Both the position numbers and the translations under genes were made by a program. From a virus: a stretch of 64,000 nt of DNA. The stretch spans positions 1 through 64,000 of IMG/VR virus record IMGVR_UViG_3300008108_000191; one strand, given 5' to 3'. Shown piece after piece: positions 1 to 64,000 of this stretch. Within the stretch, counting starts at the first letter, position 1. Every line of letters begins with the position of its first letter. The notes below the pieces were generated by a model. It saw nothing but the letters and a program-made list of their open reading frames with translations, was not told where the DNA came from and did not search any database.

Positions 1-74
1 CCAGTTTCAATACTGGTTGAGGTCGCCACTGCCCACATAATATCAAGTTGTAGTTTATCAGGTAGTTTCTTCAT
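1..74 (-). CDS. partial conserved hypothetical protein (N-terminus only)
   Basis: The ATG at 74 lies inside the end of the upstream gene (17-bp overlap) and opens a frame that stays open to the window edge. It begins MKKLPDKLQLDIMWAVATS. The overlapping start-stop arrangement matches its neighbours. Only about 24 residues are visible, so no function can be given; the reading is supported by frame and context only. Confidence 0.5.
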   Translation of the reverse strand, partial: MKKLPDKLQLDIMWAVATSTSIET

Positions 75-459
75 CTTCCTCATCAGACAGGACAGTTCCC
101 ATAGGACCTTTTTTGATACGCTCCCACTCTTTTTCTGCTTCAAGCATATCATCAAACTTCTTCCTCAGGTCTTCACCCAAAGTCAGTTCAAACTCATCAG
201 CAACCTTACGCATATCTTCTTCTCTTCGGTCTTCACTAAATGCAAGACCACAAGCACCTTTCATAATGTTGATGTCATTATGACCCATCGCACGGGCAAC
301 AGTTGCGAAGAAACGGAACAGTTGATGAACATTAAGGTCTTCAGCAGGAATCTGAAAAGTATAATGCTCTTCAGGAAGCACAGTATCATCAAAACCGCTG
401 CTGTAACTGGTGGAAGTCCATTCAGTATCAAACTGAACCTTGAGAGATGCCTTATACAT
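58..459 (-). CDS. conserved hypothetical phage protein, 133 aa
   Basis: I do not recognise a functional family. The protein starts MYKASLKVQFDTEWTSTSY, has a mixed alpha/beta central part and ends in a charged helix with a very acidic tail (DEEDEETT). An upstream in-frame start at 510 exists, but that extension falls in a terminator/promoter region, so the ATG at 459 is preferred. The sequence just before this ATG is C-rich and shows no Shine-Dalgarno site. It is first in a run of small unknown genes. Confidence 0.75.
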   Translation of the reverse strand: MYKASLKVQFDTEWTSTSYSSGFDDTVLPEEHYTFQIPAEDLNVHQLFRFFATVARAMGHNDINIMKGACGLAFSEDRREEDMRKVADEFELTLGEDLRKKFDDMLEAEKEWERIKKGPMGTVLSDEEDEETT

Positions 460-499
460 TTTGAGGAGGGGGGTGTTTGATTTATAAATGTATAATACC

Positions 500-527
500 A
501 AAAAGAGCACCTGAAATCAAGTGCCCT
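500..527 (-). terminator. Rho-independent terminator after the homing endonuclease gene
   Basis: Read on the minus strand, a 7-8 bp stem (GCACTTGA / TCAGGTGC, one G-T pair) is followed by TTTTT. It sits directly after the stop of the GIY-YIG gene and would insulate it from the next gene. Confidence 0.75.
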
Positions 528-539
528 TGTGACGGTTCT

Positions 540-1145
540 TCAACTGTCCTTTTTTATTTTACGACCAGCAACCCACCCCTCACCAGGACACTCTATCATA
601 AATTTACATTTTTTCCCATCACTCCACCACTTTTTACCTTTATTTTTTATTCCACATTTTATTTTAGTTTCTTCTGAATGTTTTTTCCCCAACTTTGAGT
701 TACTTATTTTTCTTTTATGCTCTTCTGTTATTGGTTTACCTCTAAAAGCATCACCAACTTTTCTTTTATGTTCTTCTGAAAGTTGTTTTCCCTTTTTTGA
801 TTGACTAATTTTTCTTCTTACTTCTTCCGAATGTGTTTTTCCAGTAAAAGAACCAATAGTTATTATTCTTCCAGAAACACCATCACCACCATCAGTTTTA
901 TTATATAAAATACCTGTTCCTAAATCTTTTCTTCCAAAGACAGCAATCATATACTTTTCGTGCTTGAATGCTTCTTCTTCGGTTAAATTTTGTTTGAGAA
1001 ATATTATTCTGGTCTCATCTTTTGGTTTATAACAAGGTCTTCCTCTTTTTTGATATATTCTATATCCAGTCCCTTTACCTATGTAATAAGGTGTTTTATC
1101 CTCACGCAAATATGCATAGGTATAAAATCTGTATGGATTTACCAT
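540..1145 (-). CDS. GIY-YIG homing endonuclease with NUMOD3 repeats, 201 aa
   Basis: A probable free-standing homing endonuclease of the Seg type found in T4-like phages, which cut intron-less or element-less alleles to spread. Near residue 20 is the YYIGKGTG catalytic-core motif. Residues 100-170 hold tandem NUMOD3 DNA-binding motifs (GK.HSEE..RKIS). The C-terminus has a W-DG...PGEGW..GR element common in these proteins. The gene has its own TATAAATA late-type box upstream and a terminator downstream, so it looks like a self-contained insertion among small phage genes. No intron is seen. Confidence 0.9.
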
Positions 1146-1173
1146 AGTTCTACTCTTAAACTAACCGCATTAG

Positions 1174-1181
1174 TATTTATA
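1174..1181 (-). promoter_or_regulatory. late promoter box (TATAAATA) for the GIY-YIG gene
   Basis: A perfect T4-type late box TATAAATA on the minus strand lies about 30 bp before the ATG at 1145. Confidence 0.6.
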
Positions 1182-1244
1182 ATACAAAGGAGAGGATTTC
1201 TCCTCTCCAACCTTACGGATTGCGGTCAGTTAAGGCATTACTAT

Positions 1245-1610
1245 TTAGTCCTCATCATCTTCGTCATCAAACAAATCTACATCAACACCATCAGTAAGTT
1301 GTTTCAATCTATCAAAGAAATCTTCATCAAGAGGATAAACTTTTTCTTCACCCCTATCAATTCTGTCACACATTTCCATCAGGTACTCAAGAAACTCTTT
1401 GGGATAAGTTTCATCCATATTGATACTACACCAAAACCACTGATAACACTCTTCATATGGGTCATCAGTTGGAAGTAGAGCATAGTCTTTATAGTTTCCA
1501 CTAATGAGGTCTCTCCACATCTTAAAGTTATTCCACATCTCCCTCCAACCAGTTTGGAAGCAGTGACCGAAATAATACTCAACCCAGTTCAGTGTAGTCT
1601 TCTTGCTCAT
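1245..1610 (-). CDS. hypothetical protein, 121 aa
   Basis: An unrecognised soluble protein rich in Trp, Tyr and acidic residues (MSKKTTLNWVEYYFGHCF...), ending in a run of Asp/Glu. The ATG is at 1610 and the first 32 bases overlap the end of the upstream gene. It belongs to an array of overlapping small genes; no motif indicates function. Confidence 0.75.
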   Translation of the reverse strand: MSKKTTLNWVEYYFGHCFQTGWREMWNNFKMWRDLISGNYKDYALLPTDDPYEECYQWFWCSINMDETYPKEFLEYLMEMCDRIDRGEEKVYPLDEDFFDRLKQLTDGVDVDLFDDEDDED

Positions 1611-1857
1611 TGAGTTCCTCCCTATAATCCCATCTCCAAGTGCGTGAAAGAATATCTACATCCAGTCCAAACTTATATGCCCAGAACAGAATGGAGAACA
1701 AACCATTAGAACCAAATGTGACTTGTAGATAAGGCCAAGATGGATAATCATTCCAACTAACAGATAGTTGAAGCAGTGACCATTTCTTTAGATTTAAAAC
1801 CTGAATATAAAAGTCATGCCCAAAGTCATAATGGTGCTTAAATTGAAATAGAGTCAT
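1579..1857 (-). CDS. hypothetical protein, 92 aa
   Basis: An unrecognised aromatic-rich protein (MTLFQFKHHYDFGHDFYIQV...). Its start overlaps the stop of the 130-aa gene by four bases (ATGA) and its end overlaps the next gene, indicating translational coupling. A pattern such as SWPYLQVTFGSNGLFSILFW could be beta-rich or weakly hydrophobic, but no clear transmembrane helix is predicted by eye. Confidence 0.7.
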   Translation of the reverse strand: MTLFQFKHHYDFGHDFYIQVLNLKKWSLLQLSVSWNDYPSWPYLQVTFGSNGLFSILFWAYKFGLDVDILSRTWRWDYREELNEQEDYTELG

Positions 1858-2246
1858 CGTCCTGTTACATCCTCATAGTCTTGTAGTTTACCATGTTTGA
1901 AGTGAAGTTTCAACCTAGGCCAATCTTCCCATTTACCCTTCCATTGTTCTGGGTATATTTCAATGTATTTTGTAATAATGTGAACAGCAAACTTACCGTG
2001 CTTTCCTGTAGGTATCCACTCATAGTTTAAGAAAAGATGTTTATCATTATATCGTGGATCATCTTTTTCAATAACCTCAAATGTAGAAGTTCCTTTATAA
2101 TCACCACACCACAAATAACCAGCAGGATCTATCCAGAAGTGAGTCATGGTTCCACTATAACCTTCCTCAATATCTTTGGTTTGGTTTATATCCATGAAAG
2201 GTTCTGGTAGGGGATAACTACTCTTCACCCAGTCAAACATTCCCAT
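1854..2246 (-). CDS. conserved phage protein, 130 aa, unknown function
   Basis: It starts MGMFDWVKSSYPLPEPFMD, a beginning I associate with a small protein shared by many marine T4-like phages (from memory, not searched). The central part (GTMTHFWIDPAGYLWCGDY) looks beta-rich. ATGA overlap with the downstream gene. Role unknown. Confidence 0.8.
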   Translation of the reverse strand: MGMFDWVKSSYPLPEPFMDINQTKDIEEGYSGTMTHFWIDPAGYLWCGDYKGTSTFEVIEKDDPRYNDKHLFLNYEWIPTGKHGKFAVHIITKYIEIYPEQWKGKWEDWPRLKLHFKHGKLQDYEDVTGR

Positions 2247-2261
2247 TAGATTTTCTCCAAA

Positions 2262-2483
2262 TCACAGCAGGTTAGGGCATTTAGTAGCAACAACAGCAAG
2301 GGCAGTGACTTCAATCGCAGGAGATTTGTTAATAACTTTCCTCACATTATTCCCACCAAACTTATCATTTGCTTTGGAATAGGCAATAAGAACAGACTTA
2401 AGAGTATCCATACCCTGTGCTTTCGCAGCACAGAAGTCACCAGCAACAAAATTAAGTAATGTGAGTAGTGTGAGTTCGGTCAT
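2262..2483 (-). CDS. hypothetical protein, 73 aa
   Basis: A small mostly helical protein (MTELTLLTLLNFVAGDFCAAK...). It overlaps the upstream gene by four bases. The N-terminal part is hydrophobic but broken by polar residues, so membrane insertion is uncertain. No family recognised. Confidence 0.65.
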   Translation of the reverse strand: MTELTLLTLLNFVAGDFCAAKAQGMDTLKSVLIAYSKANDKFGGNNVRKVINKSPAIEVTALAVVATKCPNLL

Positions 2484-2668
2484 TGTCTTAGGTAGTTTGT
2501 TTTTTCTGTATCAAAATAAGTCCATTTTGCTATTTTAAGGCACATCCGAATTGTTTGATGTTCACGAGCATACAATTCCCAGTCACCTTTACACATAGCA
2601 TTGTATCGCCTTTGATAGGCACATTGCCAAACATCACGAAAGATTTTATCTTTTTCAGTCAAAGACAT
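2480..2668 (-). CDS. hypothetical protein, 62 aa
   Basis: A small basic helical protein (MSLTEKDKIFRDVWQCAYQR...) between two overlapping neighbours. Unknown function; support is frame continuity, an ATG start and start-stop overlaps on both sides. Confidence 0.65.
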   Translation of the reverse strand: MSLTEKDKIFRDVWQCAYQRRYNAMCKGDWELYAREHQTIRMCLKIAKWTYFDTEKTNYLRQ

Positions 2669-2844
2669 ATCTTTTCACCACAAATCCACTGCTTTCCATT
2701 ACGATGGAGTTCATAATAACCAATCCAGTCACGCTTCACATAAAGATAATGTGTGCCGTCTTCTCTCTCACAAATAAAGTCACACTTGTGAGGAGAATAG
2801 AGACGAAGTTCAATTACCTTGTCGTTTTTGTTCAGCATATTCAA
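2659..2844 (-). CDS. hypothetical protein, 61 aa
   Basis: A small beta-rich protein (core VIELRLYSPHKCDFICERED, later WIGYYELHRNGKQW). ATGs at 2844 and 2838 are both possible starts. It overlaps the upstream 47-aa gene by 35 bases and the downstream gene by 10. Two Cys pairs are present but not in a classical zinc-ribbon spacing. Unknown function. Confidence 0.6.
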   Translation of the reverse strand: MNMLNKNDKVIELRLYSPHKCDFICEREDGTHYLYVKRDWIGYYELHRNGKQWICGEKICL

Positions 2845-2953
2845 TCACAATTTTCTTGTGCTCTTTATACTTATCAGTTACAAGAACGGTGTAAAGTTTT
2901 CCACCAAGTTCTTCTGCTACTGTTTCCAGCAGGGTTTGTTGTTCAGGAGTCAT
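2810..2953 (-). CDS. small hypothetical protein, 47 aa
   Basis: Starts MTPEQQTLLETVAEELGG and ends in a Lys-rich helix. The gene begins just after the stop of the 2955-3200 gene and runs 35 bases into the next, the same tight packing as its neighbours. It fills what would otherwise be a gap. Function unknown. Confidence 0.6.
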   Translation of the reverse strand: MTPEQQTLLETVAEELGGKLYTVLVTDKYKEHKKIVIEYAEQKRQGN

Positions 2954-2954
2954 A

Positions 2955-3200
2955 TTAAGAAATAGATTTTAAACCGTCAATAACTTCTTGAAACTTATCG
3001 GCACGGGTCTTATGCTCCGCAACATTTTGTCCAAGCACATCCACAATATCGTCCAGGATTACATCCACTGGAGCATCAGTATCAAAGTATTGTTGGATTG
3101 CTTCGGAAAGATATCTCCTCCGACTCCATTCCATACTGTAGGGTTTGTAGTCCATGACGATAGAGTATTTGCTAGGTATTATAGGGTCTTTAATCTTCAT
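2955..3200 (-). CDS. hypothetical protein, 81 aa
   Basis: The ATG at 3200 (MKIKDPIIPSKYSIVMDY) is preferred over an in-frame TTG six bases upstream. It overlaps the previous gene by 11 bases. The C-terminal half is helical and acidic (DDIVDVLGQNVAEHKTRAD). Unknown function. Confidence 0.65.
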   Translation of the reverse strand: MKIKDPIIPSKYSIVMDYKPYSMEWSRRRYLSEAIQQYFDTDAPVDVILDDIVDVLGQNVAEHKTRADKFQEVIDGLKSIS

Positions 3201-3345
3201 TGTCAAGCTCTCTCAAGTAATCAGTCCACCAATCAGGATCTTTCTGCATTTTCCAGTTAGGAACATCAAGACCACGCTCAAAATACCACTGCCAGATTGC
3301 CTGCTCAATTATTTCTTTTGTTTCAATAATCTTCGCCTTCCTCAT
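3190..3345 (-). CDS. hypothetical protein, about 51 aa
   Basis: Starts MRKAKIIETKEIIEQAIWQW. I chose this ATG because GGAG lies seven bases before it. An in-frame ORF extends up to 3435, but that part overlaps the upstream membrane-protein gene almost completely and has no ribosome site. The sequence is Trp-rich and ends in RELDNED. Unknown function. Confidence 0.55.
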   Translation of the reverse strand: MRKAKIIETKEIIEQAIWQWYFERGLDVPNWKMQKDPDWWTDYLRELDNED

Positions 3346-3514
3346 CAGAGTCTCCATATGGGTCTTCCACATAAGGTCCGTGTGGTCGTTTGGCGTCATC
3401 TCTGACATACTTCTGCTCCATATTAACAGTAGCAATCCATACTGAGAGTTTCATCACTAACCATATCGTAAAAAGGGGTAAAAAACAGAGTGATAAAATT
3501 ATAACATTTTTCAT
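3323..3514 (-). CDS. small membrane protein, 63 aa
   Basis: Residues 4-29 form one hydrophobic segment (IILSLCFLPLFTIWLV then VWIATV), followed by a soluble acidic tail (DSDEEGEDY). This suggests a single-span inner-membrane protein with a cytoplasmic tail. It overlaps the upstream 2OG oxygenase gene by four bases. No family known to me. Confidence 0.65.
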   Translation of the reverse strand: MKNVIILSLCFLPLFTIWLVMKLSVWIATVNMEQKYVRDDAKRPHGPYVEDPYGDSDEEGEDY

Positions 3515-4098
3515 ACAAATACATGCGATATTGCATTAAAACTAACAACTATTCGGTTATCCATACTATTATCAAAGGAACCATGTTTCAACCAACCAGG
3601 AAATAGTATTAGGTCACAATTCTTTGGTTGTATCCAAAAAGTTTCATAGTTGTACCAGTTTCTCTCCAAGTAGAACTGGTTTGAAATATATGGGTTTGGT
3701 GTTGAGAAGTTTAGTTTTCCCCCCTCTTCAGTTATATTTAAGTACAAAGCACCAGAAACTTCAGCATTTGGATGCGTATGATACTTCAATACACTATTAG
3801 AGTTCTGTATATTTGCCCAGGTATTAAAAATCTTAAGAGGTGGCAAACCAAATATCTTACCATACTCATTTACAGACTGCTCTAAACGGTTCAGTAACTG
3901 TTTACCTAAGTCCTTATTGATTTCTTTCTTGTAGTAGTGTGTAGAAGAAGCGTCACCAGACAGTGCTGAATGTTGATGATACTTTGCATTTTTTAGTTTG
4001 TCACACAATCTTACCCTTTCTTCATCATTGATGAAGTTTGAAATATGTGATACTGGAACAGGAAATGCTTCTATCAGTTTCTTGTCTTCGTCATTCAT
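3511..4098 (-). CDS. 2-oxoglutarate/Fe(II)-dependent oxygenase family protein, 195 aa
   Basis: Resembles the small 2OG-FeII_Oxy_5 type oxygenases common in marine cyanophages. Around residue 107 is HTHPNAEVSGALYLNI, giving the first His and the typical SG.LYL strand. PGWLKHGSFDN at about 168-176 supplies the distal His (172), and NRIVVSFNA at 181-189 supplies the Arg (182) that would bind 2-oxoglutarate. Substrate unknown. One of three full-length 2OG-type proteins in the window. ATGA overlap with the next gene. Confidence 0.8.
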   Translation of the reverse strand: MNDEDKKLIEAFPVPVSHISNFINDEERVRLCDKLKNAKYHQHSALSGDASSTHYYKKEINKDLGKQLLNRLEQSVNEYGKIFGLPPLKIFNTWANIQNSNSVLKYHTHPNAEVSGALYLNITEEGGKLNFSTPNPYISNQFYLERNWYNYETFWIQPKNCDLILFPGWLKHGSFDNSMDNRIVVSFNAISHVFV

Positions 4099-4295
4099 TC
4101 TTCAATCTCCCAGCATTTTTGGAACTTATCTCTCAACTCATTGATTTTAACATTATGTTGAAACTCCATAATGTGATCTTTTATTTCCTTCTCCTCATCA
4201 GTAAAGTCCATACGATATTTAAGTTTAGTATCAACAAGACGCACCATTTCCATATAGAACTCAGTGCCTTTGTGAATAAACTCTTCGTAGGTCAT
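4095..4295 (-). CDS. hypothetical protein, 66 aa
   Basis: A fully helical, charged protein (MTYEEFIHKGTEFYMEMVRL...) with coiled-coil-like spacing. Start and stop overlap both neighbours by four bases. Unknown function. Confidence 0.7.
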   Translation of the reverse strand: MTYEEFIHKGTEFYMEMVRLVDTKLKYRMDFTDEEKEIKDHIMEFQHNVKINELRDKFQKCWEIEE

Positions 4296-4534
4296 TCAAA
4301 CAAACCGTTATCTTTCATATACTGAAGTGTTTCTTTCATACCACCAACATGCTTAAACCCAATATTAATTTGAGGGTATTCAGCATCAGAACCAAACTCT
4401 GCTTCAAATCCTCTTTGAGTGAAGTGTTGGTTCAACTTATATTCAAGAAACTCACCACCAAGTGCTCTTAAGAGCATACCAATACGCTCACACTCTTGAC
4501 TTCCGTTAGAATAAATTACTGCTGTTTCAGTCAC
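4292..4534 (-). CDS. glutaredoxin-like fold protein lacking the CxxC motif, about 80 aa
   Basis: I use a GTG start at 4534 because GGAGG lies four bases upstream. The frame extends to 4624, but that part overlaps the preceding gene. The sequence TETAVIYSNGSQECERI..L followed by FGSDAEYPQINIGFKHVGG reads like a thioredoxin/glutaredoxin fold: strand, active-site turn, helix, then a 'YPQI' cis-Pro loop and a GG turn. The active-site turn is SNGSQEC rather than CxxC, so it may be non-catalytic or use one Cys. Confidence 0.6.
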   Translation of the reverse strand: MTETAVIYSNGSQECERIGMLLRALGGEFLEYKLNQHFTQRGFEAEFGSDAEYPQINIGFKHVGGMKETLQYMKDNGLFE

Positions 4535-4844
4535 GCTGCCTCCAATCAGTTTCGTCATCGTCTCTCTTAAACCAGTCAAGAAGATCGTCTGGACTATCAA
4601 AACCACGACGACCAAATCGCTCATGTCCTAAACCACCAATATCAAGTTGGTTCATAAAGTCATCCATATCGTCCATATCAGGATTCTCTGCTCTTCTTCT
4701 TGCCTGACGAAGTATTGTTGCAGCAGAACGATTAGACTTAGCAAGTTTTTCTGCCCAAATCATATCTTCCAAACTCACTTCTTCGTGTAGAACAATCTTC
4801 TCACAAATTGCTTCAAGACGAAGACGATATTGCGTAGAGAGCAT
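4527..4844 (-). CDS. conserved hypothetical cyanophage protein, 105 aa
   Basis: Helical, with an acidic Met/Asp-rich middle (PDMDDMDDFMNQLDIGG) and a C-terminal DDLLDWFKRDDDETD. GGAG sits six bases before the ATG and a late box lies 20 bp further up, so it heads a small late transcription unit. Function unknown. Confidence 0.75.
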   Translation of the reverse strand: MLSTQYRLRLEAICEKIVLHEEVSLEDMIWAEKLAKSNRSAATILRQARRRAENPDMDDMDDFMNQLDIGGLGHERFGRRGFDSPDDLLDWFKRDDDETDWRQRD

Positions 4845-4863
4845 ACTTTACTCCTGGTATGGT

Positions 4864-5100
4864 CTATTTATTTTCATCAAAGTATTTCTGTAACTCTTTA
4901 GCGAGTTTCATAGAACGACGCCACATTAGATATTTTACCACAGGATTACGGGGATTGTGCGTAATCCACCACCACTGACGCTGAATGTATGCTTTTGCTA
5001 ACCTATACACATAATAAAAAGCAGCGGCAACGCTCTCATCAGTTACGATGAAATACGCAGCCACTGCGAAAACAAACAGTAGAAATAGTTGATAGTTCAT
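4864..5100 (-). CDS. small membrane protein, 78 aa
   Basis: The N-terminus is a hydrophobic helix (residues 4-19, LFLLFVFAVAAYFIV) followed by an aromatic amphipathic stretch and a basic C-terminus (MWRRSMKLAKELQKYF). Probably a single-span inner-membrane protein. Its start overlaps the stop of the upstream gene (ATGA). Confidence 0.7.
   Translation of the reverse strand: MNYQLFLLFVFAVAAYFIVTDESVAAAFYYVYRLAKAYIQRQWWWITHNPRNPVVKYLMWRRSMKLAKELQKYFDENK
4865..4872 (-). promoter_or_regulatory. late promoter box (AATAAATA) for the 105-aa gene
   Basis: AATAAATA on the minus strand, about 20 bp before the ATG at 4844, overlapping the end of the upstream membrane-protein gene. Confidence 0.5.
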
Positions 5101-5276
5101 GTACTAAACTCCTCACCTCTACGGGAGTTTAGATACTCAAGAACTTCTTGTCTCCATTCAAGTAACTCATTGTAACACTTTTGGTTGTGAGCACACTGTC
5201 TCAACTCATGGTCTGGTTTCAATACACTTTCAATAAACAATCCAAGAGCATCCTTGCGTTTTTGTTCTTTGTTCAT
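5097..5276 (-). CDS. small hypothetical protein, 59 aa
   Basis: Starts MNKEQKRKDALGLFIESVLK, has a Cys pair (RQCAHNQKCYNE) and a helical C-terminus ending GEEFST. It ends with an ATGA overlap into the membrane-protein gene. A TTTAAATA box lies about 18 bp upstream of the ATG. Unknown function. Confidence 0.65.
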   Translation of the reverse strand: MNKEQKRKDALGLFIESVLKPDHELRQCAHNQKCYNELLEWRQEVLEYLNSRRGEEFST

Positions 5277-5303
5277 GAGTTGCTTTCAGTTATAGTATTT
5301 AAA

Positions 5304-5531
5304 CTACTTCTTCTTGGACTTTTTGATTTCCTTAAGAATGTAGCTCTTGGCGGCAGTATAGTTTCGTGCTTCATGAACAACAGAACCATTGTTAATGATA
5401 GCAAAACCTTTAGAACCAATGATGGGAACCGCTGCCCACATTCCATCATTGGTTACATAACCTTCAGGATCTCCTGTCTTTGGGTCAAGAATACCAGGAC
5501 GATCGATGAAAGGTTTTTGAAATTTACCCAT
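5304..5531 (-). CDS. conserved hypothetical protein, 75 aa
   Basis: MGKFQKPFIDRPGILDP... has a beta-rich centre (MWAAVPIIGSKGFAIINNGS) and a very basic C-terminal helix (LKEIKKSKKK) that could bind nucleic acid. It shares its last base with the start region of the upstream gene's stop. Function unknown. Confidence 0.7.
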   Translation of the reverse strand: MGKFQKPFIDRPGILDPKTGDPEGYVTNDGMWAAVPIIGSKGFAIINNGSVVHEARNYTAAKSYILKEIKKSKKK

Positions 5532-5671
5532 TAGAATACAGCGGTAACGCCAATAACTTTAGCATTAGGATTACGGGCAAGTGCTACCTTTCGTGCTTCT
5601 TGATAGTCACGACAGATTACTTCCTCATAGAAGACTTGACCAGCAACAAAGAGTTGAACTCGGCACTTCAT
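5531..5671 (-). CDS. small conserved cyanophage protein, 46 aa
   Basis: MKCRVQLFVAGQVFYEEV then DYQEARKVALARNPNAKV and VIGVTAVF reads as beta-beta-alpha-beta, and I recall very similar 46-aa proteins in many marine T4-like phages. Ribosome site GAAAGGAAA lies five bases before the ATG. A sigma70-like promoter (TTGTGC, 17 bp, TATAAT) sits just upstream. Confidence 0.75.
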   Translation of the reverse strand: MKCRVQLFVAGQVFYEEVICRDYQEARKVALARNPNAKVIGVTAVF

Positions 5672-5694
5672 GGTAGTTTCCTTTCGGTGTTGGT

Positions 5695-5723
5695 ATTATA
5701 GCAGAAAAGTCAGCGACGCACAA
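5695..5723 (-). promoter_or_regulatory. sigma70-like promoter for the 46-aa gene
   Basis: Minus strand: -35 TTGTGC (5723-5718), 17-bp spacer, perfect -10 TATAAT (5700-5695). It overlaps the 3' end of uvsW. Confidence 0.6.
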
Positions 5724-6951
5724 CAGATACAGCAGGCAAACCCTGTTGGAAAACGGTGTCTACGACCGCTTGGACGCTCTTGGCGGTGCTGATGCCCACC
5801 TTATCGTAGACAGGCACACAGACGAGTCCAAAGGTCTTCTGAGCGCCTCCAAGACGGATCACACGCCCGATAGACTGAGAGATTCCAATGTAGTCCATGT
5901 TACGCATAAACAGGACTGCCTCAAGTCCAGAGACATTGATACCTTCAGACAGAATAGAGTGGTGAAGAACCACAAACTTCTTGGAAGGATCTTTGCCCCA
6001 AGCATTCAGGGTATCAAAGAATACTTCACGGTTGACTTTCTGACCGTCAATAACACCACCAGTCTTAGCAGTGATATACATGCAGGAATAACCACGCTCA
6101 GTCAACTCCTTACGGAAGTCAGACTCACTCAGCAGTTTGATAATCTGTTTGGTAGAACGAGCACAGATCAGAATCTTACCCAGATCATTGTCGTCAATAG
6201 TATCCAGAAGATTCTGAGAGTCACGGTCAGCAATCATCTGTTTGTCCTGAACCATCTCAAGTTGCTTCACAACAACCTTAGGAGGAAGAATGTAACCTTC
6301 CTCAACCAACTTAGGAGCAGGAACATTACAGATGACTTTACCGTAGACTTCTACATCATTCATCCCAGGCTTGGAAACAGTAAGAGAATGCTTAGGAGTA
6401 GCAGTGAAGAAATAGCAGCGGTTAGCAGTAGAAGAGAAGTGCTCCGTAGCAGGGAAAAAGTTACGTTGGACGGAATTGTGCGCTTCATCAAAGTAAATGC
6501 AGTCAACGTTGATGTCCGCCTCTTGAAGACGGGGCAGAGAGTGATAGGTAGTGAAGATCAGTTGCTTGCGATATGCTTGCTTAGACCAGTTGTGAATAAT
6601 AGCAGGGCGAGTGCTGCTGAAGTGATGAGTCTCACCACTATGAACGTGCATCACAGCAACATCAGTGTGAAATTCAAGAAACTCAGCAGAGAGTTGCTCG
6701 GCAAGCAGGATACGAGGAGCAACTACAACAATGACTCCAGCATCATAAGCATTCAGATAATCAAGAGAATCCTTGATCATGCACATAGTCTTACCACCGC
6801 CCGTAGGAACGATGATTTGACCCTTCTCAAACGCCAGCATAGCGTCAGTAGCATCCTGCTGGTGGGGACGGAGTTGCATCACTTCCTCATCGACGATAGA
6901 CTTATTATAGCACGGAGGGGACTCTACCGATGAACCCTGTGCCAGTTTCAT
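5710..6951 (-). CDS. uvsW: UvsW-like superfamily 2 DNA helicase, 413 aa
   Basis: ATP-dependent helicase equivalent to T4 UvsW, which unwinds R-loops and branched DNA and helps shift from origin- to recombination-driven replication. Visible motifs: LRPHQQDA (Q-like), VPTGGGKT (Walker A, about residue 52), FDEAH (DEAH box, about 156), FTATP (motif III), and the C-terminal helicase part with SEGINV and QSIGRVIR. The ATG at 6951 has AAGGGA upstream and lies about 45 bp after a sigma70 promoter; an alternative ATG at 6879 has GAGG upstream. Shorter than T4 UvsW, which has an extra N-terminal domain. Its base composition is visibly richer in G+C than its neighbours. Confidence 0.92.
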   Translation of the reverse strand: MKLAQGSSVESPPCYNKSIVDEEVMQLRPHQQDATDAMLAFEKGQIIVPTGGGKTMCMIKDSLDYLNAYDAGVIVVVAPRILLAEQLSAEFLEFHTDVAVMHVHSGETHHFSSTRPAIIHNWSKQAYRKQLIFTTYHSLPRLQEADINVDCIYFDEAHNSVQRNFFPATEHFSSTANRCYFFTATPKHSLTVSKPGMNDVEVYGKVICNVPAPKLVEEGYILPPKVVVKQLEMVQDKQMIADRDSQNLLDTIDDNDLGKILICARSTKQIIKLLSESDFRKELTERGYSCMYITAKTGGVIDGQKVNREVFFDTLNAWGKDPSKKFVVLHHSILSEGINVSGLEAVLFMRNMDYIGISQSIGRVIRLGGAQKTFGLVCVPVYDKVGISTAKSVQAVVDTVFQQGLPAVSVVRR

Positions 6952-7000
6952 AACTGTCCCTTTAAGAGCTCATACTCTCATCTTCAACCGGGACAAAGGT

Positions 7001-7029
7001 AGTCTACAGGGTTTTTATGAGTTCGTCAA
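7001..7029 (-). promoter_or_regulatory. sigma70-like promoter for uvsW
   Basis: Minus strand: TTGACG (7029-7024), 17-bp spacer, TAGACT (7006-7001). The -35 overlaps the stop codon of the upstream zinc-ribbon gene. The same TTGACG arrangement precedes gp32. Confidence 0.6.
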
Positions 7030-7391
7030 GTGTTTTCTTTCCAGTCACTAATATGACTCAACTCATGCTTAGTTTCCTCATCAAAACTATCAACAATAGT
7101 TTCATATTCATCCTCTGCCCATTTTCTATCTGATTCTTCCCATTTACCTAAGGGACAAGAAGCAGCAGAGAACTTTACTTTAGCAGCAAGAAAGCAACCA
7201 CATTCTTTACATCTGTGTTGAATATCATCATAGGCAGGACAAGCCCTACAGGTGTTTATTCTTGCTCTCTGGATACCTTCAGACACGGCAACAGATGCTG
7301 TACCTTCAGCAAATGCTTTTCTTGCTATCTGTAGAGCAAAAGAAGCTAAGTTCTTACCTTGTTGTGATAAAGAAGGATACTCGTTTTCCAT
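7026..7391 (-). CDS. zinc-ribbon protein next to tail fibres, 121 aa
   Basis: An N-terminal helix is followed by a Cys-rich module at about residues 48-83: TCRACPAY, RCKECGCFLAAKVKFS, SCPLGKW. The CxxC / CxxCxC / C arrangement indicates a bound zinc. The same module is found alone in the 51-aa gene at 23466-23621. Both sit next to Gly-rich fibre genes, so a role in fibre assembly is possible but unproven. Confidence 0.75.
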   Translation of the reverse strand: MENEYPSLSQQGKNLASFALQIARKAFAEGTASVAVSEGIQRARINTCRACPAYDDIQHRCKECGCFLAAKVKFSAASCPLGKWEESDRKWAEDEYETIVDSFDEETKHELSHISDWKENT

Positions 7392-7418
7392 TACAAACCA
7401 TCATCTAGTTTATGTATC

Positions 7419-8597
7419 TTACTTCAGACCAAGGTATGCAGAGTCAACTCCATTAGCAGTATCAATAGTATATCCAGAACCTGCTACTGCTCTACCTGCC
7501 GTTCCTCCTAATGTACCTGAAGCACCTGCCAATCCATTTGTGCGGTTTCCGTTAACACCAGTATTTCCAGTATCACCATTTTCACCATTTTGTCCCCAAG
7601 TTCCACCATCTCCACCATCTCCACCTTTTCCACCAGCTCCTGCATTAGTTCCACCAGCAGAACCACCTACACCAGTTCCACCAAATGTTCTGGACTGTAG
7701 GTAACCTTGACCCAATCCGCCATCTGCGCCATCACCGCCAGCACCACCGTCTGTATTAACAGTATAAGATACTGTTCTATCATAGAAACAGCAGAAACAT
7801 TCTCCAGGGGTTCCTAATGCTCCACCACAGCAGTTATCTCCATTACCTTGTCTGCCGCTACAATACTGTCCACCGGGGCAACCACAATTACCAGGACCAC
7901 CTCTACTATATCCAGTTCCTACTCGTTCTGTATAACTGACAGTATATTGACCTCCACCACCTGTTCCACCATCTCCACCACCTCCGCCGCCACCGCCGCC
8001 GCCGTAGACTTGTGCAGAGGCACCAGAAGTCCTTACAGTAACTGTTCCGGTACTATTTGTGTTGATATAGAGAGCATCACCACCATCTCCACCATTTATC
8101 GTTTCTGTTCCTGCAGATCCTCCATCACCAAGTATTACTCCAGTGATAAGAAGTAATACATTATAAACGGCAGTAGCATTTAGACTTGCTGCTGGTGTTG
8201 ATGTAGTTGTTGACCCACTGGTTCCAGATAAATAAACTCTTTTTTCAATATTATATTGTAAGTTTGAATTCCAGAGTGAGGATGCTGCAATATTTAAGTT
8301 TAAATCTGTGTCAGATCCTTGTGTTAAATCATAATATTTTATAGAATTTCTAAACTGGGATAATTTTAAGTTACTTGATGTTGATATTCCACCACTCAAG
8401 GGTCCAGAAGTTCTATTTTCAGTACAATCTGGAACTATTGGTTCTGCTGTATTAACATTCGTATTTCTTCTAAGTTCAGATGCTTTTATGTTTCCTGATG
8501 ATGTCCTCTTAAAGTTAGTTCTTAGGGAACTAAAAGATATAGATCCAGAAGCATAAAAAGGACCTGTTTCACTTGTTGTCGTTCTTGTTAAAGACAT
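7419..8597 (-). CDS. glycine-rich tail-fibre adhesin with Cys-rich insert, 392 aa
   Basis: Probable tip or receptor-binding fibre protein. Residues 1-150 resemble a fibre-attachment region. From about 155 onward it is poly-Gly/Asn with DGG repeats, reminiscent of the polyglycine-helix sandwich in gp38-type adhesins of T4-like phages (e.g. S16). A Cys-rich insert (about 215-260) contains many Cys in short spacing (NCGCPGGQYC, DNCCGG, ECFCCF). The paralogous protein at 24194-25054 has a similar plan. Overlaps the upstream fibre gene by one base. Confidence 0.75.
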   Translation of the reverse strand: MSLTRTTTSETGPFYASGSISFSSLRTNFKRTSSGNIKASELRRNTNVNTAEPIVPDCTENRTSGPLSGGISTSSNLKLSQFRNSIKYYDLTQGSDTDLNLNIAASSLWNSNLQYNIEKRVYLSGTSGSTTTSTPAASLNATAVYNVLLLITGVILGDGGSAGTETINGGDGGDALYINTNSTGTVTVRTSGASAQVYGGGGGGGGGGDGGTGGGGQYTVSYTERVGTGYSRGGPGNCGCPGGQYCSGRQGNGDNCCGGALGTPGECFCCFYDRTVSYTVNTDGGAGGDGADGGLGQGYLQSRTFGGTGVGGSAGGTNAGAGGKGGDGGDGGTWGQNGENGDTGNTGVNGNRTNGLAGASGTLGGTAGRAVAGSGYTIDTANGVDSAYLGLK

Positions 8598-10246
8598 TAG
8601 AATAATCGAAGTGAAGTTGAACCAACACCTGGTACAGTAAATATAACTCTGCTTGGTGATGTTCCATAGGTTATCTGAACAAACTCAGTTCCAACACCAC
8701 TACTAATAAATCCACTAGTAGAACGAACTGAGAATGATGTAACATATCCACTAGCAACGTTCATTCCATCCGTCAATGTTAATGTATTTGCACGAATACC
8801 ATTATTTACAGTTAAACCAGTATCTTGGAATCCAGAGTCAGTTCCAACACCAACATTAGTTCCTAATCCAACAAAACTAGAACCATTAAAGTTTGCACTT
8901 CCAGTTACCTTCAGTGTACTGATAGTACTAACTCCAGAAGTGGTGTAGATGTTTGATGTTATAATAGGATCTAGATTTAAAGTTCCACTAATAGAACCAG
9001 CAACAGTTAAGTTACCACCAAACCAGGCATTGCCCGTAACTGTTGATGTACCAACAACATGTAACTTATGGGTTGGAATCGTCTGGTTAATACCAAGATT
9101 ACCATCCCATGTTAGGGTCATTCTTTCGGAGTTAGTCTGACCATAAATCCACTTAAAGTTTCCAGTGCTACCAGCACCAGTACCATTGTGGAGTACAGTT
9201 CTAATATCTCCGGTATCATTGTTGATTAACTCTAGAGTCTTGCTTAAGTTACCAAATCTTAAAATAGCATTGCTGTTCCCAATACCTATAGACTGACCAA
9301 TACTAATTCTAGATTGACTATCAGTAGAGATAACCTCAAGTAATGTAGCATTTGACTTTCTAATTTGGAAGTCTGATGTTGGTTCTGCTGTTCCTACTCC
9401 AATTCTTCCAGAGTCTAGTGCTGCAAAAGAAGTTCCACCAGTTCCAACGTGCAATAGTTTGGTAACAGTAGTGATACCAGATGGTGTTGCTGTAACTTCA
9501 ATAGAATCTACTACAAGTTTAGATGCAGTTACTACTCCAACAGTAATATTTGGAGTTCCAATTAGTCCTCTTGCGGTTGTAGCAATACCAACGACATTTC
9601 CAGTTAAATCGCCAACAAATGTTGTTGCAGTAACGATACCACTATCAACAGTAACTGTACCTACTTTTAGTGATGTGAATGTTGAAACTCCAGTAGAATA
9701 AACATCACCAACTAAACCACCTCTGAAAGTCCCATAGAAGTCAGATGCTGTTATGATACCAGTTGCCTTAATACTTCCAGTTGAGTTAATACCAATACCA
9801 TTTTGCGTATTTGGATTACCTCCAATTTGAAATACATATCTTGGATCTGTTGTTGCTACGCCAACATTTCCAGCAGCGTAAATGCTAGTAAATCCTAAAC
9901 CAACATCAACATCAACCCACTGTGACGTTGGAAGGTTACTTAGAGTTGAACCATCACCATAAAATGAAACTACACCAGATACTGCCGTAACAATACCGCT
10001 AGAACTGATTGATAGGTTACCAATAGAAGCGGAGGTTAAAGTTGTAACACCACTTACATTTAATGTTTTACTATGAAGTTGGTCTGCTGTTGCTAGTCCA
10101 ACAACTTTGGCAGTTCCTCTTACGTCCAAAACTTCAGTTGGAATCGTGGTGCCGATTCCAACCAAACCGTTTGAATTTACAACTAAGTTATCATAATCAA
10201 CCTGGACGCCATTACGAAAATTAAACGACTTTCTATAATCTGCCAT
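8597..10246 (-). CDS. tail-fibre-like structural protein, 549 aa
   Basis: Thr/Ser/Gly-rich beta-repeat protein starting MADYRKSFNFRNGVQVDYDN, followed by many 'LVVNSNGLVGIGTT.P...LDV.G' and 'GIVTATTFVG' units, typical of phage fibre shafts with triple-stranded beta structure. Late box ATAAATA upstream. It lies between a 1749-aa fibre and a Gly-rich adhesin, suggesting a shaft segment of the same appendage. No enzymatic domain is visible. Confidence 0.8.
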   Translation of the reverse strand: MADYRKSFNFRNGVQVDYDNLVVNSNGLVGIGTTIPTEVLDVRGTAKVVGLATADQLHSKTLNVSGVTTLTSASIGNLSISSSGIVTAVSGVVSFYGDGSTLSNLPTSQWVDVDVGLGFTSIYAAGNVGVATTDPRYVFQIGGNPNTQNGIGINSTGSIKATGIITASDFYGTFRGGLVGDVYSTGVSTFTSLKVGTVTVDSGIVTATTFVGDLTGNVVGIATTARGLIGTPNITVGVVTASKLVVDSIEVTATPSGITTVTKLLHVGTGGTSFAALDSGRIGVGTAEPTSDFQIRKSNATLLEVISTDSQSRISIGQSIGIGNSNAILRFGNLSKTLELINNDTGDIRTVLHNGTGAGSTGNFKWIYGQTNSERMTLTWDGNLGINQTIPTHKLHVVGTSTVTGNAWFGGNLTVAGSISGTLNLDPIITSNIYTTSGVSTISTLKVTGSANFNGSSFVGLGTNVGVGTDSGFQDTGLTVNNGIRANTLTLTDGMNVASGYVTSFSVRSTSGFISSGVGTEFVQITYGTSPSRVIFTVPGVGSTSLRLF

Positions 10247-10263
10247 CTTAGACGGTTTTTAAG

Positions 10264-13200
10264 TTATTTATGATTCTGGTCGTCAACCTTTCTAGAAAGT
10301 TCTTTAATAGCCTCAACCAGTAGAGGAACAATCTTATGGTAGTCAACCGCAAGGTAACCATTATCTCTAGTTGTGACTGCCTCTGGTAGAATCTTCTCAA
10401 TTTCTTGAGCGATAAGACCAACATCATGACCAGTCTTGTTGGACTTTTCATTCCAATCAAATGTGTTACCACTGATTGATAGAACCTTTTCTAGTGGATT
10501 ATCAATTCTAGTGATGTTATCCTTCAATCTTTCGTCAGAAGACCAGAAAGCAGTAATATCATCAGTTACGCTCAAGATACCAGTGATTGTTGTATTAGTT
10601 TGGATTGCAACAAGAGTGCTTCCACCATTTGCATTGAGTTTTAGATTTCCAGACTGAGTATCAATAGTATTGTCATCAGTAACGGCAATTTTAATGTTAC
10701 CAAAACTACCAGCGGAAGAAACTAGAGTAGATGAAGAATCAATAACTAGATTTCCACTTACGGTTAGGTTTCCAGTTACATTAGCATTTCCACCAACATT
10801 CAAGTTCTTCGCAATACCAACACCACCACTAACTGTGACTGCACCAGTACTGAAATCAGTTGACTGTGTAGTATCAGTTACTTTTAGTGGTGCAGAAATA
10901 GTAGTTGTATCATTAATTTTAACTTCTTTGTTGAACTTAACTGGACCATCAAACTGAGACAGAACAGTACCAGAGTTTCCACCTTCAACTAGAAGTCTTT
11001 GCTTAACAATAACTTCATCAAATACAACACTCAAACTAGAAGGATCTTCACCAGTTATTGTTGGTACTGGAATATCAAATACTTCTTCTTGACCAGTAGC
11101 AGAGTTAATCTTCTTATTACCAATGAAGAAGTCGCCAACGCTGTTCATACCAGTATAAACAACGATACCGCAGTTCTTCTCTTGTGCTTGTGCGAGGTAG
11201 TCTTCCTTATCACTCAGACTCTTGACCTGAACTTGTGGAAGTGCAGTTGAATAGTTACCTGGACCATAACCAAGATATTCAAATGTATGTCCAGAAGCAC
11301 GTAAGTATGAAGGTCTACGGAACTCAATAGCCTTAGGTGTGATCTTCTTAATAAGAGCACCACCAGAATGGTTTTGCTTCAGAGTTCCTAAAGCACCACG
11401 AATAACACTGACTTCATTGTTACCAGAACCAGCAAGAGTGCTGGTTACAACTCTCATAATCTCATCATCAACTTGGATATATGAACCAAGTTCAAATCTA
11501 TTGGTAGTTGAAATACCAGAGTTTGTAGTTTTAATATGAAGTGTAGTCTGATTGGAGATATTAGACTGAAGAATAGCAGTCTCGTTTCCGTAGAAGAAGA
11601 ATCCTCTTGCTCCAAGATTCTCACCATCAACATCAGAGGTCTTATCATTGGAAGATAGACCATGCTTCAACAGATACTTAGGAGAAGTAAGTGATGCACT
11701 CGTCTTAGCACTAACTGTTGTGGTTGTGATACCAGTAACTAGATAGTCGCCTAAGTTTTGATCTGTAGAGTTCTTAACGGTGAGTCTATTACCAACCACA
11801 AAACCATGAGGTTCAGACATTGTAAAGGTGGTAATACCAGTTGCTGAAGTAAATGCTGAAGAAGAAACAGTTAGTTCAGGTGCAATGTTCAGTAGATATT
11901 GCCCTTGAACAATTCTTGGATCCTTATCAGTAATAGCAATAGCAACTTGATTTTTAGCAGGAACACCAGTAATACGATAGTATCCACCAGCAGTTGTTCC
12001 AATACCTGTGATTTGAACGGTATTACCAATAACTGTTGAAATACCAGCAGTTGTTACAGTTAAACCAGCGCCTACTCCACCACCAATTCTTCCAGTATCA
12101 AAGTCTAGTTCTTCGCCATTTGTATAACCAGAACCACCAACAGTAATATCTACAGAGGATACAGCATTACCAGCAACTGTTACAGTGGCGGTAGCGCCAT
12201 CCCAAGTTGATGTTCCATTATTAAAGAGTTTTACATTATAGTAAGTTCCATTGGTATATCCACTACCACCAGTAAAGGAACTATAAGTTACAATTCCATT
12301 AAAACCATGCTCTCTAGCGAATGTTAAAGTTGCAACTCCAACAGTTGCACTTGGGAATGAAGTTGTAACTCCAGTGATAGGAAGACCAATACCAAGAGCT
12401 GGGAGTAAAATATCAACAGTTTCTCTTGTAAGACTCTTCTTAAGATCATCAGTTACAACATCGCCAATAGGAGATCTCTTAGCGTATGTTTTACTTGAGT
12501 TTGGATTATCACTGATATTATCTCTATCCAACTGTGGATATAGATCTTTAACATTTTGACTATAGGAATGTCCAGTGAATTCAGTTTCAACAGTATTACC
12601 AGCATTTAACACATACAAGTGATAAACACCATCTTGAACATCCTTAATATATGGAGAGATGACCTCGTTTCTATAAACATAGAAGTTCTCATTCCAATCA
12701 TTTCTTTCTAATCTTGGAAGAGCAGTTGTTCTACTGCTTGTATCATTTGTAAATGAACCAGTAGAATGAGTTATACCATAAACATCTGCTGTTGAGTGAG
12801 TAAATGTCTTATCATCAACTACAGAAGCAACAGTAAATACTCCATTATATCCCTTATTAACAGTTCCAGCAGTGTTTCCAGTGCTGGTTACATTTCTGAT
12901 GATAATCTTCTCACCAACTCTTACATTATGTGGTAGTTCTGTAATAACAGTAACTGTAGAAGAACTCGTTGAGCAGGTGCTGATGAATCTTGGGTTTCTG
13001 TTATAATCATAGTCAGATGTTGTAATTCCAGTAGCAGTAAAGTCAGCGTTAGATCTTGCTCCAGTAGTGCTGGACTCCTGAATAACAAATCCTTCTTCTG
13101 GATCCTTTGCATTATCAAACTCTTTTGGAACTACAACTCTAAACTTATAGAGTTTCTCATCAAGACTTCTTGGATCTTCTGTTCTATTAAAGAATGATGG

Positions 13201-15513
13201 ATTTGATGCAGAACCAAGAGTTCCAGTTCCTAGAGTATTAAATGCTGTGTAGATAGCATTATTATGGGATGAATGAATAAACCAATTGTTATTTGCAGCA
13301 TCAAACTGAATAGGTGAACCAATTTCACCAGCAGCCTTATCACTTACTCTACTAATAACTTTAATATTCGTTCCACCATATAGTGTAATGAATGCACTAT
13401 TCTCAGCATTCGTTGCTGAAGATGCTATCTTAATTTGAGTTGAAGACTCTTTAATAACATAATAAATGGTGTGTGGATTAATATTCTCTGGTAGGTCTCC
13501 ACTATCACTGATGAGTAGAATCTTTTCACCAGTTAGTAAGTTATGTGTTCCAATAGTCAGAACGCTAGATGAAACGCTACTTACAGAGTATTGTTTAAAT
13601 GAACTAGATGTTCCTAGAGCAGAGGTAATACCAGATGTGCTAATGGCATTATCAACCATTAGGATATTTGCACTGTAGGTAGTTCCAGATCCAACGAACG
13701 ATAGTTGATCGTTCAGTTTAGCACCAACTCTATAACCTTGAACAAGAACTGGTGGAGCAATGTTCTTATCATTGTAACCATAAAGATATAGATGGCTTGA
13801 AATACCAACAGAAGTTGTTAAACCAACATCTAGTTGTACCCAGTCAATACTCTCTTCTGTCGCTACAATTGCTTTTGGTGTAATAACAGAAGTAATAAAT
13901 GCTTTATTGTCCTTCGCAAATGCTTCTGCCTTAAATCCTTCTGCGTTCAGTGAGAACTGACCAAAGTTTGAGTTAGAGTTTGTGATACTGAAGTCAGCAC
14001 CAGTTCTACCATCAAAGTGATATGAAAAACCAATAGCAAATACAGAGACGACCTGAATAAAGGCATCGTTCGAACCTTTAATATGACTAGATTCCCATCC
14101 AGTTCTATAGAGAGCATCAGAGTCTAGGTGATAAACTTTATTAGAATCTGTAGATGAAGATTCACTTGAAAGTGATGCACCAGTTACTTTAGAAACCGTA
14201 ATACCTTCATACGCTCTAGAAGACTCATTATACTTAACAAATGCTCTGTCGTCTTTCTGTAGAGAAACAGCAGTAAACTGAGCAACAACCATCGAACGGA
14301 AACCAGATGCCTTAGCACCATCGGCATGAAGACCGTTCATACCATAAACTGAACGCAAGGAACAGTTAAAGATATATGGAGAAGCACCACCAACAGTATC
14401 AGTCTCGATAGTAACTGTTGCTCCAGAAGCACTAGGAGAAGCAGGAAGATTGTTTCTTACAAATGGTAGTAGATAAGTAAACTGAGTTTCGCTGCTTACA
14501 CTTTGAACTGTGGTTGATACATTATAGTCATCAACACTTACACCTTTAACTTTGATAGGTGTACCAGTTGTAAGACCATGTGCTGTAGATGTAGTAACTG
14601 TAATAACACTACCAGGAGTGAAACTATCTCCAGAAATAATGGTAGAGATATTAACTGGGTCAGCAGCAAATGCGCCAACAATTTCCCACTCAGAACGCTT
14701 CTTAGCAAAACCTAGTGGTTCAGCTGGCCACTTCTGGTCAATATTTCTGCCAGTTTCCGAATTAAATGCATTCGAAAGCTTGCTATAATACATGTCGAGG
14801 TCTGTAATGGAATATCCAGTAGGGATATTCACACCATCAGCATACTCAAAACAAGTTAGTTTGTGGTGAGAGAATGTTGGTTTTGACTGATTACCAGAAC
14901 CAAAGTTTGATGCATCAGTATATACTAGACCACTCTGGTCACCATCAAAGATAGAAAACTGCCAGAAGTAACAAGCACCTGTGATTCTGAAAATAGAAGA
15001 ACCTGCTACATTAGTATCAGTTGGGTTTGGTACATACTTAGGACGAATCTTAGTCTTTCTAAGGTCTAAACCAACAATTGAAGTACCTCTAGGTACAACA
15101 ACACCACCATGAATACTATTAAACTTATAAAGAATATTTTCTTGCTGCGTTAGATCAAATACTGAAGATGATGTAAGAGTTAATTCTGTAGATGCTACGG
15201 TCTCTGAACCAGCTGGAGATACGGCAGTAGCAGTTCCACTTACATCTTTAATAGCATATCCAGGTCTATTATCAATGACGTGTTCGCCAGGAAATAAAAG
15301 AATTGTAGTTTTCTCTACAATATCATTATCACTTCCCCTCAAATATGAGAATCTCGCTGCCTCTAGCAGTGCTCTCTGAATCGTTTTGAAAGGTTTTGTT
15401 AACGAATTACCTTGATTCTCGATAGAATCGGTAGCATCAAGGTCACTTGGGTTAACATAGAGAATACGCCCTTCAGTATTCTTTATGAAATTTTCCAGTT
15501 TGTTTAAAGGCAT
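10264..15513 (-). CDS. very large virion fibre/baseplate protein with C-terminal S74 chaperone, 1749 aa
   Basis: N-terminus MPLNKLENFIKNTEGRILY, then a region like a right-handed beta-helix (LTKPFKTIQRALLEAARFS, later HTFEYLGYGPGN) and numerous Ser/Thr/Gly beta repeats. The last 100 residues (SSDERLKDNITRI ... GLIAQEIEKILPEAV ... VDYHKIVPLLVEAIKELS) are an intramolecular chaperone of the Peptidase_S74 type, which trimerises the fibre and is then usually self-cleaved near the SSDER serine. Late box 33 bp upstream. Shares the H(T/S)FEY(L/I)G segment with the 1304-aa protein at 27599-31513, pointing to a duplication. Long side fibre or baseplate fibre is the best guess. Confidence 0.85.
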   Translation of the reverse strand: MPLNKLENFIKNTEGRILYVNPSDLDATDSIENQGNSLTKPFKTIQRALLEAARFSYLRGSDNDIVEKTTILLFPGEHVIDNRPGYAIKDVSGTATAVSPAGSETVASTELTLTSSSVFDLTQQENILYKFNSIHGGVVVPRGTSIVGLDLRKTKIRPKYVPNPTDTNVAGSSIFRITGACYFWQFSIFDGDQSGLVYTDASNFGSGNQSKPTFSHHKLTCFEYADGVNIPTGYSITDLDMYYSKLSNAFNSETGRNIDQKWPAEPLGFAKKRSEWEIVGAFAADPVNISTIISGDSFTPGSVITVTTSTAHGLTTGTPIKVKGVSVDDYNVSTTVQSVSSETQFTYLLPFVRNNLPASPSASGATVTIETDTVGGASPYIFNCSLRSVYGMNGLHADGAKASGFRSMVVAQFTAVSLQKDDRAFVKYNESSRAYEGITVSKVTGASLSSESSSTDSNKVYHLDSDALYRTGWESSHIKGSNDAFIQVVSVFAIGFSYHFDGRTGADFSITNSNSNFGQFSLNAEGFKAEAFAKDNKAFITSVITPKAIVATEESIDWVQLDVGLTTSVGISSHLYLYGYNDKNIAPPVLVQGYRVGAKLNDQLSFVGSGTTYSANILMVDNAISTSGITSALGTSSSFKQYSVSSVSSSVLTIGTHNLLTGEKILLISDSGDLPENINPHTIYYVIKESSTQIKIASSATNAENSAFITLYGGTNIKVISRVSDKAAGEIGSPIQFDAANNNWFIHSSHNNAIYTAFNTLGTGTLGSASNPSFFNRTEDPRSLDEKLYKFRVVVPKEFDNAKDPEEGFVIQESSTTGARSNADFTATGITTSDYDYNRNPRFISTCSTSSSTVTVITELPHNVRVGEKIIIRNVTSTGNTAGTVNKGYNGVFTVASVVDDKTFTHSTADVYGITHSTGSFTNDTSSRTTALPRLERNDWNENFYVYRNEVISPYIKDVQDGVYHLYVLNAGNTVETEFTGHSYSQNVKDLYPQLDRDNISDNPNSSKTYAKRSPIGDVVTDDLKKSLTRETVDILLPALGIGLPITGVTTSFPSATVGVATLTFAREHGFNGIVTYSSFTGGSGYTNGTYYNVKLFNNGTSTWDGATATVTVAGNAVSSVDITVGGSGYTNGEELDFDTGRIGGGVGAGLTVTTAGISTVIGNTVQITGIGTTAGGYYRITGVPAKNQVAIAITDKDPRIVQGQYLLNIAPELTVSSSAFTSATGITTFTMSEPHGFVVGNRLTVKNSTDQNLGDYLVTGITTTTVSAKTSASLTSPKYLLKHGLSSNDKTSDVDGENLGARGFFFYGNETAILQSNISNQTTLHIKTTNSGISTTNRFELGSYIQVDDEIMRVVTSTLAGSGNNEVSVIRGALGTLKQNHSGGALIKKITPKAIEFRRPSYLRASGHTFEYLGYGPGNYSTALPQVQVKSLSDKEDYLAQAQEKNCGIVVYTGMNSVGDFFIGNKKINSATGQEEVFDIPVPTITGEDPSSLSVVFDEVIVKQRLLVEGGNSGTVLSQFDGPVKFNKEVKINDTTTISAPLKVTDTTQSTDFSTGAVTVSGGVGIAKNLNVGGNANVTGNLTVSGNLVIDSSSTLVSSAGSFGNIKIAVTDDNTIDTQSGNLKLNANGGSTLVAIQTNTTITGILSVTDDITAFWSSDERLKDNITRIDNPLEKVLSISGNTFDWNEKSNKTGHDVGLIAQEIEKILPEAVTTRDNGYLAVDYHKIVPLLVEAIKELSRKVDDQNHK
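10265..10272 (-). promoter_or_regulatory. late promoter box (CATAAATA) for the 549-aa fibre
   Basis: CATAAATA on the minus strand, about 20 bp before the ATG at 10246 and overlapping the end of the 1749-aa gene. Confidence 0.55.
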
Positions 15514-15545
15514 CGGATTATATACGCCAATATATTTCTATGTTT

Positions 15546-15553
15546 TATTTATC
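15546..15553 (-). promoter_or_regulatory. late promoter box (GATAAATA) for the 1749-aa fibre
   Basis: GATAAATA on the minus strand, 33 bp before the ATG at 15513, overlapping the last codon of the small acidic gene. Confidence 0.6.
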
Positions 15554-15857
15554 AACCCATCAAATCTTCCTCATCGTGATAATATTCTAGTTCATCAGGC
15601 ATATCTTCAGGGTTTTCTAGTTCTATCGGGAACATACAAGGATGCACTTCCTCATCTATAAGGTAGAAAGAACTTCTGTATAAGTCGTCTGGTTCAAATG
15701 ATCTTTCTTTATCTGCTAGTCTCTTAAGATCATCATCTTCCAAATGCCCATCAGGCATCTCATCAAATGTGAATGGGACTTGATTAATGAAATACATTTT
15801 CACTATCATGCTGCCTTCGTTATACCAGCAGTACGCAGTGTCTATTCTATAAGACAT
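15552..15857 (-). CDS. acidic hypothetical protein, 101 aa
   Basis: Starts MSYRIDTAYCWYNEGSMIV at the ATG preceded by GGGAG with an 8-base spacer (an upstream in-frame GTG has no ribosome site). Strongly acidic through the middle and C-terminus. Late box AATAAATA lies just upstream, directly behind the tRNA cluster. Unknown function. Confidence 0.65.
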   Translation of the reverse strand: MSYRIDTAYCWYNEGSMIVKMYFINQVPFTFDEMPDGHLEDDDLKRLADKERSFEPDDLYRSSFYLIDEEVHPCMFPIELENPEDMPDELEYYHDEEDLMG

Positions 15858-15878
15858 AGGCTTCACTCCCGTATCTTA

Positions 15879-15886
15879 TATTTATT
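15879..15886 (-). promoter_or_regulatory. late promoter box (AATAAATA) for the 101-aa gene
   Basis: AATAAATA on the minus strand, about 22 bp before the ATG at 15857, immediately 3' of the tRNA at 15892. Confidence 0.55.
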
Positions 15887-15891
15887 TTTAT

Positions 15892-15964
15892 ACCCACAGT
15901 CGGATTCGAACCGACACTGGAGGAGTTTTAAGCTCCCTATCTCTGCCTGTTGGATTATGCGGGC
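15892..15964 (-). tRNA. tRNA with UAA (Leu) anticodon, short variable loop
   Basis: A 73-nt cloverleaf reads on the minus strand: acceptor GCCCGCA / TGTGGGT (two G-T pairs), anticodon stem GGGAG / CTCCT with loop CTTAAAA (anticodon TAA), a 5-nt variable loop and a perfect T arm (GTCGG TTCGAAT CCGAC). The base after the acceptor stem is A; CCA is not encoded. Leucine tRNAs normally have a long variable arm (class II), which is absent here, so identity by anticodon is Leu but the architecture is atypical. Confidence 0.8.
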
Positions 15965-15970
15965 GTAGGT

Positions 15971-16043
15971 GCAGGTTGCGAGGATCGAACTCGCCTTCGC
16001 AGAATTATGAGTTCTGAGCATTCTACCAGATTGCTAAACCTGC
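15971..16043 (-). tRNA. tRNA with CAU anticodon (Met or Ile2)
   Basis: Cloverleaf on the minus strand: acceptor GCAGGTT / AACCTGC perfect, anticodon stem CAGAA / TTCTG with loop CTCATAA (anticodon CAT), T arm GCGAG TTCGATC CTCGC. The G1-C72 pair argues against an initiator tRNA; it may be elongator Met, or Ile if C34 is modified to lysidine. CCA is not encoded. Confidence 0.88.
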
Positions 16044-16053
16044 TTTATGTAAT

Positions 16054-16136
16054 TGGGAAGAACATTGCCCTTCCCATACGACGCTACGGAAGATACCCGT
16101 AGTAGAAGTTGGCGTCTTTTTAGGCTATCTGCCTAA
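16054..16136 (-). ncRNA. structured RNA of unknown type inside the tRNA cluster
   Basis: The stretch between two tRNAs holds three perfect hairpins and one long-range stem: TGGGAAG/CTTCCCA (16054-16060 with 16070-16076), CTACGG/CCGTAG (16084-16089 with 16097-16102) enclosed by GACG/CGTC (16080-16083 with 16113-16116), and TTAGGC/GCCTAA (16120-16125 with 16131-16136). No ORF fits. T4 encodes stable RNAs C and D in its tRNA cluster, so a stable RNA is a reasonable guess; spacer hairpins used for tRNA processing are the alternative. Confidence 0.5.
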
Positions 16137-16147
16137 CGACTACCAAT

Positions 16148-16234
16148 AGAAGTGGGTGGATTCGAACCACCTCAAAGCCGCTAATCTGGCGGAAAGAGTT
16201 TATAAGACTCCTCTGACTACCAAGTCTCACTTCC
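16148..16234 (-). tRNA. class II tRNA-like gene with UAU anticodon
   Basis: An 87-nt cloverleaf on the minus strand: acceptor GGAAGTG / CACTTCT (one G-T), short D arm GAC-TTGGTA-GTC, anticodon stem GGAGT / ACTCT with loop CTTATAA (anticodon TAT, Ile AUA), a 23-nt variable region containing a CCGC/GCGG stem, and a perfect T arm (GGTGG TTCGAAT CCACC). A long variable arm with base A73 is typical of Leu, not Ile. It may be a repurposed or decaying Leu tRNA; the amino acid cannot be decided from sequence alone. Confidence 0.65.
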
Positions 16235-16246
16235 TAGATGATGAAC

Positions 16247-16420
16247 TTACTGAGCTTCGTTGTTTAACTCAGTGTGTATTCGTATAAGTTCATCATCGGC
16301 AGGCATCATAACTGCTGCCTTACCATCTTCTCCAATGATACCAATGTGCTCTCCTTGTTCTACTCGTTCTAGGAGAGCATCAAAGTTTTCTTCCCACTCT
16401 TTTACAGTAAACACTTCCAT
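16247..16420 (-). CDS. Phd/YefM-like orphan antitoxin, 57 aa
   Basis: The sequence MEVFTVKEWEENFDALLERV, then EQGEHIGII and GKAAVMMPADDEL, follows the N-terminal Phd/YefM fold: strand, helix ending in RVE.GE, a second strand, then the 'aVmvP.de' strand. Antitoxins of this family bind DNA as dimers and neutralise partner toxins through a C-terminal tail; here the tail is short (about 10 residues) and no toxin gene is adjacent. It starts two bases after the previous stop, in a sigma70-driven unit with the tRNAs. It could block host toxin-antitoxin defence or act as a repressor. Function inferred. Confidence 0.6.
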   Translation of the reverse strand: MEVFTVKEWEENFDALLERVEQGEHIGIIGEDGKAAVMMPADDELIRIHTELNNEAQ

Positions 16421-16422
16421 TA

Positions 16423-16617
16423 TTATTCTACAGCAATATCAGCGTATTCGATTTGATGAGGTTCAAGGTTAGCAGTAACAACTTCCAGGACATTCATAAA
16501 CTCCTGAACAGTTTCACACTCTACCATTTTCTCATTACCTTCATCACTAATGAGAAGGAAAGAGCGAGTGCAGACATCAATAACAATGCCCAGGACAGAT
16601 TCTTGTGCGGTTCCCAT
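16423..16617 (-). CDS. conserved hypothetical protein, 64 aa
   Basis: MGTAQESVLGIVIDVCTRSF... followed by LISDEGNEKMVECETVQEFM looks like a small beta-beta-alpha protein; no family recognised. First gene after the consensus promoter at 16643-16671 and two bases ahead of the antitoxin-like gene, so the two are probably co-transcribed. Confidence 0.65.
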   Translation of the reverse strand: MGTAQESVLGIVIDVCTRSFLLISDEGNEKMVECETVQEFMNVLEVVTANLEPHQIEYADIAVE

Positions 16618-16642
16618 TGGATGTTCCGTTGATTACCTGAGT

Positions 16643-16671
16643 ATTATAGGGGGTCTGGGTCCTGGTGTCAA
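16643..16671 (-). promoter_or_regulatory. perfect consensus sigma70 promoter for small genes and tRNAs
   Basis: Minus strand: TTGACA (16671-16666), 17-bp spacer, TATAAT (16648-16643). It lies just after a terminator and 26 bp before the ATG at 16617. Confidence 0.8.
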
Positions 16672-16682
16672 GGGGTCTAGGC

Positions 16683-16712
16683 AAAAAAAGAGAGGGTGCT
16701 AAGACCCTCTCT
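16683..16712 (-). terminator. Rho-independent terminator of the small RNA
   Basis: Minus strand stem AGAGAGGGT / ACCCTCTCT (9 bp) with a 6-nt loop followed by a run of T. Its 5' arm is also complementary over 12 bases to a segment of the repeat core just upstream. Confidence 0.85.
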
Positions 16713-16714
16713 AG

Positions 16715-16773
16715 TAACCACCAACTCATCTCTCCCACCACAGAGAGGGTCTTCATTCCCAAAGATACAAGGA
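16715..16773 (-). repeat. 59-bp intergenic repeat, copy 1
   Basis: Matches 58942-59000 with a single A/G difference. Both copies lie on the minus strand between a gene end and a terminator. Contains the self-complementary segments CTCTC and GAGAG. Confidence 0.92.
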
Positions 16774-16789
16774 TTTGAAAGACTTGATT

Positions 16790-16818
16790 ATTATAAAGGA
16801 TTATTTGGGGATTGTCAA
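16790..16818 (-). promoter_or_regulatory. perfect consensus sigma70 promoter for the small RNA
   Basis: Minus strand: TTGACA (16818-16813), 17-bp spacer, TATAAT (16795-16790). Nothing but the small RNA lies between it and the terminator. Confidence 0.8.
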
Positions 16819-16831
16819 GTCTAGTAATTTT

Positions 16832-17542
16832 TTAATTTAGAAAATCAATTTGCATACTGGGTATTTCTTTTTTAATCCATGAAACTAAATCATTAATTTC
16901 AGGACATAGATCACATAAGTCATCATCAATGATACCAAAAGAAGGGTATAAAGATTTTACTGTACCTAAATTTGGTATCTCAGTTTCATTAATTGATTTT
17001 TCTTTCCCTATCAGACCAAAAGACTTCACATAAACATTAGATAGTTCATAGTTTTTTACTCTATCTAAATTAAAGTGATCACATACTTTATCCATAGTTT
17101 CTTTTTTATTCTCAAAAAAACTATTTGATTCTACCCATAAGACATCACCAATATCACTTATCCATTGAACATTATTCAACCACATAAAAGTAATTTTCTC
17201 AAGATCAGTTGTAAACTGATATTCCTTTAAAGATGGGTGACAATGTTTTAGATGATGTTCATACTTTGTAGATACAATACGATTAATATAGTTTGATGAT
17301 TTTATTTTAAACAGATGATGTTTTAATTTCCTATACAAGAAAACTTTTTTACCCGGTAGTTGATGTGAAAACGGACACCATCCACTTCCAAATTTAATAG
17401 TGGCATCATCAAGTTCCAACTCACCATTTAATAACCTAGAAGACCATGATGGTTCGCAATAAACAGTTGTAGAATTCGCCAATAATGTTGCCATTAAAGT
17501 AGAACCACAGTGAGATGTGTGGTAAATTTGATTAATTTTCAT
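16832..17542 (-). CDS. sulfotransferase-like protein, 236 aa
   Basis: Begins MKINQIYHTSHCGSTLMATL; HTSHCGST at about residues 8-15 sits where the 5'-phosphosulfate-binding loop of PAPS-dependent sulfotransferases would be, and the body (VESNSFFENKKETMDKVCDHF) fits the family pattern. The ATG at 17542 is chosen over one at 17593, which would overlap the 2OG gene by 62 bases. It overlaps that gene by 11 bases, so the two are probably coupled. Possible target: a fibre or a host surface glycan (inference). Divergent, so assignment is moderate. Confidence 0.6.
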   Translation of the reverse strand: MKINQIYHTSHCGSTLMATLLANSTTVYCEPSWSSRLLNGELELDDATIKFGSGWCPFSHQLPGKKVFLYRKLKHHLFKIKSSNYINRIVSTKYEHHLKHCHPSLKEYQFTTDLEKITFMWLNNVQWISDIGDVLWVESNSFFENKKETMDKVCDHFNLDRVKNYELSNVYVKSFGLIGKEKSINETEIPNLGTVKSLYPSFGIIDDDLCDLCPEINDLVSWIKKEIPSMQIDFLN

Positions 17543-18176
17543 GTGCTTTTTGATAATCAATACCAAAGAAATGAGATATACAATATCTACCATTTCCAGA
17601 ATAATAATCTGTATCTTCTATACTTACCCACTTAACTCCATGAGTAACATATGATGGTAACAGAATTAAACTATTGTTCATACATTTAAATTCATAATCA
17701 CCATACTCTGGAAAAAATAATTCACCACCCGTAAACTTTCTAGGTTCTCTATTGAAATAACTGAACGCTAAAAAGTCATGATTTATATCAGTATGGGGAG
17801 CATAATAGTCTCCATCATGATAATATCTAACTTTTGTGTAGCAATAATTAGTGTTTAGAATTTTTTTATGTTGTGGAAACCTATCATAAAAGATATTCAA
17901 AAACCCATGATTGAATAACTTTTGAGTTACCGTTATAATATTGGAAAGATTTTTATCATTATAAGAGATATCTAATTGTATAGACCTAGATTTAGTTAAA
18001 ATCTCTCCTGTTTCTGGATGAACTGCTCCATGAATGTATCCAGGATCGTACAATTTTCCTGGTTTAGTTAGAAAAATAAGTTCTTCCCAAATCAATTCTA
18101 ATTCTTCATCAGTATAAAAATTTTCTATGGTCAGATGAGGAAATGGATCTTTAAATATACTTATCTTTCTTTCCAT
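17532..18176 (-). CDS. 2-oxoglutarate/Fe(II) oxygenase (prolyl-4-hydroxylase-like), 214 aa
   Basis: A double-stranded beta-helix oxygenase with a full ligand set: H128 and D130 in APHTDIN, H179 in YVTHGVKW, and R197 in GNGRYCISHFF for 2-oxoglutarate. FTGGELFFPEYG and LILLPSYVTHG are hallmark strands. It would hydroxylate a protein or small molecule. It lies among collagen-like and Gly-rich fibre genes and next to a sulfotransferase, so fibre modification is conceivable, but those collagen repeats contain almost no proline, which argues against classical collagen prolyl hydroxylation. Confidence 0.85.
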   Translation of the reverse strand: MERKISIFKDPFPHLTIENFYTDEELELIWEELIFLTKPGKLYDPGYIHGAVHPETGEILTKSRSIQLDISYNDKNLSNIITVTQKLFNHGFLNIFYDRFPQHKKILNTNYCYTKVRYYHDGDYYAPHTDINHDFLAFSYFNREPRKFTGGELFFPEYGDYEFKCMNNSLILLPSYVTHGVKWVSIEDTDYYSGNGRYCISHFFGIDYQKAHEN

Positions 18177-18202
18177 TATTAATAGACATTTTAAACATTA
18201 TA

Positions 18203-18532
18203 TCAAGTATTTGATTGATTGTCAATTAAATCTAATACCCAAGATCTTTCTCCTTCAGAACCTTCAACTTGTTTCCAATCTGAAATAGATTCATCCCATT
18301 CATATTGATGAGTAGTCATTGGTTTTGGAAATGGTGGTCTCCATTTTTTATATCTAAAATTTGAATTATAAGAAGTTTGAACCCACTTTGTATCTTGTCC
18401 TAATAAGTTTTTATTGAATTGAATTCCAATCTCTTCTGACTCATTTCCATTTTCATCCAAAATATCAGAGTTATTGACTACTGTTACTTGAAGTACTATA
18501 TTATTTTCATCTAGTTCTGCGAAATGTGCCAT
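18203..18532 (-). CDS. conserved tail-fibre-associated protein, 109 aa
   Basis: Starts MAHFAELDENNIVLQVTVVN, a signature I recall from many marine phages, where it usually lies beside tail-fibre genes. Beta-rich N-terminus, then KKWRPPFPKP and a C-terminal WVLDL. Function unknown; the position just downstream of a Gly-rich adhesin is consistent with a small structural or capping protein. Confidence 0.75.
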   Translation of the reverse strand: MAHFAELDENNIVLQVTVVNNSDILDENGNESEEIGIQFNKNLLGQDTKWVQTSYNSNFRYKKWRPPFPKPMTTHQYEWDESISDWKQVEGSEGERSWVLDLIDNQSNT

Positions 18533-18545
18533 AATTATTACTATA

Positions 18546-19397
18546 TTAAGTTACAGAGAATGTACCATTTGCGGTGAAATCGTGAATAGTATAAGGAGAT
18601 CCACCAACAGTCGCTGTTGTTACAGTTCCTCCTGTTGCTCTTTGTGTAGATCCAGCATAGCGAACGATGACTCTTCCTGATCCACCAGAGAAAGTACCTG
18701 CAGGGCCCAAGTAATTTCCGATAGCATTTCTAGCACCACCCCCTGTATTAGAAGCAGGTGATTGAGTCGTGGTTCCATCACCATTATTTCCGACACTACT
18801 CCATCCGGCACCACCCCCTCCAAAAGCAACTGTTAGTGAAGTCCCTCCTCTAAAAGTTGCTAAATCATAACCAGGTCCTCCAGCACCACCGACAGGATAT
18901 GGTCCTGGACTACCAGCACCACCTTTTCCTCCACCACCTCCTGCTCCCCATTGCGCGTTACTAGTGGATGATCCACCAGAATTTCCTTGACCAGAAGTTC
19001 CGGATCCGCCGGCGCCACCACTGCTACCACCACTTCCAGATCCACCAGGTCGGCCTGTCCAGGCTACACCAGTATCACTTGCTGCTCCATATCCACCACC
19101 AACAGCATTAGAAGCACCAGTAAATGAAGTTGGAGATCCATCGGCAGAACCACTTCCACCTCCACCAATTGTGACTGTAGAACTGCTTCCAGGATTTAAT
19201 GTTGCCGAGTAAATATATAATCCCCCAGCACCACCCCCGCCGCCTCCATAGTAATTTGGCCAATAAACATCGTCATCTCTAGCAATAGGATTAATTGCTA
19301 GAAGAGATGATGCTCCACCACCACCACCCATCATAAGAACTTCAACACTCAATGGTGATGAAGATGATCCCATAAAAAATGATTGAATAATAGACAT
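18546..19397 (-). CDS. glycine-rich adhesin-like protein, 283 aa
   Basis: After a short N-terminus come SVEVLMMGGGGGAS and long GGGGGAGGLYIYS-type runs, then SGGSGRVIVRYAG near the C-terminus. This 'V.MVGGGGG ... GGSG.VIVRY' layout is typical of phage and environmental Gly-rich fibre tips. The end (TIHDFTANGTFSVT) is beta-rich. It lies immediately after the collagen-like fibre at 19399 (one-base gap), so it is probably the tip of that fibre. Confidence 0.75.
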   Translation of the reverse strand: MSIIQSFFMGSSSSPLSVEVLMMGGGGGASSLLAINPIARDDDVYWPNYYGGGGGGAGGLYIYSATLNPGSSSTVTIGGGGSGSADGSPTSFTGASNAVGGGYGAASDTGVAWTGRPGGSGSGGSSGGAGGSGTSGQGNSGGSSTSNAQWGAGGGGGKGGAGSPGPYPVGGAGGPGYDLATFRGGTSLTVAFGGGGAGWSSVGNNGDGTTTQSPASNTGGGARNAIGNYLGPAGTFSGGSGRVIVRYAGSTQRATGGTVTTATVGGSPYTIHDFTANGTFSVT

Positions 19398-19398
19398 A

Positions 19399-20346
19399 TT
19401 ATGTTAATCCTGCTCCAAATATTACAAATGTATTAGACCCTACACACAAAATTGTACATACTCCATATTGTGCTAATGTTCTGTTTCCTGTATTTGCCGT
19501 TCCTGCTGAACGTAAAGTAGTAGATGCTCCTTGAGTAATTGTTTGATTACTACCAGAATTATTATATATAGACACCGCATCTCCAACATTAAACACTGAG
19601 TTTGGAACAGTAACTCCACCAGTAGTTATTGATATATGCTTTCCAACATCACCAGATACCAAAGTGTATCCTGTTGTTTGGGAATTTTGAGGAATTGTTG
19701 ATGGTCCAGCAACACCTTGTGCACCCTGTGCGCCAGTAGCACCTGTGGAACCTTGAGCACCTTGAGCACCAGTAGCACCTGTGGAACCTTGAGCACCTGT
19801 AGATCCTTGTGCTCCTTGAGCACCAGTAGCACCTGTGGAACCTTGAGCACCTGTAGATCCTTGTGCTCCTTGAGCACCAGTAGCACCTGTGGAACCTTGA
19901 GCACCTTGAGCACCTGTAGAACCTGTTGCACCCTGTGCACCTGTTGCTCCTGTACTTCCTTGTGCTCCAGTAGAACCTGTTGCACCCTGTGCTCCAGTTG
20001 CTCCAGTAGAACCTTGAGCACCTGTTGAACCTATACTACCTTGAGTTCCTTGAGCACCAGTAGCACCTTGAGCACCTGTAGATCCTTGAGCACCAGATCC
20101 AGTGGCACCTTGAGCACCTGTAGATCCTTGAGCACCAGCGGTTCCTTGAGCACCAGCGGTTCCTTGAGCACCAGATCCAGTGGCACCTTGAGCACCTTGA
20201 GCACCAGTAGTACCTGTGGAACCTTGAACACCTTGTGCTCCAGGGTCTGGTATTCGTTGCCAGGCAGTCCCATTCCATTGCCACCTACGCCCATTGGCGA
20301 CATAATAATCGTTTAAACTAGGGCTGGATGGAAAATCTAGCGCCAT
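19399..20346 (-). CDS. collagen-like tail fibre protein, 315 aa
   Basis: The N-terminal module [20 protein letters not shown] ... NGTAWQR is shared with the fibres at 22442 and 57463. Residues 35-225 are Gly-X-Y repeats dominated by GAQ, GST and GAT, expected to form a triple helix. The C-terminal 90 residues ([15 protein letters not shown] ... [15 protein letters not shown]) form a beta domain shared with two other fibres. Late box 20 bp upstream. The repeats are highly similar at DNA level and prone to length change. Confidence 0.85.
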
Positions 20347-20365
20347 TTATTACAAACTTTTTGAT

Positions 20366-20373
20366 TATTTATT
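20366..20373 (-). promoter_or_regulatory. late promoter box (AATAAATA) for the 315-aa collagen-like fibre
   Basis: AATAAATA on the minus strand, 20 bp before the ATG at 20346, between the lectin gene stop and the fibre start. Confidence 0.55.
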
Positions 20374-20378
20374 CTAGA

Positions 20379-22442
20379 TTATAAGTACCGAATAATTTGA
20401 GTAGCAGAAGCATCTGATATTGAAAGTGATGATGTGCTTGATGATCCAAGTGTTCCAAAGGATAGACTTGGTGTTGAAGATGTAATAGTTGGAGTAGAAT
20501 CAGTTGTTGTATAAGATGCTAACGTAAATCCACCATACGTTCCAGTAAAAGAACCATCTATTGGAAGTTTTGCTACCATATGATCCCAATTTCCAGCAGT
20601 AGACTGATTCATACCAACAAAGTAAATACTATTTCTAACAACATAAAGATGGTGAGAATTACTTTGTACAAAATTAGTTGAATGGGATATAGATCTCTTC
20701 CAAGAAATGTTTCCATTGGATTGGTTATATTTAAAAAGAAAAGACCTGAGAACAACTGATGGACTTGTTTGTAGAAGAGATCCTCCAACGTAAAGATTGC
20801 CATCATCATCCAAAGTCATTGCTGTAGCATAGATTCTACTTTCAGAGCTATGCTTAATCTGCCATTGAATTACGCCAGAAGAATTTGTTTTCAATACATA
20901 TCCATCATTATTACTATCAATAGCACCCACAAATATATTTCCACTACTATCAACACATAATCCTCTAATTCCACTATTGGAAAGTATTGTAGAAAACTGT
21001 ACCGTCTTTTGAAGAGTTCCCGATGAATTGAAATGAGAAACATTATTACCAAATCCAACATAAACATCATCAGTTGTTCTATCTACAAAAACAACCATTC
21101 CAGAGTAACCAGTACCTGATGTTTTAGTCCACTGTAAAGTTCCTGAAGAATTATATTTTACAAGATACATTTGTTCATTACCGGCAGTTGCTGGAGAATT
21201 GACGTATCCAGTCCAATAAACATTTCCACTTGAATCACATCTTAAATCATAAGCTACATTATTAGCATATCCTGTTGTAATTTGTCTTTGCCATTGAATT
21301 GCTCCAGTCGAAGAGCTTAATTGCATTGTCCAGAACGGTTTGTATAATTCCGATGACTGAGCACCAAAGATGTAAATATTACCACTAGAATCAATATCTA
21401 TTCCAAGACCATATTCATAATTACCAGCACCAATATATTTTTGCCAAACAATCGCACCATATTCATTTATTTTATAGATAAACCAATCATCATGTCCACC
21501 ACTTCCCCTATTTGTATCACCAAAACCATAGTAATGTCCATCATAATATACACCAGCAGTACCTCTCTCAAGACTACTATAACCAACACTACTTATCCAA
21601 TACGAAGAATCTGGATTAACTCCAGGTCCAGCATCATAAACTTCTGTAATTTGAGTAGAATTTAAAAGTGTTGCCCACGCTGCCGATTTATAGTATTTTC
21701 CACTAAAGGCACCATCACCATAAACATCAGCACTTACACCATATCCAGTTCTAGATCCTACTGGAGTATTGACAGATTCAGTCTCAGTATAATTATCTTC
21801 AAAGGTTCCATTCACATATAAACTAATTACACCAGAAGAATTGAATGTTATAGTTATATTATACAGAACTGAAGTTGAAAAAGTATAGTCAAATGTATGT
21901 TCTTCTTGCCATCCTGCTGTATAATCATAACTAGTGTATACAAGTTTTCCAGAAACAAAATAAAATCCAACATATCTTTGACCAGAACTTGGAATTGTAT
22001 CTACTCCCATTAAAGCTTGTTTTGCAATATTATTGTGTTCATAAGTAACCCAAAATGTAAATGTCATACTACTATTTGGCCAATTCATTTGGTTTTTAGC
22101 GCCAATTGCTGGACCAACAAAACCAGCAAGAACTCCAGAAGTATCAGGATTCCAATTATTATTCACAGACATATCCAAATATTCTCCATTAGAATTACTG
22201 GATAAAGTTGGATAATAATTATATGGAGTTTCAGTTTGACCAAACCTAGAACCATTACGATTACTAGATCCTGCATTTACAGCAAAGGGATGTCCAGGTG
22301 CAAGACTTTGTAAAATATTTCCATTAGGTCTGTTATATATCCCATACACACTACTAATATTATAATAATAAATACAATTCTCCAACGACGGAAGATCATT
22401 CAGTTGAGTATTAAATATTGTATATTGTTGTGGATGACCCAT
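20379..22442 (-). CDS. lectin-like plus beta-propeller surface protein, 687 aa
   Basis: Residues about 90-270 resemble a LamG/concanavalin-type lectin (SMTFTFWVTYEH, LYNITITFNSSGVISLYVNG). Residues about 280-620 contain repeated blades such as GLGIDIDSSGNIYIFG, CDSSGNVYWTG and CVDSSGNIFVGA, like an SBBP/NHL-type beta-propeller. The C-terminus is a Ser/Thr-rich tail. This fits a glycan-binding receptor protein on a fibre. It overlaps the upstream collagen-like gene by one base, so it is probably co-expressed and assembled with it. Confidence 0.75.
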   Translation of the reverse strand: MGHPQQYTIFNTQLNDLPSLENCIYYYNISSVYGIYNRPNGNILQSLAPGHPFAVNAGSSNRNGSRFGQTETPYNYYPTLSSNSNGEYLDMSVNNNWNPDTSGVLAGFVGPAIGAKNQMNWPNSSMTFTFWVTYEHNNIAKQALMGVDTIPSSGQRYVGFYFVSGKLVYTSYDYTAGWQEEHTFDYTFSTSVLYNITITFNSSGVISLYVNGTFEDNYTETESVNTPVGSRTGYGVSADVYGDGAFSGKYYKSAAWATLLNSTQITEVYDAGPGVNPDSSYWISSVGYSSLERGTAGVYYDGHYYGFGDTNRGSGGHDDWFIYKINEYGAIVWQKYIGAGNYEYGLGIDIDSSGNIYIFGAQSSELYKPFWTMQLSSSTGAIQWQRQITTGYANNVAYDLRCDSSGNVYWTGYVNSPATAGNEQMYLVKYNSSGTLQWTKTSGTGYSGMVVFVDRTTDDVYVGFGNNVSHFNSSGTLQKTVQFSTILSNSGIRGLCVDSSGNIFVGAIDSNNDGYVLKTNSSGVIQWQIKHSSESRIYATAMTLDDDGNLYVGGSLLQTSPSVVLRSFLFKYNQSNGNISWKRSISHSTNFVQSNSHHLYVVRNSIYFVGMNQSTAGNWDHMVAKLPIDGSFTGTYGGFTLASYTTTDSTPTITSSTPSLSFGTLGSSSTSSLSISDASATQIIRYL

Positions 22443-23341
22443 TATACAAGACCAGCTCCACTAATGAAAAAAGTATCGGAAGATACGCAAATTACCGTAG
22501 CAATTCCTCTTTGAATTAAAGATTTATTTCCTGTAGTAGAAGTTCCTGCAGTGTACATAGTAACACCAGATCCTTGAACTATTGATCTGGTTGCATTTGT
22601 GTTATTTACTATGGTTACAGTATCTCCAGCAGAAAATACTCCAGATGGAACGGTGATACTAATTGCTGCAGTAATTGAAATAATTTTACTATTATCTGAT
22701 GCTACTAATGTATAATTTGAAGACTTTTCATTAAGAGTTAGAGTTCCAGGTGAACCCTGTACACCTTGAGCACCTTGAGCACCAGTAGCACCTACAGCAC
22801 CCTGAGCACCAGTAGCACCTTGAGCACCTATAGTACCTTGAGATCCTGATGCACCTTGAGCACCTATAGTACCTTGAGCACCTGCCGTACCTTGAGCACC
22901 TTGAGCACCAGTAGCACCTACAGCACCCTGAGCACCAGTAGCACCTTGAGCACCTATAGTACCTTGAGATCCTGATGCACCTGCAGCACCCTGAGCACCA
23001 GTAGCACCTACAGCACCCTGAGCACCAGTAGCACCAGTAGCACCTTGAGCACCAGCGGTTCCTTGTGCTCCTACTGAACCTTGTGCGCCAGTAGCACCTG
23101 TGGAACCTTGAGCACCAGTAGCACCTGTGGAACCTTGAGCACCTTGAGCCCCTACAGCACCTTGAGCACCAGCGGTCCCTTGAGCACCTTGAGCACCAGT
23201 AGCACCTGTGGAACCTTGAGCACCTTGTGCTCCAGGATCACCAAGTCTTACCCAAGCAGTTCCATTCCAACGCCAAGTAGCACCATTAGCGTTATACTCA
23301 TCATTTAAAGTAGGACTAGCAGGAAAATTTAATGCAGCCAT
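22442..23341 (-). CDS. collagen-like tail fibre protein, 299 aa
   Basis: N-terminal [20 protein letters not shown] module, residues 35-205 of Gly-X-Y repeats (GAQ, GAT, GTI, GAV), and the C-terminal domain [16 protein letters not shown] ... [16 protein letters not shown] shared with the fibres at 19399 and 25058. A late box lies 18 bp upstream. Likely a thin triple-helical fibre carrying the lectin/propeller protein encoded next. Confidence 0.85.
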
Positions 23342-23358
23342 TATCTACGGTTTTTAGA

Positions 23359-23366
23359 TATTTATT
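23359..23366 (-). promoter_or_regulatory. late promoter box (AATAAATA) for the 299-aa collagen-like fibre
   Basis: AATAAATA on the minus strand, 18 bp before the ATG at 23341, in the 124-bp gap after the small zinc-ribbon gene. Confidence 0.55.
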
Positions 23367-23465
23367 CTTAGCATGTAATTAGAAATGCAACATTAAATCT
23401 GTAACTTTTTTGCCAACCAATCACTTTAGTTAATATTAATTAAGATTTTTATCATCAACAATAAA

Positions 23466-23621
23466 CTACCATTTCCCAACAGGACACGAAGAATTGCTAA
23501 GTCTTACCTTAATCGGCATAAAACACCCACACTTCTTACACTGTCTAGTTGGTTTGAAGAAATGTTCGCACTGTAAGCAAAGTTTCATTCTATCAACAGC
23601 TAACTGAATTTTTTCATTCAT
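23466..23621 (-). CDS. minimal zinc-ribbon protein, 51 aa
   Basis: Reads MNEKIQLAVDRMKLCLQCEH, then RQCKKCGCFMPIKVRLS and SSCPVGKW. It consists almost only of the CxxC / CxxCxC / C module seen in the 121-aa protein at 7026-7391. The start overlaps the stop of the 184-aa gene by 8 bases. The protein-level match to the longer gene supports that it is real. Function unknown, but both copies flank fibre genes. Confidence 0.7.
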   Translation of the reverse strand: MNEKIQLAVDRMKLCLQCEHFFKPTRQCKKCGCFMPIKVRLSNSSCPVGKW

Positions 23622-24168
23622 TTTTCAATTGCTCCTCTGCAAGTTCTACGATTAAATCATCATTTTCAAAAATTAAACTTTCTATTGCATCTTCAACAGT
23701 AATACTATTTGTTACGACATATTCCTCAATTTTCTTATCCAACTCTTCTTTCAATCTATAATCATCATTTTTCTTGATAAAGTAATCTGCCATTACATAT
23801 GATATGATAATTTGGTCTTTGTGAAAATTTGGTAGTGGTAAACCGCCATATAATTCAGTTGTAATTGGTGTTAAATCTACATCTGGAACATTATCACTAG
23901 TTGATGCTTGAGTTTGAATAGATTTTTCAAAAATTGTATTTGGCAATACAGAATTTTCCTTTCTAGTAGATTGCCTTTCTAAATCTACAGAAACATTCGA
24001 ATTAATCAAAGTTTGTGGGTCTGGTATAAATTCTGGATCATAATAAGATACTGCGTCATCAACATCTTCTAGAGAAAAATTTTCTCCAATAGGCACGATT
24101 GCCCACGAATTATCTTCAAACTCAACCCTGATTTGACCAGGAAGAACTTCTTTGATTATATACTTCAT
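23614..24168 (-). CDS. fibre-region protein of unknown function, 184 aa
   Basis: Begins MKYIIKEVLPGQIRVEFEDN, with WAIVPIGENFSLEDVDDAV and YDPEFIPDP following, an N-terminal module I recall beside cyanophage fibre genes. The C-terminal half is helical and acidic (KKIEEYVVTNSITVEDAIES). Acidic helical proteins of this size next to fibres are often assembly chaperones; no direct evidence here. Late box upstream. Confidence 0.65.
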   Translation of the reverse strand: MKYIIKEVLPGQIRVEFEDNSWAIVPIGENFSLEDVDDAVSYYDPEFIPDPQTLINSNVSVDLERQSTRKENSVLPNTIFEKSIQTQASTSDNVPDVDLTPITTELYGGLPLPNFHKDQIIISYVMADYFIKKNDDYRLKEELDKKIEEYVVTNSITVEDAIESLIFENDDLIVELAEEQLKNE

Positions 24169-24190
24169 TATGTATCAATAAATTTACAAG

Positions 24191-24198
24191 TATTTATC
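24191..24198 (-). promoter_or_regulatory. late promoter box (GATAAATA) for the 184-aa gene
   Basis: GATAAATA on the minus strand, 23 bp before the ATG at 24168, overlapping the stop of the Gly-rich gene. Confidence 0.55.
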
Positions 24199-25054
24199 CT
24201 ATTCTACCATTTCTTGTGCCATTTGCAACCCAAGTAACATTTCCATTGTTAACGATATAAAATCCTGCTAAACCACCAGCAGTTCCTGCGGCACCAGACC
24301 CATTGTTGCCGTTTGCACCGGTGTTACCAGTATTACCACTGTTTCCGTAAGAACCACCAGTTCCACCTGTTCCACCAGCACCAGCATTTGTGCCACCTGC
24401 ACTTCCAGAAGAACCAGATGCAGCAGCACCATCATAACCTTCACCTCTTCCACCATTACCACCAGAACCACCTGAGGTATAGTAAGTATTTGTATAGCAA
24501 TATTTACATACTTTTTCCCATAATGTATAGTTTCTACCATCACCACAAGCTCTTATTCTTCTACATTCATCTTGACAGTTACAAGGGTGTGGTGGATTTA
24601 ATTGATAACAAGGCATACTGTTTCCGCTACAAACAGTATTTGCCCAATATGATTCTCCAGATGATTGATAATATCCTCCACCACCAGTGCCACCAACTCC
24701 TCCTCCTCCACCACCAGAGGAAATAGTGCCACGATTATCAATGAAAATATTAGAGGCACCAGCATTAATAGCATTTCCACCAGTTCCACTATTTGCGGCA
24801 CCACCAGCACCAAGAATAGAACCCTCATTTACCAAAAGTATTCTTCCACCAAATCCTGACGGAATGTTTAAAGCATAATTTCCTGTGCTCGTGGCTCCAA
24901 TAGTAACTCCACTAGCAATGACAACTCTTTTATTAATACCTGCTGAATACTTACTTGATCCAAAAAGAGTTTGTAAATTTAAATTCTCTTGATTGGTTGT
25001 AATGTGATGAATTAATTCTGAAGATAGTAAATGAGGAACAGATGCAATAGTCAT
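24194..25054 (-). CDS. glycine-rich adhesin with eight-cysteine insert, 286 aa
   Basis: Residues 1-110 form a beta-rich attachment part (VVIASGVTIGATSTGNYALN). Residues 112-128 and 195-275 are Gly/Asn repeats like polyglycine adhesins. Between them, residues 142-186 contain eight Cys (142, 149, 158, 160, 164, 170, 183, 186), probably a disulfide- or metal-stabilised loop and possible receptor-contact element. Same plan as the protein at 7419-8597. It follows the collagen-like fibre at 25058 by three bases and is likely its tip. Confidence 0.75.
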   Translation of the reverse strand: MTIASVPHLLSSELIHHITTNQENLNLQTLFGSSKYSAGINKRVVIASGVTIGATSTGNYALNIPSGFGGRILLVNEGSILGAGGAANSGTGGNAINAGASNIFIDNRGTISSGGGGGGVGGTGGGGYYQSSGESYWANTVCSGNSMPCYQLNPPHPCNCQDECRRIRACGDGRNYTLWEKVCKYCYTNTYYTSGGSGGNGGRGEGYDGAAASGSSGSAGGTNAGAGGTGGTGGSYGNSGNTGNTGANGNNGSGAAGTAGGLAGFYIVNNGNVTWVANGTRNGRIG

Positions 25055-25057
25055 AAA

Positions 25058-26923
25058 TTACAACAATCCGCTACCAGAAATTACAAATTCGTTACTTGCT
25101 ATACATAAAACCGTTGCCAAACCTCTTTGCTGTAAAGTTCTATTGCCAGTATCAGAAGTTCCAGGAAGTCTTAATGTTGTAGAAGTACCCTGTGTGATTG
25201 TTTGTGAAGAAGCGGAGTTATTGTAAATTAATACGGTATTTCCTGCAGTAAAAGTATCAGAAGGAACAGTAACTCCTCCTGCAGTTATACTTATAATAGT
25301 TCCAGCGTCTCCTGCAACTAAAACATATGATGAAGATTTTGTGGTTACAGTTAGAGGTCTTGTTCCATCGGATCCTTGAGCACCTGCCGTACCTTGAGCA
25401 CCTTGAGCACCAGTAGCACCCTGACGACCTTGAGCACCCTGTGCTCCTACTGAACCTTGAGCACCTATAGTACCTTGAGCACCTATAGTACCTTGAGATC
25501 CTGCGGTTCCTTGAGCACCTTGAGCACCAGTAGTACCTTGAGATCCTGATGCACCTGCGGTTCCTTGAGCACCTTGAGCACCAGTAGCACCTTGAGCACC
25601 TATAGTACCTTGAGATCCTGATGTACCTGCCGTACCTTGAGCACCTTGAGCACCTGCGGTTCCTTGAGCACCTTGAGCACCTGTAGATCCTTGTGCTCCT
25701 ACTGAACCTTGAGCACCAGTAGCACCTTGAGCACCTTGAGCACCAACAGCACCCTGAACACCTTGATAACCTTGTGCACCTTGAGCACCTACAGTACCTT
25801 GAGATCCTGATGTACCTGCCGTACCTTGAGCACCTGTAGATCCTTGTGCTCCTACTGAACCTTGAGCACCAGTAGCACCTTGAGCACCAACAGCACCCTG
25901 ACGACCTTGAGCACCTTGAGCACCTTGAGCACCTATAGTACCTTGAGATCCTGATGTACCTGCCGTACCTTGAGCACCTTGAGCACCTGTAGATCCTTGT
26001 GCTCCTACTGAACCTTGAGCACCAGTAGCACCTTGAGCACCTGTAGATCCTTGTGCTCCTACTGCACCTTGAGCACCTTGATAACCTTGTGCTCCTTGTG
26101 GTCCAGCAGTACCTTGAGCACCTGTAGATCCTTGTGGTCCTTCAATAGCATTGCTTGCCGTAACCCATTGAGATGTGTCTGCATCTTCATAGTAAACGTA
26201 AAGGTTACCAGACTCACTATTCCACCAAAGATCGCCTGGTTGTGGTGATGATGGAGATGATGTTGATATTTGTACTAGTGTATCAGAACTATTTGCAGAT
26301 ACCCATTGAGAACTAGAACCATCATTATAATATACTTTTAAATCTCCAGTATCACTTTCCCACCATAAGTCTCCAATATTTGGAGAACTTGGAGCAGTAT
26401 CGCTAATAGTTACAGTCTCACTACCACCAGATGTTTCAACCCACTGTTCACTATTTCCATCCTGATAGTAAAGATATAGTTCACCTACATCACTATCCCA
26501 CCAAAGATCTCCCTGACTTACTCCACTTGGTGGTTCTGCACTAACAGTAACTCTGGGAGATATTGTAATTGTAGAAATAGATCCACTTGCAATGGCAGTT
26601 ACACCAGTTCCTACAAAGTTTAGTTTTGATATACTATTGGCAGTTCCAACAAGAAATCCTTCGTCAAAGATACTTATTCCACCAGGTTGTAAACCAGGCT
26701 GTTCCTGCCAGTATCTATCATAAGTTGTACCGTTATTAACGGTAATCAACTGATAATACTTATCAGCAAGTGGTATTAATTTTTCTCCAACATAACCTAA
26801 GTTGGGTTCGACCTCACCTGGATGAACATATAAATGACGGTCTGAAGATAACGCTTCAGTTCCTGCTATCTTTACTCTACCACTTATATATCGCTGTGTC
26901 GGCTTTCTTGTATTATCTGCCAT
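25058..26923 (-). CDS. collagen-like tail fibre with three repeated beta modules, 621 aa
   Basis: N-terminus MADNTRKPTQRYISGRVKIA, then three tandem modules of about 40 residues with the pattern GDLWW(D/N)S..G.LY(L/V)YY.D....QWV (about residues 137-267). Residues about 270-525 are Gly-X-Y repeats rich in GAQ/GTA/GSQ. The C-terminal domain (ISITAGGVTVPSDTF ... GTSDTGNRTLQQRG) matches the fibres at 19399 and 22442. The longest collagen-like protein here. Structural, virion surface. Confidence 0.85.
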   Translation of the reverse strand: MADNTRKPTQRYISGRVKIAGTEALSSDRHLYVHPGEVEPNLGYVGEKLIPLADKYYQLITVNNGTTYDRYWQEQPGLQPGGISIFDEGFLVGTANSISKLNFVGTGVTAIASGSISTITISPRVTVSAEPPSGVSQGDLWWDSDVGELYLYYQDGNSEQWVETSGGSETVTISDTAPSSPNIGDLWWESDTGDLKVYYNDGSSSQWVSANSSDTLVQISTSSPSSPQPGDLWWNSESGNLYVYYEDADTSQWVTASNAIEGPQGSTGAQGTAGPQGAQGYQGAQGAVGAQGSTGAQGATGAQGSVGAQGSTGAQGAQGTAGTSGSQGTIGAQGAQGAQGRQGAVGAQGATGAQGSVGAQGSTGAQGTAGTSGSQGTVGAQGAQGYQGVQGAVGAQGAQGATGAQGSVGAQGSTGAQGAQGTAGAQGAQGTAGTSGSQGTIGAQGATGAQGAQGTAGASGSQGTTGAQGAQGTAGSQGTIGAQGTIGAQGSVGAQGAQGRQGATGAQGAQGTAGAQGSDGTRPLTVTTKSSSYVLVAGDAGTIISITAGGVTVPSDTFTAGNTVLIYNNSASSQTITQGTSTTLRLPGTSDTGNRTLQQRGLATVLCIASNEFVISGSGLL

Positions 26924-26929
26924 TTCTTA

Positions 26930-27589
26930 TTAAGTGGTGCTATTTTCTAGGAAACTACCAATAAATTCCATTTGTAGTGGACCAACAAGACCGCCGCTTA
27001 CATATGTATGGATAATTCCATTGGCGCTTCCTACAGTTGTTGTGAATGTTTTCGAACCTCCAACATCACTAGTTATGTTGTCTACAACATAAGACTTTTG
27101 TGGACTTGGGAAAATAGTTGTGGTAATACCAGAACCTGATGGGCAGGTCATAGCAATACCAGACATAGTGATATCAGAACCAACAGTAAAGTTATGTGCT
27201 GTTAAAGTTGTAATAGTTGAAACACCAGTTGGTTCATCATAAGTTACATTTGTAATCGTTACAATACCAGTCTGTGTTCCAGTGATATAAAGTCTATCTA
27301 GAACTGTAGCAGTTTTTTCTAAAACCAAACGACCATCAATAAGAATAGCAGCATCGTTTGGTGGAACTTCAATATTTTTTATAATTCTAATATCTCTTGT
27401 ATTACCTGTACTTCTACTTTCTCTTCTGTGTATCAGAGTTGTAGTCGGATAGGTTCCAACTCCCACATTAGATACTTGTGCATAGAGTAAAATAGCAGAA
27501 GTGCCTGTAGGGACCTCGTATATTTTCTGTTCTCCTGGAGCCACAGGAACAGCGACTGTAAGAAACTTATTGACTGGTGCGATTGCCAT
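26930..27589 (-). CDS. virion structural protein, 219 aa
   Basis: MAIAPVNKFLTVAVPVAPGE then KIYEVPTGTSAILLYAQVSN is a beta-rich module I associate with structural proteins of cyanophage tail regions. The middle (TTLTAHNFTVGSDITMSG) matches a repeat type also seen in the two giant fibres. Located between the 1304-aa fibre and a collagen-like fibre, so probably a connector. No catalytic motif. Confidence 0.7.
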   Translation of the reverse strand: MAIAPVNKFLTVAVPVAPGEQKIYEVPTGTSAILLYAQVSNVGVGTYPTTTLIHRRESRSTGNTRDIRIIKNIEVPPNDAAILIDGRLVLEKTATVLDRLYITGTQTGIVTITNVTYDEPTGVSTITTLTAHNFTVGSDITMSGIAMTCPSGSGITTTIFPSPQKSYVVDNITSDVGGSKTFTTTVGSANGIIHTYVSGGLVGPLQMEFIGSFLENSTT

Positions 27590-27598
27590 CTTATCTTA

Positions 27599-30500
27599 TT
27601 ATCCTCCCAAAGCAAGTATCAGTGGTGTTAAGTTTGCTTGTATCGCTCTGTTAAAGTCTCTTCCAGAAATAGTAGAGGTAGTTTGGTCAATAGTTAGTCC
27701 TTGTCCAATTCTAAAGTTTCCTTTTTGATCTGTGCTGGTGAATGGAATTTGACCGCCATTAATAGCAACTATTTCATTTTCAGGAATAGGCACACCACCC
27801 TGGAAGGGGTTTGCTCTATTTATGTCTGTACCAGCACCGATATATTCAAAGGAGTGAGAACTGGTGATGATTCTACTTAGTCTTCTCAGTGAAACACTCA
27901 CACCAACACCAACAGAATAAGGAACAAATTCATTGAAAGTAACAGTTGTAACACCAGTATTTGTTGGTTCTGTTGCAGTGTTTATAGTGTAAAGTATTGG
28001 ATCCGTAATCGCTTCGGCAGTTGCTCCACCAGAACCAGAAATGGTGATAACAATATCCTGTTGATTAGATCCACTACCTGCGGGAAGGAAGTTTCTACCA
28101 CTAGCAATAATATCAATAGAACTAATAGTTCCGGCAGCACTCACATTAGCAGATAGTTCGGCAAGAATTCCTTCAGGACCAAATGGTGCAGATACAGTTA
28201 CATTAGGAGGAGCTGATGCACTATATCCAGAACCTCCATTGGTAACATTAATTGTTCTAATAGTTCTAAGTGGTTCCATAACAATACCACTCTTTCCTCC
28301 AGTATTAACATAATCGTCAAGGTTTATCTTGAAGAAAGCACCCTGACCATCAAATGGTTTTCTTATATTCGATAGATCATCTCTCATATCGAAGAAGGTA
28401 TAAGTATCTTGTTCCGCAGCAACTGTTGTCCCAGTAGTAATTCCAGTAAACTCATCACCACTGGTTCCATCAGCATACAAACCATAATCACCAAATGAGG
28501 AGTTAGAGTTTGTTAGGTCACATTGTCCACCACTACCAGCAAAGATACCAATCTTAGAGTTGATAGTAAAAATAGAAACTAACTGAGCATATGCTTTGTT
28601 AGTGATAGAAACGCCAATACCATTTTGGTTATATTGAGTAAATGAGTCACAAACCATACACTTGAGGTCTTGCCCAAGATTATTAGTTCCGGTAAAGGCA
28701 GCAGCAACATGGTCTCCGTCTATCTTCATACCAATACTGTTACTCATAAAGTTCGTACAGTTACGAACATATGGAGATCTCCATCTTCCACTTGGACCTT
28801 CATTGCAAGGACCAGGATCCAAGAAACCAGATCTAGCACTACCAATACCAGCTGGTGGTGGGAAAGCAACAGCAGCACCAGTAATAGACAATGGTGCAGA
28901 ATCATCATAAGGATCTTTACTGTAAGCAAAACTCAAACTATCAATCAAACATCCTCTTCTAACATAAAAGACATCATCATTGTTTTGTGGGTAAATAGTA
29001 ACCAGTCTTAAGTCTTGACCAATAACCGAAACATCAGTTCTTAAACCAATAGGATTGTTCTCAGCATAAACACCAGAGCGAACCATAATAGTATCGCCAG
29101 GTTGTGCTGCTTCAGCGGCGGAACCGATAGTTAGTTTTGCTGAACCTTCTGTTCTACCATCATTATCATCGTTACCATACTTAGAAACCCAGATAATGTT
29201 TCTAGAGTCAGCACCTGCAGGAGCCCAAACAATCTTACCATTTGGTGCTGTTGTGGTAAAACCAATAGTGGTGAATGCAGATGCACCAAGTTGAATAATA
29301 TTAGTAACAATACCTGCACAAACAGTAATAGCAGAAACAACATTAGAACAACCGCCTGGATCAGTGTTGAAACCAACAGCAGGGTCGTCTTGTAATGTTA
29401 GATCACGAATGAGAGAAACACTATTGCCTACACCCTGATAAGATCTTGGTGCTGGTAAGTTATTGATAACATATCTTGCTACTTGAGCAGCAGTCGTGAT
29501 AGCAACAATAGTTGCTTCCTTGATACTGTAACCGTTTATATCAGTTCCAGTGATGTGCTGTAGAGTTGCTCCATTATAATAAGACTGACCAGCACCAACA
29601 CAACGGGAGTTACCACCTCTTGTGATATCATAGGTAATAGCTTTCAGAATATCCTTAATATCATCCTTACAGGAAGTGTAGTCTGCCGAAGATAGGGCAA
29701 ATGCTGGACTCTTATAGTCTGTACTTGTTAAGAAACCAATAGATTCATTAGCAATGTAGTCTAAGTTTAGTCGTATTAGGTTTGCGGCATCATAGAATCT
29801 TCCACCAATAATGTTTCCTGTCGTATCAACTCCAACAGTTGTTAGGACATTTCTTGGAACCTGATACTTTTCAGTTCTAAATCCAACATTATCATTTAGA
29901 TCATATAATGCCTGCTGGAAGCGAACATCTTTTTGGAAGTCAACTGCTCTTGTTGGAGTTGTGCTGTTGAAACCAATATCACCAGATGCATTAGTAGCAA
30001 TAACTGTAGCAGCAGATCCAACCTGTAAAGATCCATCAATACCCAAAGCATTGGTTGATGGGTTATATGTAATACCACTATCAACTCTTACAGTCTCACT
30101 TGTTTGACTAGTTGAGTTTTCAACAAATGGAATGAAGAAGTCTTGGTTTGTGAGAGTCTCAGTAGTTTGAATGAATGTAGAAATGCCTGCTCTAGCGGCA
30201 TTTGTTGCGAAACCTGCTACTGTAGCAAATCCAGACTGGATAGCAAAGGTAGCAATACCTGATACTGTAGAGAAACCAGACTGAATAGCAAAAGTCGATA
30301 TACCAGATACAGTAGCAAATCCTGCCTGAATAGCAAACGTTGAGATTCCTGCTACTGTTGCGAAACCTGCTTGAATAGCAAAAGTCGATATACCAGATAC
30401 GGTAGCAAATCCTGCTTGAATAGCAAAAGTAGAGATGCCTGATACTGTAGAGAAGCCAGACTGAATAGCGTATGTAGCAATGCCTGATACTGTAGAGAAA

Positions 30501-31513
30501 CCAGACTGGATAGCAAACGTTGAGATTCCTGCTACTGTAGAGAAACCTGCCCTATCTGCATATGTAGCAATACCAGAGTTATTTGCGTATATTGCTGTTG
30601 TTGCTGTACCTACAATAAGATTATTATGTACTCTCAGTGGAGCATCTATTCTAACCAACTGAGTAAATGTTGATACCCCAGATACTCTCAGTTCATCCCT
30701 GAACCAAGCAATTCCGTTAACATCAAGCTGTGTTTGTGGGGAAATTACATTAACACCAACATTAACTGTTGTGTGAATACCAGCACCATTTCTTATCCAA
30801 TGGTCTATGATATTAACATCAAGGACATTGGAGTCTGAAGTATTTACTGTAGCATTAACAACGTCTCCACCACTACCATTACCAATGAAGTTAATAGTTG
30901 TAAATGAACCAACACCGACGTTTATACCTTCATTTCGTGCGAAGAATCCATCAGTCTTAGCATTTGGTGGTGCAGAAATCCAACGAATACCATTAGCATC
31001 GCGGGATAGGAAGTATCCATTATCACCAGGAAAGTTAGCAGAGTCAAAGATATTCCTAACAATACGAATAGAGTTACCAATATCAAGTAGTTGTTCAGGT
31101 AACGTGCTTCCAATACCAATATTACCAGCGCGGGATCCAGTAGCAAAACCAACTAAGTAATTAGTTCCGCCATCACTAGTAAGTTCAAAACGTTGTCTGA
31201 CTGTAGCAATTCCAACATCAATATTATCTACATCTAGTGTTCCTAGAATGTTAACATCGGTTTGGAAAGTAGCAGTGTTTCCAAAAGAAACTACGCTATT
31301 AAATTGAGATGCTCCTATGAAAGTAGAGAGACCTGCTACATATAGGTCATTTATATTTGCTTGGTTATTAACAGTAAGATTATCAAGAGTTAAATCATCT
31401 CCAAGACCTTCAAAGTCATAATAAAGTTTTCCGTAAATGTATACGTCTTTGAAGAACTTAGCGTCTTCATTAAAATATGACTCTTGTCCTTGTACCCAGA
31501 TGTTTTCTGCCAT
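27599..31513 (-). CDS. large virion fibre/baseplate protein with beta-helix and tandem repeats, 1304 aa
   Basis: N-terminus MAENIWVQGQESYFNEDAKF, then fibre-type beta repeats; a block of 14-residue repeats of the form AG(F)(S/A)TV(A/S)GI(S/A)TFAIQ at about residues 320-440; and a segment like a right-handed beta-helix (SAAEAAQPGDTIMVRSGVYA). The C-terminal part has SHSFEYIGAG and a final RAIQANLTPLILALGG. It shares the H(S/T)FEY(I/L)G part with the 1749-aa fibre. It follows the spike and gp5 genes, so a baseplate-anchored fibre or wedge extension is likely. Confidence 0.8.
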   Translation of the reverse strand: MAENIWVQGQESYFNEDAKFFKDVYIYGKLYYDFEGLGDDLTLDNLTVNNQANINDLYVAGLSTFIGASQFNSVVSFGNTATFQTDVNILGTLDVDNIDVGIATVRQRFELTSDGGTNYLVGFATGSRAGNIGIGSTLPEQLLDIGNSIRIVRNIFDSANFPGDNGYFLSRDANGIRWISAPPNAKTDGFFARNEGINVGVGSFTTINFIGNGSGGDVVNATVNTSDSNVLDVNIIDHWIRNGAGIHTTVNVGVNVISPQTQLDVNGIAWFRDELRVSGVSTFTQLVRIDAPLRVHNNLIVGTATTAIYANNSGIATYADRAGFSTVAGISTFAIQSGFSTVSGIATYAIQSGFSTVSGISTFAIQAGFATVSGISTFAIQAGFATVAGISTFAIQAGFATVSGISTFAIQSGFSTVSGIATFAIQSGFATVAGFATNAARAGISTFIQTTETLTNQDFFIPFVENSTSQTSETVRVDSGITYNPSTNALGIDGSLQVGSAATVIATNASGDIGFNSTTPTRAVDFQKDVRFQQALYDLNDNVGFRTEKYQVPRNVLTTVGVDTTGNIIGGRFYDAANLIRLNLDYIANESIGFLTSTDYKSPAFALSSADYTSCKDDIKDILKAITYDITRGGNSRCVGAGQSYYNGATLQHITGTDINGYSIKEATIVAITTAAQVARYVINNLPAPRSYQGVGNSVSLIRDLTLQDDPAVGFNTDPGGCSNVVSAITVCAGIVTNIIQLGASAFTTIGFTTTAPNGKIVWAPAGADSRNIIWVSKYGNDDNDGRTEGSAKLTIGSAAEAAQPGDTIMVRSGVYAENNPIGLRTDVSVIGQDLRLVTIYPQNNDDVFYVRRGCLIDSLSFAYSKDPYDDSAPLSITGAAVAFPPPAGIGSARSGFLDPGPCNEGPSGRWRSPYVRNCTNFMSNSIGMKIDGDHVAAAFTGTNNLGQDLKCMVCDSFTQYNQNGIGVSITNKAYAQLVSIFTINSKIGIFAGSGGQCDLTNSNSSFGDYGLYADGTSGDEFTGITTGTTVAAEQDTYTFFDMRDDLSNIRKPFDGQGAFFKINLDDYVNTGGKSGIVMEPLRTIRTINVTNGGSGYSASAPPNVTVSAPFGPEGILAELSANVSAAGTISSIDIIASGRNFLPAGSGSNQQDIVITISGSGGATAEAITDPILYTINTATEPTNTGVTTVTFNEFVPYSVGVGVSVSLRRLSRIITSSHSFEYIGAGTDINRANPFQGGVPIPENEIVAINGGQIPFTSTDQKGNFRIGQGLTIDQTTSTISGRDFNRAIQANLTPLILALGG
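30200..30570 (-). repeat. 42-bp tandem repeat coding for 14-residue fibre units
   Basis: About nine imperfect 42-bp units inside the 1304-aa gene encode the pattern ISTFAIQAGFATVA. Recombination between units could change fibre length. Confidence 0.85.
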
Positions 31514-31514
31514 C

Positions 31515-32060
31515 TTATCCTATGAATAATCCAAGTGCTTTTAGTATTACTCCACCACCAACAAAGGAGTTGGCGAAGACTTTAAATAAAAACTGTTTCT
31601 GTGGTGGAACCATACTTCCTGTTAGTGCATCAGATTCAATACTGTTCCCTTGAAACCTCATGTTAGCGGCATCAACAATAAAATCATTACCAGCCACATA
31701 TTCGAGATCACCATTAGACTCAACTACTACATTATTACCCGATATGCGAATATTTCCAGTTCTATCTGCTGTTATTGATACATTACCACGTCTAGCGTGA
31801 ATTAGAATGTTCTCACTTTTGTCGCCAGAACGCTCTCCAGCAACCATTTCAATGGATTCGTCGGAGTTTAGAATAAATTTTCCAGCATCCGTAATGTCGA
31901 TAGAAGTTTTTAAATTCTTATCGGATACTGTATATAAAAAATAATTGGAAGCTCCCAAATATCCAAAGGAAGGATTACATATTTCTTCCCTTACTTTTGG
32001 GTTATAAGAGATACACTCTCTCAAATACCAGTTTTGTTTATCTTCTGGGCGCTTTGCCAT
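31515..32060 (-). CDS. beta-helical spike-like protein, 181 aa
   Basis: Residues 60-150 show short regularly spaced strands (ILIHARRGNVSITADRTGNI, RISGNNVVVESNGDLEYVAG), like the triple-stranded beta-helix at the C-terminus of T4 gp5 and VgrG spikes. The C-terminus (KVFANSFVGGGVILKALGLF) is hydrophobic. The gene starts one base after gp5 ends. Because the gp5-like protein here lacks an obvious beta-helix, this may be the needle made as a separate chain. Inferred from pattern and position. Confidence 0.6.
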   Translation of the reverse strand: MAKRPEDKQNWYLRECISYNPKVREEICNPSFGYLGASNYFLYTVSDKNLKTSIDITDAGKFILNSDESIEMVAGERSGDKSENILIHARRGNVSITADRTGNIRISGNNVVVESNGDLEYVAGNDFIVDAANMRFQGNSIESDALTGSMVPPQKQFLFKVFANSFVGGGVILKALGLFIG

Positions 32061-34112
32061 TTAGGTAATACAATCAATTACTTGCTTAACTTCTCCATCA
32101 AATGGTGGTCTTTCTCCTAGGTTAGCAGCAAGGATTGCTCCAGAACCATTCTTTGAAATGACCTCAAGTACAGGAATATTAGTTACATCTCTACTATTTA
32201 TTGGGGTCACCTTGATGATAGCACCAGACTGGATAAGAACATCATACTCATTTCCTTGGTCATCAACTACAGTATCTCCATCTTCAAAGTCTTGCCCTGG
32301 ATCAATAACTGTTACGCTATCAACAACATATGGAATCTCTTTATCTGCTGGATAGTTCTCACCCTCAGACACAACATAAATGGTATCTACCTGACCATTC
32401 TTAACAATAGCTCTAGCAATAGCACCATATCCTTGGTTACAACTATCTACAACTTCTACAAATGGTGGGAAGGTATATCCACTTCCTGGATTGGTTACCT
32501 TAACACTTATAATACTTCCTGTTTTATACTTATCTTCACCGATAATACCACCAAGAATAGGAACAGCACTTGCTCCTGTACCACCCCCACCAAAAATATT
32601 GATCTTTGGTGGTCCACAAACAATTGGTGGTCCAGTATAACAAGAACCAAGATCACCAATAAAGTTTGGATCTTTAACTGTTCCAGATATGAAGTCATAT
32701 GCTCCAGCAATATCTTGAACTCCGTCTAATGGGAAACCAGCAAGCTTTGCTGCTGTTGATATTGACTTAGCAGTATTAGCATTATCAATAATTCCTTTGA
32801 GATCTGGCTCATCTTGAAATACTGGTCCATATCCTAGTTTATATTTGCAAGCGCCATACTTGTCTTTCTGATTCTTTTTATTACAAGACTTAAGACCAAC
32901 AAGTCCAAGAAGTGCATCAATACCATTCCGTAGTAGACCCTCAACACTAAAGTCTTCGAAGAATTGAAGAATCTTAGATATTCCATTAATTGCTGGTAGC
33001 AATGCATTATCAATAAGACCAATAATACCATTGATCATTGCACCGACAGTTTGATCAGCAACACAATCGACAAAGTTTAGGACATTATTAGCAATAGACT
33101 TTAAAAGATCTTTTACAAGATTAAATACTTTGTCTAAGATTTGATTAACAATACAAGGGATAAGATCTTGAAGTATTTTTACTGGTTGAAGCATAGCAGT
33201 TTGTGCCGCTACTCCAGCAAGGTGTGCTGCTACTGGATTTAAAGTTGCAGCGAAGACTGTAGCATATACAGAAGCATAGAGAAGATCAAGACCCTTGCTT
33301 AGAATTGGTTCAAGTTTCTTAAATAACTTATTAATCATACCACTGATCATTTTGGTTGCAGCGGTAGTTATTTGTTCTGCCCTAATATCAATCTCTCTAT
33401 CTACCCAGTCTCTATAATACTCAAGTCCCTCATCAAACTGTGCCTTTAAGTCTTGGAGAAACTTAACAAATCCTTCAATAGCATTTTTGATCTTGGTAAT
33501 TGTTCCTTTATTACCTTTAGTATCTTCACCTTCTGTACCACAAGGTAATCGTATCACCTTTCCATCAGAAGTTCTCTTTGCTGCTGGATTGCTTGGATCT
33601 ACCTTTTTAGCATCAGAAGGACTAACACCTATTGGTTGTTTTGCAGTTGCAGCATTCTGATCTCCAGACTCACTCTTTGATAGTGAGCCTTTCGCTGGTT
33701 CTTTGATATACTTATTGTATCCGGAGAATGGTGCGAATGGTAGTTTCTCACCATCCTTTACAGCGTCGATTGAATTGGCGAATGCACCCATAATAACTGG
33801 ATGCTGACCATCTGCTCCATCTAGAAAGAAACCAATTACAGTATCACCAGGGTTAAAACGAATACTCTTGAATGTATTTGCCGAACCAGTTCCATGACCT
33901 GGTGGTAGCATCACATGTGCCCATGGTAAGTCCTCATTACTTAGTTCCGCTTCACTATAAGGATGATATCCCATAATGCGGACTTTATATCTAATGCCCC
34001 AACCTGGACCAGTTGCTTGTTGGTCCCATGATTCAATAGGTGGAATCTGCCCTATCCACCAAACAAATCCATCTCTGCCTACAAAATTAGTTTTAAGTGA
34101 AAGATCTTCCAT
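32061..34112 (-). CDS. gp5: gp5-like baseplate hub protein without lysozyme domain, 683 aa
   Basis: Residues 1-115 (DGFVWWIGQIPP ... PWAHVMLPPGHGTG ... FNPGDTVIGFFLDGADGQHP) match the OB-fold N-domain of T4 gp5. No T4-type lysozyme motif is present. Residues about 195-400 are a long helical, rather hydrophobic region (IANNVLNFVDCVADQTVGAM). The C-terminus has repeats of the type VTNPGSGYTFPPFVEV. Expected at the centre of the baseplate with the gp27-like protein encoded immediately upstream. The wall-cutting role may have moved to the SleB-like protein at 35412. Confidence 0.85.
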   Translation of the reverse strand: MEDLSLKTNFVGRDGFVWWIGQIPPIESWDQQATGPGWGIRYKVRIMGYHPYSEAELSNEDLPWAHVMLPPGHGTGSANTFKSIRFNPGDTVIGFFLDGADGQHPVIMGAFANSIDAVKDGEKLPFAPFSGYNKYIKEPAKGSLSKSESGDQNAATAKQPIGVSPSDAKKVDPSNPAAKRTSDGKVIRLPCGTEGEDTKGNKGTITKIKNAIEGFVKFLQDLKAQFDEGLEYYRDWVDREIDIRAEQITTAATKMISGMINKLFKKLEPILSKGLDLLYASVYATVFAATLNPVAAHLAGVAAQTAMLQPVKILQDLIPCIVNQILDKVFNLVKDLLKSIANNVLNFVDCVADQTVGAMINGIIGLIDNALLPAINGISKILQFFEDFSVEGLLRNGIDALLGLVGLKSCNKKNQKDKYGACKYKLGYGPVFQDEPDLKGIIDNANTAKSISTAAKLAGFPLDGVQDIAGAYDFISGTVKDPNFIGDLGSCYTGPPIVCGPPKINIFGGGGTGASAVPILGGIIGEDKYKTGSIISVKVTNPGSGYTFPPFVEVVDSCNQGYGAIARAIVKNGQVDTIYVVSEGENYPADKEIPYVVDSVTVIDPGQDFEDGDTVVDDQGNEYDVLIQSGAIIKVTPINSRDVTNIPVLEVISKNGSGAILAANLGERPPFDGEVKQVIDCIT

Positions 34113-34121
34113 TTGTTACTT

Positions 34122-35411
34122 TTAAATATCCCTGAATGTATCTCTAAGTAGCTTCATTGATGTTAGAGATTGTGTACCATCAAAATAATGACAGAGTTCT
34201 TTTATCATATATAGACCACTATTCTCAGGGTCAAAATCATTACTGTTTGCTGAAATTTTAAGGAAATTGCATCGTATAACATCACCAGATCTTAAATTAT
34301 TATTTAATGGAACAGTCATATTGAGTGTTTGCATGAACAAATAATTGTATCTAAAGAAAGCGTCTCTTTGATATAACTTAGCATCATTACCAGGTTGTTT
34401 GCTCACATCTTTCTCCAACACACCAACATCGAGAACTGATGAGATAATTCTACTTGGAACAGTGTCAAAAGAGAAGTTACCAGAACCAAAAATTTTAGGA
34501 ATATCTGGATCGTCACCAAGGAATGTTGCGTTCTTAGCAAAATCAGTTATTGTTCTCTTTCCTTCTTGCTGAAGACTAAACTTACTTTGATATGGATCAT
34601 ATTCAGTAAAGAATGATGCATACGTTCCTAGTCTAAGTTTTTCTAATAAGTCATTATTTCTATTAACAGAATAACTCAATATCCTTTGATCAGTTGACTT
34701 CTCAATATCTTGGTCCTCTTGATGATAATATTCTGCTTTTGGACTTGCTTTTCCATCAATAATAAGTTTGTCGATAGATCTGAAGTTGTATCCATCTATA
34801 GTTTCATAGAAAAAGTATCCAGGAACATTGGTATCTGGAATAGACTTTGATGCTAACCAAGTCAGAACATCGAAAGGTCTTCTCAAGTTTCCAATAAAAC
34901 TATATTGATTACTAACGACATCAGATTTCAATGTTTTTTGAGATTGTAAACCTTCCTTTATAATGTTTTCTATATGATCAGTTATTTGAGCTCTTGGAAA
35001 TTTTTTGTATAGTCTTGAAGTTTCATTAGTAATTGCTTCTCTTGATACTAACTTTAATGTAAATGTTTCTCTTTGACCTTCTCTGATAACATTTGTAATT
35101 TTAGAGACGTACAATGGTTCATCAACAAGATCAATACCAGATTTATTTTTATCACTGTTACCAGCAATTTTTATGAATACTCTTTCGCCACCTCTTAACG
35201 GAAGACCACTGTAGATTGACTGCAATGAACCATCTTTTCCAGGAATTGTTCCTCCCGTATTAGATACGGTAATCTCTGCTGTGATAGTTGGTGAAAAAAC
35301 ATCTTCATAATATTTGATAGCAACTACACCGAGTCTCATATCAATGGTTCTTGTACCATCACCAGACTCTATGGTAATTTGTTCGAATATTGATGCGTCT
35401 CTTGCTGCCAT
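34122..35411 (-). CDS. gp27: gp27-like baseplate central hub protein, 429 aa
   Basis: Starts MAARDASIFEQITIESGDGT; features such as IKYYEDVFSPTITAEITVSN, LPLRGGERVFIKIAG and VLTWLASKSIP are typical of the hub proteins gp27/gpD that form the ring on which gp5 sits. Slightly longer than T4 gp27 (391 aa). One base after the upstream hydrolase gene and nine bases before gp5, in the expected order. Confidence 0.85.
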   Translation of the reverse strand: MAARDASIFEQITIESGDGTRTIDMRLGVVAIKYYEDVFSPTITAEITVSNTGGTIPGKDGSLQSIYSGLPLRGGERVFIKIAGNSDKNKSGIDLVDEPLYVSKITNVIREGQRETFTLKLVSREAITNETSRLYKKFPRAQITDHIENIIKEGLQSQKTLKSDVVSNQYSFIGNLRRPFDVLTWLASKSIPDTNVPGYFFYETIDGYNFRSIDKLIIDGKASPKAEYYHQEDQDIEKSTDQRILSYSVNRNNDLLEKLRLGTYASFFTEYDPYQSKFSLQQEGKRTITDFAKNATFLGDDPDIPKIFGSGNFSFDTVPSRIISSVLDVGVLEKDVSKQPGNDAKLYQRDAFFRYNYLFMQTLNMTVPLNNNLRSGDVIRCNFLKISANSNDFDPENSGLYMIKELCHYFDGTQSLTSMKLLRDTFRDI

Positions 35412-36965
35412 TTATACTACACTAGAAAGGAACTTATTTTTTATATTATTACTATTTACCCCAGCAACTATAATAACAGAACCACTATTTGTTTCTCCAC
35501 CAACATATTCTGTTTGCTTTACAGTATTATTTAAAATTAAAGTATTTGTTCTTGGTTGTGGTTTTGCATTTTGCAAAGCCATAGCAAGTTGAGATGAATA
35601 GTCTTTTTTAGATGAACCTACCCATTCACCAATTTTTGGAGACTTAGGATCTCCAGGAATTCCGGGAGCACCCTCTTTACTCGCATCAGGCATAGCAGTA
35701 TTTCGTTTTGGGGGGCTTTTTGGTGGTGGTGCTTGTGGTTGTGGTTTTGGTAGGTTAAGTGATGCTGGACCACTAAGCATCGGATCTTTGGATGGATCCA
35801 CAAGGAACTGGTTATCTTGGTTTGTACCACGCCAGACGGAACCAGGAATTATTCCATTAGCATCTGCCCGAATATTATTTCGTGGATCGCTATCACTATT
35901 AACTGCCCTAACTGTTGCTGGACTACCTCTAAACTCTAGAGCACCGCCAACAAATTTTGCTGCACTTGCTTGTCTTTTTGGATCGGATAGAAGACTAATA
36001 ACTTTTAATAGAGTTGCCTGACTTTGACCAGACCATGCAGATGCTTGCCCTAAAGTACGTATTGATTTAAATGCTCCACTACCTCTAGTGTACACACCTT
36101 GAAACTGTCCGGGAGCACCAAGAACATCAGTATAGTTAGTACCATATCCAGGGTGTGCAACTCTATTAGCAACCACCTGCAGCATGTCGGCGTATCCCTG
36201 GTCACTACTACCTTCTGTGGTGAGTGCCGCAGCGATACGATACATTTCAGCAGACTTTGGATCTGGAAGTTGTGCTGAACCTCCTCCAGGATCTACTCCA
36301 CCACCTCCACCATCATCACTACCTCTATCAAATTCATAATCCTCAATTCCAAGTAATTTCTTAACATCCTGCTTAAGTAAAAGTATTACAGAATTTATTG
36401 AATTATCCATTTGGACGAAGGAATCCTTCATTTGATTCATTCCTTTGTCTACTGCTACTCTTACAGCATTAAAATCAAATCTAACAAGACCAGAAGAAAT
36501 TTCACCAACCATATCACCAAATCCTATCAAAAAGTTTTGAAGACCCTCTCTAAAATTATTGAGATATTGGAAATATGTCTTCATCCTCTCAATGAGAGCT
36601 TGAGCCATTTTAATGATATTTGGGAGATTGGTCAAAGCCCATCCAACTAGTAATGTTCCAAGAAAATCAAGTATTCTACCCAAGAAACCTCTTGTGCTAT
36701 TTGCTACAGCACTAGTAGATCTTGATATTGCACCCTGAATTGATGATGCCTCTACAATATCCTCTCTTTCTTTTCTTCTTGTCGCTTCTCTTCTCTGATT
36801 AAATGCTTTTATACTCGCTGAAAAAGATTTTCTCTTATTTGTTGTAGACTGTATAATTGTTGTTCTAACAGTTGCAGCAGATTCTCTTGTCCTAAGAAGA
36901 CTTTTGTTAAGTCCAGATAAAGACTTATTAATGCTAGTTACATTTATGGAAGAACGATACGCCAT
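35412..36965 (-). CDS. tape-measure/hub-like protein with SleB-type cell-wall hydrolase domain, 517 aa
   Basis: Residues 1-75 are basic coiled coil, 90-210 hydrophobic/helical (FLGRILDFLGTLLVGWALTN), and 215-233 a Gly/Asp linker. Residues about 236-385 match the cell-wall hydrolase SleB family (Hydrolase_2): MYRIAAALTTEG with candidate catalytic Glu251, QVVANRVAHPGYG and VLGAPGQFQGVY. A Pro/Lys-rich linker and a short C-terminal tail (SGSVIIVAGVN) follow. A virion-carried peptidoglycan-cutting enzyme is the best reading. It lies between a tape-measure-like gene and gp27, and gp5 lacks lysozyme. Confidence 0.75.
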   Translation of the reverse strand: MAYRSSINVTSINKSLSGLNKSLLRTRESAATVRTTIIQSTTNKRKSFSASIKAFNQRREATRRKEREDIVEASSIQGAISRSTSAVANSTRGFLGRILDFLGTLLVGWALTNLPNIIKMAQALIERMKTYFQYLNNFREGLQNFLIGFGDMVGEISSGLVRFDFNAVRVAVDKGMNQMKDSFVQMDNSINSVILLLKQDVKKLLGIEDYEFDRGSDDGGGGGVDPGGGSAQLPDPKSAEMYRIAAALTTEGSSDQGYADMLQVVANRVAHPGYGTNYTDVLGAPGQFQGVYTRGSGAFKSIRTLGQASAWSGQSQATLLKVISLLSDPKRQASAAKFVGGALEFRGSPATVRAVNSDSDPRNNIRADANGIIPGSVWRGTNQDNQFLVDPSKDPMLSGPASLNLPKPQPQAPPPKSPPKRNTAMPDASKEGAPGIPGDPKSPKIGEWVGSSKKDYSSQLAMALQNAKPQPRTNTLILNNTVKQTEYVGGETNSGSVIIVAGVNSNNIKNKFLSSVV

Positions 36966-36970
36966 TTAAC

Positions 36971-38383
36971 TTATGCCCATCCAGTATTAAAGTAACGATA
37001 CGAAGTATACTTGTGAAAATTATCTGGATCTGAAGTAGCAATGCTAGGCAGATAGTTAGCAGAACCTAGATCTTGTGTTGGTACATTTCTTGCACTAGCA
37101 GTAGATTCATTATTAATTACTGTTACATTACCTCCAGAGTCTGAACTTTTTAATGACTGGAGATTATCATTAGATTTTTTTGGTGGTGCATTTATTTCTG
37201 GAGATGGTGTTTTAAATAATGGTCCTTGTCCAGTAAACGCATCTAGTAAATTAATCTCTGTATTCAAGAATGGATTATCTTTACCAATATCGCTTCCCTT
37301 ATAAAATTCCTTACCAAGACCAATCAATGCTGGAATAGCAAATGTTCCAGCTATTGTTAACGGTATTGTGAATTTTGGACCTAGAACATAGTTTAATGCT
37401 GATAGAGCACCGCCAGCAGCAAAACCTGTACCAGAACCAGCGATCATTTCACCAACAGATGATCCAAAAAGCGTATCGTATATTGCAGACGCACCTGCAG
37501 CGAATAAACCACCTTTAAGTACTGATGAACCAAAAGGACTTCCTTTAGAACCAGATGAAGCAGGTGGAGCTCCACTAGATCCTGCTTTACCTCCAGGTGA
37601 AGTTTTTGCTGGTGGTGCTGATGGTTTTGGTTTTGTTGGAGTTGGTTTTGTTTTTGGTTTTAAACCTATTCCTGCCGCTATACCTGCAGCAGCAGTTTTA
37701 ACTAAATTGAGTAGTGCAGCAACAGGTCTAATTAATAAGTTTCTAAAAATAGAACTACCCAACTTAGAAGTAAGTCTGGTAAGATAACCAAGTATAGTTC
37801 TAAATCCACCACTAAACAATAAGAAAATACCAGTTACAACACCAATATTCTTCAAGAACTTTTGCTTAAGTTCTTCTAGTCTTTCTTTATCACCAGATAT
37901 CAAGGCACTAATAGTTGATAGCGCCATATTTCCTAGGAAACCACCTAGGAGAATCATAAAGAAGCTTGATAATCTACCTAGAGTAAATCTTGCTTTATCG
38001 CCAACTTTTTTAATCGGAGTCAAAAGAGCAGACTGCATTTTGCGTTCAACGACGCTTTCTTTACCTTCTCTGATTTTCTGCTCTGCTAAGATTTCTTCCT
38101 GTCTTATCTTCTGAGATTCTCTTGCCTGATCTAATGCAGAATCTTCTCTTACTCTTTCAGCAATACCATTCAGAGAAGCACTTAGAGCACTAACTTGATT
38201 ACTAAGATTTATAAGGGAAGAATTAATATTATCAAAAGCAAGTCTATTCTGCTGCAGCGCAAGCGTAGTTCCATAATCTTCCCTTGGCTGTTGGTCTTGG
38301 GGACGATTCAGAAACGAAAAAGAGGATACTCTAGTTCTTCTTACTCTTAAACCAGTTGTGATTGGCGATGAAAACTCAGCCAT
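36971..38383 (-). CDS. tape-measure-like tail protein, 470 aa
   Basis: Coiled coil at residues 40-125 (with REDSALDQARESQKIRQEE), then membrane-like helices at about 135-160 (FFMILLGGFLGNMALSTISA) and 185-205, an Ala/Gly-rich helix, a Pro/Lys/Ser linker (KPTPTKPKPSAPPAKTSPGG), another hydrophobic region and a short conserved-looking tail (YLPSIATSDPDNFHKYTSYR). The architecture and place before the hub genes are those of tape-measure/baseplate-hub protein gp29. It resembles the N-terminal half of the 517-aa protein, suggesting a duplication. Confidence 0.65.
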   Translation of the reverse strand: MAEFSSPITTGLRVRRTRVSSFSFLNRPQDQQPREDYGTTLALQQNRLAFDNINSSLINLSNQVSALSASLNGIAERVREDSALDQARESQKIRQEEILAEQKIREGKESVVERKMQSALLTPIKKVGDKARFTLGRLSSFFMILLGGFLGNMALSTISALISGDKERLEELKQKFLKNIGVVTGIFLLFSGGFRTILGYLTRLTSKLGSSIFRNLLIRPVAALLNLVKTAAAGIAAGIGLKPKTKPTPTKPKPSAPPAKTSPGGKAGSSGAPPASSGSKGSPFGSSVLKGGLFAAGASAIYDTLFGSSVGEMIAGSGTGFAAGGALSALNYVLGPKFTIPLTIAGTFAIPALIGLGKEFYKGSDIGKDNPFLNTEINLLDAFTGQGPLFKTPSPEINAPPKKSNDNLQSLKSSDSGGNVTVINNESTASARNVPTQDLGSANYLPSIATSDPDNFHKYTSYRYFNTGWA

Positions 38384-38558
38384 TTAGTTCAGATTGCTGT
38401 TGTTTTAAATTTTCTTCCTCAATATATTGTTTTAGGAAAGTGAGATAAACTTCTCTTTCCCAAGGTATCATATTCTCTAGTTCAGTCAATGAGTATTTAT
38501 GATGCTGCATCAAGGCAAAATTTATCTTGTAGTATGACTCAAGATCTTCATGAGCCAT
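38376..38558 (-). CDS. small baseplate-hub-region protein, 60 aa
   Basis: Starts MAHEDLESYYKINFALMQHH, with LTELENMIPWEREVYLTFLK typical of tail-assembly chaperone C-terminal extensions. It sits right after the gp26-like gene and overlaps the tape-measure-like gene by 8 bases, the position of the gp51-like reading frame in other T4-type phages. Name not assigned with confidence. Confidence 0.65.
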   Translation of the reverse strand: MAHEDLESYYKINFALMQHHKYSLTELENMIPWEREVYLTFLKQYIEEENLKQQQSELNG

Positions 38559-38560
38559 AC

Positions 38561-39277
38561 TTACCCGAAAAAAGCATTTAATCCCTCCAGAACAATTTCA
38601 TTTTCAACCTTTGTATTTGGATTCATCACCGTAACAGTATGAGACAATTTTGGCATTGTCTCAAAGAATGTTTCAATCTCTTTGAATTGTTTTGAACTCA
38701 ACTGCTCAAGAAATTCTCTAAGTTCTTTCTTAGAACAGTCCGATGCTGACCAAGACTCTTCCTCAGAATAGACTTGCTCAATGCAGGAAGAGATTAGATC
38801 AAAAGTATTATCTAAGTTTAGCTCTTCGGTGCTGAAATTATTTTTCACAAATTCTTCCATAGATGGATACTTCATCCTCAGAATAAGATCATTATCAAGT
38901 TTGATATCTCTATTATGGTTCTTTCCAGTCTCAACTTTGATATCATCTAAGTTGATTGTTACGGGAACTTGGGTAGTTCCATCATCTGGACATGTTACAA
39001 TAACTTCCACTTCTTCGCCAACAGATTTACCTCTGATGTTCAAAAAGATATATTCAATATCAAATGTAGACAGTTGTTCGATTTTAATTCCTCTGCTTAG
39101 GATACAGTTAGAAATAACTTCCTTAACAGCATTTGTGATTTGCTTATCATCTTCGCTTTCCATTGCGATGATAAGAATCTTTTCTTCTCTTACAAGAAAA
39201 GGGCGATATCTAATTTTCTTTCCATTAGAAGGAAGTTCCAACTCATAGGTTGGTGTAGATATTTTTGGTAAAGGCAT
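38561..39277 (-). CDS. gp26: gp26-like baseplate hub assembly chaperone, 238 aa
   Basis: Starts MPLPKISTPTYELELPSNGK; YRPFLVREEKILIIAMESED is the hallmark of the T4 baseplate gp26 family. Slightly longer than T4 gp26 (208 aa). A two-base gap to the 60-aa gene suggests the pair behaves as a tail assembly chaperone set. A late box lies about 30 bp upstream. Confidence 0.85.
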   Translation of the reverse strand: MPLPKISTPTYELELPSNGKKIRYRPFLVREEKILIIAMESEDDKQITNAVKEVISNCILSRGIKIEQLSTFDIEYIFLNIRGKSVGEEVEVIVTCPDDGTTQVPVTINLDDIKVETGKNHNRDIKLDNDLILRMKYPSMEEFVKNNFSTEELNLDNTFDLISSCIEQVYSEEESWSASDCSKKELREFLEQLSSKQFKEIETFFETMPKLSHTVTVMNPNTKVENEIVLEGLNAFFG

Positions 39278-39303
39278 AACAACCCAAAAAGTTCAGTTAA
39301 AAA

Positions 39304-39311
39304 TATTTATC
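39304..39311 (-). promoter_or_regulatory. late promoter box (GATAAATA) for the gp26-like gene
   Basis: GATAAATA on the minus strand, about 27 bp before the ATG at 39277; it contains the stop region of the upstream gene. Confidence 0.6.
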
Positions 39312-40107
39312 TAGGTCCATAGGGGCTATTGTAGACTTGTCCCTTGTTAAGTGCTTCAGCATAAGTCATACCTTCAGGAATAAATCTAACTCCACCAGCC
39401 TGAGCAGCACCAGCAGAAACTGGAACATATCTCTGTCCTTCATTACCAGTTGATTGATTTGAATTATCATTTTTCTTATTATCATCAGTTCCTCTGTGAA
39501 TAGAGTAACTATCACTTCTACCACAAATATATCTGTCGTAACTAAAGCGTACTGATGCTTTTAATATCTCCGATGCATCATATTTCACTACTGTTGATGA
39601 AAGATCTCTTGGAAAAAGACCCCAGAAAGTATATTCTATATCTTCTTTATAATCTCTATCAAACTTAATAATTTTTGTTTGGTTTGATTTATAATCTTCT
39701 GGATATTCCATCCTAAAATAATAATCATCAGATGCTTTTCTATGTGCGGATCCATTAGAAATGAAGTCCATCCAATGTTCTAAGAACTTCAGAGTTTTAT
39801 ACTCATTATCAACATAAAACTCAAGACCTATCTCAGTAAACAATCTTGTGTGAGCCATATTTTCAACGACTCCCATAAAGTTTCCCTTAATATTCGCAGT
39901 AGCAAGAGCACTTCCAGGTAACGAAGCAGAATAGCACAGAAGTCCTGATGTCTCAGTAATAAACCTATAACCAACTCCACGGACATTCAAATGTTGTCTT
40001 AAAGGTAATGGTAGACCACCAAAAACAACCTGATAATGTGAAGTTTGCGCTAGATTTGTTAGTGCTGGTTTAAAATCCGATATCCTTCTTGGTCTAGGTG
40101 CTGCCAC
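39307..40107 (-). CDS. tail-tube-like baseplate protein (gp54-like), 266 aa
   Basis: The core LLCYSASLPGSALATANIKG ... RLFTEIGLEFYVDNEYKTLK ... FLEHWMDFI follows the tail-tube fold (LPG..L.....G then FYVD....LK..E.WMD). In T4 the gp54 and gp48 proteins share this fold and join baseplate to tube. gp48 is encoded nearby on the other strand, so gp54 is the best assignment. The start is a GTG at 40107 (ATG absent). C-terminus low-complexity. Confidence 0.65.
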   Translation of the reverse strand: MAAPRPRRISDFKPALTNLAQTSHYQVVFGGLPLPLRQHLNVRGVGYRFITETSGLLCYSASLPGSALATANIKGNFMGVVENMAHTRLFTEIGLEFYVDNEYKTLKFLEHWMDFISNGSAHRKASDDYYFRMEYPEDYKSNQTKIIKFDRDYKEDIEYTFWGLFPRDLSSTVVKYDASEILKASVRFSYDRYICGRSDSYSIHRGTDDNKKNDNSNQSTGNEGQRYVPVSAGAAQAGGVRFIPEGMTYAEALNKGQVYNSPYGPR

Positions 40108-40108
40108 T

Positions 40109-40115
40109 CTAAATA
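40109..40115 (+). promoter_or_regulatory. late promoter box (CTAAATA), rightward
   Basis: CTAAATA on the plus strand, about 35 bp before the ATG of gp4 at 40149; it nearly abuts the start codon of the leftward gene. Confidence 0.6.
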
Positions 40116-40141
40116 CCTTATACGAGTCTTACATTATTAGT

Positions 40142-40148
40142 TATTTAG
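40142..40148 (-). promoter_or_regulatory. late promoter box (CTAAATA), leftward
   Basis: CTAAATA on the minus strand, directly before the plus-strand ATG at 40149 and about 35 bp before the leftward GTG start at 40107. It is the mirror of the rightward box. Confidence 0.6.
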
Positions 40149-40586
40149 ATGGCATATAAGGGAAAGTATCAACCTTCTAACCCAAAAAAATACAAAGGTG
40201 ACCCATCAAATATAATCTATAGATCATTATGGGAAAGAAAGTTTTGTCGTTACTGTGATAATAACCCAAATATATTAGAATGGGGTAGTGAAGAAATGTA
40301 TGTGTGGTATAAGTCTCCAGTAGACAATAAACCACATAGATATTTTCCAGACTTTTACATTAAAGTAAAAGAATCAACTGGAAACATTAAAAAGTATATT
40401 ATTGAGATTAAACCTCTACGTCAAACTGCACCTCCACCAAAACCAAAGAGACAAACTCAAGGTTACTTGCGTGAGGCATACGAGTATGCTAAAAACCAGG
40501 CAAAGTGGGAAGCAGCAAAAGAATGGTGTCTTGATAGGGGTTATGAGTTCAGAGTCTTTACTGAGAAAGAATTAGGTATCAAGTAA
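40149..40586 (+). CDS. gp4: gp4-like head completion protein, 145 aa
   Basis: YRSLWERKFCRYCDNNPNIL, then WGSEEMYVWYKSP, RYFPDFYIKVKES and YIIEIKP follow the head-completion/TnsA-like nuclease fold of T4 gp4 (gp50/65): a catalytic-type E, FPDFY and EIKP form the PD-(D/E)XK-like core. Length matches T4 gp4 (150 aa). Acts in finishing DNA-filled heads before tail joining. First gene of the plus-strand block. Confidence 0.85.
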   Translation: MAYKGKYQPSNPKKYKGDPSNIIYRSLWERKFCRYCDNNPNILEWGSEEMYVWYKSPVDNKPHRYFPDFYIKVKESTGNIKKYIIEIKPLRQTAPPPKPKRQTQGYLREAYEYAKNQAKWEAAKEWCLDRGYEFRVFTEKELGIK

Positions 40587-40993
40587 TGCCTAGAAAGACA
40601 GTCAAGCAACAAACAACAAAAAGACCCACAGATACGGATACAAATGTAAACCGAGTCCGTGGGATAAGTGATAGTATTATTGGTATCAAAGACCCTGATG
40701 ATATTATGGTAGAACTCTTAGCAGTTCTAAATGAAGGACCTAAGATACCTGAAGCAGGTAAGATTTATATCTTTGTTTACAGCGCCAAGACAGCATCACT
40801 GAACTATGATCAAAACCCTTTTGTTGCTGTTACTGATGTATTCCAGTGGGGTTTTCGTGGTCTGAACTTCCATTGGGGTGAGACCAGACAATATACTTGG
40901 AATGAAGTTGCTGGTGGGTTGTATGAAGTCTATCCATCGGAAGTGAAAGATTTGCAGATGATACCTTTTGCTAATTTTCGACTAAATACTTAA
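40586..40993 (+). CDS. conserved structural-region protein, 135 aa
   Basis: N-terminal basic/Thr tail, then KIPEAGKIYIFVYSAKT and VTDVFQWGFRGLNFHWGETR, a pattern I recall as conserved at this position in cyanophages. It overlaps the gp4 stop by one base. A role in the tail or neck is likely from context, but nothing more can be said. Confidence 0.7.
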   Translation: MPRKTVKQQTTKRPTDTDTNVNRVRGISDSIIGIKDPDDIMVELLAVLNEGPKIPEAGKIYIFVYSAKTASLNYDQNPFVAVTDVFQWGFRGLNFHWGETRQYTWNEVAGGLYEVYPSEVKDLQMIPFANFRLNT

Positions 40994-41002
40994 AAAACAT
41001 AA

Positions 41003-42079
41003 ATGGCGATACCCTTAGATGTAATTCCATATCAAGGAAATCAACCAAATTCACCTAAACCTGGAGAGAAAGCAACTGCTCAAAAGGACAAGGTTTTAAG
41101 GTATCCATATGCTAGAATCGATAACGACTCTGATTATTTGAGAATTGAGATAATCAAATATGAGTCTCCAGCAATTAACTTAGATTCTCTTTTTGATGTT
41201 CCAACAGATCAGAATGTAGAAAATCCAACTGTAAAAATAAAAGAGAAGGCAAACTTTCAATTACCTACGATATCTTCAAAAGTAGAAGAAACTAAAAGAA
41301 CGAAAGGAATACTTCATACAATTTATCTACCAATACCAGAACAAATAGGTGATACCACACAAATTAGTTGGGGAGAGGGAAAATTAAATCCAGCAGAAGC
41401 CTTTGGTATTGGTTTTGGTAATCAATTTCAAGATAATCCAACAGCAGCATTAAATGCTGCCCTAAAGGCGTTGACGGATGGAGTAAGTGGAATTGGAGCT
41501 GATTCACAAGCATTGAAAGCCATACAGAATGTTGTTTCCTCTACCGCAATTGGTGTCTTAGGTGGTAACGTAAGTGCTAATGAATTAATTTCAAGAGCAA
41601 CTGGTCAAGTATTTAATCCAAACCTGGAACTATTATTTGATGGTGTTGGTCTTAGAAATTTCCAGTTTAGCTTTGAATTCTTTCCAAGAAATAAGAAAGA
41701 AGCGGAACAAGTCATTCTTATTATTCGTACCCTGAAAGCAAGAATGAGTGCTAAGAAAAACGCAAGTGGAAACTCTAAGATTCAAGGTGTCTTCATTTCC
41801 GCTCCAGATCTTTTCCAACTGACTTATATGAAAGGTGGTAAAAACCACCCAATATTGAATAAGTTTAAACCAATGGCTCTGGTAGATCTACAAGTGAACT
41901 ACACAGGTTCTGGAACTTATTCAACCTTCTGGGATGGAACACCAACTCATATAACAATGTCTTTATCATTTAAAGAACTTAATCCAATATACTTTGAAGA
42001 TTATAACGAGGAGCAATATAGTGGTCCATATGCTCCAGGTGAAGATCCAGTGAACCAAGGTCATGCTGTAGGTTACTAA
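41003..42079 (+). CDS. gp48: gp48-like baseplate tail-tube cap protein, 358 aa
   Basis: MAIPLDVIPYQGNQPNS, a Ser/Ala helical middle, then FDGVGLRNFQFSFEFFPRNK with KEAEQVILIIRTLKARM and a late SGTYSTFWDGTPTHITMSLS. This is the tube-fold signature (FEFFPR...EA..V..II..LK) of gp48. Length agrees with T4 gp48 (364 aa). Followed by gp53 after one base. Confidence 0.85.
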   Translation: MAIPLDVIPYQGNQPNSPKPGEKATAQKDKVLRYPYARIDNDSDYLRIEIIKYESPAINLDSLFDVPTDQNVENPTVKIKEKANFQLPTISSKVEETKRTKGILHTIYLPIPEQIGDTTQISWGEGKLNPAEAFGIGFGNQFQDNPTAALNAALKALTDGVSGIGADSQALKAIQNVVSSTAIGVLGGNVSANELISRATGQVFNPNLELLFDGVGLRNFQFSFEFFPRNKKEAEQVILIIRTLKARMSAKKNASGNSKIQGVFISAPDLFQLTYMKGGKNHPILNKFKPMALVDLQVNYTGSGTYSTFWDGTPTHITMSLSFKELNPIYFEDYNEEQYSGPYAPGEDPVNQGHAVGY

Positions 42080-42080
42080 A

Positions 42081-42731
42081 ATGAGTTACTTTAGAGAACT
42101 ACCAGACTTATTCTATCAGTCCCCATTTAAAGATAGAACTTCATCTACCGAATATGTAAGAGTAAAGAATCTTTTTAGAAGAGTCAAACTTCGTGATGAC
42201 TTACAGAATGTTTTTACTCTATTCAACAAATACCAAATCCAACAAGGAGAAAGACCAGAAACTGTCGCCAATAGACTTTATGGTGACGTATCTTATGATT
42301 GGGTTGTTCTTTTAACCGCTGGTATTGTAAATGTTAGAGACCAGTGGCCACTTTCAGATTACGAACTTTATAAGTATGCAGAAAATAAGTATGGTAGTAA
42401 TCTGAATACAATTAGATTCTATGAAACAACTGAAGTGAAAGATTCTTCTGGAAGGCTTATTCTTCCTAAAGGTAAAGTTGTAGATTCAAATTTCTCAATT
42501 CCAAATCCAAATATACCAACAGCAAATTTAAATCCTGTTGGTGGTGTTACTAACTATGAGTATGAAGTAAGACTAAATGAGCAAAAGAGACAGGTCTATC
42601 TATTAAAACCAGACTACCTACAACTCTATCTTAGTGATATGAGAAGAATTATGAAGTATGAAAAGTCTTCTCAATATATCAATAAGCAACTTGCTGCTAC
42701 TGAAAATACTAGAAACACTTCACCACAGTAA
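42081..42731 (+). CDS. gp53: gp53-like baseplate wedge protein, 216 aa
   Basis: MSYFRELPDLFYQSPFKDR, VRVKNLFRRVKLRDDL, GERPETVANRLYGDVSYDW and VVLLTAGIVNVRDQWPLSDY match the gp53 wedge family (LysM-like region with A..LYGD...DWV). Length is close to T4 gp53 (196 aa). Its 3' end overlaps the 3' end of the Mom-like pseudogene on the other strand by about 12 bases. Confidence 0.88.
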   Translation: MSYFRELPDLFYQSPFKDRTSSTEYVRVKNLFRRVKLRDDLQNVFTLFNKYQIQQGERPETVANRLYGDVSYDWVVLLTAGIVNVRDQWPLSDYELYKYAENKYGSNLNTIRFYETTEVKDSSGRLILPKGKVVDSNFSIPNPNIPTANLNPVGGVTNYEYEVRLNEQKRQVYLLKPDYLQLYLSDMRRIMKYEKSSQYINKQLAATENTRNTSPQ

Positions 42732-43177
42732 CTCTAAATTCTTATCAAATATCATCACATATCGGTGTTTGCGGGAGCGTTCTTTCCATTCTCCTGCAGC
42801 ACCTTTAATTTTGCCTCTAGAGTGTTTAGTTCCGTCTGCATAGTAGAAATCTTTCTTTGGGTCTGTGAGTCCGCAATACTTAAAGTTACAAGCGCGATAG
42901 ATTGTACCAGAATGAAAATCACTATCAGCGTAAGAGATGACTGCTTTAACTTCAGTATCCTTCCGTAACTGTCTAATCGCTCTTGAAACAAACCAAGAAG
43001 TGATATTATATTCTGCTCGTTGGGTTTCATCAGTGGGCTAAAATCATTGCTCTCATATAAACCGTAGTTATATCCGCTCTTAAATCCTTTAGAAAAGTCC
43101 TTAAGATAATGAAACCGCAGAAGTAACTCTGCGGCTTCGGATTTACTTACACGGTCAATGTAATAATCTGTTTTCAC
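42720..43177 (-). pseudogene. broken Mom-like DNA modification gene
   Basis: Two frames each encode part of a Mom-like (acetyltransferase-fold adenine modification) protein. The first frame from 43177 gives MKTDYYIDRVSKSEAAELLL ... HYLKDFSKGFKSGYNYGLYE. A different frame, from about 43035 to 42720, gives RAEYNITSWFVSRAIRQLRK ... DSDFHSGTIYRACNFKYCGL ... KKDFYYADGTKHSRGKIKG ... GEWKERSRKHRYVMIFDK. The central part of the family is missing (about 40 residues) and the frame changes, so both a deletion and a frameshift occurred. The apparent 140-aa ORF with a transmembrane segment is the out-of-frame reading. Confidence 0.8.
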
Positions 43178-43238
43178 TTGAACAGTAAATTAATGTATGC
43201 TGCTACAACTAAAAGTATTAGGCAGATTTGATTATACT

Positions 43239-44168
43239 TCACTCTTCAGCAAGTCGTGCAAAGTAAGAAAGAGTATCATCATCCTCATCTTCGTCAGCAG
43301 AAGATACAGTGCGAGTAGGTTGAAGAGAATTCAGTTCTCCACGAAGATCTTCCGTGAGTTCACGGGAAGAACCACGAGTGTATTCTTCTTCTTCACCCTC
43401 ATCAGGATCTTGATAGCGAGGAGTGCCCTTGTTACCAAGAACATAGTCAAGGCGCTTCTTCAGATCATCATAAGACTTGAACTGATCAGCAGCAACAAGT
43501 TCAGCGAGAGAATACTGCTTCTTCCAGATTGCTTCCATCGCATCGTCATCTTCCAGAAGAGCATCGGGACGAGCAAACTCACTGGAGTCGTAGTTACGAT
43601 AACCAGCAACGTTCTTTGCCTTCAGTTTGAAGTTAGCACCCTGCCAGAAATCGAACGGATCAATTGCTTCCTCATCCTCAAACTCAGGTTGCATCGCAGC
43701 AGTGAGTTTGTCGAAGATCTTCTTACCGAACTTATACAGGAAGACTTTACCTTCGTTAGAGGGGTTAGCGGGATCCTTGACCACATAGATGTTAGCAATG
43801 TAAGTCAGTTTACGCTTCTGTTTACGTGCCTGTTCTTTACCCACATCAGTGCCGTTGTTCCACAGCATCGTGTTGTGCTCAGACACAGGATCCTTCTGAC
43901 CCAGAGTGGTCAGAGAGTTCTCAATATACCAACCACCAGGACCTTGGAATGCGTGACTGTAGAGTTTCACGAACGGAAGGTCCTCACCGTTCGGAGCAGG
44001 CAGGAAACGGATGACGGCATAACCATTGCCGCTCTTATCACATTCTAGTTTCCACAGGCGCTCATCGCCACTGGAACCGCCATTGTTATTCATTTTTTCG
44101 ACTTCCTTGACCAGTTTTGCGGTCAGGGAGCCAAGCTTAGATTGCTTCTTAAGGTCTGCGAAAGACAT
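43239..44168 (-). CDS. gp32: gp32-like single-stranded DNA-binding protein, 309 aa
   Basis: MSFADLKKQSKLGSLTAKL is the cooperative N-domain (the K..S..... 'LAST'-like region is present). RLWKLECDKSGNGYAVIRFL, the OB core, YIANIYVVKDPANPSNEGKV and FLYKFGKKIFDKL match T4 gp32, and the C-terminus is acidic (SSADEDEDDDTLSYFARLAE). The zinc-binding Cys cluster of T4 gp32 is not conserved here (ENSLTTLGQKDPVSEHN). A sigma70-like promoter lies 44 bp upstream. Richer in G+C than its neighbours. Confidence 0.95.
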   Translation of the reverse strand: MSFADLKKQSKLGSLTAKLVKEVEKMNNNGGSSGDERLWKLECDKSGNGYAVIRFLPAPNGEDLPFVKLYSHAFQGPGGWYIENSLTTLGQKDPVSEHNTMLWNNGTDVGKEQARKQKRKLTYIANIYVVKDPANPSNEGKVFLYKFGKKIFDKLTAAMQPEFEDEEAIDPFDFWQGANFKLKAKNVAGYRNYDSSEFARPDALLEDDDAMEAIWKKQYSLAELVAADQFKSYDDLKKRLDYVLGNKGTPRYQDPDEGEEEEYTRGSSRELTEDLRGELNSLQPTRTVSSADEDEDDDTLSYFARLAEE

Positions 44169-44211
44169 TTGGATTACCTCGGATTAATTGGATTCGGGGG
44201 ATTACTCGGAT

Positions 44212-44240
44212 AGTATAACAGGGATGCCCTCAGTCGTCAA
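44212..44240 (-). promoter_or_regulatory. sigma70-like promoter for gp32
   Basis: Minus strand: TTGACG (44240-44235), 17-bp spacer, TATACT (44217-44212). It overlaps the 3' end of the upstream gene. Confidence 0.65.
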
Positions 44241-44562
44241 GATATTGCTTGAGGGATTCGATTGTCTGATTCATACTGTCGAATAAAACTTGCATATCGG
44301 TCTCTGGTGGGAATCCCATCAGTGCTACCGATTTGCGAAGATTCTCTTTCATCTCAACCGCCTGTGGGTCATCTGAAAGAGACAATCTAGTATACATGAT
44401 CCTTTGCTTTTCTAGCAAGGTCTGTAACTTTTCAACGTGTTCTTTCTTGGTTTCATTATCCATTACACCAAAGGTAAGGATACTTCCATAGATTTGTTCT
44501 TGAAGATTATTAATTTCTTCAAGTTCTTCTTGAATAATATCGGATTTAAAAAATTCACTCAT
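44230..44562 (-). CDS. DUF1825-like protein, 110 aa
   Basis: Starts MSEFFKSDIIQEELEEINNL; TKKEHVEKLQTLLEKQRIMY and FDSMNQTIESLKQYL follow the cyanobacterial DUF1825 family (M.FFdseivq.E ... lie..ri...rf.Lsdd ... mf..M...l..mk). This looks like a host-derived helical protein of unknown function. The ATG at 44562 is used; the ORF extension upstream lies in gp59. It sits between gp59 and gp32, inside a replication operon. Confidence 0.65.
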   Translation of the reverse strand: MSEFFKSDIIQEELEEINNLQEQIYGSILTFGVMDNETKKEHVEKLQTLLEKQRIMYTRLSLSDDPQAVEMKENLRKSVALMGFPPETDMQVLFDSMNQTIESLKQYLDD

Positions 44563-45157
44563 TGATAATGGACCGCAAAATCTTTCGGTAGTTGAACACA
44601 TCAATATTTAGGAATGGGGAATATTTTTTCAATTTCAAACTTACGGTTTCCCACACAGGGTCCAGAAGTTTCTTATCAAAATCGTTTGAGAAATGGAATA
44701 TTTTTTCGTAGATTGTGAAAGTTTCTAGCGATAGTTGCCCGCTTAGAAACTTTTTGAGTATCGGAGGGTGACCTTTGGTACAGTTGAACAAACTCTCTAA
44801 CTCGTTCTCCGATAACAATTCGTTGCTTTGCTCTTTGAATAAGTAGGTCAAACTCTGTTGACGCCTCATCCACTCTGCGTATGTTCTTTCGCCAGAATTG
44901 ATAATTTCTCCAATCCATAAGTTTTGTGGGTTGTCTGCGGATACAAAATTTGCAAGTAGAAAGTCTTTGACTTCCTCATCAGAATATTTACGGCTGGTCT
45001 TCTCAAACCAGTATTTGTCTTTACGTTTATTGAAAGAAGTCACAGTTGCCCGTGACTTTCCTCCATACTTAAAAAAGTCATATTTACTGTTCGTAAAATG
45101 ACTTTTCATCGAAAGATAAGTTTGATAAGTTTCAAATGGTGACATAATAAACTTCAA
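44555..45157 (-). CDS. gp59: gp59-like helicase loader, 200 aa
   Basis: FETYQTYLSMKSHFTNSKYD, FFKYGGKSRATVTSFNKRKD, KYWFEKTSRKYSDEEVKDFL and DPVWETVSLKLKKYSPFLNI correspond to T4 gp59, which loads gp41 helicase onto gp32-coated DNA. Close in length to T4 gp59 (217 aa). Gene order gp33 - gp59 - gp32 is the T4 order with two inserted genes. An internal start at 45145 (MSPFETYQTYL) is also possible. Confidence 0.9.
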   Translation of the reverse strand: MKFIMSPFETYQTYLSMKSHFTNSKYDFFKYGGKSRATVTSFNKRKDKYWFEKTSRKYSDEEVKDFLLANFVSADNPQNLWIGEIINSGERTYAEWMRRQQSLTYLFKEQSNELLSENELESLFNCTKGHPPILKKFLSGQLSLETFTIYEKIFHFSNDFDKKLLDPVWETVSLKLKKYSPFLNIDVFNYRKILRSIINE

Positions 45158-45160
45158 AAA

Positions 45161-45676
45161 TTACTTTCCTCCCCAAGCAGTATATCTTGATTTTTCAGTA
45201 TCACTCCATTGTCTAGCAACAAAGTCTTTACCAACACCAGTTCCCTCAACTCCCTTTAGTTTTGAAAGAACTTTTGGTGGGGTATAACCACCGCCATATA
45301 CAGAAGAAATGCTAAATCCAGCTCTTGCTAAATCATTGCGAATTGAGGAACTCATTGCTCTTTCTCCAATCTTATCATCAGAGAAACCTTTTTGTACCCC
45401 ACCAGAAGGTCTATACATTGGGATATCAAATGCTCTATCAGAATAGTGCCTTGATCCTTTAGAGTGCTTTCCTCCAGAGGTGGAACCAATCTCCCAACCC
45501 TGTTTTTTCATCCATGCTATAGCAGCATCTCTAGTCTTTTTATCATCAAACTCCAAATGATCATGATAATTTTTACCACCATGACTTGGATCATATCCTC
45601 CGTGAGTTTCGTCACCAGTGATATATCCAGCTTTCATTTCGTTTATTACAGATATAAACTGATTAAACGTTTTCAT
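45161..45676 (-). CDS. putative M15-like peptidase/endolysin, 171 aa
   Basis: GSTSGGKHSKGSRHYSDRAF followed by DIP is the metal-binding HxxxSxHxxxxAxD motif of D,D-/L-Ala-D-Glu peptidases (M15), and NYHDHLEFDDKK earlier (about residues 36-47) is a second His-rich site. In M15 enzymes the HxH motif normally follows the HxxxxxxD motif; here it precedes it. The N-terminal MKTFNQFISVINE resembles leader-like starts of other cyanophage proteins. Possibly the endolysin, or a virion peptidase. Has its own CTAAATA late box. Confidence 0.6.
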   Translation of the reverse strand: MKTFNQFISVINEMKAGYITGDETHGGYDPSHGGKNYHDHLEFDDKKTRDAAIAWMKKQGWEIGSTSGGKHSKGSRHYSDRAFDIPMYRPSGGVQKGFSDDKIGERAMSSSIRNDLARAGFSISSVYGGGYTPPKVLSKLKGVEGTGVGKDFVARQWSDTEKSRYTAWGGK

Positions 45677-45694
45677 TTGAAGTTGTCTTTTATG

Positions 45695-45701
45695 TATTTA
45701 G
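45695..45701 (-). promoter_or_regulatory. late promoter box (CTAAATA) for the putative peptidase
   Basis: CTAAATA on the minus strand, about 20 bp before the ATG at 45676, overlapping the stop of gp33. Confidence 0.55.
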
Positions 45702-45702
45702 T

Positions 45703-45963
45703 TTACAGAGGAAGTTTTGCCTTCGAAGTCTTCTTCATAAAGTTGAGACGGATAGCATCCCACTTCAATCTCTCTTTTAATGGTTTTGAGATAAGCTTCG
45801 TGACTGATTCTACCTCAAGACTGTTAATTTCACAATAGTGACAGATAGCATCAATGTAGTTGAAGTTTTCTTCAATCACAATCTTCTCAATTTCAAGAGC
45901 GAATTTAGAAGGAGTCAGAAACTTACTTTCTATTGCTTGTTCTAGTTCTTTGTTATTTTCCAT
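45703..45963 (-). CDS. gp33: gp33-like late transcription accessory protein, 86 aa
   Basis: MENNKELEQAIESKFLTPSK, FALEIEKIVIEENFNYIDAI, CHYCEINSLEVESVTKLISK and PLKERLKWDAIRLNF match the gp33 family of cyanophages. gp33 bridges host RNA polymerase and the sliding clamp for late transcription with gp55. The ATG at 45963 is chosen because the family starts there; the ORF extends further inside the nuclease gene. Overlaps the nuclease by 11 bases. Confidence 0.8.
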   Translation of the reverse strand: MENNKELEQAIESKFLTPSKFALEIEKIVIEENFNYIDAICHYCEINSLEVESVTKLISKPLKERLKWDAIRLNFMKKTSKAKLPL

Positions 45964-46630
45964 AGAGTTCCAGTTTATCTCTAACAAACTTTCTAATGTA
46001 TTCGCTGAGAAGTTTGATGTACTTTGATTTGTCTCGTTCTTCATAGACGACGCATTCTCCATTTTCACAAGCCATGATGATTACAAGTTTTTTAACTGAA
46101 ATACCAGTCAGTTCGTACAGCATACATCCGTAAGCCATACATTGAACAAAATAGTGTTCGATCCACTCTCGTGGTTTTGGTTTTTTAGAAGTCTTAAAGT
46201 CGATTATAGCTAACTCACCGTCATATTCAGCGATGCAGTCAACTGTCCCAGCAATACCTAGTTGCTTACTATATAGGGACCCTTCAAGGGCGTAAATATT
46301 ATTTATACGATTTAAGTCTGATTTTGAAATTTTAAAGAGGAAATCAGAAATTGGTTGTACTTTTGGTAGTTCTTCATTCTTCAGATGATGTTCTACCAGA
46401 GTATGCATGTCTGTACCACGACTTGTTGCTGCCTTCGTGATACGATCTGCTTCTTCATCACCGACTTTCTTTCTCCAGTTGACGAAAATCTCCCTATTAA
46501 AATGACTGGTCACCGAAGTGATGGAGACCAGTCTAAGAAGTTCTTCTTCTGTAGGAACTCTGTAATACCTTACACCATCAATAGTCTCCCTCTCAAGTTG
46601 AGGGAGATCAATATCAACATGACTGAACAT
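45953..46630 (-). CDS. PD-(D/E)XK exonuclease-like protein, 225 aa
   Basis: ATSRGTDMHTLVEHHLKNEE is the first nuclease helix (RGT..H...E), GIAGTVDCIAEYDGELAIID supplies the catalytic D, and FKTSKKPKPREWIEHYFVQC completes D-x-K and the QxxxY/Q-like helix. This is the RecB/Cas4-type nuclease fold found in T4-like cyanophages. Role probably DNA recombination or host DNA breakdown. Shares one base with phoH. Confidence 0.85.
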   Translation of the reverse strand: MFSHVDIDLPQLERETIDGVRYYRVPTEEELLRLVSITSVTSHFNREIFVNWRKKVGDEEADRITKAATSRGTDMHTLVEHHLKNEELPKVQPISDFLFKISKSDLNRINNIYALEGSLYSKQLGIAGTVDCIAEYDGELAIIDFKTSKKPKPREWIEHYFVQCMAYGCMLYELTGISVKKLVIIMACENGECVVYEERDKSKYIKLLSEYIRKFVRDKLELYGK

Positions 46631-47388
46631 TAAAAACCTGCTTCCATTTTTGCGAGAATGTATTCTTTAACAAGTCCAGAGCGGACAATATCATCAACCC
46701 CAAATTCAATTATATCAAAAGAAGGCATTTTACGCAATACACTCATAAAATCATGAATACCATTACGCTCATTTGACTTCTGCAAATCAGACTGAACCGC
46801 ATCACCACAGAAACAAATTCTAGTATTTTCACCAACACGAGTGATAATAGAGTCTAATTCATGGAAGTTTAGGTTCTGATATTCATCAACAATAATAATA
46901 GAGTTATCAAGTGTAGTTCCACGAAGGAACGAAGTACTCCAAAACTTGATTGTTTCTTGTGACTTGAGATTACCATAGAGCATCTCGAAATCAGCATCAC
47001 TAGGCATCTGGAACATATATTTCACCATATTCTTATAAGGAATTTGGTAAATATCCGCCTTATCTTCATGAGAACCAGGAAGGAACCCAATCTCTCTGGT
47101 AGCAACTAGAGAACGAACAAGGTAAATGCGTTCATAAGGTGTATGTTCATTCAATACATCTTGAAGAGCATTATAAAGTGTGATAAAGGTTTTACCAGTA
47201 CCAGCACAACCATATGCTACTAAATGTTTACCTTCTTGATAGGAATTAAATAATCTTTTTTGATTATCCGTAAGGGGATCAATATCAATAAGGTAATCGG
47301 AACTTAGAGGTTTCTTCCTCTTCATCTGCTTTGCAGTGAGACCAACCCCGATAGGTTGCTCTGCAGACGATCTTTTTCTTCTTGCCAT
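46630..47388 (-). CDS. phoH: PhoH-like P-loop ATPase, 252 aa
   Basis: AYGCAGTGKTFITLYNAL is Walker A (residues 58-67), DNSIIIVDEYQNLNFHELDS is Walker B with sensor, and VGENTRICFCGDAVQSDL plus KMPSFDIIEFGVDDIVRSGL follow. Matches the phage PhoH family, very common in marine phages though its function is unclear (RNA helicase/nuclease activity has been reported for relatives). It overlaps its neighbours by one base each. Confidence 0.92.
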   Translation of the reverse strand: MARRKRSSAEQPIGVGLTAKQMKRKKPLSSDYLIDIDPLTDNQKRLFNSYQEGKHLVAYGCAGTGKTFITLYNALQDVLNEHTPYERIYLVRSLVATREIGFLPGSHEDKADIYQIPYKNMVKYMFQMPSDADFEMLYGNLKSQETIKFWSTSFLRGTTLDNSIIIVDEYQNLNFHELDSIITRVGENTRICFCGDAVQSDLQKSNERNGIHDFMSVLRKMPSFDIIEFGVDDIVRSGLVKEYILAKMEAGF

Positions 47389-47645
47389 TAGATTTTGTTT
47401 ACTTTAGAACCAGGCATTTTCGCTGCACGGTGCAGCACATCGTTCCATCCAGGATTCTTCTTCCTGAGTTTGTCCTTCCACTCACCCACTTCACCAGGTT
47501 GTGGGCAGGTAGAAGGATCAGACCAGTCTCGAATCCATTCTGGATTTTCCACTTTCCACTGGTCCCATTCGTTGACGCTCATCGTCACTTCTTTTTGTTC
47601 ACCAGTTTCTTTGTGGACTACAGGATATGTTGCCAAAATTTTCAC
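47388..47645 (-). CDS. conserved hypothetical protein, 85 aa
   Basis: MKILATYPVVHKETGEQKEV, WDQWKVENPEWIRDWSDPST and WNDVLHRAAKMPGSKVNKI form a small protein I recall widely next to phoH in T4-like cyanophages. A strong AGGAGG lies before the start and a late box about 20 bp upstream. Function unknown. Confidence 0.75.
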   Translation of the reverse strand: MKILATYPVVHKETGEQKEVTMSVNEWDQWKVENPEWIRDWSDPSTCPQPGEVGEWKDKLRKKNPGWNDVLHRAAKMPGSKVNKI

Positions 47646-47662
47646 CTCCTAATGATATGAAC

Positions 47663-48241
47663 TTATTTATTGTTTAAATGAGAAGATATTTTCATAATAT
47701 GATTGGTAAAATCTTCCAAAGATAAATCCCACTTCATCACATTACAAATTTTACAGCAAGGGGTACAATTATCTTCTGTATAACCTTTAGTACTATCAAT
47801 CCTATCAATTCCAGTATATAAAAAATCACCGCCAGTTTTTGATTGCGATTTTTTTACGGAAGATAATGAATCACCACAATAAGAACAAGATTTTACTACA
47901 TTTTCTGTAAAAAAATTTACATCAATGTCAAAGTTTAATCCTCTTCTATTAGCAGAAGTTCTATATGTGGAGTATAGGTCGTTTTTTGCGGCTTCACCAT
48001 AAGATAATTTCCAAGGCATATTTTTTGCCCCTTTTGATTTCCAAGTAGATACATCTCTTTGAGAACATCCACAAGAATATCTTCTTCTTATGTTAAAACT
48101 ATACATTTCTTTAGTCCCACCACATATAGAACATTTTACTTTCCCTTTAACATGATGACCTGGACCTTTTGCTGGTATTACATCCAATACGGTAAAGTTG
48201 CCTATGACATCTCCAACACTAATAGATGATTTTCTTCCCAT
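47663..48241 (-). CDS. HNH endonuclease, 192 aa
   Basis: A Cys-rich zinc region (CSICGG ... RRYSCGCSQ) is followed by a helix-rich linker and the HNH-type core CSYCGDSLSSV ... GIDRIDSTKGYTEDNCTPCC ... KICNVMK, in which D/N/C replace some of the classical His residues, a common variant. Looks like a free-standing homing endonuclease inserted between thyX and the phoH-linked gene, with its own TATAAATA box. Confidence 0.85.
   Translation of the reverse strand: MGRKSSISVGDVIGNFTVLDVIPAKGPGHHVKGKVKCSICGGTKEMYSFNIRRRYSCGCSQRDVSTWKSKGAKNMPWKLSYGEAAKNDLYSTYRTSANRRGLNFDIDVNFFTENVVKSCSYCGDSLSSVKKSQSKTGGDFLYTGIDRIDSTKGYTEDNCTPCCKICNVMKWDLSLEDFTNHIMKISSHLNNK
47664..47671 (-). promoter_or_regulatory. 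late promoter box (AATAAATA) for the 85-aa gene
   Basis: AATAAATA on the minus strand, about 20 bp before the start at 47645, at the very end of the HNH gene. Confidence 0.55.
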
Positions 48242-48265
48242 AGTAGTAATGTATCCAACTACTTA

Positions 48266-48273
48266 TATTTATA
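48266..48273 (-). promoter_or_regulatory. late promoter box (TATAAATA) for the HNH gene
   Basis: Perfect TATAAATA on the minus strand, 25 bp before the ATG at 48241, in the short gap after thyX. Confidence 0.6.
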
Positions 48274-48284
48274 ATATGGATACA

Positions 48285-48938
48285 TTACAGAACCCATTGA
48301 TTTTCTACTCCCCCAAGTGCTTCTGTACAGATAGGAAATTGCTCGGCAAAGATTTTTTTACATTCTTTAGCAATATCCATATGCTCTTTTTGCGTTCCAT
48401 TTTTTTCTCGGAGTGCAATATATGTGATCCAAGACCTGCAACTACCCGCCATATAAAGACGAGTAGGAGTCGCCAGAGGAAGCACAAAGCGAGCAGACTC
48501 TTTTGCTACTCCGTGAGCAAGAAGTTCCTTGTAGAGGCGCATACCCTCCGCAAAATGGTCTTGAATCTTACTTTGTAGCGTCAGTTTTTCATATTCGCCA
48601 ATATCATCAATAGAGTTTTGACGATTCTTGGTATCCTGACGACGAAGATCGGGAACGGGAATATACTCTGAAATCAGTGAAGTATCAGCATAGCGTTGTG
48701 AGAACTCTTGATATGTGAAACTACGGTGACGCAAAATTTGAGCTGCGATACCACGATTGGTTTCAATCTCAAGAGTCATAAAACTCTGCTCAAACACAGA
48801 CCAATGGTTGTGCTTGATGCAATAAGCAAGCAACTTGGAATAGTTTTCGTTGTCTTGATTTGCAGGATTACTGACTCTTGCTACATACGCCATTGTCTTT
48901 TCGGCGTCTGGAGTTACACTAACCAGTTTTACAGTCAT
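48285..48938 (-). CDS. thyX: FAD-dependent thymidylate synthase ThyX, 217 aa
   Basis: Makes dTMP from dUMP using FAD and methylene-tetrahydrofolate. The ThyX signature RHRSFTYQEFSQRY is at residues 70-83; KLLAYCIKHNHWSVFEQSFM and HGVAKESARFVLPLATPTRL are the other conserved parts (the second carries the catalytic Ser/Arg region). Normal full length. ATGA overlap with the upstream small gene. Confidence 0.95.
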   Translation of the reverse strand: MTVKLVSVTPDAEKTMAYVARVSNPANQDNENYSKLLAYCIKHNHWSVFEQSFMTLEIETNRGIAAQILRHRSFTYQEFSQRYADTSLISEYIPVPDLRRQDTKNRQNSIDDIGEYEKLTLQSKIQDHFAEGMRLYKELLAHGVAKESARFVLPLATPTRLYMAGSCRSWITYIALREKNGTQKEHMDIAKECKKIFAEQFPICTEALGGVENQWVL

Positions 48939-49099
48939 TTACCAAATCCTTTTGATGTTTTCTTTTCTAAGTCTGCGAGTTGTTCTTTCAACTCACGAAG
49001 TTGCACTTTCATCTCACGAATCTTTTCATCGGTATAGAGATGGTCTTGCTTGATGAGACGCTCAAGCAACTTTACAAGTTTTTTAGATCTACTAGTCAT
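48935..49099 (-). CDS. small coiled-coil protein, 54 aa
   Basis: MTSRSKKLVKLLERLIKQDH then EKIREMKVQLRELKEQLADL with a Lys-rich end: a continuous amphipathic helix with heptad Leu spacing. TAATG overlap with the upstream gene and ATGA overlap with thyX indicate coupled translation. Unknown function. Confidence 0.65.
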   Translation of the reverse strand: MTSRSKKLVKLLERLIKQDHLYTDEKIREMKVQLRELKEQLADLEKKTSKGFGK

Positions 49100-49269
49100 T
49101 AATCTGCATATCCATCATCATCGTCAAAAATTTCATCGTAGTCTTGTAGACCTACTTTTACTTCCTCATAGTTGAGATAACTCTGAGTATCAGAGTATAC
49201 TTCAGCTTTGAGAGAATCTACAAGTAATTCAAGATTACGGACGATGAGTTTAAGTTTTTCTTTGTCCAT
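49099..49269 (-). CDS. small acidic protein, 56 aa
   Basis: MDKEKLKLIVRNLELLVDSL begins a helix, followed by EVKVGLQDYDEIFDDDDGYA. The ATG at 49269 is preferred to an in-frame TTG upstream. It lies just after a terminator. Unknown function. Confidence 0.6.
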   Translation of the reverse strand: MDKEKLKLIVRNLELLVDSLKAEVYSDTQSYLNYEEVKVGLQDYDEIFDDDDGYAD

Positions 49270-49299
49270 AAGATAGGGTTCTCTCAACTCATTTTACAC

Positions 49300-49327
49300 A
49301 AAAAAAGGGAGGTCGTCAAGACCTCCC
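49300..49327 (-). terminator. Rho-independent terminator
   Basis: Minus strand stem GGGAGGTC / GACCTCCC (8 bp) with TTGAC loop and seven T. Ends the unit of the 57-aa gene. Confidence 0.88.
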
Positions 49328-49334
49328 CATCTTA

Positions 49335-49508
49335 TTACTCACTCAGCATATTTCTACATACCCGTTTACAAGTTTGTTGGTCATCATCACATTCTATTAG
49401 ACAGTTAAAATAATCATTGACTAACTCCATTTCATCATTACAACGGTCAACTGTTTGCTCAAAGTGTCGCCATTCTGCAAGTTGATTGTAAGAGACAAGG
49501 TTGTGCAT
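49335..49508 (-). CDS. small Cys-rich protein, 57 aa
   Basis: Starts MHNLVSYNQLAEWRHFEQTV; the C-terminal half has CLIECDDDQQTCKRVC, four Cys that could bind metal. GGAGG lies before the ATG at 49508, which I prefer to a TTG at 49526. Unknown function. Confidence 0.65.
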   Translation of the reverse strand: MHNLVSYNQLAEWRHFEQTVDRCNDEMELVNDYFNCLIECDDDQQTCKRVCRNMLSE

Positions 49509-49645
49509 AATGTCCTCCACGCACAAGGATAATCATAACAAATAATTTTCGCTCATTTGTATGACCTCATTATTCTACCATATGTATATTAGATATGTTA
49601 CTTAGGATACAAAAATTTATGCCTATTAGAGAAACTTATAGACAT

Positions 49646-49673
49646 AAAAAAAGAGGGAGAGTCAATCTCCCTC
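49646..49673 (-). terminator. Rho-independent terminator of the micro-ORF operon
   Basis: Minus strand stem GAGGGAGA / TCTCCCTC with TTGAC loop and seven T. The stop codon of the 51-aa gene lies in the loop. Same loop as the terminator at 49300. Confidence 0.88.
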
Positions 49674-49817
49674 AAACTTAAACATTTTTTCAAACCACTC
49701 ATCTAGATGAATAGTATAACAGGACCAATAATTACAACCCCTGTATGTTAGTTGATAGCAAGCAGGAGGTCTATTGTCCTTATCCATATCATCATAATGA
49801 TATTTGTAGTTGTCCAT
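49662..49817 (-). CDS. micro-protein, 51 aa, with a YRG motif
   Basis: MDNYKYHYDDMDKDNRPPAC, then YQLTYRGCNYWSC and WFEKMFKFEGD. TAATG overlap with the upstream micro-gene. The YRGxxY segment resembles the DUF4278 motif also seen in the 45-aa protein at 49998. The stop is built into the terminator loop. Confidence 0.55.
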   Translation of the reverse strand: MDNYKYHYDDMDKDNRPPACYQLTYRGCNYWSCYTIHLDEWFEKMFKFEGD

Positions 49818-49903
49818 TATTTGTCCAACCACTGAACATACATTGATAAAAATACGGTTGTTAAAGCAATCGCAGCAGTAGTTGATACCATGAACTGTAC
49901 CAT
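49817..49903 (-). CDS. micro membrane protein, 28 aa
   Basis: Starts MVQFMVSTTAAIALTTVFLS and ends MYVQWLDK: one short hydrophobic helix. TAATG overlaps at both ends suggest it is translated in a chain with its neighbours. Below the usual gene-calling size; support is the overlap pattern and the clear single-span profile. Confidence 0.5.
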   Translation of the reverse strand: MVQFMVSTTAAIALTTVFLSMYVQWLDK

Positions 49904-50001
49904 TACCTTGCTCCTACTAATTGTGCTAGTTGGGCTTGATGACGACGCTCTTCTTTTTGTTTTTGCTCTTTAATGATTTGCAAGAAGTTTAGTTTCTTCA
50001 T
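49903..50001 (-). CDS. micro-protein, 32 aa
   Basis: MKKLNFLQIIKEQKQKEERR, then HQAQLAQLVGAR: a basic helix. AAGGAGGGG lies just before the ATG, and its first bases overlap the stop of the DUF4278-like gene (ATGA). Function unknown. Confidence 0.5.
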   Translation of the reverse strand: MKKLNFLQIIKEQKQKEERRHQAQLAQLVGAR

Positions 50002-50135
50002 TTGTGCCCCTCCTTTACATACTTAACACCACGATAGGTTTCGTTGTATTGTTGGGGTTGTTGCATCATCTGTTGTTGATATGCGATACGCTTTTCGGTA
50101 TCGTATTCAGCACCACGATAAACTACTTTCGACAT
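49998..50135 (-). CDS. DUF4278-like small protein, 45 aa
   Basis: MSKVVYRGAEYDTEKR ... YNETYRGVKYVKEGHK contains the two YRGxxY motifs of DUF4278, a small family in cyanobacteria and their phages. The ribosome site AGGAGA is eight bases before the ATG. Heads a chain of overlapping micro-genes. Function unknown. Confidence 0.7.
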   Translation of the reverse strand: MSKVVYRGAEYDTEKRIAYQQQMMQQPQQYNETYRGVKYVKEGHK

Positions 50136-50170
50136 TGGTTTTCTCCTAAAGAAATGAGATGGTTAGTCCC

Positions 50171-50198
50171 GTTCCTTCAGTCGGCTTTTGCGTCTATG
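50171..50198 (-). promoter_or_regulatory. glutamine-riboswitch-like segment (copy 2)
   Basis: The minus strand reads GACGCAAAAGCCGACT then GAAGGAACGG, close to copy 1 at 50345-50395 and to the conserved 3' half of the cyanobacterial Downstream-peptide/glutamine RNAs as I remember them. It overlaps the end of the 51-aa gene and lies 36 bp before the DUF4278-like start. Confidence 0.4.
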
Positions 50199-50332
50199 AA
50201 ACAACCTTTCTTTGTGACTTGTTCAATTTCTAATATGAGACCAATTTTTTCATGGTCAGTGACGAAGTTACTAGCATTAACTCTACTAATGAGAAGTTGT
50301 GCCTGTAAGCAAGATAAAAAGAGTTGCTCCAT
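50177..50332 (-). CDS. small conserved-type protein, 51 aa
   Basis: MEQLFLSCLQAQLLISRVNA, then DHEKIGLILEIEQVTKKGCF ending IDAKAD. A small helical protein following a riboswitch-like element; I recall similar short peptides in cyanophages. No clear Shine-Dalgarno site. Its last codons coincide with the second riboswitch-like segment. Confidence 0.55.
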   Translation of the reverse strand: MEQLFLSCLQAQLLISRVNASNFVTDHEKIGLILEIEQVTKKGCFIDAKAD

Positions 50333-50344
50333 AGATGAACGATC

Positions 50345-50395
50345 CGTTCCGAGTCGGCTTACTTGCGTCCTATTCAGTTTTTAGCACCTTTGAAC
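50345..50395 (-). promoter_or_regulatory. Downstream-peptide/glutamine-II riboswitch-like element (copy 1)
   Basis: The minus strand begins GTTCA, contains AGGACGCAAGTAAGCCGACT and closes with CGGAACGG; GTTC can pair with GAAC. This resembles the glutamine-binding Downstream-peptide RNA of cyanobacteria and marine phages (P1 stem GTTC/GAAC and conserved GGACG.AAGTA.G). The 51-aa peptide ORF starts 13 bp later, as expected for that RNA class. The 5' half is less typical. Confidence 0.5.
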
Positions 50396-50587
50396 AACAT
50401 CCTTTCGGAGTTCTAATAGCAATCGGTCTTCTCTTCTTTGGTCTACTACATCGTCGTTTTTAACGATGTCCATTAGTTCCCACGCTGCGTCACAACTTAT
50501 AGTCACAGGATATGGATTCTGTATAAGTCGTGGCGTTGAAACAGAAAGAAGTGGAACCCATGCTAAAAGCAAAAGTGCTTTAGTCAT
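50381..50587 (-). CDS. small exported or lipid-facing protein, 68 aa
   Basis: MTKALLLLAWVPLLSVSTPR has a short positively charged start and a hydrophobic segment like a signal peptide, with possible cleavage after VST or similar. The mature part (DAAWELMDIVKNDDVVDQRR) is charged and helical. A 40-nt hairpin abuts its start codon and a sigma70-like promoter lies about 95 bp upstream. Unknown function. Confidence 0.6.
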   Translation of the reverse strand: MTKALLLLAWVPLLSVSTPRLIQNPYPVTISCDAAWELMDIVKNDDVVDQRREDRLLLELRKDVVQRC

Positions 50588-50627
50588 AGGATGAACGTTA
50601 GGGGATTATTATACCCCTATTCATCCT
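50588..50627 (-). other. 40-nt two-tier hairpin abutting a start codon
   Basis: Outer stem AGGATGAA / TTCATCCT (50588-50595 with 50620-50627), inner stem TAGGGG / CCCCTA (50599-50604 with 50614-50619), three-base asymmetry between. It ends exactly one base before the ATG at 50587. Could act on translation or as an operator. Confidence 0.6.
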
Positions 50628-50681
50628 ATATAGGTCTTATATGTGTGAAAACAGTAACATAAGATACTAAATGGTATCTAT

Positions 50682-50711
50682 ATTATACTAAAAAGCGTGA
50701 AGATTTGTGAA
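50682..50711 (-). promoter_or_regulatory. sigma70-like promoter
   Basis: Minus strand: TTCACA (50711-50706), 18-bp spacer, TATAAT (50687-50682). A GCGTGA/TCACGC inverted repeat (50695-50722) covers the -35 area and could be an operator. Drives the 68-aa gene and the micro-ORFs. Confidence 0.5.
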
Positions 50712-50762
50712 AACCCTCACGCAAGAAAATTTTGCCGGAAAAATTATTAGCGATATTGGAAA

Positions 50763-51023
50763 CTACTTTCGCTTTTTCTTTTCAGGCACATTATAACCCC
50801 ATGACTTTGGATTGACTGTACCTTGAGTCCAATCCATTCGTCTTACATCACGATACTTATCCCAATAGTGGTCAAAGATATCAGAGCGAAGACCTTGAAC
50901 TACATCAAACTTTTCTTCATCATTATCACCATAAGATACTAGATAAGAATCTCTTGGAAGACTCTTATCGTCAGCAAAAGAAGGATCACAATTTATGTGA
51001 ATAATATTGATACCCTTTCCCAT
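50763..51023 (-). CDS. conserved hypothetical protein, 86 aa
   Basis: Starts MGKGINIIHINCDPSFADDK at the ATG one base after the upstream stop; an ORF extension to 51074 lies inside the upstream gene. Contains RDSYLVSYGDNDEEKFDVVQ and a basic C-terminus (NVPEKKKRK). I recall homologues in cyanophages; function unknown. Confidence 0.7.
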   Translation of the reverse strand: MGKGINIIHINCDPSFADDKSLPRDSYLVSYGDNDEEKFDVVQGLRSDIFDHYWDKYRDVRRMDWTQGTVNPKSWGYNVPEKKKRK

Positions 51024-51024
51024 A

Positions 51025-51639
51025 TCAAGAACGATTGCCCCACTGAATATCGGGGAATGCTTCAGCAACATCATCCTGAGTAAGATTGTATTTGTCGGTT
51101 AGTTTTTTATCTTTTACAAGACAAATAATCTCTGCTTCAAGTGGGTGTAAACCTTGGAGAAGATTGATAAACATACTTTCTCTACGAATGCTGTTCATAC
51201 TATCATTACCACCTTTCACAAAGAAATAAAAGTTCTTCGCCTCTTTACGAATAGTAGTTCTAGCCTGCTGATCAGTCACTCCCATTGAGAATGAACCAGT
51301 CTCATACATTCTACGTGTCTCTTGACTGATTTTGGTAGAAAGTGTACCAGAGTTTACAGTTTGTTCATCATAAGAGGAATATGGAACTTCCCCTGGTGGA
51401 AGAACACTTACAACACTCTCATCAAAGTTCCAAATGAGGATGATCTTAAGAGACATATCCTCATATTTTTTCAGAACTTCGACTTTTTTTGCTTTGGTTT
51501 TTTGTTTCGATACTAGATCAAGAACCTCAAAAACCAGTGGATTATTAGGGAGTTCTAGTGAGGTAGAAACCTTAACAGTCCTTGGTTTTGTATTGGTAGT
51601 GTTACTCGTCGTCTTCTTCGTCGTTGATTTCGTAGTCAT
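51025..51639 (-). CDS. conserved T4-like cyanophage protein (DUF6433-like), 204 aa
   Basis: A Thr/Lys-rich N-terminal tail, then ELPNNPLVFEVLDLVSKQKT, KKVEVLKKYEDMSLKIILIW, SSMNSIRRESMFIN-like region (NDSMNSIRRESMFINLLQGL) and HPLEAEIICLVKDKKLTDKY. The latter half resembles a conserved T4-like phage family seen in most marine members, function unknown. The ATG at 51639 is used; 51663 is an alternative. Confidence 0.7.
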   Translation of the reverse strand: MTTKSTTKKTTSNTTNTKPRTVKVSTSLELPNNPLVFEVLDLVSKQKTKAKKVEVLKKYEDMSLKIILIWNFDESVVSVLPPGEVPYSSYDEQTVNSGTLSTKISQETRRMYETGSFSMGVTDQQARTTIRKEAKNFYFFVKGGNDSMNSIRRESMFINLLQGLHPLEAEIICLVKDKKLTDKYNLTQDDVAEAFPDIQWGNRS

Positions 51640-51832
51640 GATAGTTTTCAAAGTTAAATGCAATCACCTCATCTGGAATCAGGTTACCCTGGTTATCGAA
51701 CATTTCGGGGTGAGGTCTTGGAATCTCCCGATAGTTCATCATATATTCTCTTGCTACCCAACCACCTATAAGTCCCACAATAAGAAACAATACGGTCATG
51801 AATGAACCAAAAACTAGACTAACTGCTAACAT
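51602..51832 (-). CDS. small membrane protein, 76 aa
   Basis: MLAVSLVFGSFMTVLFLIVG, then LIGGWVAREYMMNY: a single N-terminal transmembrane helix followed by a soluble acidic tail (YHDYEINDEEDDE). Downstream of a long structured leader and a late box. Unknown function. Confidence 0.7.
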   Translation of the reverse strand: MLAVSLVFGSFMTVLFLIVGLIGGWVAREYMMNYREIPRPHPEMFDNQGNLIPDEVIAFNFENYHDYEINDEEDDE

Positions 51833-51843
51833 TTCTTTTGCCT

Positions 51844-51962
51844 CGGGAAACTACTATTCTTTTCCTTGACTTAAAGGAAAATTCAAAATAGATGGTAACT
51901 TCCCGATTCAGAAAGCAAACCATCTTTTCGAAGATGATATGGAATGGTTGCGTTTGCTTTCT
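51844..51962 (-). ncRNA. highly structured leader/RNA of unknown type
   Basis: Four perfect stems in 119 nt: AGAAAGCAAAC/GTTTGCTTTCT (51910-51920 with 51952-51962) enclosing CATCTT/AAGATG (51921-51926 with 51931-51936), and CGGGAA/TTCCCG (51844-51849 with 51900-51905) enclosing TTTTCCTT/AAGGAAAA (51860-51867 with 51874-51881). It lies between a late box (52016) and the ATG at 51832, so it would form the 5' leader of the 76-aa gene. An 83-aa ORF (51819-52070) crosses it; a coding alternative is not excluded. Confidence 0.5.
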
Positions 51963-52015
51963 CTTACCTCCATTAAGCAGTAAATCAACGCCACGGTTTA
52001 CGTGACTCTTGTTTT

Positions 52016-52023
52016 TATTTATG
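52016..52023 (-). promoter_or_regulatory. late promoter box (CATAAATA) for the structured leader
   Basis: CATAAATA on the minus strand, directly after nrdC and about 185 bp before the 76-aa gene. Confidence 0.5.
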
Positions 52024-52266
52024 TTATGACTTGATGACTTGTTGTTCTTTGAGGAATCTGATTGTGTCAACGGAACCTCCTAGCTTTTTATCATCACAAA
52101 TAACCTGAGGGAAGGTAGAACCTTCACCAAATTCAGAATAGAATTCTTCTCTAGTAAAGTCCTCACTAAGAGTATACACGACAAACTGAGTGTTTGTCAA
52201 CTCTAAGACTTTTTTTACTTTGTCGCAATATGGACAACCTTCTTTTGAGTAAACTGTAAAATTCAT
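52024..52266 (-). CDS. nrdC: glutaredoxin, 80 aa
   Basis: MNFTVYSKEGCPYCDKVKKV carries the CPYC active site (residues 11-14); TFPQVICDDKKLGGSVDTIR supplies the cis-Pro (TFPQV) and GG loop. Expected to reduce ribonucleotide reductase or other disulfides during nucleotide production. Normal size. Confidence 0.9.
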   Translation of the reverse strand: MNFTVYSKEGCPYCDKVKKVLELTNTQFVVYTLSEDFTREEFYSEFGEGSTFPQVICDDKKLGGSVDTIRFLKEQQVIKS

Positions 52267-52268
52267 TT

Positions 52269-52853
52269 TTAGTCGAAAAAGAAAATGTGAAAGAGTCGTG
52301 AATCTTCTTTGGTTTGACCAAAGTATTTTGATGCTGCGTGAATATTTTGAGCGTCAAAGATGAATAGTCTATTGAAGACATTACCAATAGAGTCAACTAA
52401 CTCAAACTTGGTTTCATCGTAAAAACCACCAGCAAATACATCATCCGTAAAGTTGGGGTCACCAGTTCTCCTAGCACCATTCTTACTAGCGTAAAGAGAA
52501 GTTCCTGTACAATAAGGAGCATCTGGGTTGAGATATATCATAGCAGCCCAGGTTTGACCATCGTGATGATAGACAAGGGCATCTTGTGAGGTACAGTATT
52601 GAAAACGACCACACATTCCATGAGACTCCCATTCACGGATTTTGATACCCATGATTTTTTCAAATGCTTCTTTTGTTCCAGGAACGAAGTATTGTTCTTT
52701 TGAACGACTTCCTTTGAAATAATTTAAATCTTCAGAAAACTCTTGCTGAAGAGCAAATTCTCTTACAGCATATGGGTTAGCATAAAAATTATCAACAACC
52801 CATATAGTTTTCTGCGACTGTCTATTTATTGATGAGACTGGAAGGTATTTCAT
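52269..52853 (-). CDS. 2OG-Fe(II) oxygenase-like protein (DUF6445-type), 194 aa
   Basis: Starts MKYLPVSSINRQSQKTIWVV one base after the upstream stop; the longer ORF overlaps the glycosyltransferase. VVDNFYANPYAVREFALQQE is the typical N-terminal helix, VYHHDGQTWAAMIYLNPDAP gives H96/H97-x-D98, and FIFDAQNIHAASKYFG supplies a later His. Substrate unknown. Placed at the start of the glycan island. Confidence 0.7.
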   Translation of the reverse strand: MKYLPVSSINRQSQKTIWVVDNFYANPYAVREFALQQEFSEDLNYFKGSRSKEQYFVPGTKEAFEKIMGIKIREWESHGMCGRFQYCTSQDALVYHHDGQTWAAMIYLNPDAPYCTGTSLYASKNGARRTGDPNFTDDVFAGGFYDETKFELVDSIGNVFNRLFIFDAQNIHAASKYFGQTKEDSRLFHIFFFD

Positions 52854-52854
52854 A

Positions 52855-53970
52855 TCAATTGCATAAGTTTTCACATACGATTTGATGAAGCGATTTTCCA
52901 TAATCACCGGTATCTATATAATAGTTACTATTGACAAGGAAGTGATATGTGGGAAAAGGATTAACTCTGCTCGGATCAATCAATCTTTCCGTCTGCATCT
53001 TCATCATCTGATAATCACCTAAAGTTCTGTAGCACTCAGATAATCCCACAAGATGTTCATTTCTTGGTGGACACCATTCTTCTGCACGAATATAGCAGTC
53101 AATTGCTTTTTCAAAATTATTGCAAGTTCGATTCAAGTCTCCCATAGCACATAAAGTAAAATATGCCATCTCATCAATACCAGTTACATATCCAAGTTGA
53201 TGATAATTAAATCGATAATTCAGATACTCTTCATAATAAAATAAAGCACGACGTGCCATCTCCTGATTATGCGTTTCACCTAAAGGATAAGTACCATAAG
53301 CAGCATCATTATAACTTTTAGCAATATACCAGAAGTGATAAACATCCTCTAGCATTGTGTTGTTGGAAATGTGTTGGTTCTCAAGTTCAACAGCATCAGT
53401 AAAGAACTTAGTTGGATTTACCCAAGTCCGACCATCGTTAATAATGATGTGTCTAAATCCTCTTGCCAGACTTATTCTTGGAAACTCTTCTCCCGTTGGA
53501 ACACATCCAGGTTTCAGAATACACTCGTGCCTCTTGTCGTGCCTAAACCTCCAGGGAATTTTTGTATTCCATAGACGGCAACGATACCAAATACAATTAT
53601 CAGACTGTGCCGTAACATCCCAGGCATCAATTGAAGTATCTTCTAAAACACTCCAATCAAAGTCATCATCAACGTGTAGTTGTTCATCAGCATCAATTCT
53701 GAATAACCAGTCACAACCGTGGTCAGTCTCTGTACATTTCTGAACCAAGTCATCACTATTCCAACCAGGATAGTGCCATTCTACATTGTAGGTAAATCCA
53801 GGAATACCTTTTTGTTGAAAAAAGTCTTCAACCATCTGTTGAGTGCGGTCGTTACCATTACACTGGATAATCCAATAGTCAATGTGCTTATAACAAGAAT
53901 TAAGCATTCTCTCAACGACGTGCTCCTCATTTCCAAGCATTACATTGAGACATAGTTTAGTTTTCTTCAT
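52855..53970 (-). CDS. family 2-like glycosyltransferase with TPR-like tail, 371 aa
   Basis: CLNVMLGNEEHVVERMLNSC, YWIIQCNGNDRTQQMVEDFF and WLFRIDADEQLHVDDDFDW (DxD at about residues 93-96) define a GT-A glycosyltransferase that starts from a nucleotide sugar. The C-terminal part (EKAIDCYIRAEEWCPPRNEH) looks like TPR helices. ATGA overlap with glf suggests they act together. Confidence 0.85.
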   Translation of the reverse strand: MKKTKLCLNVMLGNEEHVVERMLNSCYKHIDYWIIQCNGNDRTQQMVEDFFQQKGIPGFTYNVEWHYPGWNSDDLVQKCTETDHGCDWLFRIDADEQLHVDDDFDWSVLEDTSIDAWDVTAQSDNCIWYRCRLWNTKIPWRFRHDKRHECILKPGCVPTGEEFPRISLARGFRHIIINDGRTWVNPTKFFTDAVELENQHISNNTMLEDVYHFWYIAKSYNDAAYGTYPLGETHNQEMARRALFYYEEYLNYRFNYHQLGYVTGIDEMAYFTLCAMGDLNRTCNNFEKAIDCYIRAEEWCPPRNEHLVGLSECYRTLGDYQMMKMQTERLIDPSRVNPFPTYHFLVNSNYYIDTGDYGKSLHQIVCENLCN

Positions 53971-54992
53971 GGCGTTAAAATAGAATCAGATAGTCCAAGT
54001 TTCTTCAGTTTTTTAGCAGTCTTGATGATGGTTTCATCAATCGTCAGATATTCATAAGTAGCAGTTCTTCCAGTGAATACTGTGTTCTTTTCTGCCTGCA
54101 TCAGAGGTTCATACAGTCTGAACTGACTGAGATACTCACCAAATATCATTGGATAATATGGATTGTTCACACCATCAACGTGAGGAACAGGATACTCTCT
54201 TGTGACAATTGTTGTTTCTACATCCTGTTTATACCAGTAGGAATGGTCAATTGCACGGTTCCATCCATTCTCTTTATTACATTCATTCAGTTGAATATAA
54301 AGAGTTTTAGGGCAATAGACGTGTTCAAAATTCAAAGAGCGATAAGTTAATTCGCCAAACTGATAATCAAAGTAATTATCAACCTTACCAGTATAAACCA
54401 ACAGGTCACACTTGTCTTTCAGTTTTCTCCACTCATCTCTGGGTGTATCCAAATGAACGGGGATACCATCCAGAATGTTTTCAAACATCCGAACAAATCC
54501 ATACTTAGGAAGACCCTGATACTTGTTATTCACAAAGTAAGTTTCTTCACCAGGATTTCTTACTGCTAGTCGTGCAAGAATACTCTGAGGAAGTTCCTCA
54601 AAGGGAGTATTCCACATCTTTTCAGAATAATCCCTGAAGACTAAATCAATAATTTCTTCATCAGAAAGTCGTCGTCCAATAATTCTATCAGACGTATCAT
54701 TATAAGGAATGGGGATTTTACCCAGTTTAGTATTTGCCCAGACCTTGACTGAGAAATCATTAAACTCCGAAAACTGATGCAACCAGTTCCAGACTTTCTC
54801 ACTATTAGTATGAATTGCGTGTGGACCATGTGCATGGACAATACAACGGGTCTTTTCATCAATATAGTCGTAGCAATTACCAGAAATATAAGATCTAGTT
54901 TCAAATACTTCTACATCCCACCCATTATCTTTTAAAATTCTAGCGGCAGTTGAACCTGCTGTTCCTGCGCCGATTACATATGCAAGTGCCAT
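53967..54992 (-). CDS. glf: UDP-galactopyranose mutase, 341 aa
   Basis: AYVIGAGTAGSTAARILKDN is the FAD-binding motif; VHAHGPHAIHTNSEKVWNWL, YSEKMWNTPFEEL, GLPKYGFVRMFENIL and the final VFTGRTATYEYLTIDETI match UGM, which converts UDP-galactopyranose to UDP-galactofuranose. Slightly shorter than bacterial enzymes (about 370-390 aa). Implies that a galactofuranose-containing glycan is made during infection. Overlaps the glycosyltransferase by four bases. Confidence 0.9.
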   Translation of the reverse strand: MALAYVIGAGTAGSTAARILKDNGWDVEVFETRSYISGNCYDYIDEKTRCIVHAHGPHAIHTNSEKVWNWLHQFSEFNDFSVKVWANTKLGKIPIPYNDTSDRIIGRRLSDEEIIDLVFRDYSEKMWNTPFEELPQSILARLAVRNPGEETYFVNNKYQGLPKYGFVRMFENILDGIPVHLDTPRDEWRKLKDKCDLLVYTGKVDNYFDYQFGELTYRSLNFEHVYCPKTLYIQLNECNKENGWNRAIDHSYWYKQDVETTIVTREYPVPHVDGVNNPYYPMIFGEYLSQFRLYEPLMQAEKNTVFTGRTATYEYLTIDETIIKTAKKLKKLGLSDSILTP

Positions 54993-54997
54993 AAAAA

Positions 54998-56230
54998 TTA
55001 AATTGCAAGAATTCCAGGGAAACGTTCTTCATCCTTAATTGCTGTCAACCAAGCAGTGACAACAGGAATATGTGGTGCCATTTCCCAAGTATTTAACCGA
55101 TACGTTTGAAAGCGAATATCATAGTTTCTAATGAAGTTTGCTAGCTGTTTGTTGGTATAATACCAGAAACTATGTTCATTCCAGAAGCTAACGTGAGTTG
55201 GGTCTTGGAATGCACCCCTACCATCAGTAGAAGGAACCTCAATCATTGCCCAACCACCGTGTGCAAGGACCCGATGAATTTCTCTCATTGACTTAACAGG
55301 GTCTCTCAGGTGCTCTAGAACATGACTTGCATTCAAAACACCAACACTATTATCAGGAAGTGGGATGCCATCATTCAGGTCACAAGTAATATCAGCACCC
55401 TCCTGGTCAATGGTTACATAACCAGGACGAGGATAAAGTCCACCACCAATATCAACTTTCAGAAGTCCACGGTCTTCTGCATCTTTCTCTGCAAGTTGAT
55501 ATCCATACTCATAATAAAGGTCTACGGTCTTAGTTTGAATTTGAGCATTTCTTTCTAGGTAAGTATTGTCACCATAAACCCTATAGATGTAAAGAGGTTT
55601 TTGAATATGATACATCTTCGTATTCAGATAGGTTCTTATCATCAACTCGTGGTCATCACATATACTTAATTGAACATTATGCCCACCGATTGATTGATAA
55701 ACACTCCTTCTCCAAGATCTAACATGGTCAGGAGAATACCAGATGAATGATAATGCCTGACTAGTTGGACGCCAAGAGTTCATCACATAACGGTCTTTAC
55801 CACGAAAATTGTAGAAGTAGTAAGACCAACCATGCTGCTCATTATAAGGAACAAAGTTATCATCATACACAGCAACATCACTGTACACAAAACCAACACT
55901 CTCGTCTTGGTATGCCTTGTTAAGTTCTTCCAGACAGTCTGGTGTGATCATATCATCATGGTCAACTTCCACAAGGACATCACCAGAACCAAGATGGAAT
56001 GCCTTGCTCTTGTGAAACCCAACGTTAGGATTATTTTCATTACACTCGTAGATCTTTACCCTCCCATCATTCTCAATTTCTGGAGAGAGTTTGCTACGGT
56101 TAAACTTACCATTCAACCACAAAATCCACTCCCAGTTCTCATAAGTCTGAGCACACAGACTTTCGTAGAGTTCTTGAAGGTAGGGAGTGTTCTTGTGGGA
56201 TGGCGAAATAATGCTGAACTTATAATCCAT
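54998..56230 (-). CDS. glycosyltransferase-methyltransferase fusion, 410 aa
   Basis: Residues 1-230: GT2 domain with FSIISPSHKNTPYLQELYES, GDVLVEVDHDDMITPDCLEE (DxD-type) and SICDDHELMIRTYL. Residues 255-410: SAM methyltransferase of type 11 with LKVDIGGGLYPRPGYVTID, CDLNDGIPLPDNSVGVLNAS and HVLEHLRDPVKSMREIHRVL. The product would add a sugar and methylate it or its neighbour. A consensus-like promoter lies 24 bp upstream. Confidence 0.85.
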   Translation of the reverse strand: MDYKFSIISPSHKNTPYLQELYESLCAQTYENWEWILWLNGKFNRSKLSPEIENDGRVKIYECNENNPNVGFHKSKAFHLGSGDVLVEVDHDDMITPDCLEELNKAYQDESVGFVYSDVAVYDDNFVPYNEQHGWSYYFYNFRGKDRYVMNSWRPTSQALSFIWYSPDHVRSWRRSVYQSIGGHNVQLSICDDHELMIRTYLNTKMYHIQKPLYIYRVYGDNTYLERNAQIQTKTVDLYYEYGYQLAEKDAEDRGLLKVDIGGGLYPRPGYVTIDQEGADITCDLNDGIPLPDNSVGVLNASHVLEHLRDPVKSMREIHRVLAHGGWAMIEVPSTDGRGAFQDPTHVSFWNEHSFWYYTNKQLANFIRNYDIRFQTYRLNTWEMAPHIPVVTAWLTAIKDEERFPGILAI

Positions 56231-56253
56231 TCAAGTAAAGGTGATATAGAAGT

Positions 56254-56282
56254 ATTATACCTTATGTAGTTGGTTCAGTCAA
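56254..56282 (-). promoter_or_regulatory. sigma70-like promoter of the left glycan operon
   Basis: Minus strand: TTGACT (56282-56277), 17-bp spacer, TATAAT (56259-56254), overlapping the end of the 105-aa gene. Confidence 0.7.
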
Positions 56283-56579
56283 ACTATTTTTTGAAATTTT
56301 TGAAACTACTTTTTTTAACTGATCATTCACTAGATATGGTAGTTCAGTTCCCCTCATGTTCTGAATATAAATTTTTCTACCATCAATATATTTTTTACCA
56401 TTATCTGGTTTGTAAAGACCACCCACTAAAGTTATAGGTAGTTTTTCTATCTCACAATTAACCGCATCTAAATCACAATAAAAATTATCAAGTATACTAA
56501 TATCAGTCAAACCATAATTTATGGTTGTGACATTCAACTTCTCACTTAACTTAAAAACATCATTATCAAAAAATATCAT
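56262..56579 (-). CDS. short protein resembling the N-terminus of a DUF6445-type oxygenase, 105 aa
   Basis: SILDNFYCDLDAVNCEIEKL then VGGLYKPDNGKKYIDGRKIY looks like the first third of the 2OG-like family seen at 52269, but no metal-binding His/Asp motifs follow. Either a truncated relative or an independent small protein. Probably not catalytic. Confidence 0.5.
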   Translation of the reverse strand: MIFFDNDVFKLSEKLNVTTINYGLTDISILDNFYCDLDAVNCEIEKLPITLVGGLYKPDNGKKYIDGRKIYIQNMRGTELPYLVNDQLKKVVSKISKNSLTEPTT

Positions 56580-56580
56580 A

Positions 56581-57096
56581 TTAATCTGGTTTAGTTGGCC
56601 AATTCTCGTGATTTAAATCATTAACCATTGGTTTTGGATCACTAATAATAACTGGGAGATCTCGCAATATCTGACGATATGTTGCCCACTCATCTTTCTT
56701 TTCTTCTGTTAGTGGGGAATCTGGAGATTGAGTCCAATCACATCTAGATAAAAGACTATCTCTTATATTTCTAAATTCTTTCCAGTAATTTCTTGCTGCT
56801 TCCAATGCCAATTCTTCTAAAATTTTTTTCTCCTCATTCTCTTTATTTAATGCCTCAAGTTCAGTATCAATTCTTTCCTTTTCATTATTAAAATCCAAAA
56901 CTGCCTGTTCAAAAATACCCAACTCCTCAATTCTTTTATTGGGAGATCCATCAATATACTCAATCTCACCCCAGGTATCATACCATTGAACAGCATGAAT
57001 ATTTGACGGAATCCAAGAAAAATCCTGTTCAATATTACGATAAAACTCATTATCAATTCCAATTGTTTTATCACTTGGAATAAGTGTAATTCTCAT
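56581..57096 (-). CDS. phage tail (fibre) assembly chaperone-like protein, 171 aa
   Basis: The N-terminal half (MRITLIPSDKTIGIDNEFYR, FSWIPSNIHAVQWYDTWGEI) and a coiled coil lead to RNIRDSLLSRCDWTQSPDSP then EWATYRQILRDLPVII, the hallmark of the tail-assembly chaperone family (Phage_tail_APC: R..LL..cDWTq.pDspl...W..YRQ.LRdlP). Likely helps fold the collagen-like fibre encoded two genes upstream. Confidence 0.8.
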   Translation of the reverse strand: MRITLIPSDKTIGIDNEFYRNIEQDFSWIPSNIHAVQWYDTWGEIEYIDGSPNKRIEELGIFEQAVLDFNNEKERIDTELEALNKENEEKKILEELALEAARNYWKEFRNIRDSLLSRCDWTQSPDSPLTEEKKDEWATYRQILRDLPVIISDPKPMVNDLNHENWPTKPD

Positions 57097-57437
57097 TCTT
57101 CTTTACCTTCTTCTAAGATATTTATAGGTTGATTGAGTGGTGTAATTTGTGCAGGAATAATTTGTTGCTTAAGTGCTTCTTTATAAAGTTCTTGGTTTTG
57201 ATAGTTTGCTCGCACAACTTCATTCCTAAAACTCTCTACTGCTGCTCCAGTCTGATTTGATTTTTGTGCTATTTCAACTGCCATAAAAGGCATCCAAGTT
57301 ACTGCACACCCCCACTCATCAACTGGTTCTCCTGTGTTTGGATTAGTACCTCTCATCTGAGTGTACCATGAACACTTAAGACCAATGCAGTCTTTCTTAA
57401 TAAGTGGACAAAAGTTTCCTGGTTTAATTTTAGCCAT
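57093..57437 (-). CDS. conserved Cys-containing phage protein, 114 aa
   Basis: MAKIKPGNFCPLIKKDCIGL, KCSWYTQMRGTNPNTGEPVD and EWGCAVTWMPFMAVEIAQ are conserved in many marine phages as I recall. Four Cys in the N-terminal 45 residues (10, 17, 22, 44) could bind iron-sulfur or zinc. Function unknown; sits between a fibre and its chaperone. Confidence 0.75.
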   Translation of the reverse strand: MAKIKPGNFCPLIKKDCIGLKCSWYTQMRGTNPNTGEPVDEWGCAVTWMPFMAVEIAQKSNQTGAAVESFRNEVVRANYQNQELYKEALKQQIIPAQITPLNQPINILEEGKEE

Positions 57438-57462
57438 ATCTAAAAATTATATTATATCAGTA

Positions 57463-58824
57463 TTAGTCTTTAGAAGCAATAATTAAGTCAACATATTGGA
57501 CAGCAAAGTCCATTGCTGTACCTGTAAAAGATGCTGAACCAGACCAAGATGGATTAGTAAATCCGTGTCCGTGAGAGTTTCCACCACCAGTTGATGTGGT
57601 ATTTGGGCTGAGACCAACAATTGTACCACCACCGGCAAATCCTTGAGAACCACCTCCACCATTATCAAGCAAAAATTGCCCAGATGTTGATGAGTGGTTG
57701 TGGGATGGCATCTCTGAAGTGGTTAGTGTAGTATTACTTACAGAACCGCCAGAGTTAGATCCAGAAACCGAAACAGAACCAGATGGTGTCCTAGAAGCAA
57801 ATACACTTGTAAATGCGGTCGTACCACCAGAACTTGCAGATCCACTTACTACTCTAAGTGCTTTATTATTATGAGTTGTTTGTTTGGTCCAACCAGTAGG
57901 TGCTGCTGTCTGTTGGAATAACATCAAAGTGCCTGATGCAAAAGTTATAGCGCCAGAAGTACCTTGAGATCCAACAGCACCCTGTGCACCTACAGCACCT
58001 TGAGCACCTGTAGATCCTTGAGCACCTTGAGTACCTGTAGATCCTTGAGCACCTTGAGCACCTATAGTACCTTGAGATCCTGATGTACCTGCGGTTCCTT
58101 GAGCACCTTGAGCACCTGTGGAACCTTGAGCACCTTGAGCACCTGTGGAACCTTGAGCACCTTGAGCACCTGTAGATCCTTGTGCTCCTACTGAACCTTG
58201 AGCACCAGTAGCACCTTGAGCACCAGTAGCACCTTGAGCACCTGTGGAACCTTGAGCACCAACTGTGCCTTGTACACCTGTAGATCCTTGAGCACCTACA
58301 TCACCTTGAGCACCTTGAGCACCTACATCACCTTGAGCACCTGTGGAACCTTGAGATCCTGATGCACCTGCGGTTCCTTGAGCACCAGTAGCACCTTGAG
58401 CACCTTGAGCACCTATAGTACCTTGAGATCCTGATGTACCTGCGGTTCCTTGAGCACCTTGAGCACCTTGAGCACCTTGAGCACCTTGAGCACCTTGAGC
58501 ACCTGTAGATCCTTGTGCTCCTACTGAACCTTGAGCACCAACTGTGCCTTGTACACCTGTAGATCCTTGTGCTCCTACTGAACCTTGAGCACCTTGAGCA
58601 CCTTCAGCACCTGTAGATCCTTGAGCACCTTGATCCCCTACAGCACCTTGAGCACCTTGAGCACCTGTAGATCCTTGAGCACCTTGAGCACCTGTAGATC
58701 CTTGAGCACCTTGAGTTCCAGGTGTTCCCTGCCTAACCCAAGATGTTCCATTCCATATCCATCTGGAGTTACTAGATGTAAAAATATCATTTACTGATGG
58801 ACTATCTGGAAAGTTTAGAGCCAT
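57463..58824 (-). CDS. collagen-like fibre with metal-binding tip, 453 aa
   Basis: N-terminal [20 protein letters not shown] module, residues 35-295 Gly-X-Y repeats (GAQ, GST, GSV), then a C-terminal receptor-type tip: [57 protein letters not shown] and a final [10 protein letters not shown]. The MPSHNH and HGH motifs are the kind that bind metal ions in gp12/gp37-type tips. Unlike the other three collagen-like fibres it lacks their common C-terminal domain. Confidence 0.88.
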
Positions 58825-58851
58825 TATCTAACCACTATATTCCTTTCAAGT

Positions 58852-58859
58852 TATTTATC
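58852..58859 (-). promoter_or_regulatory. late promoter box (GATAAATA) for the 453-aa fibre
   Basis: GATAAATA on the minus strand, about 28 bp before the ATG at 58824. Confidence 0.6.
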
Positions 58860-58911
58860 TTTTCTTTGAATTCTTAAAGGATTATAACCAATATCATACA
58901 TAAAGTCAAAT

Positions 58912-58942
58912 AAAAAAAGAGAGTATAAAACTCTCCTTTTTT
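58912..58942 (-). terminator. terminator after the second small-RNA repeat
   Basis: Minus strand stem GGAGAGT / ACTCTCT with TTTAT loop and a T run; a T run on the other side makes it bidirectional. Confidence 0.75.
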
Positions 58943-59000
58943 AACCACCAACTCACCTCTCCCACCACAGAGAGGGTCTTCATTCCCAAAGATACAAGGA
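58942..59000 (-). repeat. 59-bp intergenic repeat, copy 2
   Basis: Matches 16715-16773 with one substitution. Located between the 89-aa gene and a terminator. No clear consensus promoter is visible directly upstream, so it may be transcribed from an upstream gene or be a relic. Confidence 0.92.
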
Positions 59001-59035
59001 ATCTTGAAGACCTTAAAGAGAACGTACACCCATCA

Positions 59036-59305
59036 TCAAAGATTAGTTAACCAAATGTTTTCAGCAAGTTTTGCTTCGCCAGTTATAATTGCAGATTCTA
59101 GATCTGAAATATCTTCTCCAGAATCTACAATTTCTTGGTCAGTAACAACAAGTTTAAGGTGTCCAACATTACGATCAATATTAGATTTTAAGTCTTTGGA
59201 GGGCGTTTCTCCACCATCTAATTTTTCAATAGCATCTTCAATCACCCAAACACTATCTTTAGCTACAGTAATTGTTTGCAAAATTTGTTCTTGAGTTCTT
59301 GCCAT
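59036..59305 (-). CDS. hypothetical protein, 89 aa
   Basis: MARTQEQILQTITVAKDSVW, then IEDAIEKLDGGETPSKDLKS: a helical protein with two long amphipathic helices, seen (as I recall) next to fibres in several marine phages. It starts three bases after the sulfotransferase. Function unknown. Confidence 0.7.
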   Translation of the reverse strand: MARTQEQILQTITVAKDSVWVIEDAIEKLDGGETPSKDLKSNIDRNVGHLKLVVTDQEIVDSGEDISDLESAIITGEAKLAENIWLTNL

Positions 59306-59308
59306 TTT

Positions 59309-60223
59309 TTAAGCTCCTATAAAGTTTTTTGAATCTTCAAAGACCTGATTATTTGCATTTATATTCAATTCAATATCTTCATAATCAATTGATTCAAGAT
59401 CTCTCCAAAATTCAAGTCCTTTACATCTTGATAAGATTTCATCGGAAAGAATTTCTTTTGGAGATAAAGAAGTTTTTTTCAACTCCTTTCTAACATAATG
59501 CATATCACTTAAACCATAAGTAGAGGCATCATTTTCCTCATTAATGTTAATAAGATTATCAAATTCGTGTTCATAATATTCTTCATCAAGAAACTCATAA
59601 ATTTTCTTCATTGTTTTTTCTGGAAAACTAACAAGATCATCATATTCAACAAAATGCAAATATTTTTCCTGCCCTTTCGTTAGTACATCACGAATTCCCA
59701 AATAACTTTGTCCAAGAATTCCAGATTCACTTACAAGAAATTCACAACGATTATCATCCGTTAATAAAATATTAGATTTAACTAACATATCATCAATAAA
59801 GTTTATTTTTCCATTTACTTCATATGGATTACGACGATGCATCGAAATAAAAGATGCTAAAATTTCATCAATGTTTCTAACAGGACAAATAATTTTTGGT
59901 GTAATTCCCAAGTAACCTTCAATGTAATGAATTCGATTTACCCAAGATCTATTCTTGTCAAAAATTACTGGTTTTTTTACATCAAAATAATATTGATGAA
60001 TAATATTGGAAATAATCATTGATGCTTGTTCTGGTTTTGGATATGCCAAAAACAACTCGTCCTGAGACAATTGTTGTTCTAACATAATCATCAACCCAGT
60101 CACAGGAGAACTAGGACCAGAATAAAACCTTGGATTTTGATTTAAAATGCTAGATAAAATTGTACTTCCAGAGCGAGGAAGTCCCGCCATAAAATAATAA
60201 GTTTTTTGCACTGGTTCTACCAT
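59309..60223 (-). CDS. PAPS-dependent sulfotransferase, 304 aa
   Basis: YYFMAGLPRSGSTILSSILN gives the 5'-phosphosulfate loop (PRSGST, about residues 15-20); ITPKIICPVRNIDEILASFI matches the 3'-phosphate-binding strand/helix (PVRN....ASF); FLDEEYYEHEFDNLININEE is the later conserved part. It would transfer sulfate from PAPS to a sugar or tyrosine. Nine bases after the GT9 gene and probably co-transcribed with it. Confidence 0.85.
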   Translation of the reverse strand: MVEPVQKTYYFMAGLPRSGSTILSSILNQNPRFYSGPSSPVTGLMIMLEQQLSQDELFLAYPKPEQASMIISNIIHQYYFDVKKPVIFDKNRSWVNRIHYIEGYLGITPKIICPVRNIDEILASFISMHRRNPYEVNGKINFIDDMLVKSNILLTDDNRCEFLVSESGILGQSYLGIRDVLTKGQEKYLHFVEYDDLVSFPEKTMKKIYEFLDEEYYEHEFDNLININEENDASTYGLSDMHYVRKELKKTSLSPKEILSDEILSRCKGLEFWRDLESIDYEDIELNINANNQVFEDSKNFIGA

Positions 60224-60232
60224 AGACTTAAT

Positions 60233-61135
60233 TTACTGAGCATCAACGGATTTAACAATTTCATTAAAATCAAACAGTTCGGTTCCCTCTTCATAAGGAT
60301 ACTCAACTTCATTACCATCAAAGTCAAAATCAAAAAGATAACTCCCCGGTAATTTAAAATCATATGGAACTGTTGTGGAGATATTATCATGCAGATCATA
60401 TCCAAATACTTTTGGACTAGTCCCATTCCAAAGAACTGTTGATTTTTTATTTAGTGCGGCAGCAGCATGTTGAACACAAGAATCAATTAAGATTCTTTTT
60501 TTAGCATGAAGAACAATACTAAAGTATTCCATCAAAGATAAAGATTTTTCTGGTGTTGCAAAAATGTGCTCGACACCTTCTAGTTTTGGCGAATTAACTT
60601 TTGTAAGTTGAATAATATGATATTCAGATTTATAATAATCTACAAGTTTTTCTGCAAGATCAAATGGCATATCTCTTGTCCAAGAATATGGTTTCGAATC
60701 AGTGGTCATAACTCCACCGTTAGTATGAATAATCATAACTGGTTTTTTTCGTTTCCAAACTTCTCTGGATATATTTTGTTGAAGTTTATTAAATCTTATT
60801 TCTGGTCTTTCTCTAGAATATTTAATACCATACATATCACACCAATTCTCAATTAAACGTTTACGTTTATGAATATGATTAGTTGTATAATATGGTTCAT
60901 TATGAAATAGAATAGAATCTTTATCTTGAATATATTCTTGATAAAAATACTGCGTTGTTCCTATGGTATAAACTCTATGAACATAAGGAAGATTTATAAA
61001 AATATCTGCATATGCACAGACTATAACTAATTTACGATCTGGGTGATTTGCTTTAATTGCTTTTGCTACTGCGGTGGCCGCAATATGTTTTCCAATACCA
61101 CCCTGCACATGAAAAATACTATATTTTGATTTCAT
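60233..61135 (-). CDS. GT9-like (heptosyltransferase-type) glycosyltransferase, 300 aa
   Basis: FHVQGGIGKHIAATAVAKAI, PDRKLVIVCAYADIFINLPY and ILIDSCVQHAAAALNKKSTV, LWNGTSPKVFGYD reproduce the GT9 pattern (G.GD/IG....a.al....p in front, then D...H.A..l..p.v.l.G.t.p). Such enzymes add heptose or other sugars to lipopolysaccharide cores. A perfect consensus promoter precedes it. Confidence 0.75.
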   Translation of the reverse strand: MKSKYSIFHVQGGIGKHIAATAVAKAIKANHPDRKLVIVCAYADIFINLPYVHRVYTIGTTQYFYQEYIQDKDSILFHNEPYYTTNHIHKRKRLIENWCDMYGIKYSRERPEIRFNKLQQNISREVWKRKKPVMIIHTNGGVMTTDSKPYSWTRDMPFDLAEKLVDYYKSEYHIIQLTKVNSPKLEGVEHIFATPEKSLSLMEYFSIVLHAKKRILIDSCVQHAAAALNKKSTVLWNGTSPKVFGYDLHDNISTTVPYDFKLPGSYLFDFDFDGNEVEYPYEEGTELFDFNEIVKSVDAQ

Positions 61136-61195
61136 AAATGAATGATTAACTTGAATGGGTCTACTTATAAAATATTATTATCAATTTATGGTGCA

Positions 61196-62494
61196 TTATA
61201 TTATATCATCTCTTTTTAAAACTGTCAATCCATTATTGTTTGTTTTATACTTATAAAATTTCCAGTGTGGATTCTTCATTACAAACTCAATAACCGCAGA
61301 TAACAATCCTTTATCATCTTTTCCATCTTCTCCTTTAAGACCAAATGTATATGTGTCATGAAATACAATATATTTTTGTGCCTTGTTTCCGTGAAGATTT
61401 AATTCCCGTTTAAGTTGATCATATATGTGAAAAGTATCAATAAACAATAAATCAGTCTCTTCAATTTCTATATCGAGAACATCTGCTTGAATATATTCCG
61501 CAGATTTTCCTTGTCGTTTAGCAAGATCAAAAAGTTTTTGAACATTTGAATCTAATATGATATCAAAGGAAAAAAGTTTAGCATTAGTGTTTAAAAATGC
61601 TCTAGTACTAACTCCTGTTCTAACTCCCATTTCCACTACGGTCTTACATTCTTTTGCTAATTCATAAAGTTCATGAACATTTTCGTTGATATCACTTGGT
61701 ATTTTCCTTGCTCTTTGATACTCTAAATCAAATACACCTGATTTTATATTTTTATCTTTACGTTGATGTTCATAAAGTTTTATCATATTGTGTGGGATTT
61801 CCCAATTTTTTCCATTGATAAAATGATCATATGATATCAAGTTTTTTGAATCTAATTCAATTCTTTTTGAAATATCACTGTCGGGGTCTTCAAACTTTGT
61901 AAGTGTTTCCGAAATAGTTCCTTTAATTTTATTTGAATTAATCGCGTAAATGTTTTTTGCATATTGTACAAAAAAATCATCACCATACCAAACTTGATAT
62001 AGAGATGGTATAACTTTATATGATTCTCTTAACATAAACATACAGATTCCGAATGCCCACGACTGACCTCCAATAGGTTTTGTGGGATCATAATTTAATT
62101 TTACAATCTCTTCTTTTGTATCAATATAATCATCAATTTTATAATTATTTTGCCTTCCCTGTAAATTTACACCAATCAAATCTCCATTTGAAAGATTAAA
62201 ATCAATAATCATATCAAATATTTCTGATGACACTTTAATATCATCATTTAATATTCCAATAATTTTAGATTTTGATCGAAAATATCCCTCATTCCAAGCA
62301 GGATTTACAAAAATATTTTTACCATATGAAATAATTTCAATTTTTGAGTGATTTAAAATCTCATAAGATGGTCTTTTTAATTTATTATTGTCAACGATAA
62401 TAATTTTGTTAATTGAGTTATGACTTACATAAGTTTGCAAAGATTCTTCAAATTTATTTGCAAACCACATTGTTGGAATAATGAGATCGATCAT
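61196..62494 (-). CDS. glycosyltransferase-methyltransferase fusion, 432 aa
   Basis: Residues 1-230: GT2-like region (LIIPTMWFANKFEESLQTYV, IIGILNDDIKVSSEIFDMII, WYGDDFFVQYAKNIY). Residues 265-432: a Methyltransf_24-type domain with TVVEMGVRTGVSTRAFLNTN, QADVLDIEIEETDLLFIDTF and YIVFHDTYTFGLKGEDG. A different methyltransferase class from the fusion at 54998. It overlaps the next gene upstream by four bases. Confidence 0.8.
   Translation of the reverse strand: MIDLIIPTMWFANKFEESLQTYVSHNSINKIIIVDNNKLKRPSYEILNHSKIEIISYGKNIFVNPAWNEGYFRSKSKIIGILNDDIKVSSEIFDMIIDFNLSNGDLIGVNLQGRQNNYKIDDYIDTKEEIVKLNYDPTKPIGGQSWAFGICMFMLRESYKVIPSLYQVWYGDDFFVQYAKNIYAINSNKIKGTISETLTKFEDPDSDISKRIELDSKNLISYDHFINGKNWEIPHNMIKLYEHQRKDKNIKSGVFDLEYQRARKIPSDINENVHELYELAKECKTVVEMGVRTGVSTRAFLNTNAKLFSFDIILDSNVQKLFDLAKRQGKSAEYIQADVLDIEIEETDLLFIDTFHIYDQLKRELNLHGNKAQKYIVFHDTYTFGLKGEDGKDDKGLLSAVIEFVMKNPHWKFYKYKTNNNGLTVLKRDDII
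61200..61228 (-). promoter_or_regulatory. perfect consensus sigma70 promoter for the GT9/sulfotransferase unit
   Basis: Minus strand: TTGACA (61228-61223), 17-bp spacer, TATAAT (61205-61200), overlapping the 3' end of the upstream fusion gene. Confidence 0.8.
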
Positions 62495-63132
62495 AAATTA
62501 TAACTCTTTTCAAAATTTCCTTTATATATTTTATTTCCAATATGTGATACTGTGTGTTTTGGATTTAACCAAATATCATATCCCAATTCCTTTATTTTTC
62601 TAGTTAATGCGACATCCTCTCCGATAAAACTTCCATTTTCAAAGGTATATTCACAAATATTTTTTAAAGGACTGTTACGAAATAGTAATTCTGTGTTTGT
62701 ATTCCACAAATCAATAATAACCTTACGAGTCAATTTAAGAAATCCTGTCCCACATTTTTCAATTTTAATATATCCATCGGTATCTTTTTGAATGTCATTA
62801 TTTAACCATACATTATATTTAATTTTTTTATCTTCCTTATTCACAACAGGTATTGTTATAACATCCTTTTCAGATTGAATAATTTCAATTAATGCTTTTT
62901 CATCCCAATATTCATCATCATCAATAAACACCATTACATCATAATTATCAGTATAAGATAATTTAAATAACTCATTTCTAGCCATTGGAAGAATACTTTC
63001 ATTAGCTAAAAAAACACATCTAATATCTAAGTCATTTTTGATTCCTAATTTAATAGATTCACATAAACTGTGAACAAAATAAGCATCAACTTTTTGATCA
63101 AGGCATGGTGTAGCAATTAAAACTTTTTTCAT
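62491..63132 (-). CDS. GT-A-fold glycosyltransferase, 213 aa
   Basis: MKKVLIATPCLDQKVDAYFV, FLANESILPMARNELFKLSY, DVMVFIDDDEYWDEKALIEI (DDD metal site) and GEDVALTRKIKELGYDIWLN reproduce a compact GT2/Anp1-like enzyme: nucleotide site, acidic triad and the 'EDval..ki...Gydiwl' helix. First gene of the right glycan operon. Confidence 0.8.
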   Translation of the reverse strand: MKKVLIATPCLDQKVDAYFVHSLCESIKLGIKNDLDIRCVFLANESILPMARNELFKLSYTDNYDVMVFIDDDEYWDEKALIEIIQSEKDVITIPVVNKEDKKIKYNVWLNNDIQKDTDGYIKIEKCGTGFLKLTRKVIIDLWNTNTELLFRNSPLKNICEYTFENGSFIGEDVALTRKIKELGYDIWLNPKHTVSHIGNKIYKGNFEKSYNL

Positions 63133-63166
63133 ATATTCTCACGTATCATACAGTATGTATGAGACT

Positions 63167-63196
63167 ATTATATCACGAATTTTCCAATATATCCAA
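63167..63196 (-). promoter_or_regulatory. sigma70-like promoter of the right glycan operon
   Basis: Minus strand: TTGGAT (63196-63191), 18-bp spacer, TATAAT (63172-63167), overlapping the end of the S74 fibre gene. Confidence 0.5.
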
Positions 63197-64000
63197 TCTT
63201 GATTTTAATACATCAACTTCCTCTGATAATTCCTTCACTGCATTTACAAGAACTGGAATCATATGATCTGATGTCAGTTTGAGATGCTCTGGATCATTTG
63301 AGTCTACAATAACAGGATTTTCTCCTTCTGCTTCAAGGACATTCTGGGCACTGAATCCATACCTACGCTTTCCTTCTATGTCCTTTAATTCATCAGTATC
63401 ACGGTCCTTAAAGGCATATTCAATTGGAGTAATATTATGAAGGAAACCTCTACCATGAGGAACAGGTCCAAAAATGCACTTGTCACGGCAATCAGAAACT
63501 GCTGTCCAAGCAACCTGGATAAGAGCACATGCATGACTGTTGTTACCCATAATGATGTAATTGGATTCTGTTGTAACATTACAAAGTCCTGTAGAACCCG
63601 TTCCAGCATTTTGTCCGAAGAAAAGATTATTAGTTCCAGTGGTGTTGCAGTAACCAGCATTACGTCCAATAAAGGTGTTGTTGCATCCACTGGTGTTGCA
63701 GATACCAGTATAAGCTCCAATGAAGATGTTAAAGGTTCCACTGGTGTTGCGGAATCCAGCACATTGTCCAATGAAGTTGTTAAAGGCTCCAGTGGTGTTG
63801 CATTGACCGGCACTAAATCCAATAAAGTTGTTATTGGATCCAGTGGTGTTGCTGAAACCAGCACATCGTCCAGCAAAGAAGTTAAAGGATCCACCGGTGT
63901 TGCAGTAACCAGCACTAAATCCAATAAAGTTGTTATTGGATCCAGTGGTGTTGCCGAAACCAGCATAAGCTCCAATGAAGGTGTTATTGGATCCAGTGGT
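63173..64000 (-). CDS. C-terminal part of a repeat-rich tail fibre with S74 chaperone (truncated by window)
   Basis: The frame that ends at 63173 stays open to the window edge, so a start at 63550 is artificial. From 64000 to about 63590 it encodes 20-residue repeats of the type NTTGSNNNFIGFSAGYC. The C-terminal 110 residues (FLHNITPIEYAFKDRD, KRRYGFSAQNVLEAEGENPV, HMIPVLVNAVKELSEEVDVL) are a Peptidase_S74 intramolecular chaperone with a final coiled coil. A receptor-binding or shaft fibre; its N-terminus lies outside. Confidence 0.88.
   Translation of the reverse strand, partial: TTGSNNTFIGAYAGFGNTTGSNNNFIGFSAGYCNTGGSFNFFAGRCAGFSNTTGSNNNFIGFSAGQCNTTGAFNNFIGQCAGFRNTSGTFNIFIGAYTGICNTSGCNNTFIGRNAGYCNTTGTNNLFFGQNAGTGSTGLCNVTTESNYIIMGNNSHACALIQVAWTAVSDCRDKCIFGPVPHGRGFLHNITPIEYAFKDRDTDELKDIEGKRRYGFSAQNVLEAEGENPVIVDSNDPEHLKLTSDHMIPVLVNAVKELSEEVDVLKSRLDILENS
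63592..64000 (-). repeat. 60-bp tandem repeats in the S74 fibre
   Basis: About seven imperfect 60-bp units containing ATTGGATCCAGTGGTGTTGC-like stretches on the plus strand. Each encodes one 20-residue N..G.NN.FIG..AG unit. Likely to expand or contract by recombination. Confidence 0.88.

Follow-up and report, generated by a model that had tools for sequence, protein, structure and literature searches.

A hidden gene between nrdC and a membrane-protein gene of T4-like cyanophages may double as a conserved RNA leader

Background

Translation initiation of gene e, soc, gene 49 and I-TevI of bacteriophage T4 is inhibited by hairpins, and in the gene e type the late promoter lies within the hairpin and the late RNA loses the structure (PMC3014915); according to the same review, no riboswitch system of T4 has been functionally characterised. 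The locus described here was found in a window of 64,000 nt (the whole stretch of DNA analysed, positions 1 to 64,000 of IMG/VR record IMGVR_UViG_3300008108_000191). It shares with the T4 hairpins a T4-like phage, a late promoter nearby, structure at a translation start and, presumably, a differing fate of early and late transcripts, but its promoter does not lie in the 5' strand of a stem: the fold is downstream of the promoter, would stay in the late RNA, and is also coding. The erm-type translational attenuators have the same four-segment topology, with an upstream ORF across segments 1 to 3 and a last stem at the downstream ribosome site, and both of their pairing sets (1:2 with 3:4, and 2:3) are conserved here, 2:3 being rare at equilibrium; in contrast to them, this locus has a conserved protein gene in place of a drug-stalled leader peptide, and ribosome-driven switching is hypothetical. 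Translationally coupled overlapping genes with an intercistronic hairpin share an upstream ORF ending at or over the downstream start, and a hairpin formed from the upstream coding sequence and the intercistronic region, but the present locus adds an alternative fold and a promoter within the upstream ORF. The leader may work like a translationally coupled or attenuator-type leader, which is a likeness only, with no named regulatory family assigned.

Results and discussion

A hidden gene of the PHROG 4685 family

The stem interval lies between nrdC, which encodes a glutaredoxin, and the gene of a 76-aa membrane protein, all on the minus strand in that order (Table 1), and the late-promoter box, the membrane ORF and an 83-aa ORF with a TTG start are located where the original prediction had placed them. 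The 83-aa ORF, which is without annotation in the genomes of S-SRM01 and S-SKS1, is, judging from its sequence, a real gene (52070-51819) and a member of PHROG 4685, a family of hypothetical proteins of S-SM2-like phages (E 7.3e-9, model positions 2-53/54); its 3' end overlaps the start of the membrane gene by 14 nt. By tblastn, homologues were found in isolates as well as in more than 90 distinct IMG/VR loci, where they are flanked by nrdC and the membrane gene. The frame is open in all of the 78 relatives (less than 97% identity) that were used for ORF and codon counts, among which no other frame across the ORF is generally open, and substitutions relative to S-SRM01 and S-SKS1 are mostly at third codon positions; a conserved frame and synonymous bias are thus joined by a plausible start, as expected of a protein-coding gene. 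The product, with the core NRGVELILNGGKRKQTQPFHIIFEKMVCFLNREVTIYFEFSFKSRKK, is small and basic, and is modelled with low confidence (pLDDT 66) as a helix plus a beta-hairpin, a predicted structure for which no PDB match was found. An overlooked gene is thereby added to isolated cyanophage genomes. In P-SSM2 (L003:1500-1910) and AG-345-F15 (L005), the small ORF is truncated and continuous in frame with that of the membrane protein; P-SSM2 has an annotated protein of 136 aa whose start lies within nrdC, probably a fusion or an annotation extended too far.

Table 1. Features of the locus, with positions in the window
Feature	Position	Strand	Remarks
nrdC (glutaredoxin)	52024-52266	-	upstream gene, hosts the start of the small gene; PF00462 3.6e-12; PHROG 22
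Shine-Dalgarno GGAGGT (52080-52075) and TTG start (52070-52068)	52068-52080	-	both within nrdC
Hidden 83-aa gene, PHROG 4685 family	51819-52070	-	+1 frame relative to nrdC
Late promoter CATAAATA	52016-52023	-	within the hidden gene, codons for I/L-N-K
5' hairpin of the late leader, TCAC/GTGG	51991-52005	-	100% of cells paired, 27 sequences
Segment 1, AGAAAGCAAAC, pairs with segment 2 (structure A)	51952-51962	-	99.3% of cells paired
Hairpin CATCTT-CGAA-AAGATG inside the 1:2 stem	51921-51936	-	98.1% of cells paired; 2 pairs changed on both sides
Segment 2, GTTTGCTTTCT	51910-51920	-	partner segment 1 (A) or partly segment 3 (B)
Alternative hairpin B (2:3), GATGGT..GCTTTC / GGAAGT..ACCATC	51891-51924	-	99.4% of cells paired
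Segment 3, CGGGAAG	51899-51905	-	partner segment 4 (A) or partly segment 2 (B)
Inner hairpin of the 3:4 arm, TTTTCCTT/AAGGAAAA	51860-51881	-	97.2% of cells paired
Segment 4, GTAGTTTCCCG, followed by the GAGG ribosome-binding site of the membrane gene	51841-51854	-	
76-aa membrane protein, presumed regulated gene	51602-51832	-	PHROG 275; weak DUF2973 match

A start site inside nrdC

The hidden gene has no ATG, and its start is a TTG in nrdC behind a GGAGGT that is contributed by the Gly-Gly codons of the glutaredoxin. The small ORF is +1 relative to nrdC in 75 of the 78 relatives; an ATG downstream of the nrdC stop is almost absent among them, and a TTG or GTG is found in nrdC 38-44 nt before its stop and 4-5 nt after GGAGG. 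Of the +1-frame relatives, 71 of 75 spell the Gly-Gly codons as GGAGGx (background GGA 0.36), and 64 of 65 have GTT as the valine codon at the start (background 0.30). Four lineages are without the nrdC-internal Shine-Dalgarno sequence, each with a later TTG, and of three lineages in other frames, two start at an ATG over the nrdC stop and one at a TTG. The small gene has an ordinary ATG with GGAGGT in S-SM2 and Bellamy, an ATG that overlies the nrdC stop in DSL-LC03, and a GTG start within nrdC in S-T4 and Sf-CH8. At loci L031, L046, L069, L044, L049, L078 and L080, where the Shine-Dalgarno sequence and TTG in nrdC are lost and a replacement start codon lies near the nrdC stop, the start codon has migrated, and these loci form a naturally occurring series of such shifts.

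Programmed +1 frameshifting at the nrdC stop (e.g., at UCC UGA C) to give a NrdC fusion would agree with the prevalent +1 frame, almost always without an ATG there, but is very improbable and was rejected: the final codons before the stop are diverse among the relatives, with no conserved slippery codon, the start codon and Shine-Dalgarno sequence in nrdC are conserved, lineages lacking the internal start have a TTG at -5 or an ATG over the stop, and relatives such as S-SM2 and DSL-LC03 use ordinary ATG starts.

A late promoter nested in the hidden gene

The late promoter consensus of cyanophages is NATAAATA (PMC2984593), and 12 of the 19 such boxes on the minus strand of the window lie 17-32 nt before the ATG of a gene. 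The box in the hidden gene is upstream of all the main stems, and its codons are frozen at the nucleotide level (isoleucine is ATA in 53/53, leucine is CTA in all, and asparagine is AAT in 77/77); CTAAATAA occupies the same place in the S-SM2 clade. Since the promoter is inside the gene, a late transcript would begin after the start codon of the small gene, whose remaining sequence would form a leader of approximately 177 nt for the membrane gene. Leader and coding sequence had been offered as competing explanations of the stems; both hold and the choice between them falls away, for one stretch of DNA is a conserved protein, an RNA structure kept by evolution and a late promoter together. The feature is thus real, beyond chance, and more interesting than the original prediction stated. 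Among the relatives, 75/78 share an out-of-frame ATG (ATGGAGG) at the boundary of codons 22 and 23 (about position 51975 on the minus strand), the amino acid being variable (N/H/Y); on the late RNA it would open a frame of 17-21 codons across segment 1 (58/75).

Folding of the stem interval

The perfect stems are present as described, the 11-bp stem being that of segments 1 and 2, along with a perfect 8-bp arm (51860-51867/51874-51881), a 6-bp CGGGAA/TTCCCG pairing inside imperfect arms (51836-51857/51892-51913), and the CATCTT/AAGATG arm. The 119 nt fold with -33.7 kcal/mol as minus-strand RNA (z -4.85; 0 of 200 dinucleotide shuffles as good) and with -39 kcal/mol on the plus strand (z -6.1). 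The claim of a stem density beyond chance therefore survives comparison with dinucleotide shuffles, but against synonymous recoding with the protein and codon usage held, the z value of this interval is -1.2 to -1.6 (clade means -1.3 to -1.6); the dinucleotide-shuffle z overstates the case because the coding of a protein explains part of the folding energy, and once the protein is fixed, only a modest excess is left (mean z about -1.4). The suggestion of a riboswitch found no support: 51800-52100 has no meaningful Rfam match and none above the gathering threshold, no aptamer-like core is present, and nothing indicates ligand binding. The only Rfam matches elsewhere in the window are two adjacent tRNA genes (15891-16043, minus strand).

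Selection on the fold among relatives

Several stem codons are invariant despite the availability of synonyms (K27 is AAG in 74/74, background 0.36; V42 is GTT in 78/78; C43 is TGC in 76/76) or nearly so (K40 AAG 76/77, S56 TCC 72/78, R60 AGG 73/76), and the nearby codons T29, P31, F32 and H33 vary freely. Along the tree, third positions that pair have been substituted less often than those that do not (p 0.047), and what is tolerated in stems is A/G exchange opposite U, by which the transcribed RNA remains paired. The original prediction took a conserved protein with synonymous changes that break the stems as the outcome that would count against it; the protein is indeed strongly conserved, but most synonymous changes leave the stems intact: pairing survives a minor letter at a paired third position in 143 cases and is lost in 39 in structure A, and in 48 and 4 cases, respectively, in structure B. 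Pairing is above codon-matched nulls in A1, A2, A3, A5, B1 and B2, with no excess for the B0 pairs; in an alignment of 27 sequences, paired cells make up 96.6% for A and 99.4% for B, compared with slid maxima of 57.5% and 67.3%. A plus-strand RNA or DNA cruciform was rejected because, read on the transcribed strand, the minor letters at paired sites leave 143 pairs intact, against 65 on the opposite strand, and an overlapping gene in another frame was rejected as the cause of synonymous constraint because none is generally open.

The covariation proposed as a check in cyanophage relatives was found at a predicted base pair of hairpin B, M41.3-T50.3, where codon 41 (ATG/ATA) tracks codon 50 (ACC/ACT) in 106 sequences (GC 48, AT 38, GT 10, AC 1). 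This is the strongest of 378 third-position pairs, and 0 of 3000 simulations on a flanking-gene tree were as good, a null that covers the relatedness of these sequences and not their recombination; covariation beyond phylogeny at a predicted pair is one mark of a conserved cis-regulatory RNA. The simulation on 106 taxa replaced an independent-pairs test on the first tree that was too small (3 pairs). The partner of M41.3 in the other fold, I34.3, ranks second of 26 in one scan and 11th of 378 in a stricter symmetric scan. Segment 4 retains TTCCC in 69/78 relatives, including lineages whose ORF ends upstream; its sequence GTAGTTTCCCGGAG thus persists beyond the reading frame there, and coding is not what maintains it. 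No 3:4 pairing was found in DSL-LC03 or S-B43.

The stems might be a by-product of a protein that alone matters, Lys/Arg-rich and Phe/Glu codons being naturally complementary, and it is true that RNAs recoded synonymously for this protein are almost as stable and that the B0 pairs do not exceed codon nulls. This explanation is nonetheless disfavoured and improbable, as it leaves unexplained the frozen synonymous sites in stems beside freely varying codons, the tree-corrected covariation at predicted pairs, and the retention of segment 4 outside the reading frame. Selection on the fold is well supported by these sequence comparisons, and a switch is plausible.

A model for control of the membrane gene

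The most likely role of the structure, as far as the sequences indicate, would be control of membrane-protein translation. In the proposed model, ribosomes on transcripts through nrdC would initiate at the TTG inside nrdC to make the small PHROG 4685 protein, would melt the RNA while translating, and would stop at or just before the start of the membrane gene, which would then be read by coupling. After replication, the internal late promoter would produce a second mRNA without the start codon of the small gene, on which the sequence of the hidden gene would be an untranslated leader folded as 1:2 plus 3:4, its final stem abutting the ribosome site of the membrane gene; the 2:3 pairing, as an alternative fold, would release segment 4. 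The sequences themselves show the gene, its start site, the promoter motif, the selection on base pairs and the place of the last stem, and from there we infer the transcript ends, the coupling, the switching and the sign of the effect. That this is a dual-purpose gene, of which the fold sets membrane-protein translation according to transcript type and ribosome traffic, is a reading with about an even chance of being correct. The mutual exclusion of 1:2 plus 3:4 and 2:3 suggests a switch; that the synonymous sites embody a bistable RNA switch, in which the gene's own translation, or its absence on the late mRNA, picks the fold that turns the membrane protein on or off, is a more tentative proposal. 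In the energy model of the late leader, 1:2 has a probability of 0.77, 3:4 of 0.70, and 2:3 of only 0.08 at equilibrium, and the ribosome site against which the last stem ends is about half unpaired, so sequestration would be partial at best.

The same figures bear on a reading without any switch, in which the structure mainly stabilises the late mRNA (a 5' hairpin and stacked stems opposing RNase E-type decay) or else prevents other pairings at the membrane gene's ribosome site. The 5'-proximal hairpin is always paired, the 1:2 plus 3:4 ground state dominates, and the last stem stops just short of the ribosome site, which is only half paired; however, 2:3, which excludes 1:2 and 3:4, shows covariation and pair retention, and a pure stabiliser needs no second pairing. 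Taken jointly, these two variants are possible but doubtful. Control of translation by the dual-purpose gene offers a testable model for the timing of late membrane-protein synthesis.

The same plan in the S-SM2 clade

The S-SM2/Bellamy-like phages have different segments at the same codons (AGGAGG, TCTCTCTT, AAGAGAGA, then TCTCT before a GGAG site). The 3:4 pairing is better with a clade's own partner than with that of the other clade, by about 7 kcal/mol in the first clade (93/95) and 5 kcal/mol in the second (51/54), and own 2:3 partners are 2-4 kcal/mol better than clade-swapped ones, with no such gain in control combinations; the contrast between these two deeply split clades represents one divergence. 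The 1:2 stem passes the swap test in the first clade, and in the S-SM2 clade is not clearly better than the swapped control. In the S-SM2 clade, too, some of the strongest covariation falls on predicted pairs, namely 5.3-8.3 and 39.3-45.3.

Autoregulated leaders are common in T4-like phages, and the small protein, being basic with a predicted beta-hairpin, might bind its own leader as a protein-binding operator. This is unlikely, since its structure model is poor and without a fold match, and the stem sequences are wholly different between the clades, the protein being moderately conserved. Marine T4-like phages of two deeply split clades present a clear case of a protein, a promoter and a conserved RNA fold on one stretch of DNA. 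Members of the S-SM2 clade (L255-L334, core codons 5-9) have a further hairpin on the 5' side of segment 1, in which A-U and G-C pairs interchange (21 AT, 21 GC).
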